Origin: a virus
Reading direction: 5' to 3' (one strand)
Virus record (IMG/VR): IMGVR_UViG_3300044834_000093
Span: 1-51,772 of that record
DNA: 51,772 bases
Below the pieces are notes generated by a model. That model was not told the DNA's origin. It was given only the letters and a program-made list of their open reading frames with translations, and did not search any database. The position numbers and the translations under genes are program-made. This document shows, piece by piece, positions 1-51,772 of the stretch (position 1 is the first letter of the stretch; each line of letters starts with the position of its first letter).

Positions 1-345
1 CTATTTGAACTCCGGCACGGGATGCAGCCGGCAATCGTAACGACCAGCATTCGATCTCACGACAATCTGCGTGTTGTAGAACTCACCGGGTGACGCGGCC
101 CGCCGCAAGTTCTCCACCACTCCGGCCGGTACGGCGCAGTAATGATACGCCGTCGCCTTGGCACCAATCCAGAGGATTAGGTATTGCTCAGTCCTTGCGT
201 AGCACGAGCGCGTAAGAAATCCGCTCCCCGCGACCGGCTGGCAATCGAACTTATCCAATGAGATGCACTTGCCGTATTTGACGCAGACTGTTTCTGCCTC
301 GACTGCAAAGCTCGCCACCGCCCAAAAGGCAATTGCTGCGATCAT
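1..345 (-). CDS. small secreted Cys-containing protein, unknown function
   Basis: This is a 114-residue protein that I do not recognise. It opens with a hydrophobic signal-peptide-like stretch (IAAIAFWAVASFAVEAE) and has about five cysteines after the predicted cleavage site, so it is probably exported to the periplasm and disulphide-bonded. I chose the ATG at 345 because it overlaps the stop of the upstream gene as ATGA; an ATG six bases earlier and longer in-frame starts are possible but would extend into that gene. The stop codon is the first three bases of the window, so the gene is complete. It forms a two-gene operon with 342..524. It may be a lysogenic-conversion gene; that is only inference from its position and secretion signal. 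Confidence 0.6.
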   Translation of the reverse strand: MIAAIAFWAVASFAVEAETVCVKYGKCISLDKFDCQPVAGSGFLTRSCYARTEQYLILWIGAKATAYHYCAVPAGVVENLRRAASPGEFYNTQIVVRSNAGRYDCRLHPVPEFK

Positions 346-524
346 TCGCATTCGATTTCCATGGTCCCCGGCCACACAAACGGGTCGGAACAGATATTTT
401 CGCCGTCCTTTGTAACTTCCCACCCCAGAAGGAATCCTGGCTCTCCGACCATCCGTGCAGAAAAAGTCGTAACCGCAGAGCCCAGTAGGAGTCCGACAGC
501 GAGCCCAAGCGAAAACCTAGACAT
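342..524 (-). CDS. 60-residue exported protein, rhizobial small-protein family
   Basis: The protein has an N-terminal hydrophobic segment (LGLAVGLLLGSAVTTF) and a short exported part with the pattern GWEVTKDGENICSDPFVW. This resembles a small exported family common in Rhizobiales, often ending in an acidic CE tail as here (EIECE). Function is unknown. The ATG at 524 is preceded by GGGGGA at good spacing. Its stop overlaps the start of the next gene, so the two are probably translationally coupled. Confidence 0.65.
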   Translation of the reverse strand: MSRFSLGLAVGLLLGSAVTTFSARMVGEPGFLLGWEVTKDGENICSDPFVWPGTMEIECE

Positions 525-830
525 AAGTCCCCCAACGTAGTCTTAGAAAAGAGAGTGTCGTCTTCCCAAGTCAGCCAAGATTATTTATATTCCCATTGGT
601 GCGGGGCGTGTCCTGACCGCGTACTTGGGGCTTCGGCCCCTCCGCCTCAGGCTGTACACGTTCTGCACTGCGGCGGCGCGCTGTGTTCTAATCCGGCGTC
701 ACGTACTTGAGGCGCAAGCTTCTTCGTGCCCGAGATCAGCGCGTCGCTCCCTACCCTGCTAGGATTACAGGTGATCACTTCGCGCCGGCGTTCTGCCGCC
801 CCCGCGCAAGGTCTAGCATATTTGGGTACG
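525..830. other. intergenic stretch with a UUCG-type hairpin
   Basis: No convincing gene is visible in these 306 bases. GGGGCTTCGGCCCC at 627-640 is a perfect 5-bp stem with a TTCG tetraloop, but no T-run follows on either strand, so it is not a typical intrinsic terminator. The AT-rich stretch at 580-592 could hold a leftward -10 for the two secreted-protein genes. The leftward strand from about 780 to 650 also stays open and could be the decayed 3' end of an older gene; I could not identify it. Confidence 0.35.
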
Positions 831-2585
831 CTAACCGAGTTTCACCATTTTTGGATTGAAGTGAAGAATCCCTTTTTCTTGCTTCGACCCAACGAACGTA
901 AAAGGCAACTCTGGTTGCTCAGCATCAGGCCGGGGCATTGGCGACGGTCGGCGTCGCCGATTTGAGAACGCTGCTGAGGGGAGATGTTCGAGCGGCGGCA
1001 AAATGGGCGGGTTCTGCCCTTTGAACCAATCCTCGATAGAAACAATCTGCAATTTTGGCATATCGCCGTGAACAACTTTCGCGTTTCCTTCACGGATAGC
1101 CTCGGTTCTCATTTTTTCCGTCGGCTTGTGCAAACAAATAAAGAGTCCCATTTCGGCTTTTTCAGTGTCGAGAACATGGGCAAATGCGCGTATGTCGTCC
1201 AATTCTATTTTTCCGCCTTTTACGGAAGTCAGCATTCGCCCCCACGGCCGCCCAGGTCCGTTCGGGAAGAATAATTCACCGTCAATCCCTCTGTCCGCAC
1301 CCTTCTTTCCACGCTCCCGGAGCGCATGGGGATTGAACAGATAATTGGCCCACCACTGGAATTGGTACTTGTCCCTCTCTGCTAGCTTCACGGCAGAAGC
1401 AAAATCGCGTGGCAGCAACTCGATTTCATAATCAACATGGCGTCCGCGCTTCTCAGCGAGATCAGCAAGGCGGCCCTCAATAACCTTTACTGCATGAACA
1501 GCAATATCAATCCCAATCCATTGACGGTCTGCTTGTTCGGCAGCCTCAACGGTTGTTCCGCAGCCGCAAAATGGATCCAAAACAACTTGGCCAGGATTCG
1601 ATGAAGCGCGGATTATTCGGTCTAATAATGCCAATGGCTTCTGTGTTGGATAGCCGGTCCGCTCCTGCGCCTGAGAGTTCAGTGGTGAAATATCGAGGAT
1701 TAGGTCTTGTAATGCTAACCCCTTGCCTAGCACGCGCTTAAACCGAGGGAAGCCGCCGCTGCGGGGCCAGTGAATTAGGCCATGCTGATCGAGAACGTCT
1801 AATTTGTGAGTAGTCGAAAGCTTGGCTCCGGCTTCCTCTCCGATTGCCTCAAACACAGCTTTATTGCTTATCTTCCAATGTACACCTTTGTCAGTCGGGT
1901 TGAATCCTTTCCATGGGGCTCCTGAATCTCCGCGACGGGTGCCCGGCCCCGTAAGATTGTCGTCAGCCCATCGCCGTCCGCTCTCATCGACGTGCTTGTA
2001 TCGTGCTTTGTAGCTGTCGTCATACTCCGTAAATAGCTTGTTCCAAACGTAATCGTTCGTTTTGGAATAGAACAAAATGCAATCGTGCACGTCTGCCCAC
2101 CGCTGCGCGGCTGAATGGGCGCTAGTGCGTTTCCAGATCACTTCGCTTTTGAATGCGCCGGGGCCGAAAACTCCGTCCAATACCACTTTCAGGTAGTGGC
2201 TGGCGGTGGGGTCGCAATGCAGATAAAGTGAGCCGGTAGGCTTCAGTTTGCGATGCAACTCCCTCAATCGGACGGCCATCATCACCAAATAGGCCATCAT
2301 GTCGCTTTCCTTGAGCGCAGTTTTTAGTGCGTCAATTAAGCGAGCGGTGTTGCCACCGAAACCCATCAGTTCACGGTAGGATTCCTGCGCGTCTTCTAAC
2401 CAAGACCAACTATCCCGAAACGCCTGGGCTTGCGCGGACTCAGCATCGCTCTTTCGGCTTTCAAATAATACGTTGTATCCGGCCTGACTGTTGAATGGCG
2501 GATCGAGATAAATCAGATCAACGCTCTCGTCTGGGATGTATTCGCGTAAAATATCGAGATTGTCGCCGAAATACAGCTTATTCAT
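831..2585 (-). CDS. site-specific DNA methyltransferase with C-terminal Mrr-like domain
   Basis: This 584-residue protein should methylate an adenine N6 or cytosine N4 in DNA. The amino-methylation motif (YLDPPF) sits near residue 30 and the SAM-binding motif (LDPFCGCGTT) near residue 340, the beta-class order. The last 200 residues carry KGADRGIDG followed by TSVKGGK and a terminal IVSIEDWFKG. This is the Mrr-like PD-(D/E)XK domain seen at the C-terminus of one branch of these enzymes. The usual Glu/Gln before the Lys is Ser here. I chose ATG 2585 (MNKLYFGDNL), the usual family start; an upstream TTG at 2615 is possible. No separate restriction or specificity gene is adjacent. It could protect phage DNA or act as a restriction-like cargo gene. 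Confidence 0.88.
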   Translation of the reverse strand: MNKLYFGDNLDILREYIPDESVDLIYLDPPFNSQAGYNVLFESRKSDAESAQAQAFRDSWSWLEDAQESYRELMGFGGNTARLIDALKTALKESDMMAYLVMMAVRLRELHRKLKPTGSLYLHCDPTASHYLKVVLDGVFGPGAFKSEVIWKRTSAHSAAQRWADVHDCILFYSKTNDYVWNKLFTEYDDSYKARYKHVDESGRRWADDNLTGPGTRRGDSGAPWKGFNPTDKGVHWKISNKAVFEAIGEEAGAKLSTTHKLDVLDQHGLIHWPRSGGFPRFKRVLGKGLALQDLILDISPLNSQAQERTGYPTQKPLALLDRIIRASSNPGQVVLDPFCGCGTTVEAAEQADRQWIGIDIAVHAVKVIEGRLADLAEKRGRHVDYEIELLPRDFASAVKLAERDKYQFQWWANYLFNPHALRERGKKGADRGIDGELFFPNGPGRPWGRMLTSVKGGKIELDDIRAFAHVLDTEKAEMGLFICLHKPTEKMRTEAIREGNAKVVHGDMPKLQIVSIEDWFKGQNPPILPPLEHLPSAAFSNRRRRPSPMPRPDAEQPELPFTFVGSKQEKGILHFNPKMVKLG

Positions 2586-2685
2586 AACACAGCCCCCCGC
2601 ACCCACGCCGCACAAGTATGCGGGTGGGTTGCTTTAAATCGGTTCTTTCCGACTAAAGTAACTTCCGGTTATGGTTGCGGGAACG

Positions 2686-2829
2686 TTAAGGAGTTGTGGA
2701 AGTCGCGTCTGTTTTGTTCTGAGCTGAGGCCGGGAGCGACACGGCGGAGAACGCCATTACCACAACGTAGGCGGCGATGACAGCGACCAATATCGCCAAA
2801 ATTGCTACGGTGCGGATTGGTTCGTTCAT
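2686..2829 (-). CDS. 47-residue single-membrane-span protein
   Basis: The ATG at 2829 lies 7 bases after the stop of the DUF2335 gene. The product has one membrane-spanning helix at residues 7-29 (VAILAILVAVIAAYVVVMAF) and a short Ser/Thr-rich tail. The uninterrupted hydrophobic pattern and close spacing argue for a real small membrane protein co-transcribed with DUF2335. The alternative reading is a signal peptide with cleavage after PASA, leaving only a short peptide. Function is unknown. Confidence 0.5.
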   Translation of the reverse strand: MNEPIRTVAILAILVAVIAAYVVVMAFSAVSLPASAQNKTDATSTTP

Positions 2830-2836
2830 AGACCGA

Positions 2837-3358
2837 TCATTTGCCTTTCCAGGCATTTACAAAGATGCCGATGATGCCAGCTCCGCCGATACCAGCGACG
2901 GCCAGCGCCGCACCTTCGTGTTCGCGTTCGGCCAAAAGGAAAACGATTGCTAAGATGACCAACAGGGACAGAAATCCGGCCGCGAGGCTGGCGAGGCGGT
3001 ATCGTGCGTCAGACTTATTCTTGAAGATGTGTGAGTCGATAAACGCGTCCTGATCCTTCTCCGCCATCTTAAGAAGGCGACCGAAAGACCCGCGCTCTAT
3101 ATCTTCGTACCCCTGAACGGTTTCGACCGAAGGCAGCGGGCCAGAATGAATCTTTGAAACTGTAACAGCAAAAGACTGAACTTTGGATTTGAGGCGTTCA
3201 AGAACCTGCTGCTGTTGCGCCTTCGGCAGAATGTCTTTCACTGCATCGACAATTGACTTGTCGAAGGCTTTGTCGAGCTCCGGCGGTATAACGAGTTGAT
3301 TCTCGTTAAGAGGCGCGGGCCTCTTTCCGTCTGTCGGTTTCAGATCTGGTGGCGGCAC
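2837..3358 (-). CDS. DUF2335 family membrane protein
   Basis: The 173-residue product has the signature HSGPLPSVETVQGYEDI in its middle, followed by a charged helix (RLLKMAEKDQDAF) and two C-terminal membrane spans (about residues 120-140 and 148-168). This layout is typical of DUF2335, a family of predicted inner-membrane proteins common in phages and mobile DNA, with no established function. The start is a GTG at 3358 that lies inside the 3' end of the preceding gene, so a short overlap is required. It is followed by a tiny membrane-protein gene and then the methyltransferase, all leftward, so the three may be one cargo operon. Confidence 0.75.
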   Translation of the reverse strand: MPPPDLKPTDGKRPAPLNENQLVIPPELDKAFDKSIVDAVKDILPKAQQQQVLERLKSKVQSFAVTVSKIHSGPLPSVETVQGYEDIERGSFGRLLKMAEKDQDAFIDSHIFKNKSDARYRLASLAAGFLSLLVILAIVFLLAEREHEGAALAVAGIGGAGIIGIFVNAWKGK

Positions 3359-3518
3359 GATTCAGCGCCTTGCCTACGTTGTTCCAAGCTGCCGTCACCG
3401 TATCACCACGCTTCAGCGCATGCACCTGCCCGCCATGCGCAAGCATGCCAATACCTGACAGGCCAAGGGCGAAAGCCTTGACGTGAAAATGCGCTTTCTT
3501 GGAATAGCGTCTTGCCAT
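3306..3518 (-). CDS. hypothetical basic protein, 70 residues
   Basis: This short open frame begins with ATG at 3518 and overlaps the start of the DUF2335 gene by 53 bases. The product is basic and has a weakly hydrophobic middle (FALGLSGIGMLAHGG). I do not recognise it. It may be the first gene of the leftward operon at 0.8-3.5 kb, but the long overlap makes the call uncertain. Confidence 0.35.
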   Translation of the reverse strand: MARRYSKKAHFHVKAFALGLSGIGMLAHGGQVHALKRGDTVTAAWNNVGKALNRAATRSETDRRKEARAS

Positions 3519-3877
3519 GTTGACCGGGATTGTAGTGGAGGTTCAGTTACTAAACGATGACGTCACCGCCTTCGTTCCTCTCTCCAGGTATCGGTATAGC
3601 GCAGGCTGCGTTCGGCTTACAAGTCTTTCATATGGCTCATTGATTCTGTTGTATTTCCCCTTTGCCACGCCGACCCGGGCAGCCCCCCCCTCCTGTGGCC
3701 ATACACCGACTCGGGTGCGATAGGACAAGTGATCCACTTTCGGCCACCATGAGCATCCGGGTGCCCCTCCTGCCCCTTGAACGAACATCCATGCTCTGTA
3801 TGATTGTCGCCGGTTAGTCCCGGCCCCCCAACCCCCAAAAACTGCCAGCTCTCCCGCGATTCTAGGCGGGGGGGAGC
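3519..3877. other. intergenic stretch between divergent cargo and lysis operons
   Basis: No gene is supported in these 359 bases. There is a long C-run near 3685 that would make any frame crossing it unstable, and open frames here on both strands have poor protein character. The region separates the leftward methyltransferase operon from the rightward lysis operon and contains a plausible rightward promoter at 3777-3804. Confidence 0.45.
3777..3804 (+). promoter_or_regulatory. candidate sigma70 promoter for the left lysis cassette
   Basis: TTGAAC at 3777-3782 and TATGAT at 3799-3804 are separated by 16 bases, close to the sigma70 consensus. The predicted start of transcription is about 65 bases before the first gene of the rightward lysis operon, which itself has a strong GGGGGAGC ribosome site. 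No operator-like repeat overlaps it. Confidence 0.4.
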
Positions 3878-4198
3878 ATGTCTATTGCTGGGCTTGGAAC
3901 AAGAGCCGCCACTGCGTCGATCGCAGTGCTGTTTCTCCTCGTTTTCGGTTCGGCCACGCTGGGCCACGACGCGCCGAGCGGCTGGGCCTATGACGCGGCC
4001 TGCTGCTCTGACCGTGATTGCGCTCCGCTTCCGGAAGGCAGCGTGCAGGAACGCGCGGACGGCTTTCTCCTGAAAACCACCGGCGAGCTGGTCGGGCGCG
4101 ACAAGGCCAAGCGAGGTCAGGACGAATACTACCACCTCTGCCGGAGCGTCTACAGCAAGGCGATCTATTGCATCTATCTGCCGCAGCGGGGGAGCTGA
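3878..4198 (+). CDS. exported Cys-rich protein upstream of endolysin
   Basis: The 106-residue product has a signal peptide (SIAVLFLLVFGSATLGHDA) and a mature part with five cysteines, including AACCSDRDC. This pattern occurs in a family of small exported rhizobial proteins, some phage-encoded, without known function. ATG 3878 has a strong ribosome site (GGGGGGGAGC). The stop codon overlaps the start of the endolysin gene as TGATG, so the two are translationally coupled and the protein probably acts in the periplasm around the time of lysis. Confidence 0.7.
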   Translation: MSIAGLGTRAATASIAVLFLLVFGSATLGHDAPSGWAYDAACCSDRDCAPLPEGSVQERADGFLLKTTGELVGRDKAKRGQDEYYHLCRSVYSKAIYCIYLPQRGS

Positions 4199-4989
4199 TG
4201 CCGGTCTTGTCATACGTCGCGAATGGAGCGTTGCGCCTGGGCACCAGGGGTGACGCGGTAATCGCGGTGCAACTCGCGTTGCGCGCCGCCGGGCATGAAC
4301 TCGTGGCTGACGGAGATTTTGGGCAAGTCACGCTTGCCGCGGTGACGCGGTTTCAAGCCGCGCATCTCCTCACCCCGGATGGAGAGGTAGGCCCGCTAAC
4401 CGCCAAGGAGCTTGATCGCATCGCGCTGAGAGCGCCGCGCCCGGCCCCATCCTTGCCCTCGGCTCTATCGATCGCACCGTGGCTGTCCGTGATGCGCGCC
4501 ATCACCGGCACCAAAGAGATTCCTGGCTCGGCCGACAATCCACTGATCCTGGGCTGGGTTGACGAGATCGTTGCGGCCTATCCGGAACTGAATGGAACGG
4601 TCGGCTGGTACAACGATGATGCCACGCCTTGGTGCGGGCTGGGCTGCGGCTATGCCGTGGTCAAGGGCGGCTACAAACCGCCGAAGCTTCTGCTCGGTGC
4701 CGCCAATTGGGCGAATGAATGGCCGGATGGCATTCACCTGCGCGAGCCTGCGCTCGGCGCCATCATGGTGATGACCCGCCAAGGCGGCGGTCACGTCACC
4801 ATGTACGAAGGTGAGGACGCCGAGAATTACTACGGCCGCGGGGCCAACCAATCCGACATGGTCAACGTCGCGCGCTTCCCCAAGAGCCGCAACTATCTTG
4901 GCTTCATGTGGCCCGCGGCTGCGCCGCCCCCGACCGGCTGGCGCGTGTTCACAACTTTTGCCAGCGCCGTTTCTGCCACCGAAGCGTGA
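4198..4989 (+). CDS. endolysin: peptidoglycan-binding domain plus TIGR02594-type peptidase
   Basis: This 263-residue protein should cut host peptidoglycan. Residues 10-75 form a PG_binding_1 domain (LRLGTRGDAVIAVQLALRAAG and GDFGQVTLAAVTRFQ). Residues 95-245 match TIGR02594, an NlpC/P60-like cysteine peptidase family: KEIPGSADNP, the catalytic Cys in TPWCG and the catalytic His in GGHVTMYEG. There is no signal peptide, so it needs a holin. I chose ATG 4198 because it overlaps the preceding stop and lacks the non-phage-like extension of the longer frame. It is followed by holin and spanin genes, giving a complete cassette. Confidence 0.88.
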   Translation: MPVLSYVANGALRLGTRGDAVIAVQLALRAAGHELVADGDFGQVTLAAVTRFQAAHLLTPDGEVGPLTAKELDRIALRAPRPAPSLPSALSIAPWLSVMRAITGTKEIPGSADNPLILGWVDEIVAAYPELNGTVGWYNDDATPWCGLGCGYAVVKGGYKPPKLLLGAANWANEWPDGIHLREPALGAIMVMTRQGGGHVTMYEGEDAENYYGRGANQSDMVNVARFPKSRNYLGFMWPAAAPPPTGWRVFTTFASAVSATEA

Positions 4990-5013
4990 CCACAAACCCA
5001 TTTGAGGTTCGAC

Positions 5014-5304
5014 ATGCAGATCACCACCGAGGACTTCCAGCGTTATCTCCGCATCTTCCTGCAATGGCTGGCGAGCGCGCTGGTCAGTTACGGCTTTATC
5101 AAGCCCGAAGCGACATGGGTCACCCCAGCCATCGGCGCGGTGATTGCCGGTGGCAGCTTCATTTGGACCATGTACGGCAACCGGGTACAGGCGAAGATCA
5201 ACGAAGTCGCCAAGCTCGATGTCGTCGCAAGCGTGAAAGTCACCGACAAGGAAACCGCCGAAAAGGCGCCTGCTAACGTCACGGCGACCCGGGGCGCGAC
5301 GTGA
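5014..5304 (+). CDS. holin, Pam3-gp28-like
   Basis: The 96-residue product begins MQITTEDFQRYLRIFLQWL and has two hydrophobic segments (about residues 13-33 and 39-57), followed by a polar tail (AKINEVAKLDVVASVKVTD). This sequence style matches the small alphaproteobacterial phage holins grouped with Pam3-gp28. It would permeabilise the inner membrane so that the cytoplasmic endolysin from 4198..4989 can escape. ATG 5014 has GAGG at the right distance; a TTG at 5002 is less likely. Confidence 0.7.
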   Translation: MQITTEDFQRYLRIFLQWLASALVSYGFIKPEATWVTPAIGAVIAGGSFIWTMYGNRVQAKINEVAKLDVVASVKVTDKETAEKAPANVTATRGAT

Positions 5305-5597
5305 CAATGTTCGACCTTTCACTTTTCGGATGGCTTGGCCTCGGCGGCGGCGTGGTGGCCGCCGCACTTGCCGTGGCCTGGTTCATCCCGCCGTTACGTC
5401 GGACCGCGCTTCTAGTAGCGGCCGCGGCATTCGCCGGCGCCGCTGCGTATGCCAAGGGCAACCGCGACCGCGCGGATCTCGAACAGCGCCGCAAAGACGA
5501 AGCGGTGCGGAAAGTGCAGAAAGACTATGCGGAAATCGATGCTCGCCCTGATGACGTTAAGTCTGCTGCTGACCGCCTGCGCCACGGCAGTTTTTGA
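5301..5597 (+). CDS. inner-membrane spanin candidate (Rz-like)
   Basis: The product is 98 residues with two N-terminal hydrophobic segments (about residues 8-29 and 34-51), then a charged helical region (NRDRADLEQRRKDEAVRKV) and a C-terminal YAEIDARPDD...RLRHGSF. Phage i-spanins of this group often end in a similar 'RP-DD-RLR' pattern. It starts at GTG 5301 or ATG 5307, overlapping the holin stop as GTGA. A lipoprotein gene begins inside its 3' end in another frame, which is the classical Rz/Rz1 arrangement. Two membrane segments instead of one is unusual for an i-spanin. Confidence 0.6.
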   Translation: MTMFDLSLFGWLGLGGGVVAAALAVAWFIPPLRRTALLVAAAAFAGAAAYAKGNRDRADLEQRRKDEAVRKVQKDYAEIDARPDDVKSAADRLRHGSF

Positions 5598-5754
5598 CGA
5601 ACGTGGCTGTCCGCGTGAGATGGAATACACGAAGGCACAGCAGGCACAAATGGCGAAAGAACTGACCGCGGCTGGCCCCGCCATTCAGGGGGCAATGGTC
5701 GATTACGGTAAGCTGCGCGACAAGGTGCGCGCCTGCCGCGGAGGTGGCCCATGA
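5527..5754 (+). CDS. outer-membrane spanin lipoprotein candidate (Rz1-like)
   Basis: This 75-residue frame has a lipoprotein signal: MRKSM followed by LALMTLSLLLTAC, with a clear lipobox (LTAC). Lipidation of that Cys would anchor it in the outer membrane facing the i-spanin. It starts within the 5301..5597 gene in a +1 frame and runs past its end, which is the overlapping o-spanin arrangement known from lambda. ATG 5539 is an alternative start. The mature part has a second and third Cys. Confidence 0.65.
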   Translation: MRKSMLALMTLSLLLTACATAVFDERGCPREMEYTKAQQAQMAKELTAAGPAIQGAMVDYGKLRDKVRACRGGGP

Positions 5755-6173
5755 GTTACGCCATCCGATATTATTGCGGCAATCGCCTATTCGAGTGGGT
5801 GATGACCGCCGCCATGCTCGGGCTGACCATAGAGATCATGCTGTGGCCAGAAACGATCAAGGCATCGGCCTTCCGTTTCATGCTGGAAATGATAAGCACG
5901 CAATTCCTTGGCTGGTTTTTTCTGATCGCGGGCTCTCTCCGCGTCGCCGCTCTGATTGCCAATGGGTCATGGCCGGTTTACGGCCCCTATCTCCGCTCGT
6001 TCACCGCCGGCGCCACGGCATTAATCTGGATGCAGATGGATGCAGCGCTGCTCGTGCTCGTTCCGATCAATGAAGCTCCTTCGCCCGGAATCCCGGTGTA
6101 TTTCGCACTAACAATAGGAGAATTGATCTCCTGCTACCGAGCGCTGAGCGATGTCGGACATGGAACAAGCTAA
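5751..6173 (+). CDS. four-span membrane protein, phage lysis-region type
   Basis: The 140-residue product has about four membrane helices (residues 14-32, 48-66, 82-104, 110-128) and short loops. I do not recognise a named family. It starts with an ATGA overlap on the o-spanin stop and ends inside the next gene, so it belongs to the same operon. An accessory holin, antiholin or superinfection-exclusion role is possible, but nothing in the sequence decides between them. Confidence 0.65.
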   Translation: MSYAIRYYCGNRLFEWVMTAAMLGLTIEIMLWPETIKASAFRFMLEMISTQFLGWFFLIAGSLRVAALIANGSWPVYGPYLRSFTAGATALIWMQMDAALLVLVPINEAPSPGIPVYFALTIGELISCYRALSDVGHGTS

Positions 6174-6498
6174 CCTTGGCCCTTATCCCATATTGCAGTT
6201 CGCTGCTGCCATCCTCGTCTTGGTGGGTGTTGGACTCGCGGTCTATCGGGGGTTTCGGGACAAGAGCAAAGCGCTGGACGCCAACGACCCGTCATCGCGC
6301 TGGTTTTTTGATGGACCTATTAAGGTCCATTTGGAGCAGCAAGCTGAGATTGTGCAACAGCAAGCTGAGATTATGCAGCACATCAAGGCTCTGCGCGAGG
6401 CGTCTGATCGACTAGAGCGGGAAAAAGCCGGTGAGGAATCGCGGAAGCACACCGATCTGCTTCAGCGACTTGTGATCGTCTTGGAACGTAGACGATGA
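6151..6498 (+). CDS. single-span membrane protein with coiled coil
   Basis: The 115-residue product has one membrane helix (residues 15-33) followed by a long charged helix rich in Gln, Glu and Arg. It includes the tandem HLEQQAEIVQQQAEIMQH, which repeats QQAEI. The tail is predicted to be cytoplasmic or periplasmic coiled coil. The start overlaps the previous gene by 23 bases. Its role is unknown; this design recurs in the next gene, so the two may form a membrane complex. Confidence 0.6.
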   Translation: MSDMEQANLGPYPILQFAAAILVLVGVGLAVYRGFRDKSKALDANDPSSRWFFDGPIKVHLEQQAEIVQQQAEIMQHIKALREASDRLEREKAGEESRKHTDLLQRLVIVLERRR

Positions 6499-6526
6499 AA
6501 CCAATTGATCGGACGAGGCGTGCACA

Positions 6527-6928
6527 ATGCAGAGCAATGCCGTCCTGTTGCGGGAGCACATTAACGCGCTCCGGGTTGCCGACCAACGCTTCGATGCCGA
6601 ACGTGATCGACGCATCACGGAGGTTGGCCAAGAACGTGAAAAGGCGCTGAAGATCAAAGAAACTGCTGATGCCAATGCGCTCGAACTCGCCCGCGAGATA
6701 CAGAAATACAAGGACGCAAAGGCCAACGATTTGCGCGAGCAAATTAACAGCGAGCGCGGCCTATATGCCACGAAAGAAGATGTTGAGCCGTTGAAAACCT
6801 ATATCGCCGGGCAGATGGGTCGGGCCGGCGGGGTCGGCTCATCGTTCGCGGTGATATTCCAGATCATATCCAGTATCGCATCAATTGGTGCAATCGTCAG
6901 CGTTGCGTTTCTTCTCTCTCGTAACTGA
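6527..6928 (+). CDS. coiled-coil protein with C-terminal membrane anchor
   Basis: The 133-residue product is a long charged coiled coil (residues 1-90, with EREKALKIKETADANALELAREI) and a C-terminal membrane helix (FQIISSIASIGAIVSVAFLL). Phage proteins of this build are frequent beside holins in rhizobial prophages, without a known role. The ATG lies 28 bases after the preceding stop. The reversed topology relative to 6151..6498 (anchor at the C-terminus rather than the N-terminus) suggests the two could pair. Confidence 0.6.
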   Translation: MQSNAVLLREHINALRVADQRFDAERDRRITEVGQEREKALKIKETADANALELAREIQKYKDAKANDLREQINSERGLYATKEDVEPLKTYIAGQMGRAGGVGSSFAVIFQIISSIASIGAIVSVAFLLSRN

Positions 6929-6942
6929 AAGGAAATAATACG

Positions 6943-7119
6943 ATGTCGATAGGTCTTATCTTTTGGATAATCATGCTGATCTGGCTCTTGTTTGCGCTGG
7001 CCTGGAATAGCGGATGGAGCGCGATTGGGCCGCATGGTCCGCTTGGCAACAGCCTGTTGCTGTTCATCCTGTTTCTGTTGGTGGGTTGGCGTGTATTTGG
7101 AGCGCCAATTCACGGGTAG
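6943..7119 (+). CDS. 58-residue two-span membrane protein
   Basis: ATG 6943 is preceded by GAAAGGAAATAATACG, a good ribosome site. The product has two hydrophobic helices (LIFWIIMLIWLLFALAW and NSLLLFILFLLVGWRVF) joined by a Gly/Pro-containing loop, and a short tail. The uninterrupted hydrophobic design and the ribosome site support a real gene, the last of the rightward lysis operon. The function is unknown. Confidence 0.6.
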   Translation: MSIGLIFWIIMLIWLLFALAWNSGWSAIGPHGPLGNSLLLFILFLLVGWRVFGAPIHG

Positions 7120-7175
7120 TTCGCCTGGCAGCACGTCCCCCGTCCGGCCCATCGCCGGGCGGGGTGCTTCGATGG

Positions 7176-7331
7176 CTAGGGATTTGCGAGCCCAGCCTTT
7201 TCCAGGCCGTCATCCGCTATCCGCTGGGCTTCCAGAAGCGCGGGCATTGCGTCGGCGCCCGTCTCGACCGCGATAGCTCCGATCTGTCGCAACGCATCCG
7301 CCAGTATCTTGACCTGTTCCAGTGGGGTCAC
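7176..7331 (-). CDS. 51-residue protein, inverted copy of the N-terminus of 10333..10698
   Basis: The GTG at 7331 overlaps the stop of the upstream gene as GTGA. The product begins with the same residues as the protein at 10333 (TPLEQVKILADALRQIGAI) and stays nearly identical for about 45 residues, then ends, whereas the other copy continues into a second domain. At DNA level only about two of the first 117 bases differ. It is helical and acidic, with no known function. It may be the ancestral short form or a truncated remnant. Confidence 0.5.
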   Translation of the reverse strand: MTPLEQVKILADALRQIGAIAVETGADAMPALLEAQRIADDGLEKAGLANP

Positions 7332-7594
7332 GTCATCCATCCTTCAAAGATCAAAGCCCGGTGCAGTTGATCGGTCGCGGCTCTGATGTCATCCCGCTTG
7401 CCGCTTTCGTGTGCCTGCATCAGCAGCGCGGCGGCATGTTGCCAGACTTTCTTTTCCTGCCTCGCCTTCGGCAGCCGCTTGGTGATCAACCCTGCCGCCT
7501 GCTTCATGGTTTCAATCTCATGTCCGTCTCTCAGCTCTAGCGGATAGGCGAGGGGACGATTCCAGCCGGTGGGTTTTGATTTAGGCTTTGCCAC
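7328..7594 (-). CDS. hypothetical protein, inverted paralogue of 9853..10125
   Basis: The product is 88-90 residues and contains KPTGWNRPLAYPLELRDGHE and ends in LHRALIFEGWMT, shared with the rightward gene at 9853. The two DNA copies are about 90% identical by eye and lie in inverted orientation. I do not recognise the family. The start is uncertain: GTG 7594 or TTG 7600, both within the end of the preceding gene. It is followed by a second gene that is also duplicated at 10333, so the pair moved together. Confidence 0.6.
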   Translation of the reverse strand: MAKPKSKPTGWNRPLAYPLELRDGHEIETMKQAAGLITKRLPKARQEKKVWQHAAALLMQAHESGKRDDIRAATDQLHRALIFEGWMT

Positions 7595-7835
7595 CGGCAA
7601 TCGATTTCAATCGCGGCTGAAGATCGTCAGGATGCATCATGTGCCGCGGTATCGGTCGCGTTCTAAACTCGCAAAACACCACACCATCGGGAATGGCTGT
7701 CGATATTGGAACGTAAAAACGAAAGCTCATTTCCTCCTCTATTTCGTGCTCCATCATCCCGCGCTCTACCTCGTATCGAAGTTCCTGTAGAAGCCGCTCG
7801 ATGCGCTCCTGTCGGATGTTGGTGGTTTCAGTCAT
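7581..7835 (-). CDS. hypothetical protein next to XRE regulator
   Basis: The 84-residue product has an N-terminal charged helix (RQERIERLLQELRYEVERGM) and a C-terminal part that may be a small beta domain (FRFYVPISTAIPDGVVFCEF). I do not recognise it. It starts as an ATGA overlap on the stop of the XRE regulator, in the place where a toxin might be expected, but it does not resemble RelE/HigB, Fic or HipA proteins. It could be a partner of the regulator or an unrelated accessory gene. Confidence 0.55.
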   Translation of the reverse strand: MTETTNIRQERIERLLQELRYEVERGMMEHEIEEEMSFRFYVPISTAIPDGVVFCEFRTRPIPRHMMHPDDLQPRLKSIAGGKA

Positions 7836-8074
7836 TTTGCGGCCTTTCGGGATAACGCCAAGCCTTCGTTTACCTGTTTGATTAGAAGCTCCCTGGCGTC
7901 CAGTCCAAAAACGTTTTCGATCTTTAGAGCAAGATCAATCGACAAGCTGGCATTCCCGTTGAGTACGTTCGAAAGAGCGGGTCGGCCTATCTCAAGCTTC
8001 TTAGCTGCGTCCGTGACGGACAGCCCTTCCTTGACGGTAATCAGCAACTTGAGTTTTTCGCTGACGGTTTGCAT
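7832..8074 (-). CDS. XRE-family regulator, HigA/antitoxin-like HTH
   Basis: The 80-residue protein carries one helix-turn-helix (LSVTDAAKKLEIGRPALSNVLNG), close to the HigA/VapI antitoxin type, followed by ASLSIDLALKIENVFGLDA. It should bind DNA as a dimer and repress its own promoter. I chose ATG 8074 because GAGGG stands 5 bases upstream and because a perfect palindrome (8084-8102) lies just before it; the longer frame would translate through that operator. No recognisable toxin is adjacent. C-terminal residues RKAAK are basic. Confidence 0.7.
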   Translation of the reverse strand: MQTVSEKLKLLITVKEGLSVTDAAKKLEIGRPALSNVLNGNASLSIDLALKIENVFGLDARELLIKQVNEGLALSRKAAK

Positions 8075-8083
8075 TACGCCCTC

Positions 8084-8102
8084 TGTATTGCTATACAATA
8101 CA
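8084..8102. promoter_or_regulatory. palindromic operator TGTATTG-CTATA-CAATACA
   Basis: Seven-base arms are perfectly inverted around a five-base centre, nine bases before the regulator's start codon. The centre reads like a -10 element for leftward transcription, so a dimer of the 7832..8074 protein bound here would block its own promoter. The divergent gene at 8129 starts 26 bases on the other side and could be controlled by the same site. Confidence 0.6.
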
Positions 8103-8128
8103 CATTGGCGTCGAAATAACAAGTTTCG

Positions 8129-8497
8129 ATGCCGTCCGGTGCGACTAGAAAGCTAGGCATGGGTGTCAGGCGTTATTCCAGGAATCCGATTCAGCGCAGG
8201 CGCGAGCAGGCCCTCGATCATCTCCAATGGCGCTGCGGCCTTACCTTCGTCGGCCAGTATGAAAAGCCACCGACCATCGGGGAATTGCTCGATGCCGGCG
8301 TGCTAACGGCGGTGTGGACCTGCCGGAACACGGCCGGCGGGTGCTGGCGTCACAGCGAGCCTTTCTCGCTGTCCCGATTCGGACGTGACGCCTGGGTCCA
8401 TAAGCTGCGCAAGCATTTCGTGTGCAGCGAGTGCGGCACCGGGTATCCCCGGCTCCGGCTCGAGCTCCGGGGGATAGCGCCCGCGACTGGACCGTGA
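8129..8497 (+). CDS. hypothetical protein with zinc-ribbon-like cysteines
   Basis: The 122-residue product has a basic N-terminus (RRYSRNPIQRRREQALDHL) and four cysteines arranged as WTCRNTAGGCW and VCSECGTGY, which could bind one zinc. The start is uncertain: ATG 8129 lacks a clear ribosome site, and ATG 8159 (MGVRRYSRNP) is an alternative. It diverges from the XRE regulator across the palindrome at 8084-8102. Function is unknown; a small DNA-binding role is possible. Confidence 0.5.
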   Translation: MPSGATRKLGMGVRRYSRNPIQRRREQALDHLQWRCGLTFVGQYEKPPTIGELLDAGVLTAVWTCRNTAGGCWRHSEPFSLSRFGRDAWVHKLRKHFVCSECGTGYPRLRLELRGIAPATGP

Positions 8498-8601
8498 ACG
8501 CCGGGCTGGCTATATCGGTGCCTGAAACGGCCTGGATTGAGAAATCTGATTTTGATCTTGGAAAACACTTCCTAATTATCCTTACATTTCAAGTGCTTAT
8601 T

Positions 8602-8675
8602 TGGGGAATAGTTCAACGGTAGAACATCGGACTCTGACTCCGAGAATCTTGGTTCGAATCCAGGTTCCCCAGCCA
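8602..8675 (+). tRNA. tRNA-Gln, anticodon CUG
   Basis: The 74-base sequence folds into a full cloverleaf. The acceptor TGGGGAA pairs with TTCCCCA, the D arm is GTTC-AACGGTA-GAAC, and the anticodon stem TCGGA/TCCGA encloses the loop CTCTGAC with anticodon CTG. The T arm is CTTGG-TTCGAAT-CCAGG, followed by G and an encoded CCA. It reads CAG codons. The gene lies well inside the phage, 43 kb from the integrase, so it looks like cargo and not an attachment site. No promoter is obvious; upstream sequence is AT-rich. Confidence 0.93.
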
Positions 8676-8742
8676 GTAAAATCAAAGACTTATGGACTAT
8701 TCACATTCCGGTTAGACAACCCTCTCCTTAAGTTAGACGCCC

Positions 8743-9024
8743 ATGCCCTCTCAATGGCCGATGCAATTCATGGCTGGACTATTCGGTGTGGACCTGCCGC
8801 CCAAGCCACGGCGGCTGTCCATGCCACGTCTCAAGGAGAAGCCGAAACCGCGCAAGGTACGCTGCGACAACTTCAAGCCGGTGCGGGATCGAGTGATGGT
8901 AGGGCAGATGTTGACGGTGCTGAACTCGCTGCCGGATACCAAGCGGCCAAAGATACAGCCGGTTGATGAGGGTTGGTGGTGGGCAGTGATGCGGGATACT
9001 GCTGATATGTCAAAGGAGGCCTGA
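8743..9024 (+). CDS. hypothetical protein, 93 residues or shorter
   Basis: The product has a Pro/Lys/Arg-rich N-terminal half (PPKPRRLSMPRLKEKPKPRK) and a more ordered C-terminal half. Three in-frame ATGs near the start (8743, 8758, 8767) make the N-terminus uncertain, and none has a strong ribosome site. It follows the tRNA and precedes 9027..9191 by two bases, so it is likely the first gene of the rightward accessory run. No family recognised. Confidence 0.45.
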   Translation: MPSQWPMQFMAGLFGVDLPPKPRRLSMPRLKEKPKPRKVRCDNFKPVRDRVMVGQMLTVLNSLPDTKRPKIQPVDEGWWWAVMRDTADMSKEA

Positions 9025-9026
9025 CC

Positions 9027-9191
9027 ATGGACGCGGAAACAATGAGGGCGCTAGAAGCTGCGGTACGATGCGCCAAGCTGGCGCTGTTCGTTATCCGTAA
9101 GCAAGGCGTAATGCCAAATTCAAGTTGGGAATCCGGCTTCAATGCCGATCTGAAAATTGCGGAGGACGCACTCGCCGCCGCGAAGCGGTGA
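9027..9191 (+). CDS. 54-residue hypothetical protein
   Basis: ATG 9027 is preceded by AAAGGAGG, an almost perfect ribosome site placed in the end of the upstream gene. The product is mostly helical (MRALEAAVRCAKLALFVIRK and LKIAEDALAAAKR). It resembles the many short helical ORFs of phage accessory regions, without known function. Its last codons lie in the first copy of a 21-bp direct repeat. Confidence 0.55.
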   Translation: MDAETMRALEAAVRCAKLALFVIRKQGVMPNSSWESGFNADLKIAEDALAAAKR

Positions 9192-9558
9192 TGCGGGAGC
9201 GGCGCGAGGTATGAAAAATCTTCCAGCTACGCAACAGCGAGCGCTTGACGGGGAAATTATCCCGCCACCCGACCAATGGCGCGATCAGGAAGACCGCTAT
9301 GGCGTTGGAGATTATGTGACACGCTGCGGAACCGATGTTCATCAGGTTGTTTCGTTCAACGAGCCCGATGGGCATTGCGGAGAATTTCTTTGTGTGAAAG
9401 CGCCGTTGGCACAGCCTACTGAAGATCCTTGGATTAAGGTTGGCGAAACAGAAAACAACTTATCCAGGCGCTACTCGCCCGTTGTCTGGAAACCAGGAAT
9501 GGAGTTTCCAGAAGAGATCGACCGACATCCGCCAAAAGAAGCGGTGATGCGGGAGCGG
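9182..9558 (+). repeat. pair of 21-bp direct repeats bounding one gene
   Basis: An identical 21-base sequence beginning GAAGCGGTGATGCG occurs at 9182-9202 and 9538-9558, 356 bases apart. The first copy covers the stop of gene 9027..9191 and the second covers the 3' end of gene 9211..9567. The gene between the copies is thus a unit that could have been added, or could be removed, by recombination between the repeats. Confidence 0.8.
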
Positions 9559-9567
9559 AGGGGATGA
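9211..9567 (+). CDS. hypothetical protein carried between direct repeats
   Basis: The 118-residue protein starts at ATG 9211 (MKNLPATQQRALDGEI). It contains GDYVTRCGTDVHQVVSFN and PWIKVGETENNLSRRYSPV, which read as a compact beta-rich domain, but I do not recognise the family. The longer frame from 9157 would overlap the previous gene by 35 bases and adds an Arg/Pro-rich segment unlike protein. The C-terminus (EAVMRERRG) is encoded by the second copy of the 21-bp repeat. Confidence 0.55.
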   Translation: MKNLPATQQRALDGEIIPPPDQWRDQEDRYGVGDYVTRCGTDVHQVVSFNEPDGHCGEFLCVKAPLAQPTEDPWIKVGETENNLSRRYSPVVWKPGMEFPEEIDRHPPKEAVMRERRG

Positions 9568-9592
9568 CGAACAACCAACAGAGGACAATATA

Positions 9593-9856
9593 ATGAACTT
9601 TTCTGACGCTGAGAAATTAAGCCGCCCGATACAAGAAGTTGAACGGCTGGATCGCGAGATCGTCCATCTAAACCAGGCCGATCAGCAAGGTAGCAACTTC
9701 ATACCTGGGATGTTTTCGAGCGAAATAGACCCAGGTCCATCGTTAGAAAACGCTCAGAAAATACGGGAAATTCTGAGAGTCGATGCGCAACAAAAACGCC
9801 AAGCGGCACTAGCTGAACTCACGCGCCTGGGTGTTGATGTTAAAGCTGCCGCGTGA
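9593..9856 (+). CDS. hypothetical helical protein, 87 residues
   Basis: The product is mainly charged helix (DAEKLSRPIQEVERLDREIV and RVDAQQKRQAALAELTRLGV) with a short central loop. ATG 9593 follows AGAGGACAATATA, a fair ribosome site. Its stop overlaps the GTG start of 9853..10125. No function is known. Confidence 0.55.
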   Translation: MNFSDAEKLSRPIQEVERLDREIVHLNQADQQGSNFIPGMFSSEIDPGPSLENAQKIREILRVDAQQKRQAALAELTRLGVDVKAAA

Positions 9857-10125
9857 CGCGCAAGCCCGCACAAAAGAAACCCACCGGCTGGAATCGTCCA
9901 CTCGCCTATCCGCTAGAGCTGAGAGACGGACACGAGATTGAAACCATGAAGCAGGCGGCAGGCCTGATCACCAAGCGGCTGCCGAAGGCGAGGCAGGAAA
10001 AGCCGGTGTGGCAATATGCCCGCGAACTTCTGACGCAGGCGCACAAAAGCGGCAAGCGCGAGGACGTGAGAGCCGCGACCGATCAACTGCACCGAGCTTT
10101 GATCTTTGAAGGATGGATGACGTAA
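9853..10125 (+). CDS. hypothetical protein, paralogue of 7328..7594
   Basis: The 90-residue product contains KPTGWNRPLAYPLELRDGHE, KQAAGLITKRLPKARQE and a terminal LHRALIFEGWMT, all shared with the leftward gene at 7328. The start is a GTG that overlaps the previous stop as GTGA. Differences between the paralogues concentrate in the middle (residues 50-70). The basic, helical character could suit nucleic-acid binding, but no known fold is recognised. Confidence 0.6.
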   Translation: MTRKPAQKKPTGWNRPLAYPLELRDGHEIETMKQAAGLITKRLPKARQEKPVWQYARELLTQAHKSGKREDVRAATDQLHRALIFEGWMT

Positions 10126-10135
10126 GGAACAGGAA

Positions 10136-10336
10136 ATGGCAGACATCGAAAAAGAAAATGAAAATTTGCGCCACGCACTAGCTGAGGCGCTAAAAGTTAT
10201 CCACCATTTTTTTGGACTGACGGAAGGTGAGATGAAAGCCGCCCTTGACGATGCGGCAACAAATCCAGATTTCAGCCCTCACGATCATGATCGCTGGAGC
10301 AAAATCGCATACCCAAAAACTGAGACAGCGACATGA
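10136..10336 (+). CDS. 66-residue hypothetical protein
   Basis: The product begins with a charged helix (EKENENLRHALAEALKVIHH) and ends in a His/Asp-rich segment (FSPHDHDRWSKIAYPK). It has a fair ribosome site (AGGAACAGGAA). It lies between the two genes that are adjacent in the inverted copy at 7.2-7.6 kb, so it was either inserted here or deleted there. The stop overlaps the next start as ATGA. Confidence 0.5.
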   Translation: MADIEKENENLRHALAEALKVIHHFFGLTEGEMKAALDDAATNPDFSPHDHDRWSKIAYPKTETAT

Positions 10337-10698
10337 CCCCACTGGAACAGGTCAAGATACTGGCTGATGCGTTGCGACAGATCGGAGCTATCGCGGTCGA
10401 GACGGGCGCCGACGCAATGCCCGCGCTTCTGGAAGCCCAGCGGATAGCGGACGAGGGGTTGGAACGGGCGGGTATGCAGGTGGCGGAAGGGATGATGATG
10501 AACTGGAAACCAATAGAAACGGCGCCCAAAAACGGAACAGTTATCCTAGGCTGCCAGGGAAACGGAGACGACTATCAGGTTTTTGAAATGGTGTGGGGCG
10601 ATTGGAACGGGGGTATAGAATGGCGCGATCCACGGTACGACGGCGCTTACACGCCGACGTATTGGCAACCAAGACCTGAGCCACCAACGAACAAATAA
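10333..10698 (+). CDS. two-part protein: duplicated helical module fused to DUF551-like domain
   Basis: Residues 1-48 are almost identical to the whole protein encoded at 7176..7331. Residues 55-121 form a different domain starting MMNWKPIETAPKNGTVILG and containing WGDWNGGIEWRDPRYDG and TYWQPRPEPP. 'W.PIETAPK.G' is the hallmark of DUF551-like phage proteins. The junction contains several Met codons (MQVAEGMMMN), so the second domain may also be translated by itself. It is the last gene before a leftward terminator. Function is unknown for both parts. Confidence 0.65.
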   Translation: MTPLEQVKILADALRQIGAIAVETGADAMPALLEAQRIADEGLERAGMQVAEGMMMNWKPIETAPKNGTVILGCQGNGDDYQVFEMVWGDWNGGIEWRDPRYDGAYTPTYWQPRPEPPTNK

Positions 10699-10730
10699 AA
10701 AAGGCCCCGCCGTTTCCAGCGGAGCCTTAA
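10697..10730 (-). terminator. intrinsic terminator of the leftward late operon
   Basis: On the leftward strand a stem of AAGGCTCCGC against GCGGGGCCTT (one mismatch) is followed by TTTTTT. It stands between the convergent accessory operon ending at 10698 and the late operon ending at 10814. It would stop late transcription before it enters the left accessory region. Confidence 0.75.
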
Positions 10731-10813
10731 GTTCGTGGCTTGCACCACGGGGAGGCTCGGCCCGAACAATGACGGACAGCCGAGATTGGAGGGGCGCTAG
10801 GTGCGCGCCGAAG

Positions 10814-11116
10814 CTATTTGATCTGACCGTTTGTGATAAATCCGTGCCAAAGGCCGCCGGGGCTCCCGTCCAATGATGGCGTGACAGTCATCGTTTCAAA
10901 GTCGGCAGCGTCTATGCCTCCGGCAATCACCCAAGTAGCATCCGGGTTGCAGCCCTGCACGTCATCGTCGCCAAATAAATCCCATTGCACCTGCCGAGGC
11001 GGCGGGTGGGGAAAACAACTTTGGCGCCATTTATTGTTGGTCGGACTGACAAACGTAAATCCGACACGCTTGCCGTCTTGAATCAACCACTTTGGATCGA
11101 GGTCTAGGAGGCGCAT
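10814..11116 (-). CDS. DUF6527 family protein
   Basis: The 100-residue product opens MRLLDLDPKWL, then RVGFTFVSPTNN, a middle WVIAGGIDAADFETMTVTPSLD and a final LWHGFITNGQIK. The 'TLTLSPS...WHGFITNGE' ending is the signature of DUF6527 (often misnamed ammonia monooxygenase), common in phage lysis or tail regions. Typical members have paired cysteines for zinc; this one has two spaced Cys (CFPH, GCNPD). Its role is unknown. ATG 11116 is preceded by a short gap after 11124..11630. Confidence 0.75.
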   Translation of the reverse strand: MRLLDLDPKWLIQDGKRVGFTFVSPTNNKWRQSCFPHPPPRQVQWDLFGDDDVQGCNPDATWVIAGGIDAADFETMTVTPSLDGSPGGLWHGFITNGQIK

Positions 11117-11123
11117 CTGACGA

Positions 11124-11630
11124 TCAATTCATCGCCATTCGCGAAGCCTGCGGATCAACAATAGCGTAGCCAGCTATACTGCGCGCGTGATAGCGGCTCT
11201 GATGTCCTCCGCTGTTGTAATCATTGACCATCCAGACAGTTCCTTCGACGTGCTCTTTCAGCACGAAAACATGGCCCGGGCGGACAGCGACCATACCGCG
11301 AGCCGGAGTAGTGCGAGGAAAGCGATACCAAGCGGACGATGGCCAAAGGTCGCGAAGGCATTTTCCAAACACGTCATAAGCTGCGCCGCAGCCACAGAAC
11401 TGACGGCCAGGGCAGCATGACGGATGCGGGAGGTACATAACCTCACTGGGTGCTTTACTTTTTCGGCCAGAATGCACATGACGCTTTAAGGGCTGCGCCA
11501 ACTTGCCTGTTTGCGCCTGCTCCCGCCCATACATAGAGCCGCCATCATCCGGTTTTGCGAATGCAGGAGCCGCAAAGCTGACCATAAGAATAGCCAGCAG
11601 CGCAGCGCAAAGCGTGCGCCATGCCGTCAT
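11124..11630 (-). CDS. exported CHAP/NlpC-like protein
   Basis: The 168-residue product has a clear signal peptide ending AAPAFA and a mature domain with CCPGRQFCGCGAAYDVFG, a central MVAVRPGHVFVLKEH and a final ARSIAGYAIVDPQ. The order Cys, then His, then Asn in a late hydrophobic strand fits a CHAP/NlpC-like thiol hydrolase of rhizobial type, so it may cut peptidoglycan in the periplasm; this is inference from motif order. It could serve lysis together with the genes at 12-14.6 kb. Its 3' end contains one of the clustered CAACAATAG sites. Confidence 0.6.
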   Translation of the reverse strand: MTAWRTLCAALLAILMVSFAAPAFAKPDDGGSMYGREQAQTGKLAQPLKRHVHSGRKSKAPSEVMYLPHPSCCPGRQFCGCGAAYDVFGKCLRDLWPSSAWYRFPRTTPARGMVAVRPGHVFVLKEHVEGTVWMVNDYNSGGHQSRYHARSIAGYAIVDPQASRMAMN

Positions 11631-11797
11631 GATTCCCCTCGATGTTTGTGGAAATGTTTACTCTGACAGGCGCGGTGGGCCGCGCTCTATTGTTGTTCAG
11701 TCGAAGTGGCTAAATGGCACCTAATCACTTTTTATTTCACATAACTCCTAGCAAACAGAGCGTCGGTCGCCGCTAAGTCATTGATATGTTCTGCGAG

Positions 11798-11839
11798 CAA
11801 CAATAGTGCAAAACGCGATGTGCTATGATGCTATTGTTG
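11798..11839. promoter_or_regulatory. inverted repeat CAACAATAG...CTATTGTTG around a -10 element
   Basis: Nine-base perfect arms at 11798-11806 and 11831-11839 flank 24 bases that include TATGAT at 11824-11829, a likely -10 for the rightward gene at 11886. Further copies of the same nine bases occur at 11156-11164 and 11687-11695, and TATTGTTGGTCGGA is shared by 11032-11045 and 11832-11845. The arrangement suggests binding sites for a regulator. Confidence 0.5.
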
Positions 11840-11885
11840 GTCGGAATAATCCGCCAACGGGCTGTTTGAAAATGTGGAGATGAAA

Positions 11886-12122
11886 ATGACGCATTATCCA
11901 GTGGGCGGACCTCGTGAGCGGGTCTATGATCTAATGCGCAAACTTGGCTTATCGGAATCCAAGTGGTCTGATAAGTTTTGGCGAAGCGCGGACGGGATCG
12001 AGGTTTCAATCTTCGGTGCTGGCTCTATGGCTCGCATATCGCTTGCTGGCGTATCACAGGGCGAATGCGAATTAGACAAGCTTGGAGAGCGTATCGATAT
12101 GCTCCGGGTGCCAGTAGCCTAA
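11886..12122 (+). CDS. 78-residue hypothetical protein, isolated rightward gene
   Basis: ATG 11886 is preceded by GTGGAGATGAAA. The product (PRERVYDLMRKLGLSESKW, then IEVSIFGAGSMARISLAG) could be a small alpha/beta domain; I do not recognise it. It stands alone on the rightward strand inside the leftward late region, with its own promoter-like inverted repeat upstream and a strong terminator downstream. That is the usual form of a 'moron' gene expressed in the lysogen. Confidence 0.6.
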   Translation: MTHYPVGGPRERVYDLMRKLGLSESKWSDKFWRSADGIEVSIFGAGSMARISLAGVSQGECELDKLGERIDMLRVPVA

Positions 12123-12126
12123 CAAC

Positions 12127-12168
12127 AATGCCGCGCTCTGGAGAAAAACCTTGAGCGCGGCATTTTTT
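12127..12168 (+). terminator. intrinsic terminator after the isolated gene 11886..12122
   Basis: AATGCCGCGCTC at 12127-12138 pairs perfectly with GAGCGCGGCATT at 12153-12164, followed by further T residues. The 12-bp GC-rich stem begins five bases after the stop codon of the rightward gene. It isolates this gene from the opposing late operon. Confidence 0.85.
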
Positions 12169-12184
12169 CGCGGCTTTTCTTTGC

Positions 12185-12343
12185 CTACAACGCCCCGATC
12201 AACACCAAGATCAAAACCACAATCAGCAAAGTGCCGATCAGCCCGGACGGGCCGTAACCCCATTGCGCGCTGTGCTGCCAAGTCGGGAATGCACCGAGCA
12301 GGATCAGAATGAGCAGGATGACGAGAAGCGTACCGAGTGACAT
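12185..12343 (-). CDS. DUF3309 small membrane protein
   Basis: The 52-residue product begins MSLGTLLVILLILILLGAF and has a second hydrophobic helix (LIGTLLIVVLILVLIGAL) after a Trp/Gly-containing loop (HSAQWGYGPSG). This is the DUF3309 pattern, common in alphaproteobacterial chromosomes and phages and without known role. ATG 12343 is chosen because GAGGG is well placed upstream and because the family starts there; the longer frame adds a Cys-rich leader that does not fit. Confidence 0.75.
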   Translation of the reverse strand: MSLGTLLVILLILILLGAFPTWQHSAQWGYGPSGLIGTLLIVVLILVLIGAL

Positions 12344-12345
12344 AG

Positions 12346-12888
12346 CTATCCCTCTTTCTTTCTTAGAGCATTGATTGCAAGCGATCCGGTGGCGATCAAA
12401 AACATAAGCCCAGCAACAATCCACCCAATGAGATCACCGATCCCCGCCCCACGGCCGCCGGTTTCCCACCGGAACTGTTCCTGCTTTGCCATGCGCTCGG
12501 ATAGGTCGGTCTTGACCTCGCGGAGCTGGGTGGCGAGCAGCAGGGACTTTTCGTCGACGCTGGCCTTCAGGATACGGGCTAGTTCAAGGTCGAAAAGCTG
12601 CTTTTGCTGTGCTAGCTCGTTGATGCGGCGGGTCTCGGCCTCGCGGATTGCACTGTGCAGGCGCGTTTCGGCTTCCCGCGCGGCGTTCTGAAACTTGGCC
12701 TCCGCAGATCGCAGGTCGTCCTGCCGCTTCGCCTCTGCGGCATTGAGCGCTTTGACGTTCTCGGTCGGGTCAACGACGGCTCCACCGCGTCCATCAACGC
12801 CTACGCCAGGACGCTGTTCTTGTGACGATGCAGGAATAATCGTCAGCGCCAAAGACAGTAGAATCGTCCCCACCACATGCAGCTTCAT
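12346..12888 (-). CDS. membrane-anchored coiled-coil protein with signal peptide
   Basis: The 180-residue product has a signal-peptide-like N-terminus (VVGTILLSLALTIIPASS), a Gly-rich linker, a long charged coiled coil (about residues 45-140, with AEAKRQDDLRSAEAKFQ) and a C-terminal membrane helix (IGWIVAGLMFLIATGSLAI). The build is like a spanin with its coiled coil in the periplasm, and it lies beside holin and endolysin genes. A spanin-type or unispanin-like role is possible but not proven; there is no lipobox. ATG 12888 has AGGA upstream. Confidence 0.6.
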   Translation of the reverse strand: MKLHVVGTILLSLALTIIPASSQEQRPGVGVDGRGGAVVDPTENVKALNAAEAKRQDDLRSAEAKFQNAAREAETRLHSAIREAETRRINELAQQKQLFDLELARILKASVDEKSLLLATQLREVKTDLSERMAKQEQFRWETGGRGAGIGDLIGWIVAGLMFLIATGSLAINALRKKEG

Positions 12889-12898
12889 CTTTGATGTC

Positions 12899-13249
12899 CT
12901 ATTTGAGATGCACATGCGCGACGATCCACGCCCACAAATCTTTGAGGATGAAACCGATCACGACGAAGATGACCGCTCCGACGCCGGTGAGCACGATCAG
13001 AGCGCCACTGACGTTTTGTCGAAGCTTCACCCAATCCGCGACCTTCGGCTCCATCGTTTCGACTTTGGTCGTGACCGTCCTTATTGAGTTGTTCGCGCGC
13101 AACAATTCGATGCCGAGCTTTTCCAGCTTCTCGTGAATTTCCTTGCGCGATTTGTCACCTTTTCCGATTGCATCTAAGACCGCCGCCATCTGTGCCTTGA
13201 GCCCGCCGAGGTCTTCTCGGATGTCATCTAGATTCACCCTTGGCGGCAT
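12899..13249 (-). CDS. coiled-coil protein with C-terminal membrane helix
   Basis: The 116-residue product (MPPRVNLDDIREDLGGLKAQ) has an N-terminal helical region, a charged segment (KEIHEKLEKLGIELLRANN) and a C-terminal membrane helix (ALIVLTGVGAVIFVVIGFIL). Proteins of this type are regular neighbours of phage holins in rhizobial prophages. I chose ATG 13249 because the longer N-terminus (starts at 13282, 13288 or 13309) lacks a ribosome site. Function is unknown. Confidence 0.55.
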   Translation of the reverse strand: MPPRVNLDDIREDLGGLKAQMAAVLDAIGKGDKSRKEIHEKLEKLGIELLRANNSIRTVTTKVETMEPKVADWVKLRQNVSGALIVLTGVGAVIFVVIGFILKDLWAWIVAHVHLK

Positions 13250-13299
13250 TGCATCTCTCTGGTAAAGTTCGATCTGCGACATAGCCATGAGGGCAGAAA

Positions 13300-13410
13300 A
13301 TGTTCGCAATCATCAGCGAGAATCCGCTTACCTTCGTCGTTGTTCTGATACTAGGCTTGCTCGCTGGCGCGTGGCTGGTGAAGAGATCGAAGCGACCGAA
13401 CGGGCATTAG
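13300..13410 (+). CDS. 36-residue rightward single-span protein
   Basis: ATG 13300 has AGGG nine bases upstream. The product is one membrane helix (LTFVVVLILGLLAGAWLV) with a basic tail (KRSKRPNGH). It fills the 157-base gap between two leftward genes and overlaps the end of the holin gene by four bases. The positive-inside tail and clear helix favour a real micro-protein, but size and opposite direction keep confidence modest. Confidence 0.4.
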   Translation: MFAIISENPLTFVVVLILGLLAGAWLVKRSKRPNGH

Positions 13411-13940
13411 CTGTCCTTCGTTGCCACTTTCGCAATCATCGACGTGAGCTGGTCGGACTTCTCGGCAGAACCGCGCGACGATCCGAACTCGAAGTTGAAG
13501 GCTTGGGTCAGCATGGTGGCTAGATTGCCCACAAGCCCGCCAAGGATAGCGGCGATGCCATCCGGCATGTCCTGGCGATAAAAGATGATGCCCAGAACGA
13601 TCACGATGATCGCAACAAAATTGCCGATTAGCATCACATTGGCGCGCGCATTGGTCCCACCCGAGAGCTTGCGCACCTCTACGTCTCGCCCGCGCGCGCT
13701 GATGGTGTCTTCCACCTGAATACGGTATTGCTCGGTGTCGGCTTGCAGCTTTGCTTTGAAGCGATCCGCCTTGCTGGCGTCGGCTGCGATCTGGGCCTGT
13801 ATTTCACCTGGATCGTCGGTGCCGAATATTTCCTTGGCCGCATTGACCACAGTTTCAGTGACGCTTTGCGCCTTGCTGCCGAGCAACATTCCGGCGATGG
13901 AAGGAACAAGATTGGCCGCGAGGCCGAGCAGTGCGAGCAT
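13407..13940 (-). CDS. holin of the 3-TM gene-transfer-release type
   Basis: The 177-residue product has an N-terminal hydrophobic segment (MLALLGLAANLVPSIAGMLL), a long charged middle (ADRFKAKLQADTEQYRIQV) and two C-terminal hydrophobic segments (VMLIGNFVAIIVIVLGIIF and AAILGGLVGNLATML). This is the layout of the 'holin of 3TMs, for gene-transfer release' family known from rhizobial phages and gene transfer agents. It lies 12 bases after the M15-like endolysin gene, giving a holin-endolysin pair. It differs from the holin at 5014, so the window has two. Confidence 0.75.
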   Translation of the reverse strand: MLALLGLAANLVPSIAGMLLGSKAQSVTETVVNAAKEIFGTDDPGEIQAQIAADASKADRFKAKLQADTEQYRIQVEDTISARGRDVEVRKLSGGTNARANVMLIGNFVAIIVIVLGIIFYRQDMPDGIAAILGGLVGNLATMLTQAFNFEFGSSRGSAEKSDQLTSMIAKVATKDS

Positions 13941-13952
13941 TGGTATTCCCCT

Positions 13953-14609
13953 TTAGGCTTGCAAACTTTTCCAGGTGTAAGAACCGACCACACCGTCAGC
14001 CACCAAGCCTTTGCTTGTTTGATAGTTGATGACGGCAGCCAGCGTAGCGGTGCCAAATTCCTCATCTACTTTGAGCACAGCACCGTGCTTGTTCAGCAGC
14101 ACTTGCAGCCGCGCTACATCGGCGCCGGTTGCGCCTTTGCGGAGGATGGGAAAGGCTGCAGCCGGTGGCGCTGATACGGCAACAGCCGCCGGATTGAGCG
14201 TCAGCACCCAAGGCACCACGGAGTCATAAAGCGCCCGCTCCGGCCTGACCGAGATATGGACATGGTGATCGTGTGGATTCGTGCCGCTGTAAGCCCGCCA
14301 AGACCAACCATGATCGAAGCTGGCAATCTTGCGATTGGAGATGATGTATTTGATTCGACTGTCACGCGAGGCGCGCAGCATTTCGGCCAATTCTTCCGAA
14401 ACAATGCCGTGCGCCGGGTCGTTGGTGATGTCGATTGCCGATACCACCCCCACGCCGTCTTCATCCTTGAACCACGGATTGTGATCCGAGCTACGCGAGG
14501 CGTGCGCCTCGTCGCCTATCGAGCCGTCATTTTCCTTGTTCCGGTTCGGGGAGATAGCGTTGATCTGATTGCGTAGCTGAATAAGGCTCTTAGCCAGACG
14601 CCATGTCAT
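13953..14609 (-). CDS. endolysin: M15-like peptidase plus peptidoglycan-binding domain
   Basis: The 218-residue protein has an N-terminal D-Ala-D-Ala-carboxypeptidase-like zinc peptidase: SSDHNPW supplies the first zinc His, SAIDITND the Asp and NPHDHHVHISV the second His. Residues 150-218 form a PG_binding_1 domain (LRKGATGADVARLQVLLNK, FGTATLAAVINYQ). It should cleave stem-peptide bonds in murein. There is no signal peptide, so it depends on the following holin. Compared with the endolysin at 4198 the domain order is reversed and the catalytic class is different. ATG 14609 is the only start with a GGGAG-type site, although at a long distance. Confidence 0.85.
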   Translation of the reverse strand: MTWRLAKSLIQLRNQINAISPNRNKENDGSIGDEAHASRSSDHNPWFKDEDGVGVVSAIDITNDPAHGIVSEELAEMLRASRDSRIKYIISNRKIASFDHGWSWRAYSGTNPHDHHVHISVRPERALYDSVVPWVLTLNPAAVAVSAPPAAAFPILRKGATGADVARLQVLLNKHGAVLKVDEEFGTATLAAVINYQTSKGLVADGVVGSYTWKSLQA

Positions 14610-14768
14610 GGAGCGTTTCTCCCGAAAGATGGAGTGGTTGCAGCGGCTAGTTTCCGCTTCCCGAGGGTTGCGGTTGTGTGATAGGAAAGGCGCAACTAGC
14701 GGAGACGGCGATGCGCGCCGAATGCAGCGCTCAAATGGAGGGCGCGCCTAAAACAAGGAAGTCTCAAA

Positions 14769-15161
14769 ATGAAATTAGTTGTCGCAGGACTTATGTCGGC
14801 GCTCGTTATCTCACCGGTTGCTGCAAGAGCATCGTGTGCCCAAGCCGATTTGGCGGGCTCGTGGAAATTCTATAGAAACCAGGGCAAAGAATGGGAACGC
14901 TGCAATTTTGTGGTGAAAAATGGGGGGGTATTTGAACCCGGCGGTTCTTGCAGTTTTTCTTTTGACGCAACACCGATGCAAATAAGCAAAGGTCTAGCTA
15001 AACTTACGTCTCCTGCAGACTGTACATTTACTGCTCGGTTCGCGGTCGACGGGCATGTAACTGAAATCGTAGATGCAACACTTTCTTACGACAAGCATAC
15101 GGCTGCAGGCGTTGGCAATCAGTCAATATCGGAATTCATTTTTACGATGTTGAAGATGTAG
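14769..15161 (+). CDS. exported hypothetical protein, isolated rightward gene
   Basis: The 130-residue protein has a signal peptide (LVVAGLMSALVISPVAARA) and a mature lipocalin-like or beta-rich domain opening DLAGSWKFYRNQ, with four cysteines. I do not recognise the family. ATG 14769 has AAGGAAG well placed. It is transcribed against the surrounding late genes and has higher AT content than they do, so it looks like a separately acquired moron. Its 3' end overlaps the broken gene at 15142..15477. Confidence 0.65.
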   Translation: MKLVVAGLMSALVISPVAARASCAQADLAGSWKFYRNQGKEWERCNFVVKNGGVFEPGGSCSFSFDATPMQISKGLAKLTSPADCTFTARFAVDGHVTEIVDATLSYDKHTAAGVGNQSISEFIFTMLKM

Positions 15162-15477
15162 GAATAGTAGACACCGCAGCGTCGACCTTAAATGCCTTGA
15201 CAACATCCGGCGTGTGTTCGTTTTTTACAATCTTACGTACACGCGCCCAATCGCTATCCGAGACTTTTGCTTCGCCCATACCTGCTAGATGCGAGTCAAC
15301 GGCACTCGCTTGCGCCTCTGCATTAATACCTGGTTCAAATAAGGCGCGCCGCGCCATTCCGACGACAATACCTTATCGCCCTCAATGATTTGTTTTGCCA
15401 ACCGAACCTGCACTATACCGTTGCGCCTAATCTCAATTTGATCAACAATTGTTTGCCGTTCAATGCCTATAATTCAT
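15142..15477 (-). pseudogene. frameshifted phage gene of unknown function
   Basis: A start with a good ribosome site (AGGACAGT before ATG 15477) is followed after five codons by a stop. From 15467 another frame stays open and reads RQTIVDQIEI, QVRLAKQIIEGDK and SSEWRG. From about 15357 the original frame resumes with INAEAQASAVDSHLAGMGEA to the stop at 15142. The three pieces together look like one protein of about 110 residues, so two compensating indels have broken it. A sequencing error or a real inactivation cannot be told apart here. It sits directly downstream of the tail fibre gene. Confidence 0.6.
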
Positions 15478-15507
15478 ACTGTCCTGTGTTGCGGATTTTC
15501 TACTTTG

Positions 15508-17304
15508 TTATACAAAATATGTTATGGAATGTCGCACCCATGTAGAACCAGCAGTTAGAGTGCTCCACGTAACGGCAGAGAATCCGGTGTTTGACGCAAC
15601 AACCCAATAGACAATTTTTGTTTCTCCTACTTCTACGACTCCGTGACTACCTGGATTTAAGATATCAGTAATAAGGGATGCCGAATGCCCCGCTACCCCA
15701 CATGTGAATGGCAGGCCAGTTACTGCAACTTGACCAACACCACCAGAGCCTTTGGAATTCAGCGCAAGGATAATGCTTACACTTACTAGCCTTCCGATCT
15801 TGGTATATGTGCCAACCTGCGTTGTGTAAGTCACGCCAGTCGGCGCTGTGGTCAGCGCCGTGAGCGCAGGGGTAAACGTGCCTTCCTTGTAGTCATCTAA
15901 CGTATTAGCATCAGCCGAGGCGTTCTGTGTGGCCGGGAATGGAATTTGCCCATTACCTATTTCGCCGCGGACATAAGCCGTGGTTGCAATCTGCGTAGTA
16001 TTCGTAAGCGCCGCTGCAGTTGGTGCAGCTGGCGTTCCTGTAAAAGTCGGGGAAGCAAGTGGCGCTTTTAAATTATCAGCCGTAGTAACAAAGGCGGTAG
16101 TAGCTAGCTGCGTTGTGCTGGTCGCAGCCGCCGCAGTTGGCGCGGCTGGTGTTCCGGTAAAAGTCGGAGAAGCGAGCGGTGCTTTTAGATTATCTGCCGT
16201 AGTAACAAACTCCGTCGTCGCTATTTGAGTTGTGTTTGTATTTGGTGCCGCAGTAGGCGCTAGTGGCGTTCCAGTAAAGACCGGGAAGGCAAGATAAGCT
16301 TTCAAGTCCAGCGCGGCCTGCTGCGCCGTTGACACTGGCTTGTCGGTGTCCGCAGTATTATCGACGTTGCCAAGGCCAACGTCGCCCTTCACCAATGCCA
16401 GCAAAGTCTTAAAGGCGGCGTAAGTCTTCTGCTTGATCAGCTTGCCGGTAGTACCGTTGAAGATCGCGGGAAGATCGTCGGTGACGGAAGCGGGGCCGAC
16501 CACATCACCCGCGCCGGTCGGTGTGGACCATATTCCGTCCCCGCGCCAATATGTTGCGGATGTCGCGCCGGTTCCCGAGCCGAGGTTCGCAACCGGTAGA
16601 TTCCCGGTGACGCCATTCGCAAGGTTAACCTGCGCCCAGGCCGGGTTGTTGCTTGCCCCCGTGTTGGATAGATACCGGGTCGCGTTGGCATCCTTGGCCA
16701 GCGCGGAAAGCGTGTTGGCGGCCGAGCCGTAGAGCAACTCGCCTTGCGCCAGCGTGGAGAGCCCGGTGCCGCCATAGGCAATTCCGACAACACTGCCGTT
16801 CCATACGGCGGCTCCTGAGAAGGTGCCGCCTATGAAGGTGCCGCCTGTGAGCGTCTTTCCGGTGAGTGTGATCGCCGCCGGCAGCGAGAGCGTCGGATTG
16901 CCAGCCACGCCGCCGCCATCGGCGACCGAGATTTCGTTTGCGGTGCCTGAAATTGTGCGTTGTGCCCAAGTGTCGGCTGCGGTACGCGTGGCAAAGCCGG
17001 TGCTGCCAAGCGCCGCAATGGCCGCAAGATCGGCATCTTTAGCGGCATACCGGGCATCGCCGGTTTGCAGGTTAAGTGCATCTAGGGCAACGGTAGGGTC
17101 AGCAAGATTGGTGATCTTGTAACCACCCCAATTTATATTGGCAGTTGGGGAGGCTTGGCCGTCACGGTACAGGGCCAGCGACAAGGCTGCGGCGATGTCT
17201 GCCAACGATTCATCTTGCCGCACGGCCAGGATTTTCAGACCGTTGTTACGATCTGTCACCCACGAATACAGTGGCGAAAACGTGCCGGAGCCGTTGAGGG
17301 GCAT
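15508..17304 (-). CDS. tail fibre with tandem FTGTPxAPTA repeats
   Basis: The 598-residue protein should form the receptor-binding fibre. The N-terminus (MPLNGSGTFSPL, then NINWGGYKITNLADPT) is the usual podovirus-type fibre anchor. The middle is rich in Gly/Thr/Ala, with typical fibre motifs such as YGGTGLST and YWRGDGIWSTPT. Residues 335-451 hold three tandem 39-residue repeats (SPTFTGTPAAPTAA, then TTQIATTAFV). The C-terminal 130 residues are a distinct domain with no S74 chaperone. The start follows AGGACAATAAGAC. A terminator stands just upstream, so the gene may be expressed separately. Confidence 0.85.
   Translation of the reverse strand: MPLNGSGTFSPLYSWVTDRNNGLKILAVRQDESLADIAAALSLALYRDGQASPTANINWGGYKITNLADPTVALDALNLQTGDARYAAKDADLAAIAALGSTGFATRTAADTWAQRTISGTANEISVADGGGVAGNPTLSLPAAITLTGKTLTGGTFIGGTFSGAAVWNGSVVGIAYGGTGLSTLAQGELLYGSAANTLSALAKDANATRYLSNTGASNNPAWAQVNLANGVTGNLPVANLGSGTGATSATYWRGDGIWSTPTGAGDVVGPASVTDDLPAIFNGTTGKLIKQKTYAAFKTLLALVKGDVGLGNVDNTADTDKPVSTAQQAALDLKAYLAFPVFTGTPLAPTAAPNTNTTQIATTEFVTTADNLKAPLASPTFTGTPAAPTAAAATSTTQLATTAFVTTADNLKAPLASPTFTGTPAAPTAAALTNTTQIATTAYVRGEIGNGQIPFPATQNASADANTLDDYKEGTFTPALTALTTAPTGVTYTTQVGTYTKIGRLVSVSIILALNSKGSGGVGQVAVTGLPFTCGVAGHSASLITDILNPGSHGVVEVGETKIVYWVVASNTGFSAVTWSTLTAGSTWVRHSITYFV
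15952..16302 (-). repeat. three tandem 117-bp repeats within the tail fibre gene
   Basis: Copies run 16302-16186, 16185-16069 and 16068-15952 on the leftward strand, each coding for 39 residues with the core FTGTP.APTAA and TT(Q)(I/L)ATT. The second and third are nearly the same; the first is more diverged (AYLAFPVFTGTPLAPT). Such repeats can change in number by recombination and so alter fibre length. Confidence 0.85.
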
Positions 17305-17324
17305 GTCTTATTGTCCTAGAATGC

Positions 17325-17348
17325 AAAAACCCGCCGGGGAGGGCGGGT
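17325..17348 (-). terminator. intrinsic terminator upstream of the tail fibre
   Basis: On the leftward strand ACCCGCC pairs with GGCGGGT around a six-base loop and runs into TTTTT. It lies between the internal-protein gene ending at 17521 and the fibre start at 17304. It should reduce read-through into the fibre gene unless transcription is antiterminated. Confidence 0.65.
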
Positions 17349-17352
17349 CTGG

Positions 17353-17526
17353 ATGCGAAAACTTCTCTGTACGTTTGTGGCTATCGCGCTGATGGCCACA
17401 GGGGCGGCCTACACGTTTATTACGATCCCAAATTTTGAATTTGTGCCGGGGCGGATGTTCATCATCGGGCCATTCGTAACGCTGGCCGGATTCTTAACCT
17501 TCGCCTCGGAATGGTTTGATCTATAG
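17353..17526 (+). CDS. 57-residue rightward two-span membrane protein
   Basis: ATG 17353 is preceded by GGGGAGGGCGGG. The product has an N-terminal membrane helix (LLCTFVAIALMATGAAYTF) and a second (FIIGPFVTLAGFLTFA), ending EWFDL. The clean hydrophobic design argues for a real small membrane protein. It runs against the late operon and overlaps the stop of 17521..18840 by six bases. It may be a moron; function is unknown. Confidence 0.45.
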   Translation: MRKLLCTFVAIALMATGAAYTFITIPNFEFVPGRMFIIGPFVTLAGFLTFASEWFDL

Positions 17527-18840
17527 GCCGGAGTATGCCCCGGCCCTTGGATTTATGGTGACTTGCGGTCGCCGTTTGTCCAACTGATCGGCCATCAGCA
17601 CGCGGACAAGAGCCTCAATGCTTGTAGGAACCTCACGCGGCGCTGCCGCTAGCTTTTCCTGGTACAAAGGCGAGCGTCTACGCACCATTTCATCAAGAAT
17701 GTTCGCCTGCTTCTGAGTTGATTTCTCCGCAAGCATTTTTGCGAGAACTCCGATTGTTGGAGAAGCCACGGCTGCAACACCGCCACCAATCGGACCGCCC
17801 GCTGCCGTTCCAGCCACACCAGCCGCAACCGATGCTGGCCAACCCGTCATAGGATGAGACAGGGCAAGCTTGCTTAGCAGGCGTGCGGCATTCCCAGTGC
17901 GCGTACCTGCAACAATCTTCTCCATTTGAGCAATTTCATCGGCGGTATAGCCCCTCGTTCCGTTCTTAGAATCGAGAATGGAACTGATCTTCTGCCGAAG
18001 CGCATTGTCGACATTAGCGCCGCTTCCTGCCTTTTGTGCCTGCCGTTCTGCCCTTGAAAATCGAGTGCCTATATCCTCTGCCCTAAAACCTGCGGCAGAG
18101 TTGGCGCGGGCCGTTGCTAGTTCTGGCGACAATGGCGACAGCGTGTCGTCAACAATACCAATGGCACGGCGCGAGGCATCGCTTTCAGCATAATCCTTGC
18201 CTGCAACACGAAAAGCACGCCGCATGGCTTCGATATTGTTGACACCAACAGGCCCAAGAGATTCGCCTTCCTTTAAGGCTGGCGGCGTCATTTCCTTAAC
18301 AACACCAAATGTCCTTGGAGCCGTCGCCGGGAGATACCCTTGATCGGTTAGTTCATTACCGATCTTCGACTGCATCGCAGCGATTGCTTCCGGCGGAACC
18401 GTCACGCCAGATTCCCGCGCCGCATTGTATCCGCGTGATGCCGCTGCCTCTAATTCCTGCTGGGTTGGTGCCGCCACTTTGCGAGGGCGCATACCGAACA
18501 CAGGCGGGGCAGGACTTGAAGGCGTGAATACCATAGCCGCTTCTGCGGCGGGTCCAATCATGGCTTCTGTGGCTTCGCGCGAACCGGCGGGGGCCGATTG
18601 CGCGGCCTCTATGGCGCGCTGCGGTATGCCAGCAATCTCTCGAACGGATCGCTCGGGCCAGGTCTGATAACGTGACCCACCGATGCCCAGGAGCTGATCC
18701 ACAGCGCCACGGCCCGCCATTGGCGCACTCGCGCCAGCAAGACGCTGGGCGGGCGCATCGTCAAGCACAAAGCCGGGTGGTAACTGCGGGGGCGCGGCTG
18801 TTTGCTGATCGATGACAAAGCCTGGAGGGAGTTGGCTCAT
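17521..18840 (-). CDS. putative internal virion (ejection) protein
   Basis: The 439-residue product begins with two copies of LPPGFV(I/L)D, a motif typical of large internal proteins of alphaproteobacterial short-tailed phages. A long Ala-rich helical region follows, then a Gly/Ala-rich hydrophobic stretch (about residues 330-365, AGVAGTAAGGPIGGGVAAV) that could insert into membrane. The C-terminus is basic. These features fit a protein injected with the DNA, but no named family is certain. The start overlaps the upstream stop as ATGA. It lies between the lysozyme protein and the fibre. Confidence 0.6.
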   Translation of the reverse strand: MSQLPPGFVIDQQTAAPPQLPPGFVLDDAPAQRLAGASAPMAGRGAVDQLLGIGGSRYQTWPERSVREIAGIPQRAIEAAQSAPAGSREATEAMIGPAAEAAMVFTPSSPAPPVFGMRPRKVAAPTQQELEAAASRGYNAARESGVTVPPEAIAAMQSKIGNELTDQGYLPATAPRTFGVVKEMTPPALKEGESLGPVGVNNIEAMRRAFRVAGKDYAESDASRRAIGIVDDTLSPLSPELATARANSAAGFRAEDIGTRFSRAERQAQKAGSGANVDNALRQKISSILDSKNGTRGYTADEIAQMEKIVAGTRTGNAARLLSKLALSHPMTGWPASVAAGVAGTAAGGPIGGGVAAVASPTIGVLAKMLAEKSTQKQANILDEMVRRRSPLYQEKLAAAPREVPTSIEALVRVLMADQLDKRRPQVTINPRAGAYSGL

Positions 18841-21269
18841 TGCACGGGTGCCCACTGGCCGCCACGATAAATAAGCTTTTCGCCGGTCTGCGGATTGGTT
18901 GCCGTCATGCCATCGGAGATTTTAGGAGTTGATTGCGGTCCAGCTCCGGGACTCTGCGCCTGGGGTGGTTTCTCAGGGAACAGCCGGTTAGCATCGGAAA
19001 AGTCGGCCAATTCCTGATAGAAACCATCATTGAGACGACCGTGCGTCTTAACGTATTGCTGCCGCAGGCGCTCTATTTCGAGCGAACGGCTCGCTACCTT
19101 CTTCAGATAGCCGCCAATCTCTCTGTTGCCTTCGGGCGTGCGCTCAAGGCCGGGCGGGATCGATTGCAGAAACTCGCGATCCTTATCCGACATAGCACCA
19201 GGCATGCCAGCGCCGCCGCTTGGATTGCGTAGTTCAAGAGCAAACTGATTTTGAATCGAGCGCACCGCCTCTGGCCCTGACAGGTCGCCAACATCTATAC
19301 CGATGGTCTTGGCATAGCGCTTGGCGTCAAGAATGAGGCCAGCGCCAGCGCCAGTCGCGATGTTGGGATCGGACAGTATTTGCCCGAGCCGGTCGAGCGT
19401 TGCGATTTTGTTTCTGGCGCTCGCTGCATTCTTCGGAATCTCATGGTTCAGCTCAGCGAACGATTTTGAATTGAACTCGTCGTATTTCGTTTCGCCGCGC
19501 TGATCAATGCTAACTTTGGATGACCCGGCCTGCTTAATGGAAGTTTGGTACTGCATGAACGGCATAGGCTGCTTTCCAGCGGCTCGCTCCTGTTCGCTGT
19601 ACATCTGATATTCGCGTATGTCGTTGGTGTCCTGCGACTTTGGATATTTTCGGACTAGATTGCCGCGATCATCAAGAATTCCAACCTCATTGCCGAAGTC
19701 GTGCGGCTTAACCTCTGGCGGCTTGGCATACTGCTGATAAAGCTGCATGCCATACTGACGGGTTTTTGGATTGGCAAGCAACGACCTGATCTGCGCTACT
19801 ACTTCTGGTGGGATGGCCCTTGTCTGTTTGCTCGTATCAGGGGAGCCCATCTGCTGCATCTGTGCCATCTGCACCGGAGGCTGAGCAGATTGCGCTCCAC
19901 CCTGTTGCATCGGCGGTAATGGAGGCTCACCCTGCGGCATACCTCCCATGCTGGCGAGCCTAACAGGAGCATTGATGGCCTGCTCTGGTTGGGGCGGCGG
20001 CATCGGTTGTGCGCCGTCCTGCGGGATGTCTTGCGGGCGCGGGCGAGGCAGCGGAACAGAACCGTCAGCCATCTGCGGCTGCTGTACTGCACCGCCACCC
20101 TGATTGAACCATTGTGCCTCTTGCTGACGACGCGAGGCTAGACCCGGCAACGTCTGCCCACCCGCCTTGTTGTATTGCATGAGGCGCTGCTGTGCGCCCT
20201 GCCAGTCGCCAGAGCGGACAAGTTCGCCAAGGCCAGACCGTGACCACTTATCGCCAGCATTGTACGTTAGCGATGTAAGTGCCGCACGCGGCCCCTCCGG
20301 TGCATTTGGCGCAACCCTATCGACAATACCAGCCGCCTTTGTGAGTTCCGTTGCGAGACGGCGCTCACCTTCGGCACGGTCAATGACTTCTCCGGGGTGG
20401 GTTGCGCGTGTGCCGTAACCGACGCTGTTTTGCTTATAATCCCATGCGGCTTTTGGCGTCCATCCTTCAAACTTTTTGATCGCGTCGATGTATTGCTGCG
20501 GTAGCGCGCCGCCTACGTTCGGAATGCTGCCTGGCGGGCGTGGTGCTACCATGCCATCCGACGCCATGACGGGACGGGCTGATGCAAGCTCTGGCGTCTC
20601 ACCTGGAAGCGCGCCTGCAAGCGCACGCTGATTGGGGCGCGGCAATGGCGTTGGCGCAATCGCGGACTTGGCCTGATTGATGATTTCATGGCTGCCAAGC
20701 GGATCGGTGCGGCGTGGCTGTGGTGCTCTCGCAAGCGCTGCGGCCAAGGCTTCGCGGCCAAATATTTGCGGGTCTTGCGAACCGGGGCCAGCCTCATTTT
20801 GCGGGGCCAAGGCTGCGAGCTGCGCACCGCTTAGCCCCGATTGCTGTTCAGGAACGCCACCGCCGGCTTGCGGTGCGGGTGCAGGAGGGGGTGGCGCTAC
20901 AGGTGACGCCTCAGAAGAAGACGGCGGTGCCATTGGCGGCATTGGTGCAGCAGCAGGCGATACCCCGGAAGTACCAAGCCCCGGCAAGTTTTGGAGCGCC
21001 CGCGTTGTCGCAGCGTTCGACGCCTGCTCGCCCGCAATCATCTTTTGCGCCAGCAACCCGCCCATCAGCCCGTTAGCGAGCCGTCCATAGCCCTGCCACT
21101 TAGATTGAACGGGTGAGGTGTTGCCAGCGTCCTGCATATACTGCTGGGCAAGTGCCTTCTGGAATTGGGTGGCAAGATCACCTTGGCCTTCCTCGCCTTG
21201 ATGGGCGCGAAGCGCGAGCAACATCGCCAGTGGATTTTCATTTGCGCCCGGAGCGAATTGGATAGCCAT
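18837..21269 (-). CDS. virion protein with T4-type lysozyme domain
   Basis: The 810-residue protein carries a GH24 lysozyme domain at about residues 262-390: IKKFEGW with the catalytic Glu, AWDYKQNSVGYGT with the Asp, and LTSLTYNAGD. The Thr that usually precedes GYG in this family appears as Ser here. The N-terminal 250 residues and the region 400-480 are rich in Pro, Gln, Ala and Met, so probably flexible. The C-terminal half is helical and ends TGEKLIYRGGQWAPVQ. It probably travels in the virion and opens the murein during DNA entry. Start and stop both overlap neighbours by a few bases, so it is translated together with the ejection proteins. Confidence 0.8.
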   Translation of the reverse strand: MAIQFAPGANENPLAMLLALRAHQGEEGQGDLATQFQKALAQQYMQDAGNTSPVQSKWQGYGRLANGLMGGLLAQKMIAGEQASNAATTRALQNLPGLGTSGVSPAAAPMPPMAPPSSSEASPVAPPPPAPAPQAGGGVPEQQSGLSGAQLAALAPQNEAGPGSQDPQIFGREALAAALARAPQPRRTDPLGSHEIINQAKSAIAPTPLPRPNQRALAGALPGETPELASARPVMASDGMVAPRPPGSIPNVGGALPQQYIDAIKKFEGWTPKAAWDYKQNSVGYGTRATHPGEVIDRAEGERRLATELTKAAGIVDRVAPNAPEGPRAALTSLTYNAGDKWSRSGLGELVRSGDWQGAQQRLMQYNKAGGQTLPGLASRRQQEAQWFNQGGGAVQQPQMADGSVPLPRPRPQDIPQDGAQPMPPPQPEQAINAPVRLASMGGMPQGEPPLPPMQQGGAQSAQPPVQMAQMQQMGSPDTSKQTRAIPPEVVAQIRSLLANPKTRQYGMQLYQQYAKPPEVKPHDFGNEVGILDDRGNLVRKYPKSQDTNDIREYQMYSEQERAAGKQPMPFMQYQTSIKQAGSSKVSIDQRGETKYDEFNSKSFAELNHEIPKNAASARNKIATLDRLGQILSDPNIATGAGAGLILDAKRYAKTIGIDVGDLSGPEAVRSIQNQFALELRNPSGGAGMPGAMSDKDREFLQSIPPGLERTPEGNREIGGYLKKVASRSLEIERLRQQYVKTHGRLNDGFYQELADFSDANRLFPEKPPQAQSPGAGPQSTPKISDGMTATNPQTGEKLIYRGGQWAPVQ

Positions 21270-22627
21270 CAGACCGGCTCCGTCGCTAGATCGTAGCGGA
21301 CTTGCTTGTATCCGCTCTCATGCGTGGAAACGGCCTCCGGGTGAACCTTCTCAACTTGATCGGCCATAAATCCGATGCGAGGCGTTGGATCACCCCTGTA
21401 GTTGTATGAAAATATCGGCAGGCCGCCGCGTTTCTTGTCGCTCTTGCCAACCTGCTCGATATTCTCTTTCAGCCGCTCGTCAGAGAACAGCGCGGGTAAT
21501 GCACTAAGGAGCGATGAGCCAAGACCGAACATGCCGCCCATTGCAGCGTTATTGGCCTGATTTTCCATCTGTGCGCTTTGGTAAATATATTGTCCGACTG
21601 GCGTATCCGCAACATGCCCGGCTTGAAATGGCTGGAACTGCGGAAGGGTCGGCTGGCTGCCGTTCAAAAGCGCAGAGATTTCGCTGATTGGCTGATTGCG
21701 GAGCGCTATCTCTTCCTGCAACGCCTGCTGCCGCAAGGTTTGCTGATTGGCAGTTTCCGTATTCGCTAGATCGAAGCGCTGCGAACTTACTTGATTCGCA
21801 TGGTCTGCCGCGCGCAATCTATCCGTAGCGCTCTGTTGCTGCGCCTGGTTAAAGAACTGCTTGCTGCCAACATCCTGCGTATAACCCTGCTGCTGAGCCG
21901 CATTGGCGAACTGGCCTTGCGCTTGACCCATACCGAACAATCGGGATTGCTCTTGCCCCCCGGCCAGCACGGCTTGCATACGCAGATCGTTGATTTGCCT
22001 GTTCTGCGCGTCAAACGCATTGTTGTACGCGCTAGACCCTTGCGTTACGCCCTGATTTGCCAGCTTTGTTTCCATCGTGGCGCGGTCGCGATCTGTCTGC
22101 GGATTAAGCCGTGAAAATAGCGCGTTTACGACCTTGTCACGGTCCGCTGAGAAATCGTTAGCTCCGATGCTTGTCTGGATCGGTCCTGCGTTGATATTTT
22201 TTTGATAATCCGGCGTCAGGCCACTGGCTGTTTGCAGCCCCGGCGCATTCCGCGCGTTCCTTACAGAATCTGGAAGCTTGTTCTCGTTGATGGTTGTATT
22301 TAAAAGATCACCGATCTTTTTCGACTGCGTAAGCGCCGTTTCTCCGAGCTGGGTTCCGGTTGATTCTTGAAGGTTCAATAATCTCTGTTGATCGTCCGAT
22401 AGTTTTTGCTGCACACTCCAGGTAGGGATTTTATAATCCTGCCCGCCATTAGGACCAGGGACATGTATTGTCTTCTCGCCGGTCTTGTTATACGTGGTTG
22501 AACCAAGCGGACCATAGGTATCGGCATTGCCCATATAGCTGTTGGCAATAGCTGTGCCGATGTCGGCGGCGGTCTGCGCCTGAGCTACTTTGTATGGGTC
22601 TGGAGTGTTAGGTGTTTTGCTGCTCAT
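21269..22627 (-). CDS. virion protein with C-terminal S74 intramolecular chaperone
   Basis: The 452-residue product is Gln/Asn-rich and helical for its first 370 residues. It ends in a short S74 peptidase-type chaperone: FSDERLKENIEQVG, then IFSYNYRG, IGFMADQVEKVHPEAV. Ser and Lys of SDERLK are the expected self-cleavage dyad, with cutting just before the Ser. In other phages this domain folds a fibre trimer and is then released. Here the domain is only about 70 residues and lacks the usual helical tail. The rest resembles an internal or tail protein more than a fibre. ATG 22627 overlaps the previous stop. Confidence 0.75.
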   Translation of the reverse strand: MSSKTPNTPDPYKVAQAQTAADIGTAIANSYMGNADTYGPLGSTTYNKTGEKTIHVPGPNGGQDYKIPTWSVQQKLSDDQQRLLNLQESTGTQLGETALTQSKKIGDLLNTTINENKLPDSVRNARNAPGLQTASGLTPDYQKNINAGPIQTSIGANDFSADRDKVVNALFSRLNPQTDRDRATMETKLANQGVTQGSSAYNNAFDAQNRQINDLRMQAVLAGGQEQSRLFGMGQAQGQFANAAQQQGYTQDVGSKQFFNQAQQQSATDRLRAADHANQVSSQRFDLANTETANQQTLRQQALQEEIALRNQPISEISALLNGSQPTLPQFQPFQAGHVADTPVGQYIYQSAQMENQANNAAMGGMFGLGSSLLSALPALFSDERLKENIEQVGKSDKKRGGLPIFSYNYRGDPTPRIGFMADQVEKVHPEAVSTHESGYKQVRYDLATEPV

Positions 22628-23145
22628 GCTCCGGCCTTCCGTAGCCACTTACACTCTTCGCGGAGCATGCCATACACCATCGCGTCTTCTCGCCCGTTGA
22701 ATCTCTTACGCAAAACACCCTCAAGCTTGAATCCCAAGCCCTCATCAATTCTGCGGGCTGGTTTATTTTTTCTTCCGGTAATTGTCGTCATGCGGATGCA
22801 GTTGAAGAATACGAATGGAAACGAAAACATCGCTCGCAATGTGGATGGCCTACACCAGTCTGATGCATCGAACGCCGCAGACATTTCAACATCGATCATC
22901 TTCCCCTGGCATTGAGTGAATTTACTGAACACAACGCCGCCAACCAGATTGGCCTTGCGAATAACGCCTATCGAGGCATACGGTAAAATGCCAGTCACGA
23001 GATGACGCTCGCCAAAACTCTCACCGCTCATATGCGGGATGCGCTCAGCGACAAATTTGGCCACCATCTCGTCGGCCTTGTAGAGTATGGACCCGATCAT
23101 AAAAGGCTCGTCCGGCTGTGTGATCTGCACAGCCGCCACGCTCAC
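22624..23145 (-). CDS. GNAT-like protein of phage structural clusters
   Basis: The 173-residue product ends in a segment typical of small phage acetyltransferase-like proteins: KPARRIDEGLGFKLEGVLR, then FNGREDAMVYGMLREECKWL. The preceding strand-rich part (ASIGVIRKANLVGGVVF, AMFSFPFVFFNCIRMTTIT) fits the GNAT fold. Such proteins lie among the tail genes of many podoviruses; whether they acetylate anything is not established. The start is a GTG overlapping the previous stop as GTGA, and the stop overlaps the next start. Confidence 0.7.
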   Translation of the reverse strand: MSVAAVQITQPDEPFMIGSILYKADEMVAKFVAERIPHMSGESFGERHLVTGILPYASIGVIRKANLVGGVVFSKFTQCQGKMIDVEMSAAFDASDWCRPSTLRAMFSFPFVFFNCIRMTTITGRKNKPARRIDEGLGFKLEGVLRKRFNGREDAMVYGMLREECKWLRKAGA

Positions 23146-24689
23146 TGCGCTCTCCCAATCTCAAATTGAATATCCGTCTTGTTCCACGTCAGTTGCGTGG
23201 TTACTGAAGACGCAAGGCACATTGAGGCGTGTGTGCCGTAGCCGGTGACTGGACGCCATTGCCTCGTTACCGCCTGCGATGCGCCCCAATCGTTTTCATC
23301 CCATGGAGTAGTATCCCAAGGAGGACCAATAGAGGTGAAAGCAGTCGGGGTGAAACTCGGCAAAGCGCTGTCGAAATCCGTCAGTATCTTGATCTGCGGA
23401 ACGTAACCCTCTGGCCCCGTCAGGGTTGCACGGGCAGATTTGTAGGTTTTATTCTCCACCATGCCGAAATCGTTGAACGCCTGACAGGCCAGCGCAGTCA
23501 CCGGATCGCCGTCATCGTCGTAAACGCCAACCCCGCCATATTGATAAGTCTTGCCGTCTATGCCGCCGAATTGAAGCACATCGCCCTTCAGACCGAAGCA
23601 ATTGGCGTTGATGCCTTTCCACCTGCACCACTTCTTCGTTTGCAAGTTCATGACGAATTGGTACTGCTCGGCGCGCTCCCTGATAGGAACATTTACGATC
23701 AAAAGATGCTCTTTTGGATATTCCAGAACTTGCCAGCCAAATCTCGTTCCTGTCGCACGGTAAGCGTCACGGAACGCGCCGGTGATCTTGTTGGTGATCG
23801 ATAACGCATCCCGTCCCGCGCTGCTCTGGCTAAGAAACTGCGGAAGCGGTAGAACTCCCTGCGAACTCAAATAACAAAGGTCCGCACCTAGCTTGATAAA
23901 ACAGCGTCTGCCGATAGGCTCCGGGGCGTCGAAAACACCCTTGAGCGACCATGTGCTAATGTCGCTCGGGTCGGTCCCTTGGTAGATGAGGATTTGCCCC
24001 TTGCTAGTGACCCACACGGCAAGGTCATCCATTCCCATGCCGCCGTCATACGACCATGACGCCATTGCAATAAGCTCACCACCTTTGTCGCATAGTGGGC
24101 CAAAATCAATTTCCGATGCTGCCCCGGCAATCGACAGGACCGGCAAATACCAGGCTTTCATAGTAGACGCCTGCACGTACCATAAGCGGCGTTGATGCGC
24201 GCACACATTGATCAGCGTCGAAGGCAGGACTCCCGTTATTGCTGCCGATGTCCAGGTTGTGCCGTCATAATTGCGGACAGCATCGGCTCCGTTGCAGCAA
24301 ACAAGCCACGTTCCCGCCGGGGTGGCGAACATCGTGTGTTGCCAGCGACCGTTTGTAAGTCCCGTAACGACCGCAGCCCCAACCGCAGCAGTAGAACTTG
24401 CGTCATAAATATTATTCGGCAGCGCCGCGAACATTTTGGGATTAGCACCAGCGGCGCTATACTCCATCATGCTCTCGACAAAATTGCCTGACATACCGGT
24501 GGCGGACGGCGCATATCCACGGCGCTGCTGAAGCCCTAGATCGTCTGGAATCCAATTGTCCAGCAACCAAGCTTCGTCAGGCTCCATTTCCGACAGCATG
24601 TCGCGGGCGTTCCAACCCCCGGTCGGAGCTATCACACTGCGGGTTATCACACGGCCCGATCCGACCGCGCCCCTGCCGCCCCTTGCCAT
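23142..24689 (-). CDS. tail hub / head-completion protein, P22 gp10-like
   Basis: The 515-residue protein is rich in Trp, Tyr and Gly and looks like a repeated beta structure. It opens with a basic segment, then APTGGWNARDMLSEMEPDEA and WIPDDLGLQQRRGYAP, which is common to the P22 gp10-like 'packaged DNA stabilisation' proteins of podoviruses. It would plug the portal-adaptor complex and join the tail. Its length fits the family (about 470-520). It follows the adaptor gene, as expected. Confidence 0.75.
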   Translation of the reverse strand: MARGGRGAVGSGRVITRSVIAPTGGWNARDMLSEMEPDEAWLLDNWIPDDLGLQQRRGYAPSATGMSGNFVESMMEYSAAGANPKMFAALPNNIYDASSTAAVGAAVVTGLTNGRWQHTMFATPAGTWLVCCNGADAVRNYDGTTWTSAAITGVLPSTLINVCAHQRRLWYVQASTMKAWYLPVLSIAGAASEIDFGPLCDKGGELIAMASWSYDGGMGMDDLAVWVTSKGQILIYQGTDPSDISTWSLKGVFDAPEPIGRRCFIKLGADLCYLSSQGVLPLPQFLSQSSAGRDALSITNKITGAFRDAYRATGTRFGWQVLEYPKEHLLIVNVPIRERAEQYQFVMNLQTKKWCRWKGINANCFGLKGDVLQFGGIDGKTYQYGGVGVYDDDGDPVTALACQAFNDFGMVENKTYKSARATLTGPEGYVPQIKILTDFDSALPSFTPTAFTSIGPPWDTTPWDENDWGASQAVTRQWRPVTGYGTHASMCLASSVTTQLTWNKTDIQFEIGRAQ

Positions 24690-24693
24690 GAGG

Positions 24694-25398
24694 TTAGACG
24701 CCGACCGTGCCGGGATAAGCGAGCGTCACTCCGCTAGGCATACGAGCGCGCCCAACATGAAGAATGCGCGAGCCTTTGTCGCGCGCCACCTCCTGCCCCA
24801 TCGCCATGTTGAAGTCTGACAACTCCTGCTGATAATCGAGGCCGTTTTGACTGCGCCACTTGAATTGCAGGCACGAAGTCAATAGACGCTCATTCAGCAT
24901 AAATGCATCACTATCGAGCGTGAACGCGGTTTTATTGTCGCCGGACGCCGGATCGACAATCAGGTTTGATTGATAGTAAAATTTAATACTGGTGCTGGCC
25001 GCCACGGCGGGCTTGACGTTGATTGTGCCACCGATAATAAACCAAGCACCTGCCGTACCCGCCACAGATGTAAGCCCCAAAGCCAGCCATTGATCGGTGT
25101 CCTCAACCCGAGCCAACGGCGCTGCCGTACTAGTAAGAAACACGGAAGAATTAACCGGCATGCGGTCGAAGTCAGCAGGCAGGGAGAAGGCCGTTGTGGC
25201 CCCATCCCCCGCCTGGGTCTTCAGCGTCGTGAGCTTCCGCCAATCATGCGCCTTGGCAATGATCTGGGCGCACTCGTTTGCAAGATTGCAAAGCTGAATT
25301 TCCTGCTGGTCAGTTGACGTAAACAGCGTCGTTGGGGCTGGGTGAATCCCCATCGACGGCAATCTGCATGCGTTCTGAACAGCCGACAAAACCGTCAT
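24694..25398 (-). CDS. head-to-tail adaptor protein
   Basis: The 234-residue product has an N-terminal helical part with LCNLANECAQIIAKAHDWRK, then a central beta region including FSLPADFDRMP, and ends with LSDFNMAMGQEVARDKGSR. This layout is that of podovirus adaptor proteins (P22 gp4 / SU10 type) that dock below the portal. It is followed four bases later by the gp10-like gene. No other family fits as well. Confidence 0.7.
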   Translation of the reverse strand: MTVLSAVQNACRLPSMGIHPAPTTLFTSTDQQEIQLCNLANECAQIIAKAHDWRKLTTLKTQAGDGATTAFSLPADFDRMPVNSSVFLTSTAAPLARVEDTDQWLALGLTSVAGTAGAWFIIGGTINVKPAVAASTSIKFYYQSNLIVDPASGDNKTAFTLDSDAFMLNERLLTSCLQFKWRSQNGLDYQQELSDFNMAMGQEVARDKGSRILHVGRARMPSGVTLAYPGTVGV

Positions 25399-25399
25399 T

Positions 25400-26089
25400 T
25401 CAGACTGCCTCAGCCTTACTGTTGGCGATTTCCGCCACGCGCTTAAGCAACGTATCCCGTGACGGGTTGCCCCTGATGCCTTCGCCTGTCTCGCGTCTGA
25501 TAAAGGCTTTCAGTTCAGTATCCGAGCATTCCTCAATGGATTTATCCCGTTGAGGCTCGACAACTGGTGGCTTGTCAGGAACAAAAGAAGTGATGTTGCT
25601 GTTGGTCAGCCGCTCAACCAGCTCAGTCAGCCGGGCCACTTCAGCCGACAGTTTTGATGTGCCAGCGCCTTCCTTGGCGCGCTCTATGTAGGCCCTGGCT
25701 TGCTCGCGCAATTCCCGCGCGCCAATGCCAAGTTTCGGTAGAGTGCTATCCGAGATACCGGCCAATTCTTCGACCGAGAGGATATTTTGCGCCTTCAGTT
25801 CAGCCACCCGGCTTTTATTCAGCTCGGCATTCGGCCAATGCTCCAACGGAGTGCCAGACGCAGCACGCTCCTCGCCACGCTTGAACGCGGCATAGATTTC
25901 AGGCCATCGGTGACGTTCCACGTCAGTAACCTCACCGACATAGCTAAATTGTTTGTCGCCAGGAATCTTGACCTCCACCATTTCCTTTTCATCGAAAATG
26001 GGACGGCCTTCCTGTTCGGATTTTGATTTGTTCTTTATCGCGTCCATGTGGAATCTTGGACGCGCAACGTCGCGATCAGGCGTTGACAT
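25400..26089 (-). CDS. structural-cluster protein with SAP/HhH-like segments
   Basis: The 229-residue product begins with a charged segment, then MVEVKIPGDKQFSYVGEVTD. A middle part (LSVEELAGISDSTLPKLGIG) resembles a helix-hairpin-helix, then follow a helix and a C-terminal ECSDTELKAFIRRETGEGIR similar to SAP/HeH nucleic-acid-binding motifs. Comparable proteins occur between capsid and adaptor genes in rhizobial podoviruses. The function is unknown; DNA or RNA contact during packaging is possible. The start overlaps the enzyme gene upstream by 14 bases. Confidence 0.55.
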   Translation of the reverse strand: MSTPDRDVARPRFHMDAIKNKSKSEQEGRPIFDEKEMVEVKIPGDKQFSYVGEVTDVERHRWPEIYAAFKRGEERAASGTPLEHWPNAELNKSRVAELKAQNILSVEELAGISDSTLPKLGIGARELREQARAYIERAKEGAGTSKLSAEVARLTELVERLTNSNITSFVPDKPPVVEPQRDKSIEECSDTELKAFIRRETGEGIRGNPSRDTLLKRVAEIANSKAEAV

Positions 26090-27473
26090 TCATTGCTCCT
26101 GTGTTGGCAAATGTTGGCAAAATTTCCGTATTGACAAGGAAGGAGGATGAAATATCCCCCATCTCCTGCCATGACACGAAATACCCGAGTTCATCGAATT
26201 TCTTGCGCCACCACCCATGCGGGTGGACACTCAGATGCAAGCGCCGACCAATTAGAGCACCCATCTTGTCGTCCACCGTACTGATCTGGAAAAACACATT
26301 AGACGCCGAGCCCATGATATTTTTAATGACGGTATCCACCTGTTCGGGCGGGATATGCTCCATCACGTCAATGCAGTAACCAAACCTTTCCCGCAGTGGC
26401 ATCGGCTCGGATAGGTCAAGTTCTATGAAGGGGAGCGCGGCGGCTTCCTCGTCCCGGCAGTTCGGCGCAAAATCCACCAACAGCACATCATGCCCCTTGG
26501 CGCTGATGCGAGCTGCCGCACGGCCTGTGCCGCAGCCAAAATCCACAATGCGCCCGGTTGGCCGTAATTGATCAAGGATGGTATCGACTATGCGTTCAGC
26601 AGGCGAATCCTGCCGATAGGAGAGCATCGACCACATGCGGGAGTATTTTTCTTTTTCAGAAAGTGCGCCATCGGGAGCCCTGTACATATCGGGTAGTAGT
26701 CCGGTGCCGTGCATCTCGATCTTGCAGCCTTCCCCCTTGAGTAGGTTGGCAATCTGCATGAAGCGCTCGGCCTGCAATTTCATGGGCAGGGATGACACGT
26801 AATTCTTTCCGCAAAAGCTGACGTTCATGCAGGCCACTACATCATTCATCTTCTGGCGAACTACATGGCTTTCATTGTTTTCATGCGAAGAATCGTAGCC
26901 ATAGAAGTGCAGATCGCGGTATCCCACAACGAACGCAAGGATTGCCGAGACAAGCCCCACGCTGACGGCGGTACTCATCATTGAATATTCATGCGGGGCG
27001 AGAGCATCAATCTCCGCTTGCAGATCGTCGTCATCTACTTGTAATTGAAAGAGAGTGGCGTTCGGTCTTGCCTTGAAGCACCGTGGGTTTACCGTCGCGC
27101 CGAACAGATGCTGCTTTGCCATCCCGATAAGGCCTAGGCTTTCTTCCTTAGCGTCGATCATCACTTGGAAGTCGGGATGAAAGGAACGGGCGTTTAGAAA
27201 TTTTGCGGCGGCATTCAGGGCAAATATCTTAGCGCCCCGTCCATGCCTCTCGCGTATGTCCCCCACGTCATGCCTTATGCTTGGGCCTGAGCCGCAAAGC
27301 AGAGCAGTGCCACCATGCGCCGGTTCCTGCTTGATCCACCGCTGGCAGTTTTTCGAGTTCTGCCTGATGTGGGAAAAGAGTGTTTCCGGCGGCGTGTTGA
27401 TCAGCACCGAAACAGGGACGATCAAGGGCATGGTCGTGCCCTCATTACGATAGCGAATGTGCAGATCGCCCAT
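26076..27473 (-). CDS. DUF115 (MptE/Maf-like) domain fused to SAM methyltransferase
   Basis: The 465-residue protein has two domains. Residues 50-240 contain ALLCGSGPSIRHDV, FALNAAAKFL and HPDFQVMID, the pattern of DUF115/MptE-like proteins; related domains include the flagellin glycosyltransferase Maf. Residues 295-440 form a class I methyltransferase with RIVDFGCGTGRAAARI (SAM-binding loop), the acidic LLVDFAP and DVMEHIPPEQ. It may add and then methylate a sugar on a virion component, or modify another phosphate-linked substrate; both are inference. It lies in the head-gene operon just after a terminator and has a strong AAGGAG ribosome site. Confidence 0.75.
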   Translation of the reverse strand: MGDLHIRYRNEGTTMPLIVPVSVLINTPPETLFSHIRQNSKNCQRWIKQEPAHGGTALLCGSGPSIRHDVGDIRERHGRGAKIFALNAAAKFLNARSFHPDFQVMIDAKEESLGLIGMAKQHLFGATVNPRCFKARPNATLFQLQVDDDDLQAEIDALAPHEYSMMSTAVSVGLVSAILAFVVGYRDLHFYGYDSSHENNESHVVRQKMNDVVACMNVSFCGKNYVSSLPMKLQAERFMQIANLLKGEGCKIEMHGTGLLPDMYRAPDGALSEKEKYSRMWSMLSYRQDSPAERIVDTILDQLRPTGRIVDFGCGTGRAAARISAKGHDVLLVDFAPNCRDEEAAALPFIELDLSEPMPLRERFGYCIDVMEHIPPEQVDTVIKNIMGSASNVFFQISTVDDKMGALIGRRLHLSVHPHGWWRKKFDELGYFVSWQEMGDISSSFLVNTEILPTFANTGAMNVNA

Positions 27474-27490
27474 ACAGTCTCCTTGAATGT

Positions 27491-27520
27491 AAAAAAGGCG
27501 GGAGCATTGCGCCCCCGCCC
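27491..27520 (-). terminator. intrinsic terminator after the capsid genes
   Basis: On the leftward strand AAGGGCGGG and CCCGCCTT form a GC-rich stem with a loop of about ten bases, followed by TTTTTT. It follows the major capsid and small head protein genes by 14 bases. It should keep expression of capsid proteins above that of the downstream enzyme and tail genes. Confidence 0.8.
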
Positions 27521-27533
27521 TTGTAGTAATCGT

Positions 27534-28031
27534 TTACGTTATGCGGCCCTGGAAAACTGGCCTATTGACGACCAGCGACACAAGAATGACTCCGGTTTTT
27601 GCCGAAGCCACTGCCGCAACAACAGCGCCGCTCAGTTCCTTACCAGTACCGCTGACCGAAATACGGCCAACGGTCTTGACGCCGACCGCAACACCAGCCG
27701 CCAAGGAAATCGTGGCAGCTTTAGTTGCGCGAACAATGCCAGAGATTTGATACCACCCATACTGAGCGGCAACATTAGCTGACATGGCGAAGGCTACTGA
27801 GAGGGACTTGTTTGCCCCAACTGCGGACCGGGTGGTTTGCCCGGTCGTTGAGTTGTAGGTGACAGCATCTCCCACAGCGGTAGATGCAACACCAAGCAAA
27901 TAGATGAACTCACCAGACCCATAGGTAGGGTCGGCTGCTTGGCGGATCGTGCCGATAGCATGGTTTTTAACCGTGCTTGTCGTTGCAATCGGTTGCAAGC
28001 CGAGGGAGTTTTCGGTGAAAATGTAAGACAT
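27534..28031 (-). CDS. small head protein, possible capsid decoration
   Basis: The 165-residue product is rich in Ala, Val, Ser, Thr and Gly and almost entirely beta-like (VGDAVTYNSTTGQTTRSAV, GVAVGVKTVGRISVSGTG). It follows the major capsid gene by 12 bases and precedes a strong terminator, so it is probably made in capsid-like amounts. Similar small proteins in this position decorate or stabilise heads. No Cys is present. Assignment rests on position and composition. Confidence 0.65.
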   Translation of the reverse strand: MSYIFTENSLGLQPIATTSTVKNHAIGTIRQAADPTYGSGEFIYLLGVASTAVGDAVTYNSTTGQTTRSAVGANKSLSVAFAMSANVAAQYGWYQISGIVRATKAATISLAAGVAVGVKTVGRISVSGTGKELSGAVVAAVASAKTGVILVSLVVNRPVFQGRIT

Positions 28032-28043
28032 TTTGTTTCTCCC

Positions 28044-29036
28044 TTAGCCGGTGATCATTTTGGCTTGGTGCAACGGGTTCGCCAGCGTCAGGTTGCCCAT
28101 AAACCCGATATGCTGGACAATCGCGTCCTGGTTCACCGGGCGCAGCTTGCCACCAAAGGCAGCGAAGTTACGTTCCGGGTGATAGCGGAAGCGAAGCCCG
28201 TCATCCCCAACCTTGAGGAAGTAAGACGTTCCAGAAGGCATGGCAGAACCAATGCCGCCCTCAAGAACAACATCCAACTCGTAACCGGCTCCGGCGAAAG
28301 CCAGAGACGGGAATCCCGCCGTGGCCTTGCCTTCCTTGGTAACGCGCTGGATTGCCACCAGCCCCTGCTGGAACATGCGATAATGATCAGCAGAAGCGGC
28401 AATGAGGTTCGGACCATTCTTGCCGCGCGAGTGAGCAATCAACACACGGGTATATTGGTCATGGATATTCGCTGCGGTGGTTGCCGCACTGAAATCTCCA
28501 CTTCCGCTATAAGAACCCGTACGCCATGCCGCCACCGTATTGCGGTCAATGCCGCCGTAGATGTTGGTCACGGTAGTTGGAACGGAGGCCTGCAAGCCCC
28601 CGATCTGGTTTGTCGCCGTGCCGTTCGAGTGCAGGTCTTCAACAAAACGATCCTGCAATTCACGCTCGGCAGCGGAGATATGCTCCTCCATCACATCGAG
28701 GAGTTGGTTCTTTCCTGAGTTTTTCAGGATTTCCTCACCGGAGAGCGTAACCGACACGGCAGCCATTTTCGGCGTGTATTCCGCATCGTTAAACAATTCG
28801 ACGGGGACAGGATTTAGGAAGTCGTAGCCGGTATAACGGACATACGATCCACTTTCGTTGTAGAGAAGGCGCTCACGGATGGATGGACCCGAAAAGGTTT
28901 TCCAGCCGCCCTTGTCCTTCATCATCTTGAGGATAGCATTCGAGTTGGAGACGAGATCGGCGTAACCACGCGACCGATCTTCGAGCGCCAACGAAAATAC
29001 TTCCTGCAAGTGAGTGTCGCTTACCATTGCAGGCAT
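28044..29036 (-). CDS. major capsid protein
   Basis: The 330-residue protein follows scaffold and precedes a small head protein, the expected place for the coat protein. It contains an N-terminal helix (LQEVFSLALEDRSRGYADLV), a long helical spine-type segment (DVMEEHISAAERELQDRFVE), and a C-terminal FGGKLRPVNQDAIVQHIGFM typical of podovirus coat proteins of the P22/HK97 fold. There is no fused protease or scaffold. Start ATG 29036; MVSDTHLQ four residues later is a less likely alternative. Confidence 0.85.
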   Translation of the reverse strand: MPAMVSDTHLQEVFSLALEDRSRGYADLVSNSNAILKMMKDKGGWKTFSGPSIRERLLYNESGSYVRYTGYDFLNPVPVELFNDAEYTPKMAAVSVTLSGEEILKNSGKNQLLDVMEEHISAAERELQDRFVEDLHSNGTATNQIGGLQASVPTTVTNIYGGIDRNTVAAWRTGSYSGSGDFSAATTAANIHDQYTRVLIAHSRGKNGPNLIAASADHYRMFQQGLVAIQRVTKEGKATAGFPSLAFAGAGYELDVVLEGGIGSAMPSGTSYFLKVGDDGLRFRYHPERNFAAFGGKLRPVNQDAIVQHIGFMGNLTLANPLHQAKMITG

Positions 29037-29072
29037 GATGTTTGGTTCCTGTTGCTAGTGCCGGTCTGGCAC

Positions 29073-30188
29073 TCACAATGATGCGAAGGCGCGTTCAAGC
29101 GCTTCGCGGGGGGAACCGGCTGGCTTCGTTGCGGGGTTTGAGCCCATTGATGGAGCGCCGGTGATGGAAAGATTGGCCTTCGGGTTTGAACCGTTGGTCT
29201 TGGGTGCCACTTTCGCGGCGTTGTCGGCCTCGATCTTGGCGGCAATCTCGGGGTTGAGCCGGACCGCCTTTTCGTAGGCATCTGACAAATCTGTTGCGAA
29301 CTTCTTTTCCACCATGTCTGTAATAGTGGGCATAAGCTCATTGAAATACGGGTGGTTGGCAGCGAAGTTGCTCACCTCGTTTAGCTGAGCGTTGTAGTGC
29401 TGCTGAAAGATGCTTTGCTCATAGGTCTGTTTTACCTGACCTACTTCGCCCTTGATCGCAGCGAGTTCCTGCGCCATCGCACTGATCTGCGTATCGCGCG
29501 GATCGGCCTGTTGCTGTGGCTGGCCGGTCATCGCGTTAACAACGGCCTGGACCAACTGTTGCGGGTCTACCTTTGTCTTTTGGCAGGTCTGGAAAAATGC
29601 CTGTACTGGATCAGACGCCCAAGCATGGTCAAGCTTGACGTAGTTCGCCATCGCGTCTTCGATCTTGACGCCGTATTGCTTGGCAAGATCGTGATAGGGC
29701 CGCATAGGCTGGAAGGCTTCGGCGTCTGTGCGGTATTTCTCAATGCCTTGCGTTAGCTCTGTTTCCAGCCGCTTGACTTCCTGCTTGACGACAGGAGGCA
29801 GCTTTGCCCATTCGGCCTGTGCAGGCTTGGTGAACCGTGACGGTGGAGCATCGGCAACGTCAATCGGCTTCAGTGCCGGTTCCGTCTGTAGTTGATCGGC
29901 TGTTGCGACCGGCTTTGCCGGGTCTGCTACGGCTGTTTTAGCCGTGAATTTTCCCGTGACAGGATCGCGATTATCTCCAACGTTAGCCGCAGGCTTTTCA
30001 CCTTCCGGCGTGTCGACCGCTGCGAAGGCTTTGGTGAGCGCTTCGCGCGCTGATACGGGCGGTGCATCGCTTGACGGGGTTGCTGGCGTTTCTACTCCGG
30101 TTGATGGAGTGCTTGCGCCGGGGGCTACATCTGCAACAGCGGATTCGTTCGTGCTCGCTGGGTTTGAGCCAGCGTCAACGTCTGACAT
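29073..30188 (-). CDS. scaffolding protein
   Basis: The 371-residue product is acidic, Ala/Pro/Thr-rich at its N-terminus and helical after residue 110 (LPPVVKQEVKRLETELTQGI). It has a long coiled region (about residues 215-310) and a Pro/Ser/Asn-rich tail ending SPREALERAFASL. The same motif appears near residue 47 (SAREALTKAFAAV), so the protein has a repeated terminal helix. This composition and its place between portal and coat genes fit a head scaffold. It has a good GGAG ribosome site. Confidence 0.8.
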   Translation of the reverse strand: MSDVDAGSNPASTNESAVADVAPGASTPSTGVETPATPSSDAPPVSAREALTKAFAAVDTPEGEKPAANVGDNRDPVTGKFTAKTAVADPAKPVATADQLQTEPALKPIDVADAPPSRFTKPAQAEWAKLPPVVKQEVKRLETELTQGIEKYRTDAEAFQPMRPYHDLAKQYGVKIEDAMANYVKLDHAWASDPVQAFFQTCQKTKVDPQQLVQAVVNAMTGQPQQQADPRDTQISAMAQELAAIKGEVGQVKQTYEQSIFQQHYNAQLNEVSNFAANHPYFNELMPTITDMVEKKFATDLSDAYEKAVRLNPEIAAKIEADNAAKVAPKTNGSNPKANLSITGAPSMGSNPATKPAGSPREALERAFASL

Positions 30189-30205
30189 GATCGCTCCTTG
30201 AAAGG

Positions 30206-30234
30206 AAAAAGCCGCTCACCTTGCGATGAACGGC
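30206..30234 (-). terminator. weak intrinsic terminator before the scaffold gene
   Basis: On the leftward strand GCCGTTC pairs with GAGCGGC (one G-T pair) and is followed by TTTTT. It lies 18 bases before the scaffold start, between the portal-side genes and the head genes. It could lower portal-to-scaffold read-through or be suppressed by an antiterminator. Confidence 0.5.
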
Positions 30235-30285
30235 CAAGTTGCGAGACGGAGAGTCACCATCCATCCCGGGGAGGGCTGTGAATTA

Positions 30286-30618
30286 CTAAACTGAAATCCC
30301 TACGCGACTGGCAGCCCTGCGGACGCTCTCGCGAATTGCTTTGCGGTCAGGTTTAGGGCGCGACGGGATTTCCTGGGTTTCATTGCCAACTTCATTGTAG
30401 CGCTCGCCTTCCGCATTACCGCTCGGTGAGTAGGTCCGGCGTAGCGCCGACTTGGAATCGTAAGTCTTACCGTCCACCATCGAACGGACAGGCTCGGTTT
30501 GATCCGAAATAAGCATCGGGCATGGCAGCCGCGATCTTGCTACATCTATCTGCTTGCGCGCGTAGTATTCTTCCGGCGGGACCAGTTCGCCGGTCTTCGG
30601 TTCTACTATCCAGCGCAT
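30286..30618 (-). CDS. hypothetical phage head-region protein
   Basis: The 110-residue product opens MRWIVEPKTGELVPPEEYYA, then PCPMLISDQTEP and MVDGKTYDSKSALRRTYSPS. Proteins with this 'I-S-D ... DGK-YDSKS' pattern are regular neighbours of portal genes in podoviruses and siphoviruses, and are unassigned. Its C-terminus is basic and helical. The end is separated from the scaffold by a terminator. Confidence 0.65.
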   Translation of the reverse strand: MRWIVEPKTGELVPPEEYYARKQIDVARSRLPCPMLISDQTEPVRSMVDGKTYDSKSALRRTYSPSGNAEGERYNEVGNETQEIPSRPKPDRKAIRESVRRAASRVGISV

Positions 30619-30620
30619 TT

Positions 30621-30854
30621 TTAGTAAGGCTGCATCCCAGGTGCCTGCGCTGACACACCAGCCATCATCGGCAATGCGCCGGGCGGCATGCCAGGGGGTT
30701 GCCCCATCCCACCCCCGCCCTGCAATTTCGCCATGAGCTGCGGATTTTGCGCCAGAAGCGCCATGATCAGCTGACGCGGATCGCCAGCGCCGCCTTGCCC
30801 AGCGGTAGGAGGCGGCATACCGCCCATACCGCCCATTTGCTGCATCGGATCCAT
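30621..30854 (-). CDS. Met/Gly/Pro-rich small protein
   Basis: The 77-residue product is low-complexity (MDPMQQMGGMGGMPPP) around a short helix (RQLIMALLAQNPQLMAKLQ) and ends MAGVSAQAPGMQPY. ATG 30854 has AGGAG in place. This composition occurs in small proteins encoded next to portal genes of rhizobial phages. It may be a disordered assembly factor; function is unknown. Confidence 0.6.
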   Translation of the reverse strand: MDPMQQMGGMGGMPPPTAGQGGAGDPRQLIMALLAQNPQLMAKLQGGGGMGQPPGMPPGALPMMAGVSAQAPGMQPY

Positions 30855-30855
30855 A

Positions 30856-31107
30856 TCAAGCTCCTGCCGTTGTAATGTCGGCTGCCACCTTGGCGGCCAA
30901 GGCTGGCGGCATGCCAAGCCCCATCAGGTTCTTTTCAATCCCGGTCCCGGCTGTCATCTGCGCCACCAGTTCATTAGCGAGTGGAACAGGGAAACCAAAG
31001 GCAATCAGTTTTGCGACGACAGGCGTGCCGTCAATCTGCGTAGCAAGCTCATTGGCCTGAACAGCGCTCATGCCACGCGCCATGAAATCCATTGCGACTG
31101 TTGTCAT
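30856..31107 (-). CDS. small helical protein with degenerate repeats
   Basis: The 83-residue product consists of three similar units of about 25 residues: DFMARGMSAVQANELATQI, AFGFPVPLANELVAQM and GLGMPPALAAKVAADI. Each has a 'G(M/F)...A..LA..(I/M)' pattern like short helix-turn-helix packing units. The start overlaps the portal stop as ATGA. It was probably built by internal duplication. Role in assembly is possible but unproven. Confidence 0.6.
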   Translation of the reverse strand: MTTVAMDFMARGMSAVQANELATQIDGTPVVAKLIAFGFPVPLANELVAQMTAGTGIEKNLMGLGMPPALAAKVAADITTAGA

Positions 31108-33104
31108 TGGAATGGTCCTTGTGGCTGCTGTGGCATCATGGATTCAGCCATGAGCCGCTGCATGTCCTGTTCATGCTCCATCTTGGAGCGCTGCATTTCC
31201 ATACCCGTCTGTTGAATTTTCGCCTGCGCCCCAACCTGTTCGGCTTGGCCCCTGACCTCTGCGGTCTTGAGCTTGATTTGCTCGGTCGGGTCCGGCCCCT
31301 TCGGCTGCATGCCCTTCTCGGCAAAGGCTGCCAGCCCCTGCACAAGCGTTTCAATCGCGCCTTCAAGCGGCCTACCGGCGCGGAAGCCCTGCGCCACGAA
31401 CTTGACCACCTCGCCAATGAACGGCCCAAGCTGTGGAGCCTGCGCCACCATCGGGCCAGCTTCTTTTATCAGCCCGCCGATTGCTGTAACGAACTCTACA
31501 CGGCGCTGCTTCTCTGCATCCTCGTCCGGCTGAATGGTGCTGTCAGTCTCAATCTCAATAACAAACCCGCGCGCCTTGTCGTCGCGCAGGAAGCCCATCA
31601 CGTCCTCTATCGAGGGCGTCTTCATCAACTTGACCAATTCCGGCGGCGGCTGTTGTGGCTGGGCCTGTGGCATTCCGGGCTGGCCGGGCTGCTGAGGCGT
31701 TTGCGCCTGCTGCATTTGGAACTTCTGCTGCGCCTGTTGTTTCTGAGCGTTGCTCGGCAACTGAACCTGCGCCATCTCTACCATGGTCTGCTGCTGAAAG
31801 TTCTCCGCAATGATTTCAGCCGCGATGCGGGTCAAGTCCCGCGCAAACCGGATCAATTCGTTCTGGCGCTCCCTGATGCGAGCAGAGCCGGTCTGAGATT
31901 TTAGCTGTTGCGCGCCAAGCGTCTCGTTAGGGTCGGTCTGACCCCGCAGGATGTCGGAAATTCCGGTGATCTGGTAAACATCGTCGATAACAACGCGCCG
32001 CAGATCGACAAGGTATTTGATTATCTCAATAATATCCCTGACCGGCAGCCAGACTATCGCCTCCTTGAAGCTGGAGCCGCCCAACGCCGCAGCGCTTGAA
32101 ACCGGAACGAGCGTGGCGCGATTGTCGGATGACTTCAGCGCCGTCTCTATCGCATCCGACAGTTCAGGTGCGCCGGCCGGATAGAAGCCTTTGACCCGCA
32201 GGGATTCCGACAAGGCCGCGATGCGCGCGGTATATTCGTTTATCTCCTCGATCTGGTCCTTGTACTGCCGAATGTCGGGAACAGGCTTCAGCTTGCCCGG
32301 AACTGTCGTTCCAAATGCAGGTCGCGGGCAGGGCCAGAAGTTCGACAGGTCAAGCCACGGCTCCTGCGTGTCCAGCTCGCTATCAAAATCCTCCACCACG
32401 AAATGAACTTTGCCGGAGGTTCTGCACCAGATTTCCCATACCGGCGTGCGGTCTTCCGTCTTGTCTCCCTCCGATTCACCTTCCCGTTTCTTCTTAGGAA
32501 CCGCCTTCACGTCCAGGCCAAGGGCGGCCATGCCACCGCCAAAGCGCTTTTCCATATCTTTGCTGTTCAGCCATGCCCTGAACGCTACCCATTTCACCTC
32601 CCTCCAAGTGCGCGCTGGGTCGTGTGCAAAATCACTGGCCGTAAAATGATCGAAGGCGATACGCTCAACCCCTCTCGCCCCCTGATCGAGCCGGACCCGC
32701 GCGGTGCCCCGGCTGTAGCGCAGAAACTCATCCCTGACCTCGCGCATGCAGCCGTCAATGTCGCCCTGCTCAAAGGTCGTTATCAGGCAGCGCTCCAACA
32801 GGTCCGATGCGGAAGACGCCAACGGGTTTGTCTGTTTAAAACGCGGAGCCACGACCGGCACGGGAGGTCTGGCGTAGGTGGCTGGACGCAGTACCTCAAT
32901 GTTTGCCCAAAAGATCGAGTATTCCCGATCCGAACTATCGGCGCGCTCATCCCGGCAGTACAGTTTATCAAGGTTCTTGCGCTGATCTGACCACTTGTCC
33001 TCTACCGCGCGCTTATATTCTTCCAGCCTTTCGTGCCAGTATTTTGCAGAGCGGGGAGCGGCTGCGTCTTGTTTCTGCTCCTCGTCCTCGATTGGTTCGG
33101 CCAT
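31104..33104 (-). CDS. portal protein, P22-like
   Basis: The 666-residue protein follows the large terminase and should form the dodecameric DNA channel of the capsid. It contains DLRRVVIDDVYQITGISDIL and RGQTDPNETLGAQQLKSQTG, the conserved stem/wing motif of P22-type portals. A C-terminal Gln/Pro/Met-rich coiled region starts near residue 450 (QQQTMVEMAQVQLPSNAQKQ). Its length is close to P22 gp1. ATG 33104 follows the terminase stop by one base. Confidence 0.88.
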   Translation of the reverse strand: MAEPIEDEEQKQDAAAPRSAKYWHERLEEYKRAVEDKWSDQRKNLDKLYCRDERADSSDREYSIFWANIEVLRPATYARPPVPVVAPRFKQTNPLASSASDLLERCLITTFEQGDIDGCMREVRDEFLRYSRGTARVRLDQGARGVERIAFDHFTASDFAHDPARTWREVKWVAFRAWLNSKDMEKRFGGGMAALGLDVKAVPKKKREGESEGDKTEDRTPVWEIWCRTSGKVHFVVEDFDSELDTQEPWLDLSNFWPCPRPAFGTTVPGKLKPVPDIRQYKDQIEEINEYTARIAALSESLRVKGFYPAGAPELSDAIETALKSSDNRATLVPVSSAAALGGSSFKEAIVWLPVRDIIEIIKYLVDLRRVVIDDVYQITGISDILRGQTDPNETLGAQQLKSQTGSARIRERQNELIRFARDLTRIAAEIIAENFQQQTMVEMAQVQLPSNAQKQQAQQKFQMQQAQTPQQPGQPGMPQAQPQQPPPELVKLMKTPSIEDVMGFLRDDKARGFVIEIETDSTIQPDEDAEKQRRVEFVTAIGGLIKEAGPMVAQAPQLGPFIGEVVKFVAQGFRAGRPLEGAIETLVQGLAAFAEKGMQPKGPDPTEQIKLKTAEVRGQAEQVGAQAKIQQTGMEMQRSKMEHEQDMQRLMAESMMPQQPQGPFQ

Positions 33105-33105
33105 T

Positions 33106-34464
33106 TCAAATCCTGATTTTCACGCCTGACTTGGGCTCTGGAGGCCCAGGCAAAAACACCTGACCGGGCTGCGGCTTGCGCTTTGGTGTCACCACTTCCT
33201 GCTTCACCTCTCGCCATGCCAGCGACATATACCGGAAGGCATCGGCTAAATGCGTGGTCCAGTCCCTAACCTCGTTGGCGGCAAACATCTTGCGTTCATC
33301 GTCCCAATCCCGCCGATATTGTTCCAGCGCAGCCAGGCCGTGTTCTTCACAACGAGGATGGAAAACCGCCGTCCGCAACGTCATGCGCGAGGCATTGATG
33401 CCGTCAAGCTTCGACACGTTGCCGACAAGCCGTGGGTTTAGACCATGCGCCTGCATGGCCTCCAGCCGCGTGCGCCCTCCGCCCCACTCCAAAACCTTTG
33501 CGTCATGCGGAACGAAATCTATCCCGGGTTGCCAGCCACGCTCCCGACAGACCTCAGCGTAGTGCTCTACTCCTGCCCCGTGGTTCGTATAGCAGTCGAT
33601 GATGTGCGGAACGCCGCCGATGACCTGGAACCACCAAATACTCGTATCGTCTCGCGTGCCAATGTCCCAAGCCTTGTGTACCGGCTTATCGGGCTGCGGC
33701 TCAAATTCCCTGATCCGGCCCGAGCTGCGTACAGCCACCATTTCACGGGCATAAAACGCGCCCAGAATCGCAGCATTGAACGAACAAAGATATTCCTGCT
33801 CGAATTGCGCCTGCCCCACGTCCTCGCCATAGAGCGAAGCATATTCCAGGCGGGCTTCCTGCACCTGCTCCGGTGTTAGCGCCTTGGTGTCATTGACCGA
33901 GCTGATTTCCGCAAACCAGCGCGGGTTGCCCTTCGCCATGTCGTACATTGACTTGGCGTGATTGCGGCCCCGGGGCGTCGTGATGAACGCTGCCCAGCCG
34001 TTATTCTCCTCGATCATCGGGCGAATAAAGCCCCAGGCCGAAGGATTGGCTAAGGCCCATTCGGAAAATACAATACCCGCCACGCCAGCACCAACGAGGC
34101 TGTTGTATCGGTCAGAGCCAACGATCTGCCACGTGGACCCGCAGCGAAGTTTGATGAACATTTGCTGTTCATCCTTGCTTTCACGAATCTCTGGCGGGAA
34201 AGCCTCGTCTATCCTTCTTTTGCCGGTGTGCGGATTAACAGCGGTCCATAACGCCTTGCGGCCCTGCTCGTACTCCGGGAGACAATGCCAGTAGGAGGCC
34301 ACCCGCTGGTGTGCCAACTCGCACGTGGCCGAAAGGGCTATCTCATCCTTACCCCAGCGGCGGTGTGCTATCTCAATGGCGCGGGCGCGAGGTGTTTTAA
34401 CAAGATATTCATGCAGCGGCCGCTGATACCAGCGTACCCGGCGCTCAATCTCTAGCGGTTTCAT
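33106..34464 (-). CDS. terminase large subunit
   Basis: The 452-residue motor protein has an N-terminal ATPase with a Walker A-like HRRWGKDEIAL (Asp where Ser/Thr is usual, frequent in this branch) and Walker B GIVFSEWA. The C-terminal RNase H-like nuclease shows acidic residues in KAWDIGTRDDTS, VPHDAK and HLADAFRYM. It cuts concatemers and pumps DNA through the portal. It overlaps the small subunit by 20 bases and precedes the portal by one. Length fits the family. Confidence 0.93.
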   Translation of the reverse strand: MKPLEIERRVRWYQRPLHEYLVKTPRARAIEIAHRRWGKDEIALSATCELAHQRVASYWHCLPEYEQGRKALWTAVNPHTGKRRIDEAFPPEIRESKDEQQMFIKLRCGSTWQIVGSDRYNSLVGAGVAGIVFSEWALANPSAWGFIRPMIEENNGWAAFITTPRGRNHAKSMYDMAKGNPRWFAEISSVNDTKALTPEQVQEARLEYASLYGEDVGQAQFEQEYLCSFNAAILGAFYAREMVAVRSSGRIREFEPQPDKPVHKAWDIGTRDDTSIWWFQVIGGVPHIIDCYTNHGAGVEHYAEVCRERGWQPGIDFVPHDAKVLEWGGGRTRLEAMQAHGLNPRLVGNVSKLDGINASRMTLRTAVFHPRCEEHGLAALEQYRRDWDDERKMFAANEVRDWTTHLADAFRYMSLAWREVKQEVVTPKRKPQPGQVFLPGPPEPKSGVKIRI

Positions 34465-34843
34465 AAACCGTCTTGAACACGACCGGCCCGCCGTCCGCCC
34501 CCGTGTGCGCCACTGCCGTCAGCCTTGGGTGCATATAGGCCGCCGCATCACGCGCACATTCGTGTGCCATTTGGCGAAGGCCAGCCGCTTTCTTCACTTG
34601 CGCCAGCAACGCCTTAAATTGGTCTTCTGGGCTGACCTGCTGCCCGCTTGTTTCTTCAACGGTCAAGCCTTCTAGGACAGCCTCGGCATCAAGCGCGACC
34701 TGTTGGAAGTGGCGCATATTGTCGAGCATAACCTCTAGCGGTGTCTTGCCATCGGCCAACGCCCGCTCGGCAACCTCTCTCGTTCGCTTTGTTAGCGAGC
34801 CATTCTTTCGCCCAGCGCCGTCCCGCTTACCTCCGCGAGACAC
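34445..34843 (-). CDS. terminase small subunit
   Basis: The 132-residue product opens with the DNA-binding 'GGKRDGAGRK' segment typical of small terminases of this kind, then a helical region (EVAERALADGKTPLEVML) and a C-terminal part (DAAAYMHPRLTAVAHTGADG). It recognises the packaging site and loads the large subunit. It ends inside the large subunit gene. No other homologous gene is present. Confidence 0.8.
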   Translation of the reverse strand: MSRGGKRDGAGRKNGSLTKRTREVAERALADGKTPLEVMLDNMRHFQQVALDAEAVLEGLTVEETSGQQVSPEDQFKALLAQVKKAAGLRQMAHECARDAAAYMHPRLTAVAHTGADGGPVVFKTVYETARD

Positions 34844-35038
34844 TTTGATTTCCTATGATTAACATAATCGGCCCAGAGCGTTTGAGGCTCTGCTCCTGGA
34901 ATGAGAATGCTGCCCGGAGGCGGCTATATGGGGATTATCTGAGGCGCTTCTCGCGCCACTAGTAACTTGAATCTGATTTGCTGGCAGAGCGCAAGAAGTT
35001 TCTTGAAATCGGTGGGCACCCCGAATCAGGTAGCCACA
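34844..35038. promoter_or_regulatory. gap before the terminase genes with two hairpins
   Basis: This 195-base gap is the largest within the leftward replication-morphogenesis run. CAGAGC (34874-34879) and GCTCTG (34887-34892) form a perfect hairpin, and GGCGC-TTCTC-GCGCC near 34945 forms a second. No T-runs follow, so they are not simple terminators. The location between a candidate late regulator and terminase suits a late promoter or packaging site, but I see no clear -35/-10. Confidence 0.35.
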
Positions 35039-35803
35039 TCACGCCACCGCCCTCCTATTGAACGTCTGTTCCGCCGCGTTGATCCAGTTCTGAGCTATCT
35101 TTTTGTCAACCCAGCCAGCGCGGGCCGCATAGTCCCGTAGCCCACCCAGCACGGCCCGTTCAATCCGCTTGTGTTGGAAGCCTAGGTCTTCCGCGATTAT
35201 CCTGATCGGCCTTTGATCGATCACGGCGGCTATGACGCATTCCATGGTGTGGTCGAGATGGGATTTACGGCGAATGGACCAGTGCTTGGCCCAGGCTTGA
35301 TATTGCTTGACGGCGTGTGCTGTCGCTGCATTCCAATCTGGACGCCGCCCGCCGGCCACACGCTCCATGGATAACGGCCTGAGCATCAATGCCCCTGTAA
35401 GAGCGAACCATGCCCGCTCAATTTCCTGTGCGGCCATCAGCTCCTCGCCTTTGGCTGACGCCTTCTCGATCAAAAGAGCCATCGGGGAGCCACGTAGCTT
35501 TGCAACAGCCAGGGTGTTTTCACCACAGCCAAGATAGGCATTGATCGCCTTGATGCGCCTTTGCTGGTCGCTGTCGTTTAGGACTCCAGTCGCCTCGAAT
35601 GCTTCCGCGAGAGAGATTGTCAGGCCGCTTTCGCTCTCCAGCCGTGCCGCCATTTGTTTCCTACGGGCATCGCTTGCTCTCGCGCTGGTATGATCCAGCC
35701 GTAAATGTTCGATCACCACGGGTTTTTTCTCTTTCGACACTGCGATTGCTCCCCCTGGCATTGGATAGGCCCTCAAAAATGTTTCACGTGTGTCAATTCT
35801 CAT
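35039..35803 (-). CDS. putative late regulator with HTH-like C-terminus
   Basis: The 254-residue product is basic and helical. Its C-terminal third contains RPIRIIAEDLGFQHKRIERA, a good helix-turn-helix candidate, followed by AARAGWVDKKIAQNW. I do not recognise a family. It sits directly upstream of the terminase genes, where lambda-like phages place late activators or antiterminators, so a late-gene role is reasonable inference. It starts with an ATGA overlap on the DUF1376 gene. Confidence 0.5.
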   Translation of the reverse strand: MRIDTRETFLRAYPMPGGAIAVSKEKKPVVIEHLRLDHTSARASDARRKQMAARLESESGLTISLAEAFEATGVLNDSDQQRRIKAINAYLGCGENTLAVAKLRGSPMALLIEKASAKGEELMAAQEIERAWFALTGALMLRPLSMERVAGGRRPDWNAATAHAVKQYQAWAKHWSIRRKSHLDHTMECVIAAVIDQRPIRIIAEDLGFQHKRIERAVLGGLRDYAARAGWVDKKIAQNWINAAEQTFNRRAVA

Positions 35804-36576
35804 GCGGTACGTTGAAGAAATCCCGGAATGCTTAGATCGATTTCCTCTTTTGGCTTCCGCTTTGCCGCCAGCACGGCGTCGAGCTTAGCCCGCGCTTCCT
35901 TGTCGAAGGCCTGCGGCGCTTCAATAGGAGACGGCGTTTCGTTTGCCACCAGCAAGTTTGCGCAATCTGCGTATGGTTGCTCTGCGGCTTGTTCCGTCTC
36001 CGGCTGGCGAGCGAGCGCGCCCGTAGGGAGCGCCGTAGCGAGTAAGCCAGCCGTGTTTGTTTGCTCCTGTGGCTTTTCCACAGGAGGGGGTCGCGCGGCT
36101 TCTTGCTCAGAAGAAGTTATCTTTCTTATGTGATTGGTTCCCGGTAGCTTCGTTTTCGCTTGCGATCTCGCTTCGTGGTTTGCTTCGATCTCGCTTTGCG
36201 GCTCGCTTCGATCTCGCTTCGATCTCGCTTCGTCTTGCCCCCGTTTTATCGCCCGTGAAATGCCAGACCGGACTCCGCCGTTACGGCCAGCCAAGGTGCG
36301 CTGCATGACGGCGCGCTCCGTCTTCTCACGTTCTGCGTCAATCCGCTTATGAGTGCCATCGTCCAGGAAGTAGGATTCAACCTCCGATTTGATTGTCTGC
36401 CACCGCTTTAGTGGAACGCGGGCAATCGTGGCGCGCCCAGGGGCACCGTCAGGCAGCTTACCGTGCTGCCAGCAGTGCAGGATGAGCAAGAGGTATGCCC
36501 CATGTTGTTCTGTGGTGAGGTGTCCAGTGTCGCGGAGATAGTCCCCCGCATAGAACGGCATCCAGGCGCGGCTCAT
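35800..36576 (-). CDS. DUF1376 (YdaU-type) replication protein
   Basis: The 258-residue protein begins MSRAWMPFYAGDYLRDTGHL, then TTEQHGAYLLLILHCW and GRATIARVPLKRW, the DUF1376 domain found in phage replication modules in the position of lambda O. The central part (residues 90-150) is basic and charged (RSKRDRSEPQSEIEANHEAR). It is encoded by four 11-bp iterons, so the gene probably also contains the origin. The C-terminus (IDLSIPGFLQRTA) may contact a helicase loader. The start overlaps the 19-codon frame upstream as ATGA. Confidence 0.8.
   Translation of the reverse strand: MSRAWMPFYAGDYLRDTGHLTTEQHGAYLLLILHCWQHGKLPDGAPGRATIARVPLKRWQTIKSEVESYFLDDGTHKRIDAEREKTERAVMQRTLAGRNGGVRSGISRAIKRGQDEARSKRDRSEPQSEIEANHEARSQAKTKLPGTNHIRKITSSEQEAARPPPVEKPQEQTNTAGLLATALPTGALARQPETEQAAEQPYADCANLLVANETPSPIEAPQAFDKEARAKLDAVLAAKRKPKEEIDLSIPGFLQRTA
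36163..36230. repeat. four phased iterons, candidate replication origin
   Basis: The 11-mer CGATCTCGCTT occurs at 36163-36173, 36186-36196, 36209-36219 and 36220-36230, with start-to-start distances of 23, 23 and 11. That is about two, two and one helical turns, so all copies face one side. An AT-rich stretch lies at 36108-36137 and a DnaA box (TTTTCCACA, matching TTWTNCACA) at 36074-36082. The layout inside an initiator gene is like lambda ori inside gene O. Confidence 0.65.
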
Positions 36577-36632
36577 TGCAGCGCCATGCTATTTGAGGAT
36601 GCAACGAACATGGTTTCGGGCTGCGCTGTCAT
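36573..36632 (-). CDS. 19-codon coupled frame before DUF1376
   Basis: A short frame (MTAQPETMFVASSNSMALQ) starts as ATGA on the stop of 36629..36799 and ends as ATGA on the start of the DUF1376 gene. It may serve only to carry ribosomes from one gene to the next, or it may be a real micro-protein. Nothing in the peptide itself suggests a function. Confidence 0.3.
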   Translation of the reverse strand: MTAQPETMFVASSNSMALQ

Positions 36633-36799
36633 CGTCTCGCCTCGCTCGCTTCTAATGTTTTAAGAGCTGCGGCAAGGCGCTCTTTTAGAAGTTCAGCCTC
36701 ACCTTTACGGAAGCAGAAACTTCCTTTCATCAAGGTATGTGGGTTAGCGCGATCAACGATGATGCGCAGCGCGTCGATTTGTGCGCTGAGTGGGATCAT
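36629..36799 (-). CDS. 56-residue helical protein of the replication operon
   Basis: ATG 36799 overlaps the stop of the preceding gene. The product is IPLSAQIDALRIIVDRA, then SFCFRKGEAELLKERLAAAL and a basic end. It looks like a small all-helical domain. No known family. The overlap on both sides supports translation as part of the operon. Confidence 0.5.
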   Translation of the reverse strand: MIPLSAQIDALRIIVDRANPHTLMKGSFCFRKGEAELLKERLAAALKTLEASEARR

Positions 36800-37110
36800 C
36801 TAGCAGCCCACGTTTGAGATGTTTCCGGTCCGAGTAGACCATCGCAAAGAGGTGTTAGAAGTCCACTTTCTATCGCTTGTTGTGCAGAGCGCGGGCCGCA
36901 ACGCTTCCCGCTTGGCTCAAAGCAGAATAAAATCTCTGTTTCGCCGGACTCCTTAAAGCGGAATGTCTTGCGGAGCGATTGGCCATTTTTACAGCGGGCG
37001 ATGACGGCAAGCACTCGCTTAGGTAATAACGCCTTCTTTGTTTCGTCCGCACCTTGTTCGGTGTTGCTAATTGCACCTAGGTTCGTGGGAACGAGGAGTT
37101 GATTGTCCAT
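36796..37110 (-). CDS. hypothetical protein of the replication operon
   Basis: The 104-residue product has a central basic region (KRVLAVIARCKNGQSLRKTF) followed by ETEILFCFEPSGK and a C-terminal helix (SAQQAIESGLLTPLCDGLLG). Three to four cysteines are spread out. I do not recognise it; the last segment resembles a winged-helix wing. The ATG at 37110 overlaps the preceding stop as TGATG; a GTG three bases upstream is possible. Confidence 0.5.
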   Translation of the reverse strand: MDNQLLVPTNLGAISNTEQGADETKKALLPKRVLAVIARCKNGQSLRKTFRFKESGETEILFCFEPSGKRCGPRSAQQAIESGLLTPLCDGLLGPETSQTWAAR

Positions 37111-37301
37111 CACACCTCCCCCTCGCCTATCGGGACCGGATGAATAGAGGGCTTGGGAAGCTTCGATGTTTCCAGCGCGGCGCGTGCAAGCATTAGGCGA
37201 AGCTCAAGTTTGGATGGTTCGGCCAAGGCTTGCGTGATCGAGGAATCAATGCAGCGCAGATGTGCGGTCCGGTGGTGCTTATCCAGGGAGTAGAAGCTCA
37301 T
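37110..37301 (-). CDS. 63-residue hypothetical protein
   Basis: The product (FYSLDKHHRTAHLRCIDSSI, then KLELRLMLARAALET) is mostly helical and basic. It begins with ATGA overlap on the stop of the DnaA-domain gene and ends overlapping the next start, so it is an operon member. Function is unknown. Confidence 0.5.
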   Translation of the reverse strand: MSFYSLDKHHRTAHLRCIDSSITQALAEPSKLELRLMLARAALETSKLPKPSIHPVPIGEGEV

Positions 37302-37888
37302 GGCTGTTCGTCCTTCAGGGTGAGAAGGGCGGTAAGCTCGGTGAGTTGCTTGTCGAGTTCGGGGTCTACTTCGCGCTGCGCGCCAATCTTCCTGATTGCA
37401 TGGAAAGCCGTAGAATGGTCGCGTCCGCCGAAGCGCCGGCCGATTTCCGCAAGACTGCCTAGCGTCATCTGCTTGACAAGGTACATCGCGATATGACGTC
37501 TGTGGACAACCTGTGCAGTACGTCGATGCGAAAGAATATCGTTGACGCTTATCTGATAATAAACCGCGACGGTTCGGATGATGATGCGGATCGATGGGCG
37601 CGCTTTGACAAGCGGGATTTCATCGCCTAATGCTTGTTCGACACGATCCCTCGCCAGCCTGACTTGGGCGGCAAGAGTATGCAGCTCATCCTGTAGGGCG
37701 ATAAGCTGGGCCTCGCGTGTTTCAGAAACAGGCGCGACAGGTGGGGCGATGGGCTCCGGGAGAACGACAGTTGCAGGATCCGGCGTGGGCGCGGGTACAT
37801 CAGCCCGCATAGGAGGGGTCCAAAGTCTTTGGTTGGCTTCCTGCCAGTTGCGGTGTTGCTGAAGCTGGTGTTGTCCATAATCTGACAT
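37298..37888 (-). CDS. stand-alone DnaA domain IV protein
   Basis: The 196-residue protein lacks the AAA+ part of DnaA. Its C-terminal 90 residues match DnaA domain IV: IIIRTVAVYYQISVNDILS, HRRHIAMYLVKQMT, then the box-binding signature IGRRFGGRDHSTAFHAIRKI. The N-terminus is Pro-rich and has a coiled helix (REAQLIALQDELHTLAAQVR). It should bind DnaA-type boxes, perhaps at the origin in the DUF1376 gene or at host promoters, without ATP control. ATG 37888 has GGGGGAG upstream. It heads the operon's replication part. Confidence 0.85.
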   Translation of the reverse strand: MSDYGQHQLQQHRNWQEANQRLWTPPMRADVPAPTPDPATVVLPEPIAPPVAPVSETREAQLIALQDELHTLAAQVRLARDRVEQALGDEIPLVKARPSIRIIIRTVAVYYQISVNDILSHRRTAQVVHRRHIAMYLVKQMTLGSLAEIGRRFGGRDHSTAFHAIRKIGAQREVDPELDKQLTELTALLTLKDEQP

Positions 37889-37987
37889 TCTTTCTCCCCC
37901 AACGCGTTAGTGTTAGGTTTCACGATAGGCTTGTGTTTGTTTGTTCCGTCTGTGCGGTCATCGGTTCGCCCGTTGCTTGGCCGACGC

Positions 37988-38197
37988 TCACGGAAAATAC
38001 TCAGGAAGGTCTTTGATCTTGTCGTAGTAAGCGACTGCATCCTCTCTCGTTTTAAAGGTTTCAAGGCAGCGCCATGTCTTCAGACCAAGCCAATCTGTTC
38101 TCTCCTTGCAGAACAAGGCGAATGGCCACGTGCTCGGGCATGAGTCGCTGCGGTCTATCTTGAAGCGTGCGTTTTCCTCGCCATAAATCCCGTTCAT
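37988..38197 (-). CDS. 69-residue hypothetical protein
   Basis: The product has three Cys and many aromatic residues (WPFALFCKERTDWLGLKTW) and ends EDAVAYYDKIKDLPEYFP. It looks like a small folded domain; I do not recognise it. It starts two bases before the end of the upstream gene and is part of the leftward early operon. Confidence 0.5.
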   Translation of the reverse strand: MNGIYGEENARFKIDRSDSCPSTWPFALFCKERTDWLGLKTWRCLETFKTREDAVAYYDKIKDLPEYFP

Positions 38198-38536
38198 TCA
38201 CCCCTCCCCGTTATCCTCGCCAACCACAACAACAGCCGCCCTAACCACAAGCGCATCAGTCCCGGCTTTCGCTTTGGTGATTTCAAGCTCATGTCGATAA
38301 AGCCGTGCTTGGCGCTCACACTCGGCTTGATAGGCCATGCGAAGGCGCTGATAATTGAACGCGGTGATCCAAGCTGGTTTTCGGTAGCGCAAAGCCCAGA
38401 AGGTGCGCCACGGCACGCCGTACCTAGCCTCTAGCCGCTGCCATGCGTTTTCGAGGTCGCCGGGGCCGCGCGCTTCCGTGCGCGTCAATGCTTTGGCCCA
38501 TCCAGCGGCTTCATCAACAAGAACAGCGTCGGACAT
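38198..38536 (-). CDS. hypothetical HTH-like protein, early leftward operon
   Basis: The 112-residue product contains AWQRLEARYGVPWRTFWALR, which has the length and spacing of a helix-turn-helix, and then a long helix (NYQRLRMAYQAECERQARLY). ATG 38536 has AGGACGAACCC upstream; the longer frame adds an unlikely N-terminus. It could regulate early leftward transcription, but there is no family match I can name. Confidence 0.5.
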   Translation of the reverse strand: MSDAVLVDEAAGWAKALTRTEARGPGDLENAWQRLEARYGVPWRTFWALRYRKPAWITAFNYQRLRMAYQAECERQARLYRHELEITKAKAGTDALVVRAAVVVVGEDNGEG

Positions 38537-38998
38537 GGGTTCGTCCTGCAAAGAACTTTTGCACACTTGCAACTCTCCCTCTGCTTTGTTTGCTCGCGAT
38601 GAGAAACAACACAGAGGATTTGGAATCTTACTCGTTTGCCCCGATCAGCTTGGCAGTGGATCGGGTCGTGGAAGGCTTAGGCTTTACTAGAACGGCAGCC
38701 GGTGGAACGGCTGGACGCGGATACAACGTGATTAGGTTTCCGAAGAGGGTTTCTTGCGCGTCACGCGGATGCTGCGCAGAACCGTGTGCAAGGTGTCCAT
38801 CTGCTAGTTCTCCCGTTCCGATTGCTGAGGCGGGATCACCAGCGAGGTTCCCGAGTGGGAGTTGTCAAAATATCTCTTATGCCCCCTCTTAAACTCGCAA
38901 GGATTTGATAACCTTGAGCCCACCTTCCTTACCCGAGATGGTAGAATTGTCTGGTAGGCTTTCCCCGCTATGCCGCCGACGTTGGTACGGGGCGTGTT
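38537..38998. other. early promoter region with only tiny open frames
   Basis: No clear gene fills these 462 bases. Leftward frames of 22 codons (38732-38800, ATG with GGGAG upstream, product MDTLHTVLRSIRVTRKKPSS) and 32 codons (38628-38726, TTG, containing KPKPSTTRSTAKLIGANE) read like phage peptides and could be two parts of one broken gene. A perfect leftward -35 (TTGACA) lies near 38870 but without a matching -10. A rightward frame from 38599 has no ribosome site. The region probably holds the leftward early promoter. Confidence 0.4.
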
Positions 38999-39277
38999 AT
39001 GGGGTGCGCGGGAATATCGCTCGTCGAGCCCTTCGCAGTGCAGGACGATGTTGTATCCGGCATCGATCACATCGAGCCGGTCGGAAAATCCCTGATACGT
39101 TTGTACCTTTACATCGATCACACCCCTATCGACGGCAGCCCTCCCGAAAGAGTGCTGGTGCGCAAGGTGGTGATTTCCCTGGACGACATGCCGAAAGCTG
39201 TCAGGAAAACGATCCGCTTCATGGCCGACCGGGGGATAGAGATTGGCCAGCGGGATTTGTCGAAGCTGCTGAGCTGA
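38999..39277 (+). CDS. hypothetical phage protein opposite the repressor
   Basis: The 92-residue product contains AVQDDVVSGIDHIEPVGKSL, IRLYLYIDHTPIDG and RVLVRKVVISLDDMPKAVRK, a compact alpha/beta pattern similar to small uncharacterised proteins of rhizobial phages. It is transcribed towards the repressor gene and ends two bases from it. The start at ATG 38999 has a poor ribosome site, so translation may begin elsewhere. Confidence 0.55.
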   Translation: MGCAGISLVEPFAVQDDVVSGIDHIEPVGKSLIRLYLYIDHTPIDGSPPERVLVRKVVISLDDMPKAVRKTIRFMADRGIEIGQRDLSKLLS

Positions 39278-39279
39278 GG

Positions 39280-39498
39280 TCATTCGGCGGCCACCGTGTA
39301 TCCAAGGAATTGCGCCCGGCTCAGGCCGGTGACTTCTTCGATCTTTTCCCACTGTCTCTTTTGGGGCTCGGTGTCGCGCCGCTCCCATCGAGAAACCGTC
39401 AGCCCATCGACGCCAAGCCGGTCACCCAAGGCTTCTTGCGAAAGCTTTGGGAGCTGCGCATCGCGCCATTTCCGTAAGGGGTGATCTTCGTCTGCCAT
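39280..39498 (-). CDS. XRE-family phage repressor (CI-like)
   Basis: The 72-residue protein is little more than one helix-turn-helix: LSQEALGDRLGVDGLTVSRWERRD, here split as LSQEALGDRLGVDG plus LTVSRWERRD. It should bind the operators at 39509-39528 and 40284-40303. ATG 39498 is chosen because its promoter -10 (TATAGT, 39509-39514 on this strand) lies just 10 bases upstream; the mRNA would be almost leaderless, as for lambda cI from PRM. The longer frame would include the promoter itself. It lacks a dimerisation/peptidase domain, so it is not a LexA-type self-cleaving repressor. Confidence 0.7.
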   Translation of the reverse strand: MADEDHPLRKWRDAQLPKLSQEALGDRLGVDGLTVSRWERRDTEPQKRQWEKIEEVTGLSRAQFLGYTVAAE

Positions 39499-39508
39499 TG
39501 CGCCGCTC

Positions 39509-39536
39509 ACTATACAGAAAATGATGGCTGGCGCAA
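39509..39536 (-). promoter_or_regulatory. promoter/operator of the repressor gene
   Basis: On the leftward strand TTGCGC (39536-39531), a 16-base spacer and TATAGT (39514-39509) make a sigma70 promoter. Bases 39509-39528 are, in reverse, GCCATCATTTTCTGTATAGT, identical over 20 bases to the rightward promoter at 40284-40303. One regulator should therefore act on both. A related sequence (CATCATTTCGGTAATAGTG) follows at 39544-39562. Confidence 0.7.
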
Positions 39537-39555
39537 GCCCCATCATCATTTCGGT

Positions 39556-39589
39556 AATAGTGCTTTAGTCACAATATGTTGGCACTATT
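39556..39589. promoter_or_regulatory. inverted repeat upstream of the Cro-like gene
   Basis: AATAGTGC at 39556-39563 and GCACTATT at 39582-39589 are exact inverted copies around 18 bases. They occupy the space between the divergent repressor and Cro-like genes and end five bases before the latter's start codon. They may form an operator for one of the two XRE proteins. Confidence 0.5.
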
Positions 39590-39594
39590 GGCAC

Positions 39595-39915
39595 ATGGCA
39601 GGCACCACCAGGATCGGCCCGCGACGGCCTCGGAAGGTTTATCTTCAAGAATGGCGGGAAAGCCGGGGCCTTACCCAGAAGCAGCTAGGCGAGCGCCTGG
39701 GGGTCACTGACATGACCGTTTCCCGATGGGAGCTAGGTAGGGTGCTCCTCAATACAAACGTACTGGCGGCCTTCGCTGAGGCCCTGGGCATAGAACCAAT
39801 GGACCTCTACCGCCACCCAGATCATCCCAGCGCCGATGCCCTGCTTCGCGGGCAGACGCAGGACGTGAAAGAACAGGCTTTCCGGCTGATCGAAGCCATC
39901 AGAAAGGCCAATTAG
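39595..39915 (+). CDS. XRE-family regulator (Cro-like partner)
   Basis: The 106-residue protein has an HTH (LTQKQLGERLGVTDMTVSRW) whose recognition helix shares TVSRWE with the divergent repressor, followed by ALGIEPMDLYRHPDH and a C-terminal helical part for dimerisation (VKEQAFRLIEAIRKAN). It is probably the antagonist of the repressor in the lysis/lysogeny switch. I chose ATG 39595 since upstream codons run through the operator region; no Shine-Dalgarno is present, so the message may be leaderless. Confidence 0.7.
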   Translation: MAGTTRIGPRRPRKVYLQEWRESRGLTQKQLGERLGVTDMTVSRWELGRVLLNTNVLAAFAEALGIEPMDLYRHPDHPSADALLRGQTQDVKEQAFRLIEAIRKAN

Positions 39916-39925
39916 CGGGGCTTTC

Positions 39926-40192
39926 ATGCCGATCATCGTCATTCTTGGCTTGATCGCAGCTTGGTATTTCGGGCTTTTTGAGAGCTTCCAGGGCCACACC
40001 TACCGGGCCGAGGTAGGTTATTTCCAAGGCAGCGAACGTACCTGGTATGTTGGCCGCGACAAAAGCCGCGAGGCCTGCACTGCCGAGGCTACGGCGCTTT
40101 ACAATTCCTATAACCGGGAATCGCCGGGCCGCGCCTTTTCCTGGGCTTGCCGCAAAATGCAGGGTGACCGGTTTTTAGACCGGGTACGCTGA
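39926..40192 (+). CDS. small exported or anchored protein next to the switch
   Basis: The 88-residue product has an N-terminal hydrophobic helix (IIVILGLIAAWYFGLF) and a mature part with two Cys (REACTAEATALYN, FSWACRKMQ), which could form one disulphide. This architecture recurs in small proteins of Bradyrhizobium-type genomes. It is probably co-transcribed with the Cro-like gene. A role in superinfection immunity or lysogenic conversion is possible but not shown. Confidence 0.55.
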   Translation: MPIIVILGLIAAWYFGLFESFQGHTYRAEVGYFQGSERTWYVGRDKSREACTAEATALYNSYNRESPGRAFSWACRKMQGDRFLDRVR

Positions 40193-40275
40193 GCAATTCA
40201 CAACCTGATTCTTCTGGAAATTACGTTTCCATTCAATAGGTTGTCATTCCTATAACATTTTTTGTCTATACCCTA

Positions 40276-40303
40276 TTGCAACTGCCATCATTTTCTGTAT
40301 AGT
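40276..40303 (+). promoter_or_regulatory. rightward early promoter with repressor operator
   Basis: TTGCAA (40276-40281), 16 bases and TATAGT (40298-40303) form the promoter of the rightward accessory operon starting at 40341. Bases 40284-40303 (GCCATCATTTTCTGTATAGT) are the exact inverted copy of the repressor's own promoter at 39509-39528. Repression of the rightward operon in the lysogen is therefore likely. Upstream, AACCT/AGGTT and GGAAA/TTTCC form a nested hairpin at 40203-40240. Confidence 0.7.
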
Positions 40304-40340
40304 CAATCCCGACGCTGAGATATTCAGACGGGAGTGGAAG

Positions 40341-40844
40341 ATGGTGACAACGGCCTCCACGGCAGACGGCAGTCTCACCACTGGTGATCAGAAGCCCTCA
40401 ATCGCGGCGCGCAAGAAAGTTTATCGCGCTGAGCGCCGTAACGATTTCATGGCCGACAGGCGCACGGTAGCGCCAGTTCATCGCAAAGCCTTCCGCTGGA
40501 AGGGAACGGCAGCCGTAAAGGAAGCCAGCACGCCGCCGGTTTCGTCAAACAAGCGAGACCGTTCCCCTCAAGCCGAACAGCGCCGCAAAGATCGCAGCGT
40601 CACGATGGATTTCACTGACGGCGTGAATGGCATCAGCCGCGCGCTTATCAACCACTCACTGCAAACGATCCAGAAGAAAAAGCCCAAGCGCGGCTGGGCG
40701 GCTAAGCGCAGAGCCACGCCATGGAAGGACACGACGACTGACAAAGAGCGCGGGCGTCACGCTTGGTTTCGCAAGGCAACAACCTCAGCGCCCGGATCAC
40801 CAGTCGGACGAGAGCCGAGCAAACAAAGGGAATTGTCCCAATGA
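40341..40844 (+). CDS. basic protein with cassette-like borders
   Basis: The 167-residue product is very basic (SNKRDRSPQAEQRRKDRSV, then LQTIQKKKPKRGWAAKRRA) and probably contacts nucleic acid or is disordered. It is the first gene after the rightward early promoter. Its first 16 codons and last 20 codons match, at DNA level, two internal borders of the mosaic gene at 46679..47797 (SLTTGDQ and APGSPV), while the interior is unrelated. No family is recognised. Confidence 0.55.
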   Translation: MVTTASTADGSLTTGDQKPSIAARKKVYRAERRNDFMADRRTVAPVHRKAFRWKGTAAVKEASTPPVSSNKRDRSPQAEQRRKDRSVTMDFTDGVNGISRALINHSLQTIQKKKPKRGWAAKRRATPWKDTTTDKERGRHAWFRKATTSAPGSPVGREPSKQRELSQ

Positions 40845-41194
40845 CCTCTCTTCCAGAACTCCCTACCTTCCATTTTATTTCCTTTTGTCAGCCAGCAACA
40901 GCATCGCGTGGAAGGTCAGAAGGCTTTTACGAGCTTTCCATGGAGCAGTCCTGTCATCGCCCGCAACTGCTTCGCGACATAGCGGGAACGCAGTTTGAAG
41001 ACATCGACAAGGTTTACGAAGCGGCGGATGGAAAATTTCATGACGTAACGCTGGAAACCGCAGAAGACGTGCTCGCCCTGGTGATCGCAGACGGCGGCGA
41101 TGTTCCCGATGAACTCCGGTTATGGCTGCAGGAAGTCATTGGAGTGAATGCGGTGGATCAAGCATTGGCTGAACAGCTGATGGAGCATGTGTGA
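40841..41194 (+). CDS. hypothetical acidic protein
   Basis: The 117-residue product is acidic in its second half (FEDIDKVYEAADGKFHDVTL, VLALVIADGGDVPDELRLWL). It begins MTSLPELPTFHFISF. The start overlaps the previous stop as ATGA and the stop overlaps the next start, so it is translated in the chain. Its acidity opposite a strongly basic neighbour could hint at a pair, but no function is known. Confidence 0.5.
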   Translation: MTSLPELPTFHFISFCQPATASRGRSEGFYELSMEQSCHRPQLLRDIAGTQFEDIDKVYEAADGKFHDVTLETAEDVLALVIADGGDVPDELRLWLQEVIGVNAVDQALAEQLMEHV

Positions 41195-41700
41195 TGCCAC
41201 GAAAGCGAGCTAATCCACATAAAGCACCCGTTCCTAGAGAGCAGCATGGGCTTTCAAAAACCAAAGAGTTCACGACGTGGTGGGCGATGAAGCGGCGCTG
41301 CACTGAACCGACTGCGCCCGATTACGCCCGGTACGGCGGCGCTGGCATTACGGTCTGTGCTGAATGGATGAAAAGCTTCCTTGCTTTTTATAAGCACATC
41401 GGGCCAAGGCCGTCTGACGTTCACAGCCTTGACCGCATAGACAACACAAGGGGTTACGAACCCGGCAACGTTCGCTGGGCCACGCGCGTCCAGCAGGCCA
41501 ATAATAAAAATAACAATCACATCGTTGAATATAAAGGCGCGACGGTAACTGTAGCTGAGGCTGTTCGGCGAGCTGGCTCTATCATAAGTCGAGAGACAGC
41601 TCTCTGCCGCCTCAAAAACGGTTGGTCACCAGCTGCAGCCGTAGAAACTCCGCTTCTCTTTAAGCGCGATCCGTTAACCAGACGAAGGTTGGCGGTGTAG
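41194..41700 (+). CDS. HNH-type homing endonuclease-like protein
   Basis: The 168-residue protein contains FTTWWAMKRRCTEPTAPDYA, ARYGGAGITVCAEW and the conserved HSLDRIDNTRGYEPGNVRWA, a hallmark of HNH-like phage endonucleases and their inactive relatives. The C-terminus (VTVAEAVRRAGSIISRETAL) resembles a NUMOD-type DNA-binding repeat. Such genes are free-standing homing elements or nicking enzymes. ATG 41194 overlaps the previous stop; GTG 41191 is possible. Confidence 0.7.
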   Translation: MPRKRANPHKAPVPREQHGLSKTKEFTTWWAMKRRCTEPTAPDYARYGGAGITVCAEWMKSFLAFYKHIGPRPSDVHSLDRIDNTRGYEPGNVRWATRVQQANNKNNNHIVEYKGATVTVAEAVRRAGSIISRETALCRLKNGWSPAAAVETPLLFKRDPLTRRRLAV

Positions 41701-41702
41701 CC

Positions 41703-41894
41703 ATGTCCCTCAAATCCTCCATGACGTATGAGGCTCTTATAGCAGCGAGCATATCGTTGCTGGTGGAGGCTGTGGTTGTTCTTATGTTCTTTGCTGCTTT
41801 GTTTGTTTGGGTGGTTTTGTATTTGGACCATCAGCGGCATCACTCTGATCGCGGTCCTGCAATTAGCGTCTCTGAGCAAGGTGCAGGACGATGA
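41703..41894 (+). CDS. 63-residue single-span membrane protein
   Basis: The product has one strong membrane helix ([20 protein letters not shown]) and a polar tail ([13 protein letters not shown]). It starts two bases after the HNH gene and its end overlaps the next start. Function is unknown. Confidence 0.55.
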
Positions 41895-42259
41895 TAGAGC
41901 ACCCACGTGAACTAAACGCCATCATCGAGAGCGCCCGTATTACCAACGATGACCACGGGCTACTGTCAGCATGGCTGACGCTCGACTACGGCGGATCGGG
42001 GCAGGGCTTTGGTGGATACTCGCTGTATCTACCGAAGAACTGCACGCATCACAATCCGAGCGGGCCGAACTACGCCGGACATTTTATCTGGCGTGTCATG
42101 GAAGTTGCTGGCGTATCGGAGTGGTCGCAGCTTCCGGGGAAGACCATCCGCGTAAAATGCGAACATACAAAGGTTCACGCCATCGGTCACATCGTCAAAG
42201 ACGATTGGTTTGATCCAAAAGCTGACTTCGAGCGCATGGGAGAAAAGACAATCCCATGA
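41891..42259 (+). CDS. conserved phage hypothetical protein
   Basis: The 122-residue product has a compact pattern: [20 protein letters not shown], then [15 protein letters not shown] and [15 protein letters not shown]. It resembles a conserved beta-rich protein of phage early regions for which no role is known. The ATGA overlaps on both sides place it in the operon. Confidence 0.6.
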
Positions 42260-42606
42260 GCGTCTTCAAACAAATGCTGATCGACAGCATGGAGCGCCAC
42301 TATCCGTCCGCGCCCGGCTGGCAGCGCCATTCAGACACCAGCCATGCCGCCGCACAATCCATGCGCCCGCATTACACGGTGCAACAAAAGAGAATTGTGG
42401 ATTTCCTACAAGGGCAGGGCGTGACAGGCGGCACCTATACGGAAATCTGCTCCGGCACTCAATTAAGCGCGCCATCTGTCTGTGGCCGCATGGTCGAGTT
42501 GGTGAGGGGCAAGCACGTCATCAAATCCAACGACACGCGCGCAACGCCATCGAACCGGCAAGCCCATGTCTATCTTCACAAGGATTTTGCAGGGAGGGAG
42601 CAATGA
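42256..42606 (+). CDS. winged-helix-like protein
   Basis: The 116-residue product contains [20 protein letters not shown] and [20 protein letters not shown], which together read as a winged helix with a recognition helix, then [20 protein letters not shown] as the wing. Similar proteins are frequent in phage early operons. A transcription-factor role is inference. It overlaps both neighbours. Confidence 0.6.
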
Positions 42607-42872
42607 GACAGTCAGATTATCCTCTTCCAAAATGGGATCATGAGATAGCGCCGTATCTGCACGCAATCACGTCGCACGCGCATTGGCTGTCCTATCACGG
42701 TCGCGGCGTTATCGCCGGGCTGACCATGCTTCCCGCCCGTCCGCAATGGCCAACGCAGGCAGAGGAAGCCTTGCAAAAGGTTGAACAGGAACTAACCGCC
42801 GCTCTGGAATTAACGCAGGAAGCGCGGCGCAAGTACGGCGAATTGCTGATCCTGAGCGAAGCAGCGGAGTAA
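42603..42872 (+). CDS. hypothetical helical protein, 89 residues
   Basis: The product begins [19 protein letters not shown] and ends in a charged helix (EEALQKVEQELTAALEL). The ATG at 42603 overlaps the preceding stop. No known family; the terminal coiled coil may pair with the next gene's long coiled coil. Confidence 0.5.
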   Translation: MRQSDYPLPKWDHEIAPYLHAITSHAHWLSYHGRGVIAGLTMLPARPQWPTQAEEALQKVEQELTAALELTQEARRKYGELLILSEAAE

Positions 42873-42877
42873 GTATC

Positions 42878-43645
42878 ATGAACGTAGCTTTAGCCGAAAT
42901 TGGACATAACAAACCGCCGGAAGCTCTCGGCTTCGCCAGCGATACCATGATCTTGCTTTCCGATTGGATGAAAGAGCATCCGGTCATTCAGACCGCGCAC
43001 GACGCGCACGAAGCCAAGAAACTGCTGGACAGCGCAAAAGCTACTGCTGGCGACATTGAGGCCGAGCGCGACGGCAAGGTGCGCCCGCTGAACACCGCCA
43101 TTGCCGACATCAACTTCCGCTACAAGGCCGTCCACAACACCGACAGCAAAAAACCTGGGCTACTCGATAAGATCGTAAATGAACTGAAAGCCCGTCTGAC
43201 CGCTTTTGTGAAAGCAGAAGAGGCCAGGCGCGAACATGAAGCCGCAGCCAAGCACCATAATGCCGAGGAAGCCGAGCGCCTGTCGCTTGAAGCTGCCCAG
43301 CGGGAGCGCGAGGCAATCGACAATGCGCGCGCCGGAGAGCTTGGCGTCGATGTAACAGCGGTAGTTGTAGAGGCTGATGCCCTTGCTGCCGCTCATGCCA
43401 GGGCCGAGCGCGAAGCTGCCAGAGCTGACCGTGACGCGCACGTTAAGATTGGTGGCGGATGGGGCCGGTCGGTTTCATTGCGAACCAAAGAAACGCTCAT
43501 TCTGACCCACCCCATGGTCGCAATTAAAACGATGGGCGTCACAGACAAGATTCGTGAGGCGATCCTTTCCGCCGCGCGTGACTACAGGAGTGAGAAAGGA
43601 ACACTGCCAGAAGGCGTTGTATCTCAAACGATACGGGAAATTTAA
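42878..43645 (+). CDS. coiled-coil protein of the recombination-type region
   Basis: The 255-residue product starts MNVALAEIGHNKPPEALGFA and is mainly coiled coil from residue 45 to 190 (EEARREHEAAAKHHNAEEAE), ending in a compact domain (VAIKTMGVTDKIREAILSAA). Proteins of this build lie next to single-strand annealing and nuclease genes in many phages. No catalytic motif is visible. It is followed by a DNA-binding-type protein gene at 43669. Confidence 0.6.
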   Translation: MNVALAEIGHNKPPEALGFASDTMILLSDWMKEHPVIQTAHDAHEAKKLLDSAKATAGDIEAERDGKVRPLNTAIADINFRYKAVHNTDSKKPGLLDKIVNELKARLTAFVKAEEARREHEAAAKHHNAEEAERLSLEAAQREREAIDNARAGELGVDVTAVVVEADALAAAHARAEREAARADRDAHVKIGGGWGRSVSLRTKETLILTHPMVAIKTMGVTDKIREAILSAARDYRSEKGTLPEGVVSQTIREI

Positions 43646-43668
43646 CCAGACACCACAAGGACAAGCAC

Positions 43669-44055
43669 ATGAACATCGAAGAAGCATTCCCCTCTAAATA
43701 CCTGAAAGCCGCCGATCTGAAAGGAAGCAGGACAACGGTGAAAATGGATCGCGTCGAAAGCGACACGGTTGGCGATGACAACAAAGTCATCCTGTACTTT
43801 CAAGGCAAGGAAAAAGGCCTCGTCCTGAACGTCACCAACAAAAACATGATTGTCGATACCTACGGCCCGGAAACTGAAGACTGGATTGGGCAGCCGATCA
43901 TTCTTTACGAGGCGATGGTGCAGTACCAGTCGAAGATGGTCCCGGCCATCCGCGTCATGGCACCGCCACGCACGCCGACACGAACTGCACAGCCAGCGGA
44001 CCGCAACCAGGGCGACCCGCGCACCAATGACGACATGAACGACGTGCAGTTTTAG
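43669..44055 (+). CDS. conserved phage protein of the replication/recombination region
   Basis: The 128-residue product begins MNIEEAFPSKYLKAADLKGS and contains ILYFQGKEKGLVLNVTNKNM and WIGQPIILYEAMVQYQSKMV. This sequence pattern is very common in phages near recombination genes and looks like a small beta-barrel; a single-strand-binding-like role has been suspected but I know of no proof. The tail is Pro/Arg/Asp-rich and disordered. Confidence 0.65.
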   Translation: MNIEEAFPSKYLKAADLKGSRTTVKMDRVESDTVGDDNKVILYFQGKEKGLVLNVTNKNMIVDTYGPETEDWIGQPIILYEAMVQYQSKMVPAIRVMAPPRTPTRTAQPADRNQGDPRTNDDMNDVQF

Positions 44056-44057
44056 CC

Positions 44058-44258
44058 ATGGAAAAACCCGCCGCCTTCAGCGCGAGCTATTCTGACTGGA
44101 AGGTCATCAAAGGCCGCAAGGTCATTCAGATAATCTTCGAAGTCCCGATGGAGGCGGCTGGCCATGCCTACAATGTTCTAGGCGGTATGCCGAACTTTGG
44201 CGCGGATGAATGGTTCGCTATCGCGCGATTACAAAAGCCTGAGAAGGCAAGCGAATGA
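44058..44258 (+). CDS. 66-residue conserved phage protein
   Basis: The product contains FSASYSDWKVIKGRKVIQII and EVPMEAAGHAYNVLGG, a pattern shared by short proteins adjacent to 43669-type genes in other phages. It follows that gene by two bases and overlaps the HNH gene, so the three are probably a unit. Function is unknown. Confidence 0.6.
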   Translation: MEKPAAFSASYSDWKVIKGRKVIQIIFEVPMEAAGHAYNVLGGMPNFGADEWFAIARLQKPEKASE

Positions 44259-44608
44259 GACGTGAGTTTCCAGCCAAGGTTAAAGCAGCAGCTCTCAAAC
44301 GCTGCATGGATGCGAAAGGTATTCCGCATTGCGAAGGCTGTGGGATCGAGCTGACGGCCGGAAACACCGCTTACGATCACGACAAGGCTGATGGGTTAGG
44401 CGGCGAGCCTTCCCTGGATAACTGCAAGGTTCTCTGCATCAGGATTTGCCACAAACGAAAGACCTTCGGCCAAGACAATCCCCGCATGCAGAAAGCAGAC
44501 CGACAGCGCAAAAGCTCATTCGGGATTAAGGCAAAGGCCCGCTCTTTACCTGGAGGCAGAAATTCCCCGTTCAAAATCAAGATCGGTGGGGGAGTGGAGA
44601 GACGATGA
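44255..44608 (+). CDS. HNH endonuclease
   Basis: The 117-residue protein has CEGCGIELTAGNTAYDHDKA with a zinc pair and the catalytic-type His, followed by NCKVLCIRICHKRKTFGQD with a second zinc pair. The usual HNH spacing has 'C..CH..KT' and here there is one extra residue in CIRICH, which may be tolerated. The C-terminus is basic. It could process phage DNA during recombination or packaging. It starts as ATGA on the preceding stop. Confidence 0.7.
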   Translation: MRREFPAKVKAAALKRCMDAKGIPHCEGCGIELTAGNTAYDHDKADGLGGEPSLDNCKVLCIRICHKRKTFGQDNPRMQKADRQRKSSFGIKAKARSLPGGRNSPFKIKIGGGVERR

Positions 44609-44676
44609 CCGAAACAGAAACAACATGCGCCTTCCTCTCAGAACTCCCCTACGTGGCGCTGGGGAGTGGGGCGTGA
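44605..44676 (+). CDS. 23-codon coupled frame
   Basis: A short frame begins MTETETTCAFLSELP as ATGA on the HNH stop and ends as GTGA on the start of the zinc-finger gene, which itself begins MTET. It may be a leader for coupling or a duplicated 5' end. Product function is not evident. Confidence 0.3.
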   Translation: MTETETTCAFLSELPYVALGSGA

Positions 44677-45089
44677 CTGAAACAATCCTAATCAAAGGCG
44701 AGCGTCACGTTGTCACACAATGCGGGTCATGCGGAGTTTGGCATACCGTGCCGGAAATCGTTTTCAACTCGCACAAACGAGAGGGCGGGTTTCACGGTTG
44801 TCCAAACGGGCATCAACGCGGATGGGTCAAGGGCGAAGAAGAAATTGAGCGCGAAAAAATCCGCCGCGAGCGCGACCAACTAAAACAGGACGCTGCCAGG
44901 TTGGCGGAAGAGATCGCCTCAGCAAATGCACGCGCTGAAACAGCCGAGCGAAAGGTACAACAAGCCAAGAGACGCGCGGTAGCTGGTGTCTGCCCGTGCT
45001 GCACCCGCACCTTTGTAAACGTGCAGCGACACATGAAGTCCAAGCATCCGAATGTTGTTCCGTTGGAACAAAAGGCGGCACGGCCATGA
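44673..45089 (+). CDS. zinc-finger protein with coiled coil
   Basis: The 138-residue protein has an N-terminal zinc-binding part (VVTQCGSCGVWH, HGCPNGHQRG), a charged coiled coil (about residues 55-110) and a C-terminal C2H2-like finger (GVCPCCTRTFVNVQRHMKSK). C2H2-like fingers in small phage proteins often bind DNA or host factors. The GTG at 44673 is the likely start since GGGGAG precedes it and the longer frame reads as out-of-frame shadow of the HNH tail. Confidence 0.65.
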   Translation: MTETILIKGERHVVTQCGSCGVWHTVPEIVFNSHKREGGFHGCPNGHQRGWVKGEEEIEREKIRRERDQLKQDAARLAEEIASANARAETAERKVQQAKRRAVAGVCPCCTRTFVNVQRHMKSKHPNVVPLEQKAARP

Positions 45090-45220
45090 CCACCCATACC
45101 CCAGCAACACCCGCTCTTGGTGGAGAGGTGCAGAGAATAGATGCGGACTTGAACCGTCTCGTCGCTAATCGCGTAGGTGCAGTTAGGAACGCTGAGCAAG
45201 GTGCCAGGAGAGCAAGATGA
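45086..45220 (+). CDS. 44-residue hypothetical protein
   Basis: The ATG overlaps the preceding stop (ATGA) and the stop overlaps the next start. The product (TTHTPATPALGGEVQRIDAD, then a helical basic end) has no known relatives that I can name. Overlaps on both sides support translation. Confidence 0.4.
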   Translation: MTTHTPATPALGGEVQRIDADLNRLVANRVGAVRNAEQGARRAR

Positions 45221-45678
45221 CAAAGCCGAAATTGAAACTGCCTTCAACAGCAACGGGGCGCCGCAGGCTCTTGAAGCTTGCCGATCTGCTTGAAGCGGAT
45301 GCCAGAAAGAAACGAGGCATCAGCTTCAATTTAAACACAGTGGGGACAACTATTATGTGGCTCGATAGCAGAAAGCCCATTGCACTAGATTGCGGCACGG
45401 AGGCTTGCGCTATGGGCCTTGCTGCAATCTCAGGAGCCTTCAAGCGCCAAGGGTTGTCCTACAAAATAATTGGCCGCTTCATCGAAACAACGCTCAACGG
45501 AAGAGTGCAAGGCTACGACAAATCGGCGATGGACGTATTCAATCTCTCCATGCAAGAAGCTGACTTTCTTTTCACGCCATGTTCATACCCCCAGGAAATT
45601 CGGCTTGGTGCGCCCGCCGAACGCTACGTCGCAAAACGCATCCGTGATTTCGTTGCCGGAAAGGCAGCGCCAACCTGA
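45217..45678 (+). CDS. hypothetical protein, 153 residues
   Basis: The product contains TGRRRLLKLADLLEADARKK, ALDCGTEACAMGLAAISGAF and AERYVAKRIRDFVAGKAAP, an ordered alpha/beta pattern. Similar proteins occur in rhizobial phages without assigned role. Cysteines in CGTEAC might be functional. It is followed by a 50-base gap. Confidence 0.55.
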   Translation: MTKPKLKLPSTATGRRRLLKLADLLEADARKKRGISFNLNTVGTTIMWLDSRKPIALDCGTEACAMGLAAISGAFKRQGLSYKIIGRFIETTLNGRVQGYDKSAMDVFNLSMQEADFLFTPCSYPQEIRLGAPAERYVAKRIRDFVAGKAAPT

Positions 45679-45728
45679 CCGCCCCGCCGCCGGCAGCAAC
45701 CACCAACCTCACGTGAACTGGATACTCA

Positions 45729-46091
45729 ATGTCTGAACAGAAACTAAGTCTAGGGGGGAAGGGAGTGGAGGCGGGGCCTTACTACGCCAAGGACGGCCTT
45801 GTTTGGAAGCACCCTATTGTAAAAGAGAACAAAGGAGGCGGCACGACTATCACTATCGGCTTCCCCATTTGTGAGCCGCACGACGCTGTAGGAGTAGAAG
45901 CTGCGGAAACCATTGCGGCCTTGATGAACCTCGGTGACGCCGCGCCTGCCATGCAGGCGGCGCTCATCTCAGCTCGACCGTATGTCGAAAGCGCTGCCGA
46001 CGACGCTCTTCCCAATCCTGCTTCCGAAGCACTTGCGTTGCTGGACGCCGCTCTCGCCCTCTCCCAATCCAAGGGAGGGGCGAATGACTGA
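45729..46091 (+). CDS. hypothetical protein, accessory region
   Basis: The 120-residue product has an N-terminal beta-like part (GPYYAKDGLVWKHPIV, TTITIGFPICEPHD) and a helical C-terminal part (AAETIAALMNLGD, SEALALLDAALALSQ). Proteins of this kind are common in mosaic early regions of alphaproteobacterial phages. The end overlaps the next gene by eight bases. Function unknown. Confidence 0.5.
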   Translation: MSEQKLSLGGKGVEAGPYYAKDGLVWKHPIVKENKGGGTTITIGFPICEPHDAVGVEAAETIAALMNLGDAAPAMQAALISARPYVESAADDALPNPASEALALLDAALALSQSKGGAND

Positions 46092-46356
46092 ACCAAATCT
46101 TGGCGAGCCTTGGGCATTCATCGCTCATAAGAAGGGTTGTTTAGGCGGAGTTGCCGCAGCGAACCTAACTGAAAAGGAGCTGCGAGAATTTTTGGGAGAT
46201 TTTGCAGGCAGAGGTTATGCGATCCTCACGGTGCACAGCCGAGACGAATATAGCGCCGCTCTTATGGCTCTTGCCGCCTCCCCATCCCCCGGATCACCAG
46301 CTCAGAGCAAGACGAGCAACGAGGACGCCCTCGCAAAAACGGAAGGCGGCGTTTGA
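46084..46356 (+). CDS. hypothetical protein with shuffled C-terminal linker
   Basis: The 90-residue product has a small ordered domain (PWAFIAHKKGCLGGVAAANL, then FAGRGYAILTVHSRDEY) and a Ser/Pro/Lys-rich tail. The DNA of this tail (CCCCCGGATCACCAG at 46286-46300, then CGAGCAACGAG) repeats the right border found in 46679..47797 and 40341..40844. The tail therefore appears to be a shared linker and not part of the domain. Confidence 0.5.
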   Translation: MTEPNLGEPWAFIAHKKGCLGGVAAANLTEKELREFLGDFAGRGYAILTVHSRDEYSAALMALAASPSPGSPAQSKTSNEDALAKTEGGV

Positions 46357-46682
46357 TGGCCGAATTTCACCGTTCCAAATTGCTGGCGCTGTCTGATGTC
46401 GAAGTCGGGAAGCTGTTTAAGCAGTTCATCGGCCAGATCGACGATTGGGCGAACAAGCAATGGTCAGACAAAGCCGAATTGATAGTGGGGCTTTCTTTTA
46501 TGGCGTGCGCTCAATTGGTGAAGCAGGCGCACGACTGCAACGCTAACACGCTCATGATGACGCTAATGGATGTCACCCTTGAAGGTGGTTCGGCTGGCGA
46601 TTGGAAACTGACACTCAAGCAGATTAAGCCGCCGTCCTGCAAATCTCCCCGCCCCACCCACCCCAGAGGGGAAGTGAAATGA
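46356..46682 (+). CDS. hypothetical helical protein, 108 residues
   Basis: The product contains LLALSDVEVGKLFKQFIGQI and ELIVGLSFMACAQLVKQAHD, a helical pattern, and ends in a Pro/Arg/Lys-rich tail. ATG 46356 overlaps the previous stop as TGATG. It has no recognised family. It overlaps the mosaic gene that follows. Confidence 0.5.
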   Translation: MAEFHRSKLLALSDVEVGKLFKQFIGQIDDWANKQWSDKAELIVGLSFMACAQLVKQAHDCNANTLMMTLMDVTLEGGSAGDWKLTLKQIKPPSCKSPRPTHPRGEVK

Positions 46683-47797
46683 CGGATCTGATCGAGCGGC
46701 TGCCTCCAATTATTTGTTCGCAAGGCGGCATTCCGTACAACAAAGCGCACCTTGACGCCAAGGATGCTCGGATAGCCGAACTGTCAGCCGCCCTCAAAGC
46801 AAAGGCAGCCGCCCTCAAAGGGGAGCGACTTGCCGACGCGATAGAAATCTCTGCGCTCCACGAGCAAGTTAACGCCGCCGAATCCCTACTCGCCTCAGTA
46901 AGAAAGACGGCGATGGAGGAGGCAGCGCAGACTGCGAACGCGGCGAACAGCGATTTCCACGACGAGCAGAAAAGCATGGACTATGTGTTTGGCCACGCTG
47001 ATGCCTGCGACAAAATAGAACGCGCCATCCGCGCCCTCGCTTCTTCCTCTCCCCCAAGAGAAGGGGAGGGAAGTATTAAGCCGGAGACAACGGCCTCCGC
47101 GTTTCCTAGCAGTCTCACCACTGGTGATCAGAGGGTGGAGGATGCTCTTCTCGCTGCGCTGCTAAATGTTCGAAAGATTATCTCAGAAGCGGCGCTGACG
47201 GGGTTCAACTGTAACGATGGCGATTGGGTTGATCGCCTCTTCTTCAGCCAACAGAAAACTAGCGCCGCTATCGCTAGGGCAACAAACAAAGCCCCCGGAT
47301 CACCAGTGGCCAACTCTCCGAGCAACGAGAGGTCATTGTCCCATCCCTCCTCCCCAGACCCAAAGCAGCAAGACCAAAGCCGGTGGCTAAACGATCTACT
47401 CCGGGCCGCCGAAGCATTCCGCGGGGCGATGGTTGAAAGCGGGGCGCTAATCCGCACGCCGCAGAACAAGTATTTGGCGCAATTACGCGCGCTCGAATGC
47501 GCGCTCAATCCGCTGAATTATACTTTCCCGCCAGACCCAAAGCAGCAAGCGGGCGGGCCGGAGGGGTGGCAGTGGGTGCCGAAGGAGCCAACCAAGGAAA
47601 TGATGAACGCCGTTTGGGCGGTCGCGATGGCAGAGCATTATCCAGTCTTTTCTCCTGAAGCTTTATGCAAAATGCACCGCGCCATGCTCGCCGCCTCTCC
47701 CCCGCCACCAGGATCAGCAGCGGGGAGTGGGGAGAACCACGTTGCAAACTCAGTCCAAGAGCAAGCAGCGCCTCGTTCCTCAATGGAGGGCGCATGA
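46679..47797 (+). CDS. mosaic accessory protein built from three phage modules
   Basis: The 372-residue product is a chain of unrelated small modules joined by Ser/Pro-rich linkers. Residues 1-125 hold a helical module (DARIAELSAALKAKAAALKG). Residues 150-205 hold another (VEDALLAALLNVRKIISEAA). Residues 230-280 form a third helical part. Residues 288-345 resemble short phage domains (GWQWVPKEPTKEMMNAVWAV). The linkers repeat: PDPKQQ occurs twice (18 identical bases), and SLTTGDQ/APGSPV flank the second module as in 40341..40844. Lambdoid Ea22-type genes are built in the same way. Function is unknown. Confidence 0.6.
   Translation: MTDLIERLPPIICSQGGIPYNKAHLDAKDARIAELSAALKAKAAALKGERLADAIEISALHEQVNAAESLLASVRKTAMEEAAQTANAANSDFHDEQKSMDYVFGHADACDKIERAIRALASSSPPREGEGSIKPETTASAFPSSLTTGDQRVEDALLAALLNVRKIISEAALTGFNCNDGDWVDRLFFSQQKTSAAIARATNKAPGSPVANSPSNERSLSHPSSPDPKQQDQSRWLNDLLRAAEAFRGAMVESGALIRTPQNKYLAQLRALECALNPLNYTFPPDPKQQAGGPEGWQWVPKEPTKEMMNAVWAVAMAEHYPVFSPEALCKMHRAMLAASPPPPGSAAGSGENHVANSVQEQAAPRSSMEGA
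47086..47309 (+). repeat. border repeats flanking an internal module
   Basis: The left border has GACAACGGCCTCC at 47086-47098 and 24 bases containing CTCACCACTGGTGATCAG at 47109-47132. Both recur with the same spacing at 40346-40358 and 40369-40392. The right border GATCACCAGTGG at 47298-47309 is the exact inverse of CCACTGGTGATC at 47118-47129; it recurs in part at 40795-40804 and 46292-46300. The borders look like ends of an exchangeable cassette. Confidence 0.65.
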
Positions 47798-48306
47798 CGG
47801 ATTTGCTGATCAAACGCAGCGCCATCATCTCGGATTGCGGTCTATACCGTTACGAGGCGCGGCGCATTTGGGATGATAGTTTACCGCCCTACGTGTCGGG
47901 GATGCTCAATCCCTCTATAGCCGATCACGAGATAGATGATCCGACCGTAATTCGGAATTGGCGGCGCGCGGAAGTCAACGGTTGCGGCTCCTTGATCGTT
48001 TGGAATCTGGGGGCAGGCCGCGCAACCGACCCCAATGACTGGAAGGCGATGGGTGATCCTATCGGCCCTCAGAACGATTGGCACATCCGCCGCATTCTAA
48101 CCGAGTGCCGCGAGCGCAGCGGGATTGCCGTAGTCGGGTGGGGTGCGCACGGCTCATTTATGGGGCGGGACCGTAAGGCCCTCAGCATTGCTGCCGATGT
48201 CGGGGTGACCTTCCGCTGCCTTGGCACCACGAAAGATGGGCAGCCTCGCCATCCACTTTACATCGCGAACGCACAGCCTCTTGTCGAATGGAGACGAGCA
48301 GCATGA
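47794..48306 (+). CDS. DUF1643 family protein
   Basis: The 170-residue protein contains YRYEARRIWDDSLPPYVSGM, LNPSIADHEIDDPTVIRNWR, GSLIVWNLGAGRATDPNDW and GPQNDWHIRRIL, which together are the DUF1643 signature. The family is widespread in bacteria and phages; its activity is not established. Conserved Asn/Asp/His residues suggest an enzyme. The start overlaps the mosaic gene as ATGA, and the full domain is intact. Confidence 0.8.
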   Translation: MTDLLIKRSAIISDCGLYRYEARRIWDDSLPPYVSGMLNPSIADHEIDDPTVIRNWRRAEVNGCGSLIVWNLGAGRATDPNDWKAMGDPIGPQNDWHIRRILTECRERSGIAVVGWGAHGSFMGRDRKALSIAADVGVTFRCLGTTKDGQPRHPLYIANAQPLVEWRRAA

Positions 48307-48677
48307 CAACGAAACCAATTGAGGAACGCGAGGCCGGCTGCTTTGCCTCTGAAAGACCAACGCAGGTCTCCCCCGCCTTCGCAGAAATGGTCGAGGCGCT
48401 GAAGGTTGCGGAAGATACGATCAAAGGGCACTTTCAGGACGATTGTGGCGATTGTTGTGCTGCACTTGCAGTGATCAGCGCCGCCCTCTCCCGCTCCCCT
48501 CAATCAGCGCCGGTTAGGAAGGTGGGGGAGGAGGAGATTGCGCGGGTGATCGCGAAATGGCGGTTCGAGACGATAGCTGCATTCGACGAAATGACAACAA
48601 CACCAAGCAAAGTAACGGAGCCGGATAGAAGCCTAGCCCGCGCCGTCCTTCGTCTCCTAGCAGAAAGGGAGGGGTAG
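48303..48677 (+). CDS. hypothetical protein, 124 residues
   Basis: The product has SPAFAEMVEALKVAEDTIKG followed by CGDCCAALAVISAALSRSP, a common helical module of phage accessory proteins, then KVGEEEIARVIAKWRFETIA. The second half resembles similar helical modules in neighbours, joined by a Ser/Pro linker. It is probably another mosaic product. ATG 48303 overlaps the DUF1643 stop. Confidence 0.5.
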   Translation: MTTKPIEEREAGCFASERPTQVSPAFAEMVEALKVAEDTIKGHFQDDCGDCCAALAVISAALSRSPQSAPVRKVGEEEIARVIAKWRFETIAAFDEMTTTPSKVTEPDRSLARAVLRLLAEREG

Positions 48678-48740
48678 ATGCGCATCACCTCTGAGACATG
48701 CAAACCGTGTTCGCCGTGCGCGACTTACTCAGCGGCATGA
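48678..48740 (+). CDS. 20-codon Cys-containing frame
   Basis: ATG 48678 follows GGAGGGGTAG directly after the previous stop. The peptide (MRITSETCKPCSPCATYSAA) has three Cys spaced C..C..C. It could be a micro-protein with metal-binding potential or a chance frame. Confidence is low. Confidence 0.3.
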   Translation: MRITSETCKPCSPCATYSAA

Positions 48741-48746
48741 TTGAGA

Positions 48747-49214
48747 ATGGGAAATGAACCACACTGGTTCCTCACAAAGGATGGAGACGTGTCTTGTTAC
48801 TCGCTCTTCGAGCGACACTATTCATCCGTCAAGAACCGGAACCGTAAGCAGCGGCAGTTCGTCGGACCAGGAGAAAACATCGTCCTCAGAACAGCGCGAG
48901 CTGATGCCATGTTCGTCTGGCGAAAATATATCGACGACACAGAGCCGAAGCAGAAAGGCATCGAGTGCGCGGTGTTCCGAAACGAGGGCGAAATCCTCTC
49001 GTCCGAGCTTATCCGACAGGCTGACGCCGTTGCTGATTGCGCGTGGCCTGGTGAAAGGCACTACACCAAAGTCAATCCGCCGGCAGTTAGGAGCCGAAAC
49101 CCGGGCTTCTGCTTTATGGCCGCTGGATGGAGGAAATGCGGAATGACAAAGGGGGGATTGTTAATCCTCGAAAGAAGCACATACCCCCGCGCGACGGACG
49201 CACCGGCCAAATAG
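48747..49214 (+). CDS. conserved phage protein, unknown function
   Basis: The 155-residue product contains LFERHYSSVKNRNRKQRQFV, GPGENIVLRTARADAMFVWR, ECAVFRNEGEILSSELIRQA and PGERHYTKVNPPAVRSRNPG. This is a recognisable conserved phage protein with a 'GPGE..VLRT..ADA.FVWRK' core that may be an enzyme, but its reaction is unknown. ATG 48747 is chosen; TTG 48741 is possible. Confidence 0.65.
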   Translation: MGNEPHWFLTKDGDVSCYSLFERHYSSVKNRNRKQRQFVGPGENIVLRTARADAMFVWRKYIDDTEPKQKGIECAVFRNEGEILSSELIRQADAVADCAWPGERHYTKVNPPAVRSRNPGFCFMAAGWRKCGMTKGGLLILERSTYPRATDAPAK

Positions 49215-49229
49215 AAGGATGAAGGAAAG

Positions 49230-49679
49230 ATGAAAGAGTTGATCGCCAAATTAGAGAATGCTCACGGACCAAGCCGAGAATTGGATTGTGCTATCGCGGT
49301 TGCTGTCGGCTGGTTCGTCGCTCATCCCGGCCAAAAGTCCGAGCCGGTGGATTACGTTGATGTGCGGCAGCCCGGCCAGAACACTTGGCCTGGTTACGGC
49401 GGCGATCAGCTTGTCCCACGCTTGACAGAATTTATCGACGACGCGCTGACGCTGATGCCAAAAAAGTTGCCTGAGCATTCCGAAATCAACATCAGCATCG
49501 AAGGTGACCGCTCTTTTACGAGCGTGTCCATCGACGTGCGTGGAGAACATTCGATGGCCGACACGGTAGCGGAAGGCTCGGCGTCAGCCCCAGCCCTCGC
49601 CATCTGTATTACCGCGCTGAAAGCTAGCGCTGCCATCTCCGCCGCAACCACGCCCGACGCGCAGGGCAGGACGGGATGA
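49230..49679 (+). CDS. phage ABA-sandwich-like protein
   Basis: The 149-residue product opens MKELIAKLENAHGPSRELDC and has VPRLTEFIDDALTLMPKKL and a C-terminal SAPALAICITALKAS. This is the layout of the phage ABA-sandwich domain, a small fold of unknown role frequent in tailed phages. ATG 49230 has GAAGGATGAAGGAAAG upstream, a good ribosome site. Confidence 0.65.
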   Translation: MKELIAKLENAHGPSRELDCAIAVAVGWFVAHPGQKSEPVDYVDVRQPGQNTWPGYGGDQLVPRLTEFIDDALTLMPKKLPEHSEINISIEGDRSFTSVSIDVRGEHSMADTVAEGSASAPALAICITALKASAAISAATTPDAQGRTG

Positions 49680-50098
49680 GAAAAATGAGCAGGTCTGGAT
49701 ACGTCGAAGATATGGAAGATCAGTGGCAGCTAATCAGATGGCGCGGTGCCGTGAATCAAGCAATCAAAGGTGCTCGCGGCCAAGCCTTCCTGAAGGAAAT
49801 GCTTGCTGCCTTGGATGCTCTGCCGGAGAAAAAACTGATCGCCGGAGAACTGGAAGAAGATGGCGCGGTGTGCGCGCTCGGCGCTGTCGGAAAGGCACGC
49901 GGCATTAACATGGAGGGGCTTGACCCCGAAGAGAGCGAAAAAGTTGCTGCGGTCTTTGGTATCGCTCCGGCCCTCGCGATGGAGGTCGTCTACATGAATG
50001 ACGAGCGTTGCTTCGGCACGCCGGAAAACCGCTATGCGGAAATGAAGGGATGGATAGAAGCAAATATTTTGCCAGCCCCCATCGAGGCAAAGCGATAG
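49676..50098 (+). CDS. conserved phage hypothetical protein
   Basis: The 140-residue product contains AIKGARGQAFLKEMLAALDA, LIAGELEEDGAVCALGAVGK and ALAMEVVYMNDERCFGTPEN. This pattern is widely shared among siphovirus and podovirus early proteins and has no assigned function. Its last codons (IEAKR) lie in the first copy of a 29-bp direct repeat. The start overlaps the upstream stop. Confidence 0.65.
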   Translation: MRKMSRSGYVEDMEDQWQLIRWRGAVNQAIKGARGQAFLKEMLAALDALPEKKLIAGELEEDGAVCALGAVGKARGINMEGLDPEESEKVAAVFGIAPALAMEVVYMNDERCFGTPENRYAEMKGWIEANILPAPIEAKR

Positions 50099-50447
50099 CT
50101 GCGCATGGCCAGGAAGGGATGAGAAGATGGTAGACGACGAACTGACTTCTGAAGGAACGCGGTTGGTGAAAGCGTGGCTTGGTGCACAGGACGAGGTAGA
50201 GCGCGCGAAGTCGCGTCTTAGAAGCGCGGAGTGCGATCTGGCAAACACGCAGAAAGCCCTCGCAAAATGGATGCTGCCGGAAGACGCGAAGCCAGGAGAA
50301 AAAATCGCCGTTTGGTATGTGGATTCGCTCATCCAGGTAGAGGTGCCGCTTCAGGGACACATGACCATACCTGTTACAATTCGCAAGCGAGGCAGGAGCC
50401 TTCATGCTCGCTGACCAAATCGAGGCAAAGCGATAGCTGCGCATGGC
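50081..50447 (+). repeat. pair of 29-bp direct repeats bounding one gene
   Basis: A 29-base sequence beginning ATCGAGGCAAAGCGATAG occurs perfectly at 50081-50109 and 50419-50447. The first copy covers the 3' end of 49676..50098; the second covers the approach to the excisionase gene. The gene 50127..50414 lies between them. Deletion between the copies would join the two flanking genes cleanly. Confidence 0.85.
50127..50414 (+). CDS. hypothetical coiled-coil protein within direct repeats
   Basis: The 95-residue product has a charged helix (DEVERAKSRLRSAECDLANT) and a beta-like end (KIAVWYVDSLIQVEVPLQGH). I do not recognise it. ATG 50127 follows GGATGAGAAG. It is the sole gene between two 29-bp direct repeats, so it is probably a recent insertion next to the integration module. 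Confidence 0.55.
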   Translation: MVDDELTSEGTRLVKAWLGAQDEVERAKSRLRSAECDLANTQKALAKWMLPEDAKPGEKIAVWYVDSLIQVEVPLQGHMTIPVTIRKRGRSLHAR

Positions 50448-50751
50448 AGATGAGCAAGGTCCGGTGAAGAAAAGTTTGTCAACTATCGGCATCGCGCCTC
50501 GGCTCCTGACGCGGGAGCAAGCGGCAGCCTATTGTCAAGTCTCGACCGAGATTTTTATTGCTCGCTGCCCGGTACGCCCTGTGAAGATGGGGGAAACAGT
50601 GCGTTCACACCGATGGGACATCAAAGAACTGGACCGATGGCTTGACAGCCTCTCCGGCGAAGCCCCGACAATCGCCTCGAACGGTCAACAGTGGATCGAT
50701 CGGCTCGGGGGAACTAATGAGGGTGGTCGTGCGCGGCGTGAAACAGTATAG
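50443..50751 (+). CDS. excisionase, AlpA/HTH_17 type
   Basis: The 102-residue protein has one MerR/AlpA-like HTH: LLTREQAAAYCQVSTEIFIA, then PVRPVKMGETVRSHRWDIKE and LDRWLDSLSG. Such proteins bind attachment-site arms and steer the integrase to excision, and may also regulate. It overlaps the integrase start by 35 bases, the usual Xis-Int arrangement. The ATG lies inside the second copy of the 29-bp repeat. Confidence 0.75.
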   Translation: MADEQGPVKKSLSTIGIAPRLLTREQAAAYCQVSTEIFIARCPVRPVKMGETVRSHRWDIKELDRWLDSLSGEAPTIASNGQQWIDRLGGTNEGGRARRETV

Positions 50752-51772
50752 GTCAAAAGGAAAGACCTATTGCTATCACCGGCTGACCGGCAAGCGCATT
50801 GCCGCCGCGCCAGGAACAGCAGAGTTTTTTGCCGAGATCGAAGGGCTGAACTCGGCAACAAAACTAATCCTGCCGCGCGCTGGCACCCTCGGAATGCTGC
50901 TCGGTAAATACCGAGCGAGCGTCAAATTTGCTGAGCTAGCGCCGCGCACGCAAGCCGACTATCGCCGGATCATGGATTGGCTGAAGCCGCTGGACACAAT
51001 GGCGCTCTCAATCATCACACCGCCGTTCGCCGCAGGGTTACGCGACAAGGCCAAGGCTGCACATAAATACCGTTTCGCCAATTACGTTCTGTCCGTGCTG
51101 TCGGCGGCGCTGAGCTGGGGTGCGGAGCATGGCCACATCGATACCAATACGATCAAGGGTCACGTCAAGAAAGCTCCACGACCCAAGGGCATGCCGCAGC
51201 GTAATCGTCCATGGACAACGGATGAGCGCAACACTGTTTTGCAAGAGGCACCGCTGCATCTGAAGGTGCCGGTGGCCATGATGCGATGGGCTGGACTGCG
51301 AACCGGCGATGCACTGATTGCGCCAAAATCATCCTTCGACGGAACAGCCATCGAAATCAGGACAGGCAAAACCGGCCAGCTCGTATGGCTCCCCTGCCCG
51401 GTTCCACTAAGGGCGGTCCTTAAGGCGGCTCTCACTAAGCATCCTAACGCGATCACGCTGGCGACGACATCTAGAGGGCGGCCTTGGACCGGCGGTGGCT
51501 TCCGGGCTTCTCTGGCGAAGTTCCTGGGGAAGCTGGTGGCGGCGGGGCGGATCGGGAAGGGGCTGTCACCGCACGGCCTACGACATTCCATGGCCGTCGA
51601 TTTGCGGGAACTAGGCTTTGATGAACGCACCATTGCCGACTTCCTCGGCCAATCTCAAATTGAAACGGCTCGCGGCTATGCTCGCGGTGCCGATCTACGA
51701 AAAAAGATGACGGCGACGGTGAAAAAGTTAGACATCAGCTTTAAATCTGCAAAGAAATCGGTAGCGGGTTAG
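50717..51772 (+). CDS. int: tyrosine-family integrase
   Basis: The 351-residue recombinase has an N-terminal SAM-like/core-binding part (residues 60-150, LGMLLGKYRASVKFAELAPR) and a C-terminal catalytic domain. Catalytic residues appear as Arg in WAGLRTGDAL, His-Leu-Arg in SPHGLRHSMA and Tyr in ETARGYARGADL; the position often occupied by His/Trp (LGHS) is Gln here (LGQS). It should integrate and excise the phage at a host site. ATG 50717 has GGGGGA upstream; the longer frame is the excisionase gene in another frame. The gene ends on the last base of the window, so the attachment site probably lies just outside. Confidence 0.92.
   Translation: MRVVVRGVKQYRSKGKTYCYHRLTGKRIAAAPGTAEFFAEIEGLNSATKLILPRAGTLGMLLGKYRASVKFAELAPRTQADYRRIMDWLKPLDTMALSIITPPFAAGLRDKAKAAHKYRFANYVLSVLSAALSWGAEHGHIDTNTIKGHVKKAPRPKGMPQRNRPWTTDERNTVLQEAPLHLKVPVAMMRWAGLRTGDALIAPKSSFDGTAIEIRTGKTGQLVWLPCPVPLRAVLKAALTKHPNAITLATTSRGRPWTGGGFRASLAKFLGKLVAAGRIGKGLSPHGLRHSMAVDLRELGFDERTIADFLGQSQIETARGYARGADLRKKMTATVKKLDISFKSAKKSVAG

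Follow-up and report, generated by a model that had tools for sequence, protein, structure and literature searches.

A fused DUF115–methyltransferase gene in a phage head operon, exchanged together with half of a small virion protein, as a putative virion-modifying cassette

Maf enzymes glycosylate flagellin. Their DUF115-type domain resembles the sialyltransferase Cst-II, according to a published summary of the Maf structure (PMC11339370). Virion glycosylation by phage-encoded enzymes is established in mycobacteriophages (Freeman et al. 2023, as reported in PMC11600133 and PMC12619734). In cluster O mycobacteriophages, an O-methyltransferase gene is described as being followed downstream by three glycosyltransferase genes (PMC11600133), and glycans are reported to sit on capsid and tail tube subunits, at their C-termini (PMC12619734). 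We found no description of DUF115 enzymes in phage virions in the literature searched.

Here, we analysed a DUF115 gene in a virus record of 51,772 bases, the whole of which we call the window. The open reading frame at 26076-27473, for which an earlier note had given no strand, is real: it lies on the minus strand, starts with ATG and encodes 465 residues. The strings quoted in that note were found in the protein (ALLCGSGPSIRHDV at residues 57-70, HPDFQVMID at 99-107 and RIVDFGCGTGRAAARI at 308-323). In transcription order, the enzyme gene follows terminase, portal (phrog_12082), scaffold-like, major head protein (phrog_9953) and small virion protein (phrog_29386) genes. Behind it come the phrog_20268 gene, which shares its first 14 nt with the enzyme gene's 3' end, and the gene for the SU10-type adaptor (Table 1). 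The note had placed the enzyme between the capsid and adaptor genes; this holds for the head/adaptor slot, but the direct predecessor is the small virion protein gene and not the major capsid gene. In Myxococcus phage Mx8, the small virion protein has a homologue that carries the annotation 'major virion structural protein'. The head module of this podovirus (Myxoctovirus Mx8) has homologues of the major head protein, the small virion protein, the phrog_20268 protein and the adaptor, arranged as in the window, but its slot has no insert. Within this lineage the cassette is optional: among 33 loci found via the major head protein, only two had a DUF115 gene in the slot, one of them being L001, which was also found as an enzyme homologue.

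Table 1. Coordinates of the enzyme gene, its domains and its neighbours in the window
Feature	Position	Strand	Remark
Fused DUF115 (Maf/MptE-like) and class I SAM methyltransferase gene	26076..27473	-	465 aa, ATG start; proposed virion-modifying enzyme
DUF115 / Maf-like glycosyltransferase domain (putative)	26676..27392	-	residues 28-266 as aligned to Maf 5mu5; Pfam and fold
Class I SAM methyltransferase domain	26118..26666	-	residues about 270-452; Pfam and fold
Small virion structural protein	27534..28031	-	165 aa; phrog_29386; proposed acceptor
C-terminal half (residues 99-165) of small virion protein	27537..27737	-	co-varies with enzyme presence
Lys104 codon of small virion protein	27720-27722	-	
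Ser143 codon of small virion protein	27603-27605	-	
Major head protein (phrog_9953)	28044..29036	-	context; basis of capsid tree
phrog_20268 head-module protein	25400..26089	-	context and linkage control
SU10-type adaptor / tail protein (phrog_6013)	24694..25398	-	context and linkage control

Several other features of the window were recorded, all protein-coding ones on the minus strand. The protein encoded at 17521-18855 matched a PHROG 'major head protein' family (phrog_21712, E 1e-28). We rejected it in that role given the stronger PHROG match (6e-75) and canonical place of 28044-29036; its family name may be wrong and the protein an internal component of the virion. An internal phage lysozyme domain (E 2e-19) makes the 810-aa product of 18837-21269 probably a virion-associated cell-wall hydrolase. 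The virion protein encoded at 21269-22648 ends in a Peptidase_S74 (endosialidase) chaperone domain (E 4e-10) and has relatives in PHROG families of virion structural and DNA ejection proteins. Within the tail gene cluster, 22624-23145 encodes a GNAT-like N-acyltransferase (phrog_4470, E 2e-29), possibly another virion-modifying enzyme; N-acyltransferases are annotated in the matching place in Rhizobium phage RHph_I3_18 and in Bradyrhizobium phage ppBjS10J-1. In the 594-aa protein of 831-2615, a DNA methylase (N6_N4_Mtase, E 1e-42) is joined to a C-terminal stretch that resembles restriction endonucleases (NA-iREase1, E 6e-8; Mrr_cat at the cut-off), a possible methylase-nuclease fusion in a phage. 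The gene at 37298-37888 encodes the DnaA C-terminal DNA-binding domain (Bac_DnaA_C, E 1e-25), the rest of DnaA being absent. The sole tRNA gene of the window is a tRNA-Gln (anticodon CTG) at 8602-8675 on the plus strand.

The combination of a DUF115/MptE-like domain and a SAM methyltransferase in one protein, as claimed in the earlier note, was borne out by Pfam matches above the curated cut-offs for both: MptE-like PF01973 (DUF115) at residues 53-199 (E 6e-12, 46 bits, cut-off 34.6) and Methyltransf_23 at residues 286-407 (E 1e-7, 31.9 bits, cut-off 27). No PHROGs family matched the DUF115 domain, and the Pfam scan of the protein gave no sialyltransferase family match. By sequence, the best PDB match was Maf (5mu5, E 5e-10). 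In the AlphaFold2 model of the whole enzyme (pLDDT 90.3), residues 28-266 superposed on residues 244-503 of M. magneticum Maf (5mu5) with Z 21.6 and rmsd 3.3 over 221 residues; outside this region the enzyme consists of a short N-terminus and the methyltransferase, which resembled class I methyltransferases (Z about 18). Modelled alone (pLDDT 93.2), the DUF115 domain matched Maf with Z 21.2 and the sialyltransferase CstII (GT42) with Z 10.9. The predicted fold is thus closest to Maf, yet fold alone cannot separate glycosyl transfer from pyrophosphokinase chemistry.

By Pfam, sequence and fold, the phage enzyme shares the DUF115/MAF_flag10 domain with Maf enzymes such as those of M. magneticum (5mu5) and C. 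botulinum (PMC11339370), and the adjacent virion protein would be its surface-exposed acceptor, as flagellin is for Maf. The enzyme is, however, not a strict Maf, because it has neither the N-terminal Rossmann-like nor the C-terminal helical (flagellin-binding) domain; it carries a methyltransferase instead and is encoded in a phage head operon rather than a flagellar locus. Likeness to CstII extends from the fold to a divergent relative, L142, with a weak match to a PHROG 'alpha-2,3-sialyltransferase' family (E 2.5e-4). The window protein itself, in contrast, gave no direct sequence match to CstII/GT42, is fused to a methyltransferase and presumably acts on a protein, not a sugar.

A profile search of viral contigs yielded 456 candidates, some of them by the methyltransferase domain alone, and the best 80 were kept. 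Nearly all of these 80 were full length (37-81% identity), and about 80 virus loci had a full-length homologue in this slot. The small virion protein gene lay in front of the enzyme wherever the contig extended far enough upstream. In a genome collection, complete copies were also present in Hyphomicrobium, Rhodobacteraceae and Isosphaeraceae assemblies, among others. Across 82 aligned sequences the DUF115 ligand-site motifs were invariant, as were N39, S65, N87, Q103, D107, G173, G184, R186, G192, D194, H203, Q207, N210, S228, M231, G256 and G258. The class I methyltransferase motifs were present (DFGCGTG at D311-G317, D334, D353 and D369-E372-H373) and about 98% conserved in the same 82 sequences, the figure being 98% for D311, G313, G315, G317, D334, D369, E372 and H373. 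Comparison with the enzyme gene of L001 gave dN 0.14 and dS 1.9, indicating purifying selection; together with the full-length homologues in the same slot, this shows that the reading frame is more than a chance occurrence. Among cultured phages, tblastn with the whole protein and one diverse homologue returned methyltransferase-domain matches only and a search with the divergent DUF115 of L158 returned none, so that the fusion was not found in any isolated phage. Several Chlamydiae-related assemblies (L100, L101, L105, L107 and L108; matches near position 6001, in L107 near 3322) contain stand-alone relatives of the methyltransferase domain.

We then compared the small virion proteins of loci with and without the enzyme. 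The mean column difference between the two groups was 0.68 for residues 99-165 versus 0.31 for the first 98. Columns 104, 117 and 143 each held full information on enzyme presence (0.94 of 0.94 bits), whereas the best columns reached 0.40 bits in the major head protein, 0.47 in the downstream neighbour and 0.51 in the adaptor. All 78 loci with this enzyme family had Lys104 together with Ser/Thr143, as did none of the 43 loci without enzyme, and four loci with divergent DUF115 enzymes had Cys104. On a capsid-protein tree of 125 loci, at least 16 changes in enzyme presence fell on well-supported branches, and in all 16 independent pairs Lys104 changed too (sign test p 3e-5). These column-wise, tree-based and control tests replaced overall Ser/Thr content as an argument for the acceptor, which was too weak. 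The Ser/Thr content of the C-terminal half, at 0.206 versus 0.131, counts in favour of our reading. Position 143, and largely also 129, takes Ser or Thr and could be a site of O-glycosylation by its look, and Lys104 may have a structural role.

Because the marker columns had been picked after inspection, a set of 42 unseen loci matters here, although it is enriched for relatives of the window protein. All 32 of them that had the enzyme also had Lys104 and Ser/Thr143, and seven had neither, while L258 and L278 were left unscored as their contigs end soon after. The exception was L277 (4501-5806), where a Lys104-type small virion protein gene is directly followed by the next head gene and the enzyme is absent, possibly by recent loss. 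L258 is a near copy of L277, and there too the next head gene directly follows. Given L277 and L258, we abandoned the notion of a perfect association between the enzyme and Lys104; the coupling of enzyme and small virion protein is strong but not absolute.

Pairs of nearly identical phages differed by just this block. In L046 and L157, flanks of 94.6% and 95.0% identical DNA enclosed one differing block, running from a point within the small virion gene to the enzyme gene's 3' end, and L042 and the enzyme-free L153 gave the same pattern. Since the enzyme gene and the acceptor half are adjacent, linkage contributes to the coupling. It might even account for all of it, if a recombining block merely happened to span the enzyme gene along with the 3' half of its small virion neighbour, while the enzyme acted on something elsewhere. 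The conserved first ~98 codons could then serve as a recombination anchor, the exchanged blocks do stop at the end of the enzyme gene, and L277 and L258 have a Lys104-type protein but no enzyme. But linkage of this kind predicts frequent mismatches in both directions, of which there were none among 125 loci and one exception lineage in the 42 new ones. Moreover, the effect was absent from the downstream neighbour, the other adjacent gene and our linkage control, and an enzyme pair recurs beside unrelated capsid genes, as described below. We regard linkage as the whole explanation as unlikely and favour a functional tie between the enzyme and the small virion protein.

The enzymes found with DUF115 in the same slot of related loci point to glycans. 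Fused to DUF115 or beside it are the phage glycosyltransferase family phrog_1962 in L142 (E 6e-35), L144, L155, L158 and L180, Methyltransf_24 in L142 and L155, a Methyltransf_13/14 sugar C-methyltransferase gene in L147, and a GT2 glycosyltransferase in L144, L147 and L154. In L096 and L098 the order of the DUF115 and methyltransferase domains is reversed. The two activities were also paired as separate genes in siphovirus-like prophages. In the prophage-like Variovorax locus L104, terminase, portal, head morphogenesis, scaffold and major head protein genes are followed by a methyltransferase, a DUF115-like gene (E 4e-5) and a head-tail adaptor. This methyltransferase stands alone and belongs to the same family as the fused domain, whereas the major head protein (phrog_247) is unrelated to that of the window. 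On inspection, Lysobacter L103, Pseudoxanthomonas L106 and the phage genome ctUtU524 (L007) had the same order of head protein, methyltransferase and DUF115, the DUF115 gene of ctUtU524 being 40% identical to that of L104 (E 7e-41). The two-gene version adjoins the capsid gene in Pseudoxanthomonas sacheonensis DSM 19373 and Lysobacter dokdonensis DS-58. L102 has two DUF115-like genes (matches to the PHROG 'alpha-2,3-sialyltransferase' family), a methyltransferase and then a protein that by eye looks like the phrog_1962 glycosyltransferase. That the separate pairing recurs beside capsid genes is the strongest argument for the two activities acting together on virions. In the siphovirus-like prophages the major head protein precedes the pair, and the acceptor may therefore differ there. 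As in the mycobacteriophage systems, glycosyltransferase genes are thus co-located with virion structural genes, in unrelated capsid lineages too.

Phage serotype-conversion genes modify host surface glycans. The same chemistry could accordingly be directed at LPS, O-antigen or capsule during infection, with the head operon providing late expression only. The GT2 partners fit such a target, as does a weak match of L154 to a GtrB-like O-antigen conversion family (E 0.02). Serotype conversion, however, would require neither a tie between the enzyme and one virion protein's C-terminal half nor a fixed place directly behind the small virion or major head protein in unrelated phages, and we judge a host target to be as improbable as linkage alone.

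A slightly weaker candidate still is glycosylation as we propose it, but with the methyltransferase domain acting on a side chain of the virion protein instead of the sugar. The stand-alone methyltransferases directly behind the major head protein would suit this, and Lys104, invariant in the enzyme-linked small virion proteins, could be the methylated residue. In contrast, the solved structures nearest to the domain include small-molecule and sugar methyltransferases (UbiG, RebM and TylM1), and in related cassettes its place is taken by the sugar C-methyltransferase or other methyltransferase types. We consider it very improbable that the DUF115 domain is an MptE-like pyrophosphokinase for a pterin or other small molecule that the methyltransferase also modifies: the Pfam family name and the second-best fold match, M. 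jannaschii 6-hydroxymethylpterin diphosphokinase (HPPK/MptE, 8sd5, Z 15.3; thiamine pyrophosphokinases, Z up to 9.6), speak for it, but Maf fits clearly better, the window ORFs scanned revealed no pterin gene, such an enzyme has no reason to track a virion protein, and we favour glycosyl transfer because the slot partners are glycan enzymes and the separate pair stands among head protein genes of unrelated siphovirus-like prophages. We set DNA modification aside because the enzyme gene lies in a head slot and is coupled to a virion protein.

That the cassette places a glycan on a virion protein we hold to be probable, if not strongly so. We infer the catalytic activity, the acceptor protein and residue, the donor sugar, the order of steps and the benefit to the phage as follows. 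The DUF115/Maf-like domain would move a host-made activated sugar onto Ser/Thr of the small virion protein, within its C-terminal half, and the methyltransferase fused to this domain would afterwards methylate the transferred sugar. By analogy with Maf and the CstII-like fold, the likeliest donor would be a CMP-nonulosonate, although a nonulosonic acid as donor is, taken by itself, a rather doubtful proposition; the window ORFs scanned included no gene for nonulosonate synthesis, and the donor should therefore come from the host. Exchange of the enzyme and the acceptor half as a single block among close phages would then switch the head surface between modified and unmodified states. This complete reading, in which Maf-like sugar transfer to the small virion protein is followed by sugar methylation and both parts are swapped as a block, is the one we favour on balance, with modest confidence. 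The virion-linked glycosyl transfer and methylation suggested in the earlier note is thus partly supported, by the Maf-closest fold, the glycan enzymes in the slot and the tracking of one half of a virion protein, but not in the form of a strict Maf.

The note had further expected such a system to be unusual. Phage virion glycosylation as such has its precedent in the mycobacteriophages, as described in PMC11600133 and PMC12619734; what we did not find in the literature searched is the DUF115-methyltransferase architecture and its co-swapping with the acceptor half. Both systems join phage-encoded glycosyl transfer, here a predicted one, with a methyltransferase, in mycobacteriophages an adjoining O-methyltransferase. 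They differ in that mycobacteriophages employ several separate glycosyltransferase genes, with glycan reported on capsid and tail tube subunits, whereas here a single fused enzyme is tied to a small head protein and swapped with half of it.

More broadly, a widespread modular form of coat-switching is conceivable, if somewhat less than probable: DUF115 enzymes whose glycosyltransferase and methyltransferase partners are interchangeable, together with a matching acceptor half of a capsid surface protein, exchanged as blocks among nearly identical phages and assembled separately beside unrelated capsid genes. If our reading is true, capsid glycosylation would be common among environmental phages and no speciality of mycobacteriophages, and phages would switch it by exchanging the enzyme along with its acceptor domain, akin to the switching of bacterial surface antigens. 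A large set of phage genes labelled 'MptE-like' would also gain a function, and the finding would matter for the recognition, attachment and persistence of phage particles.
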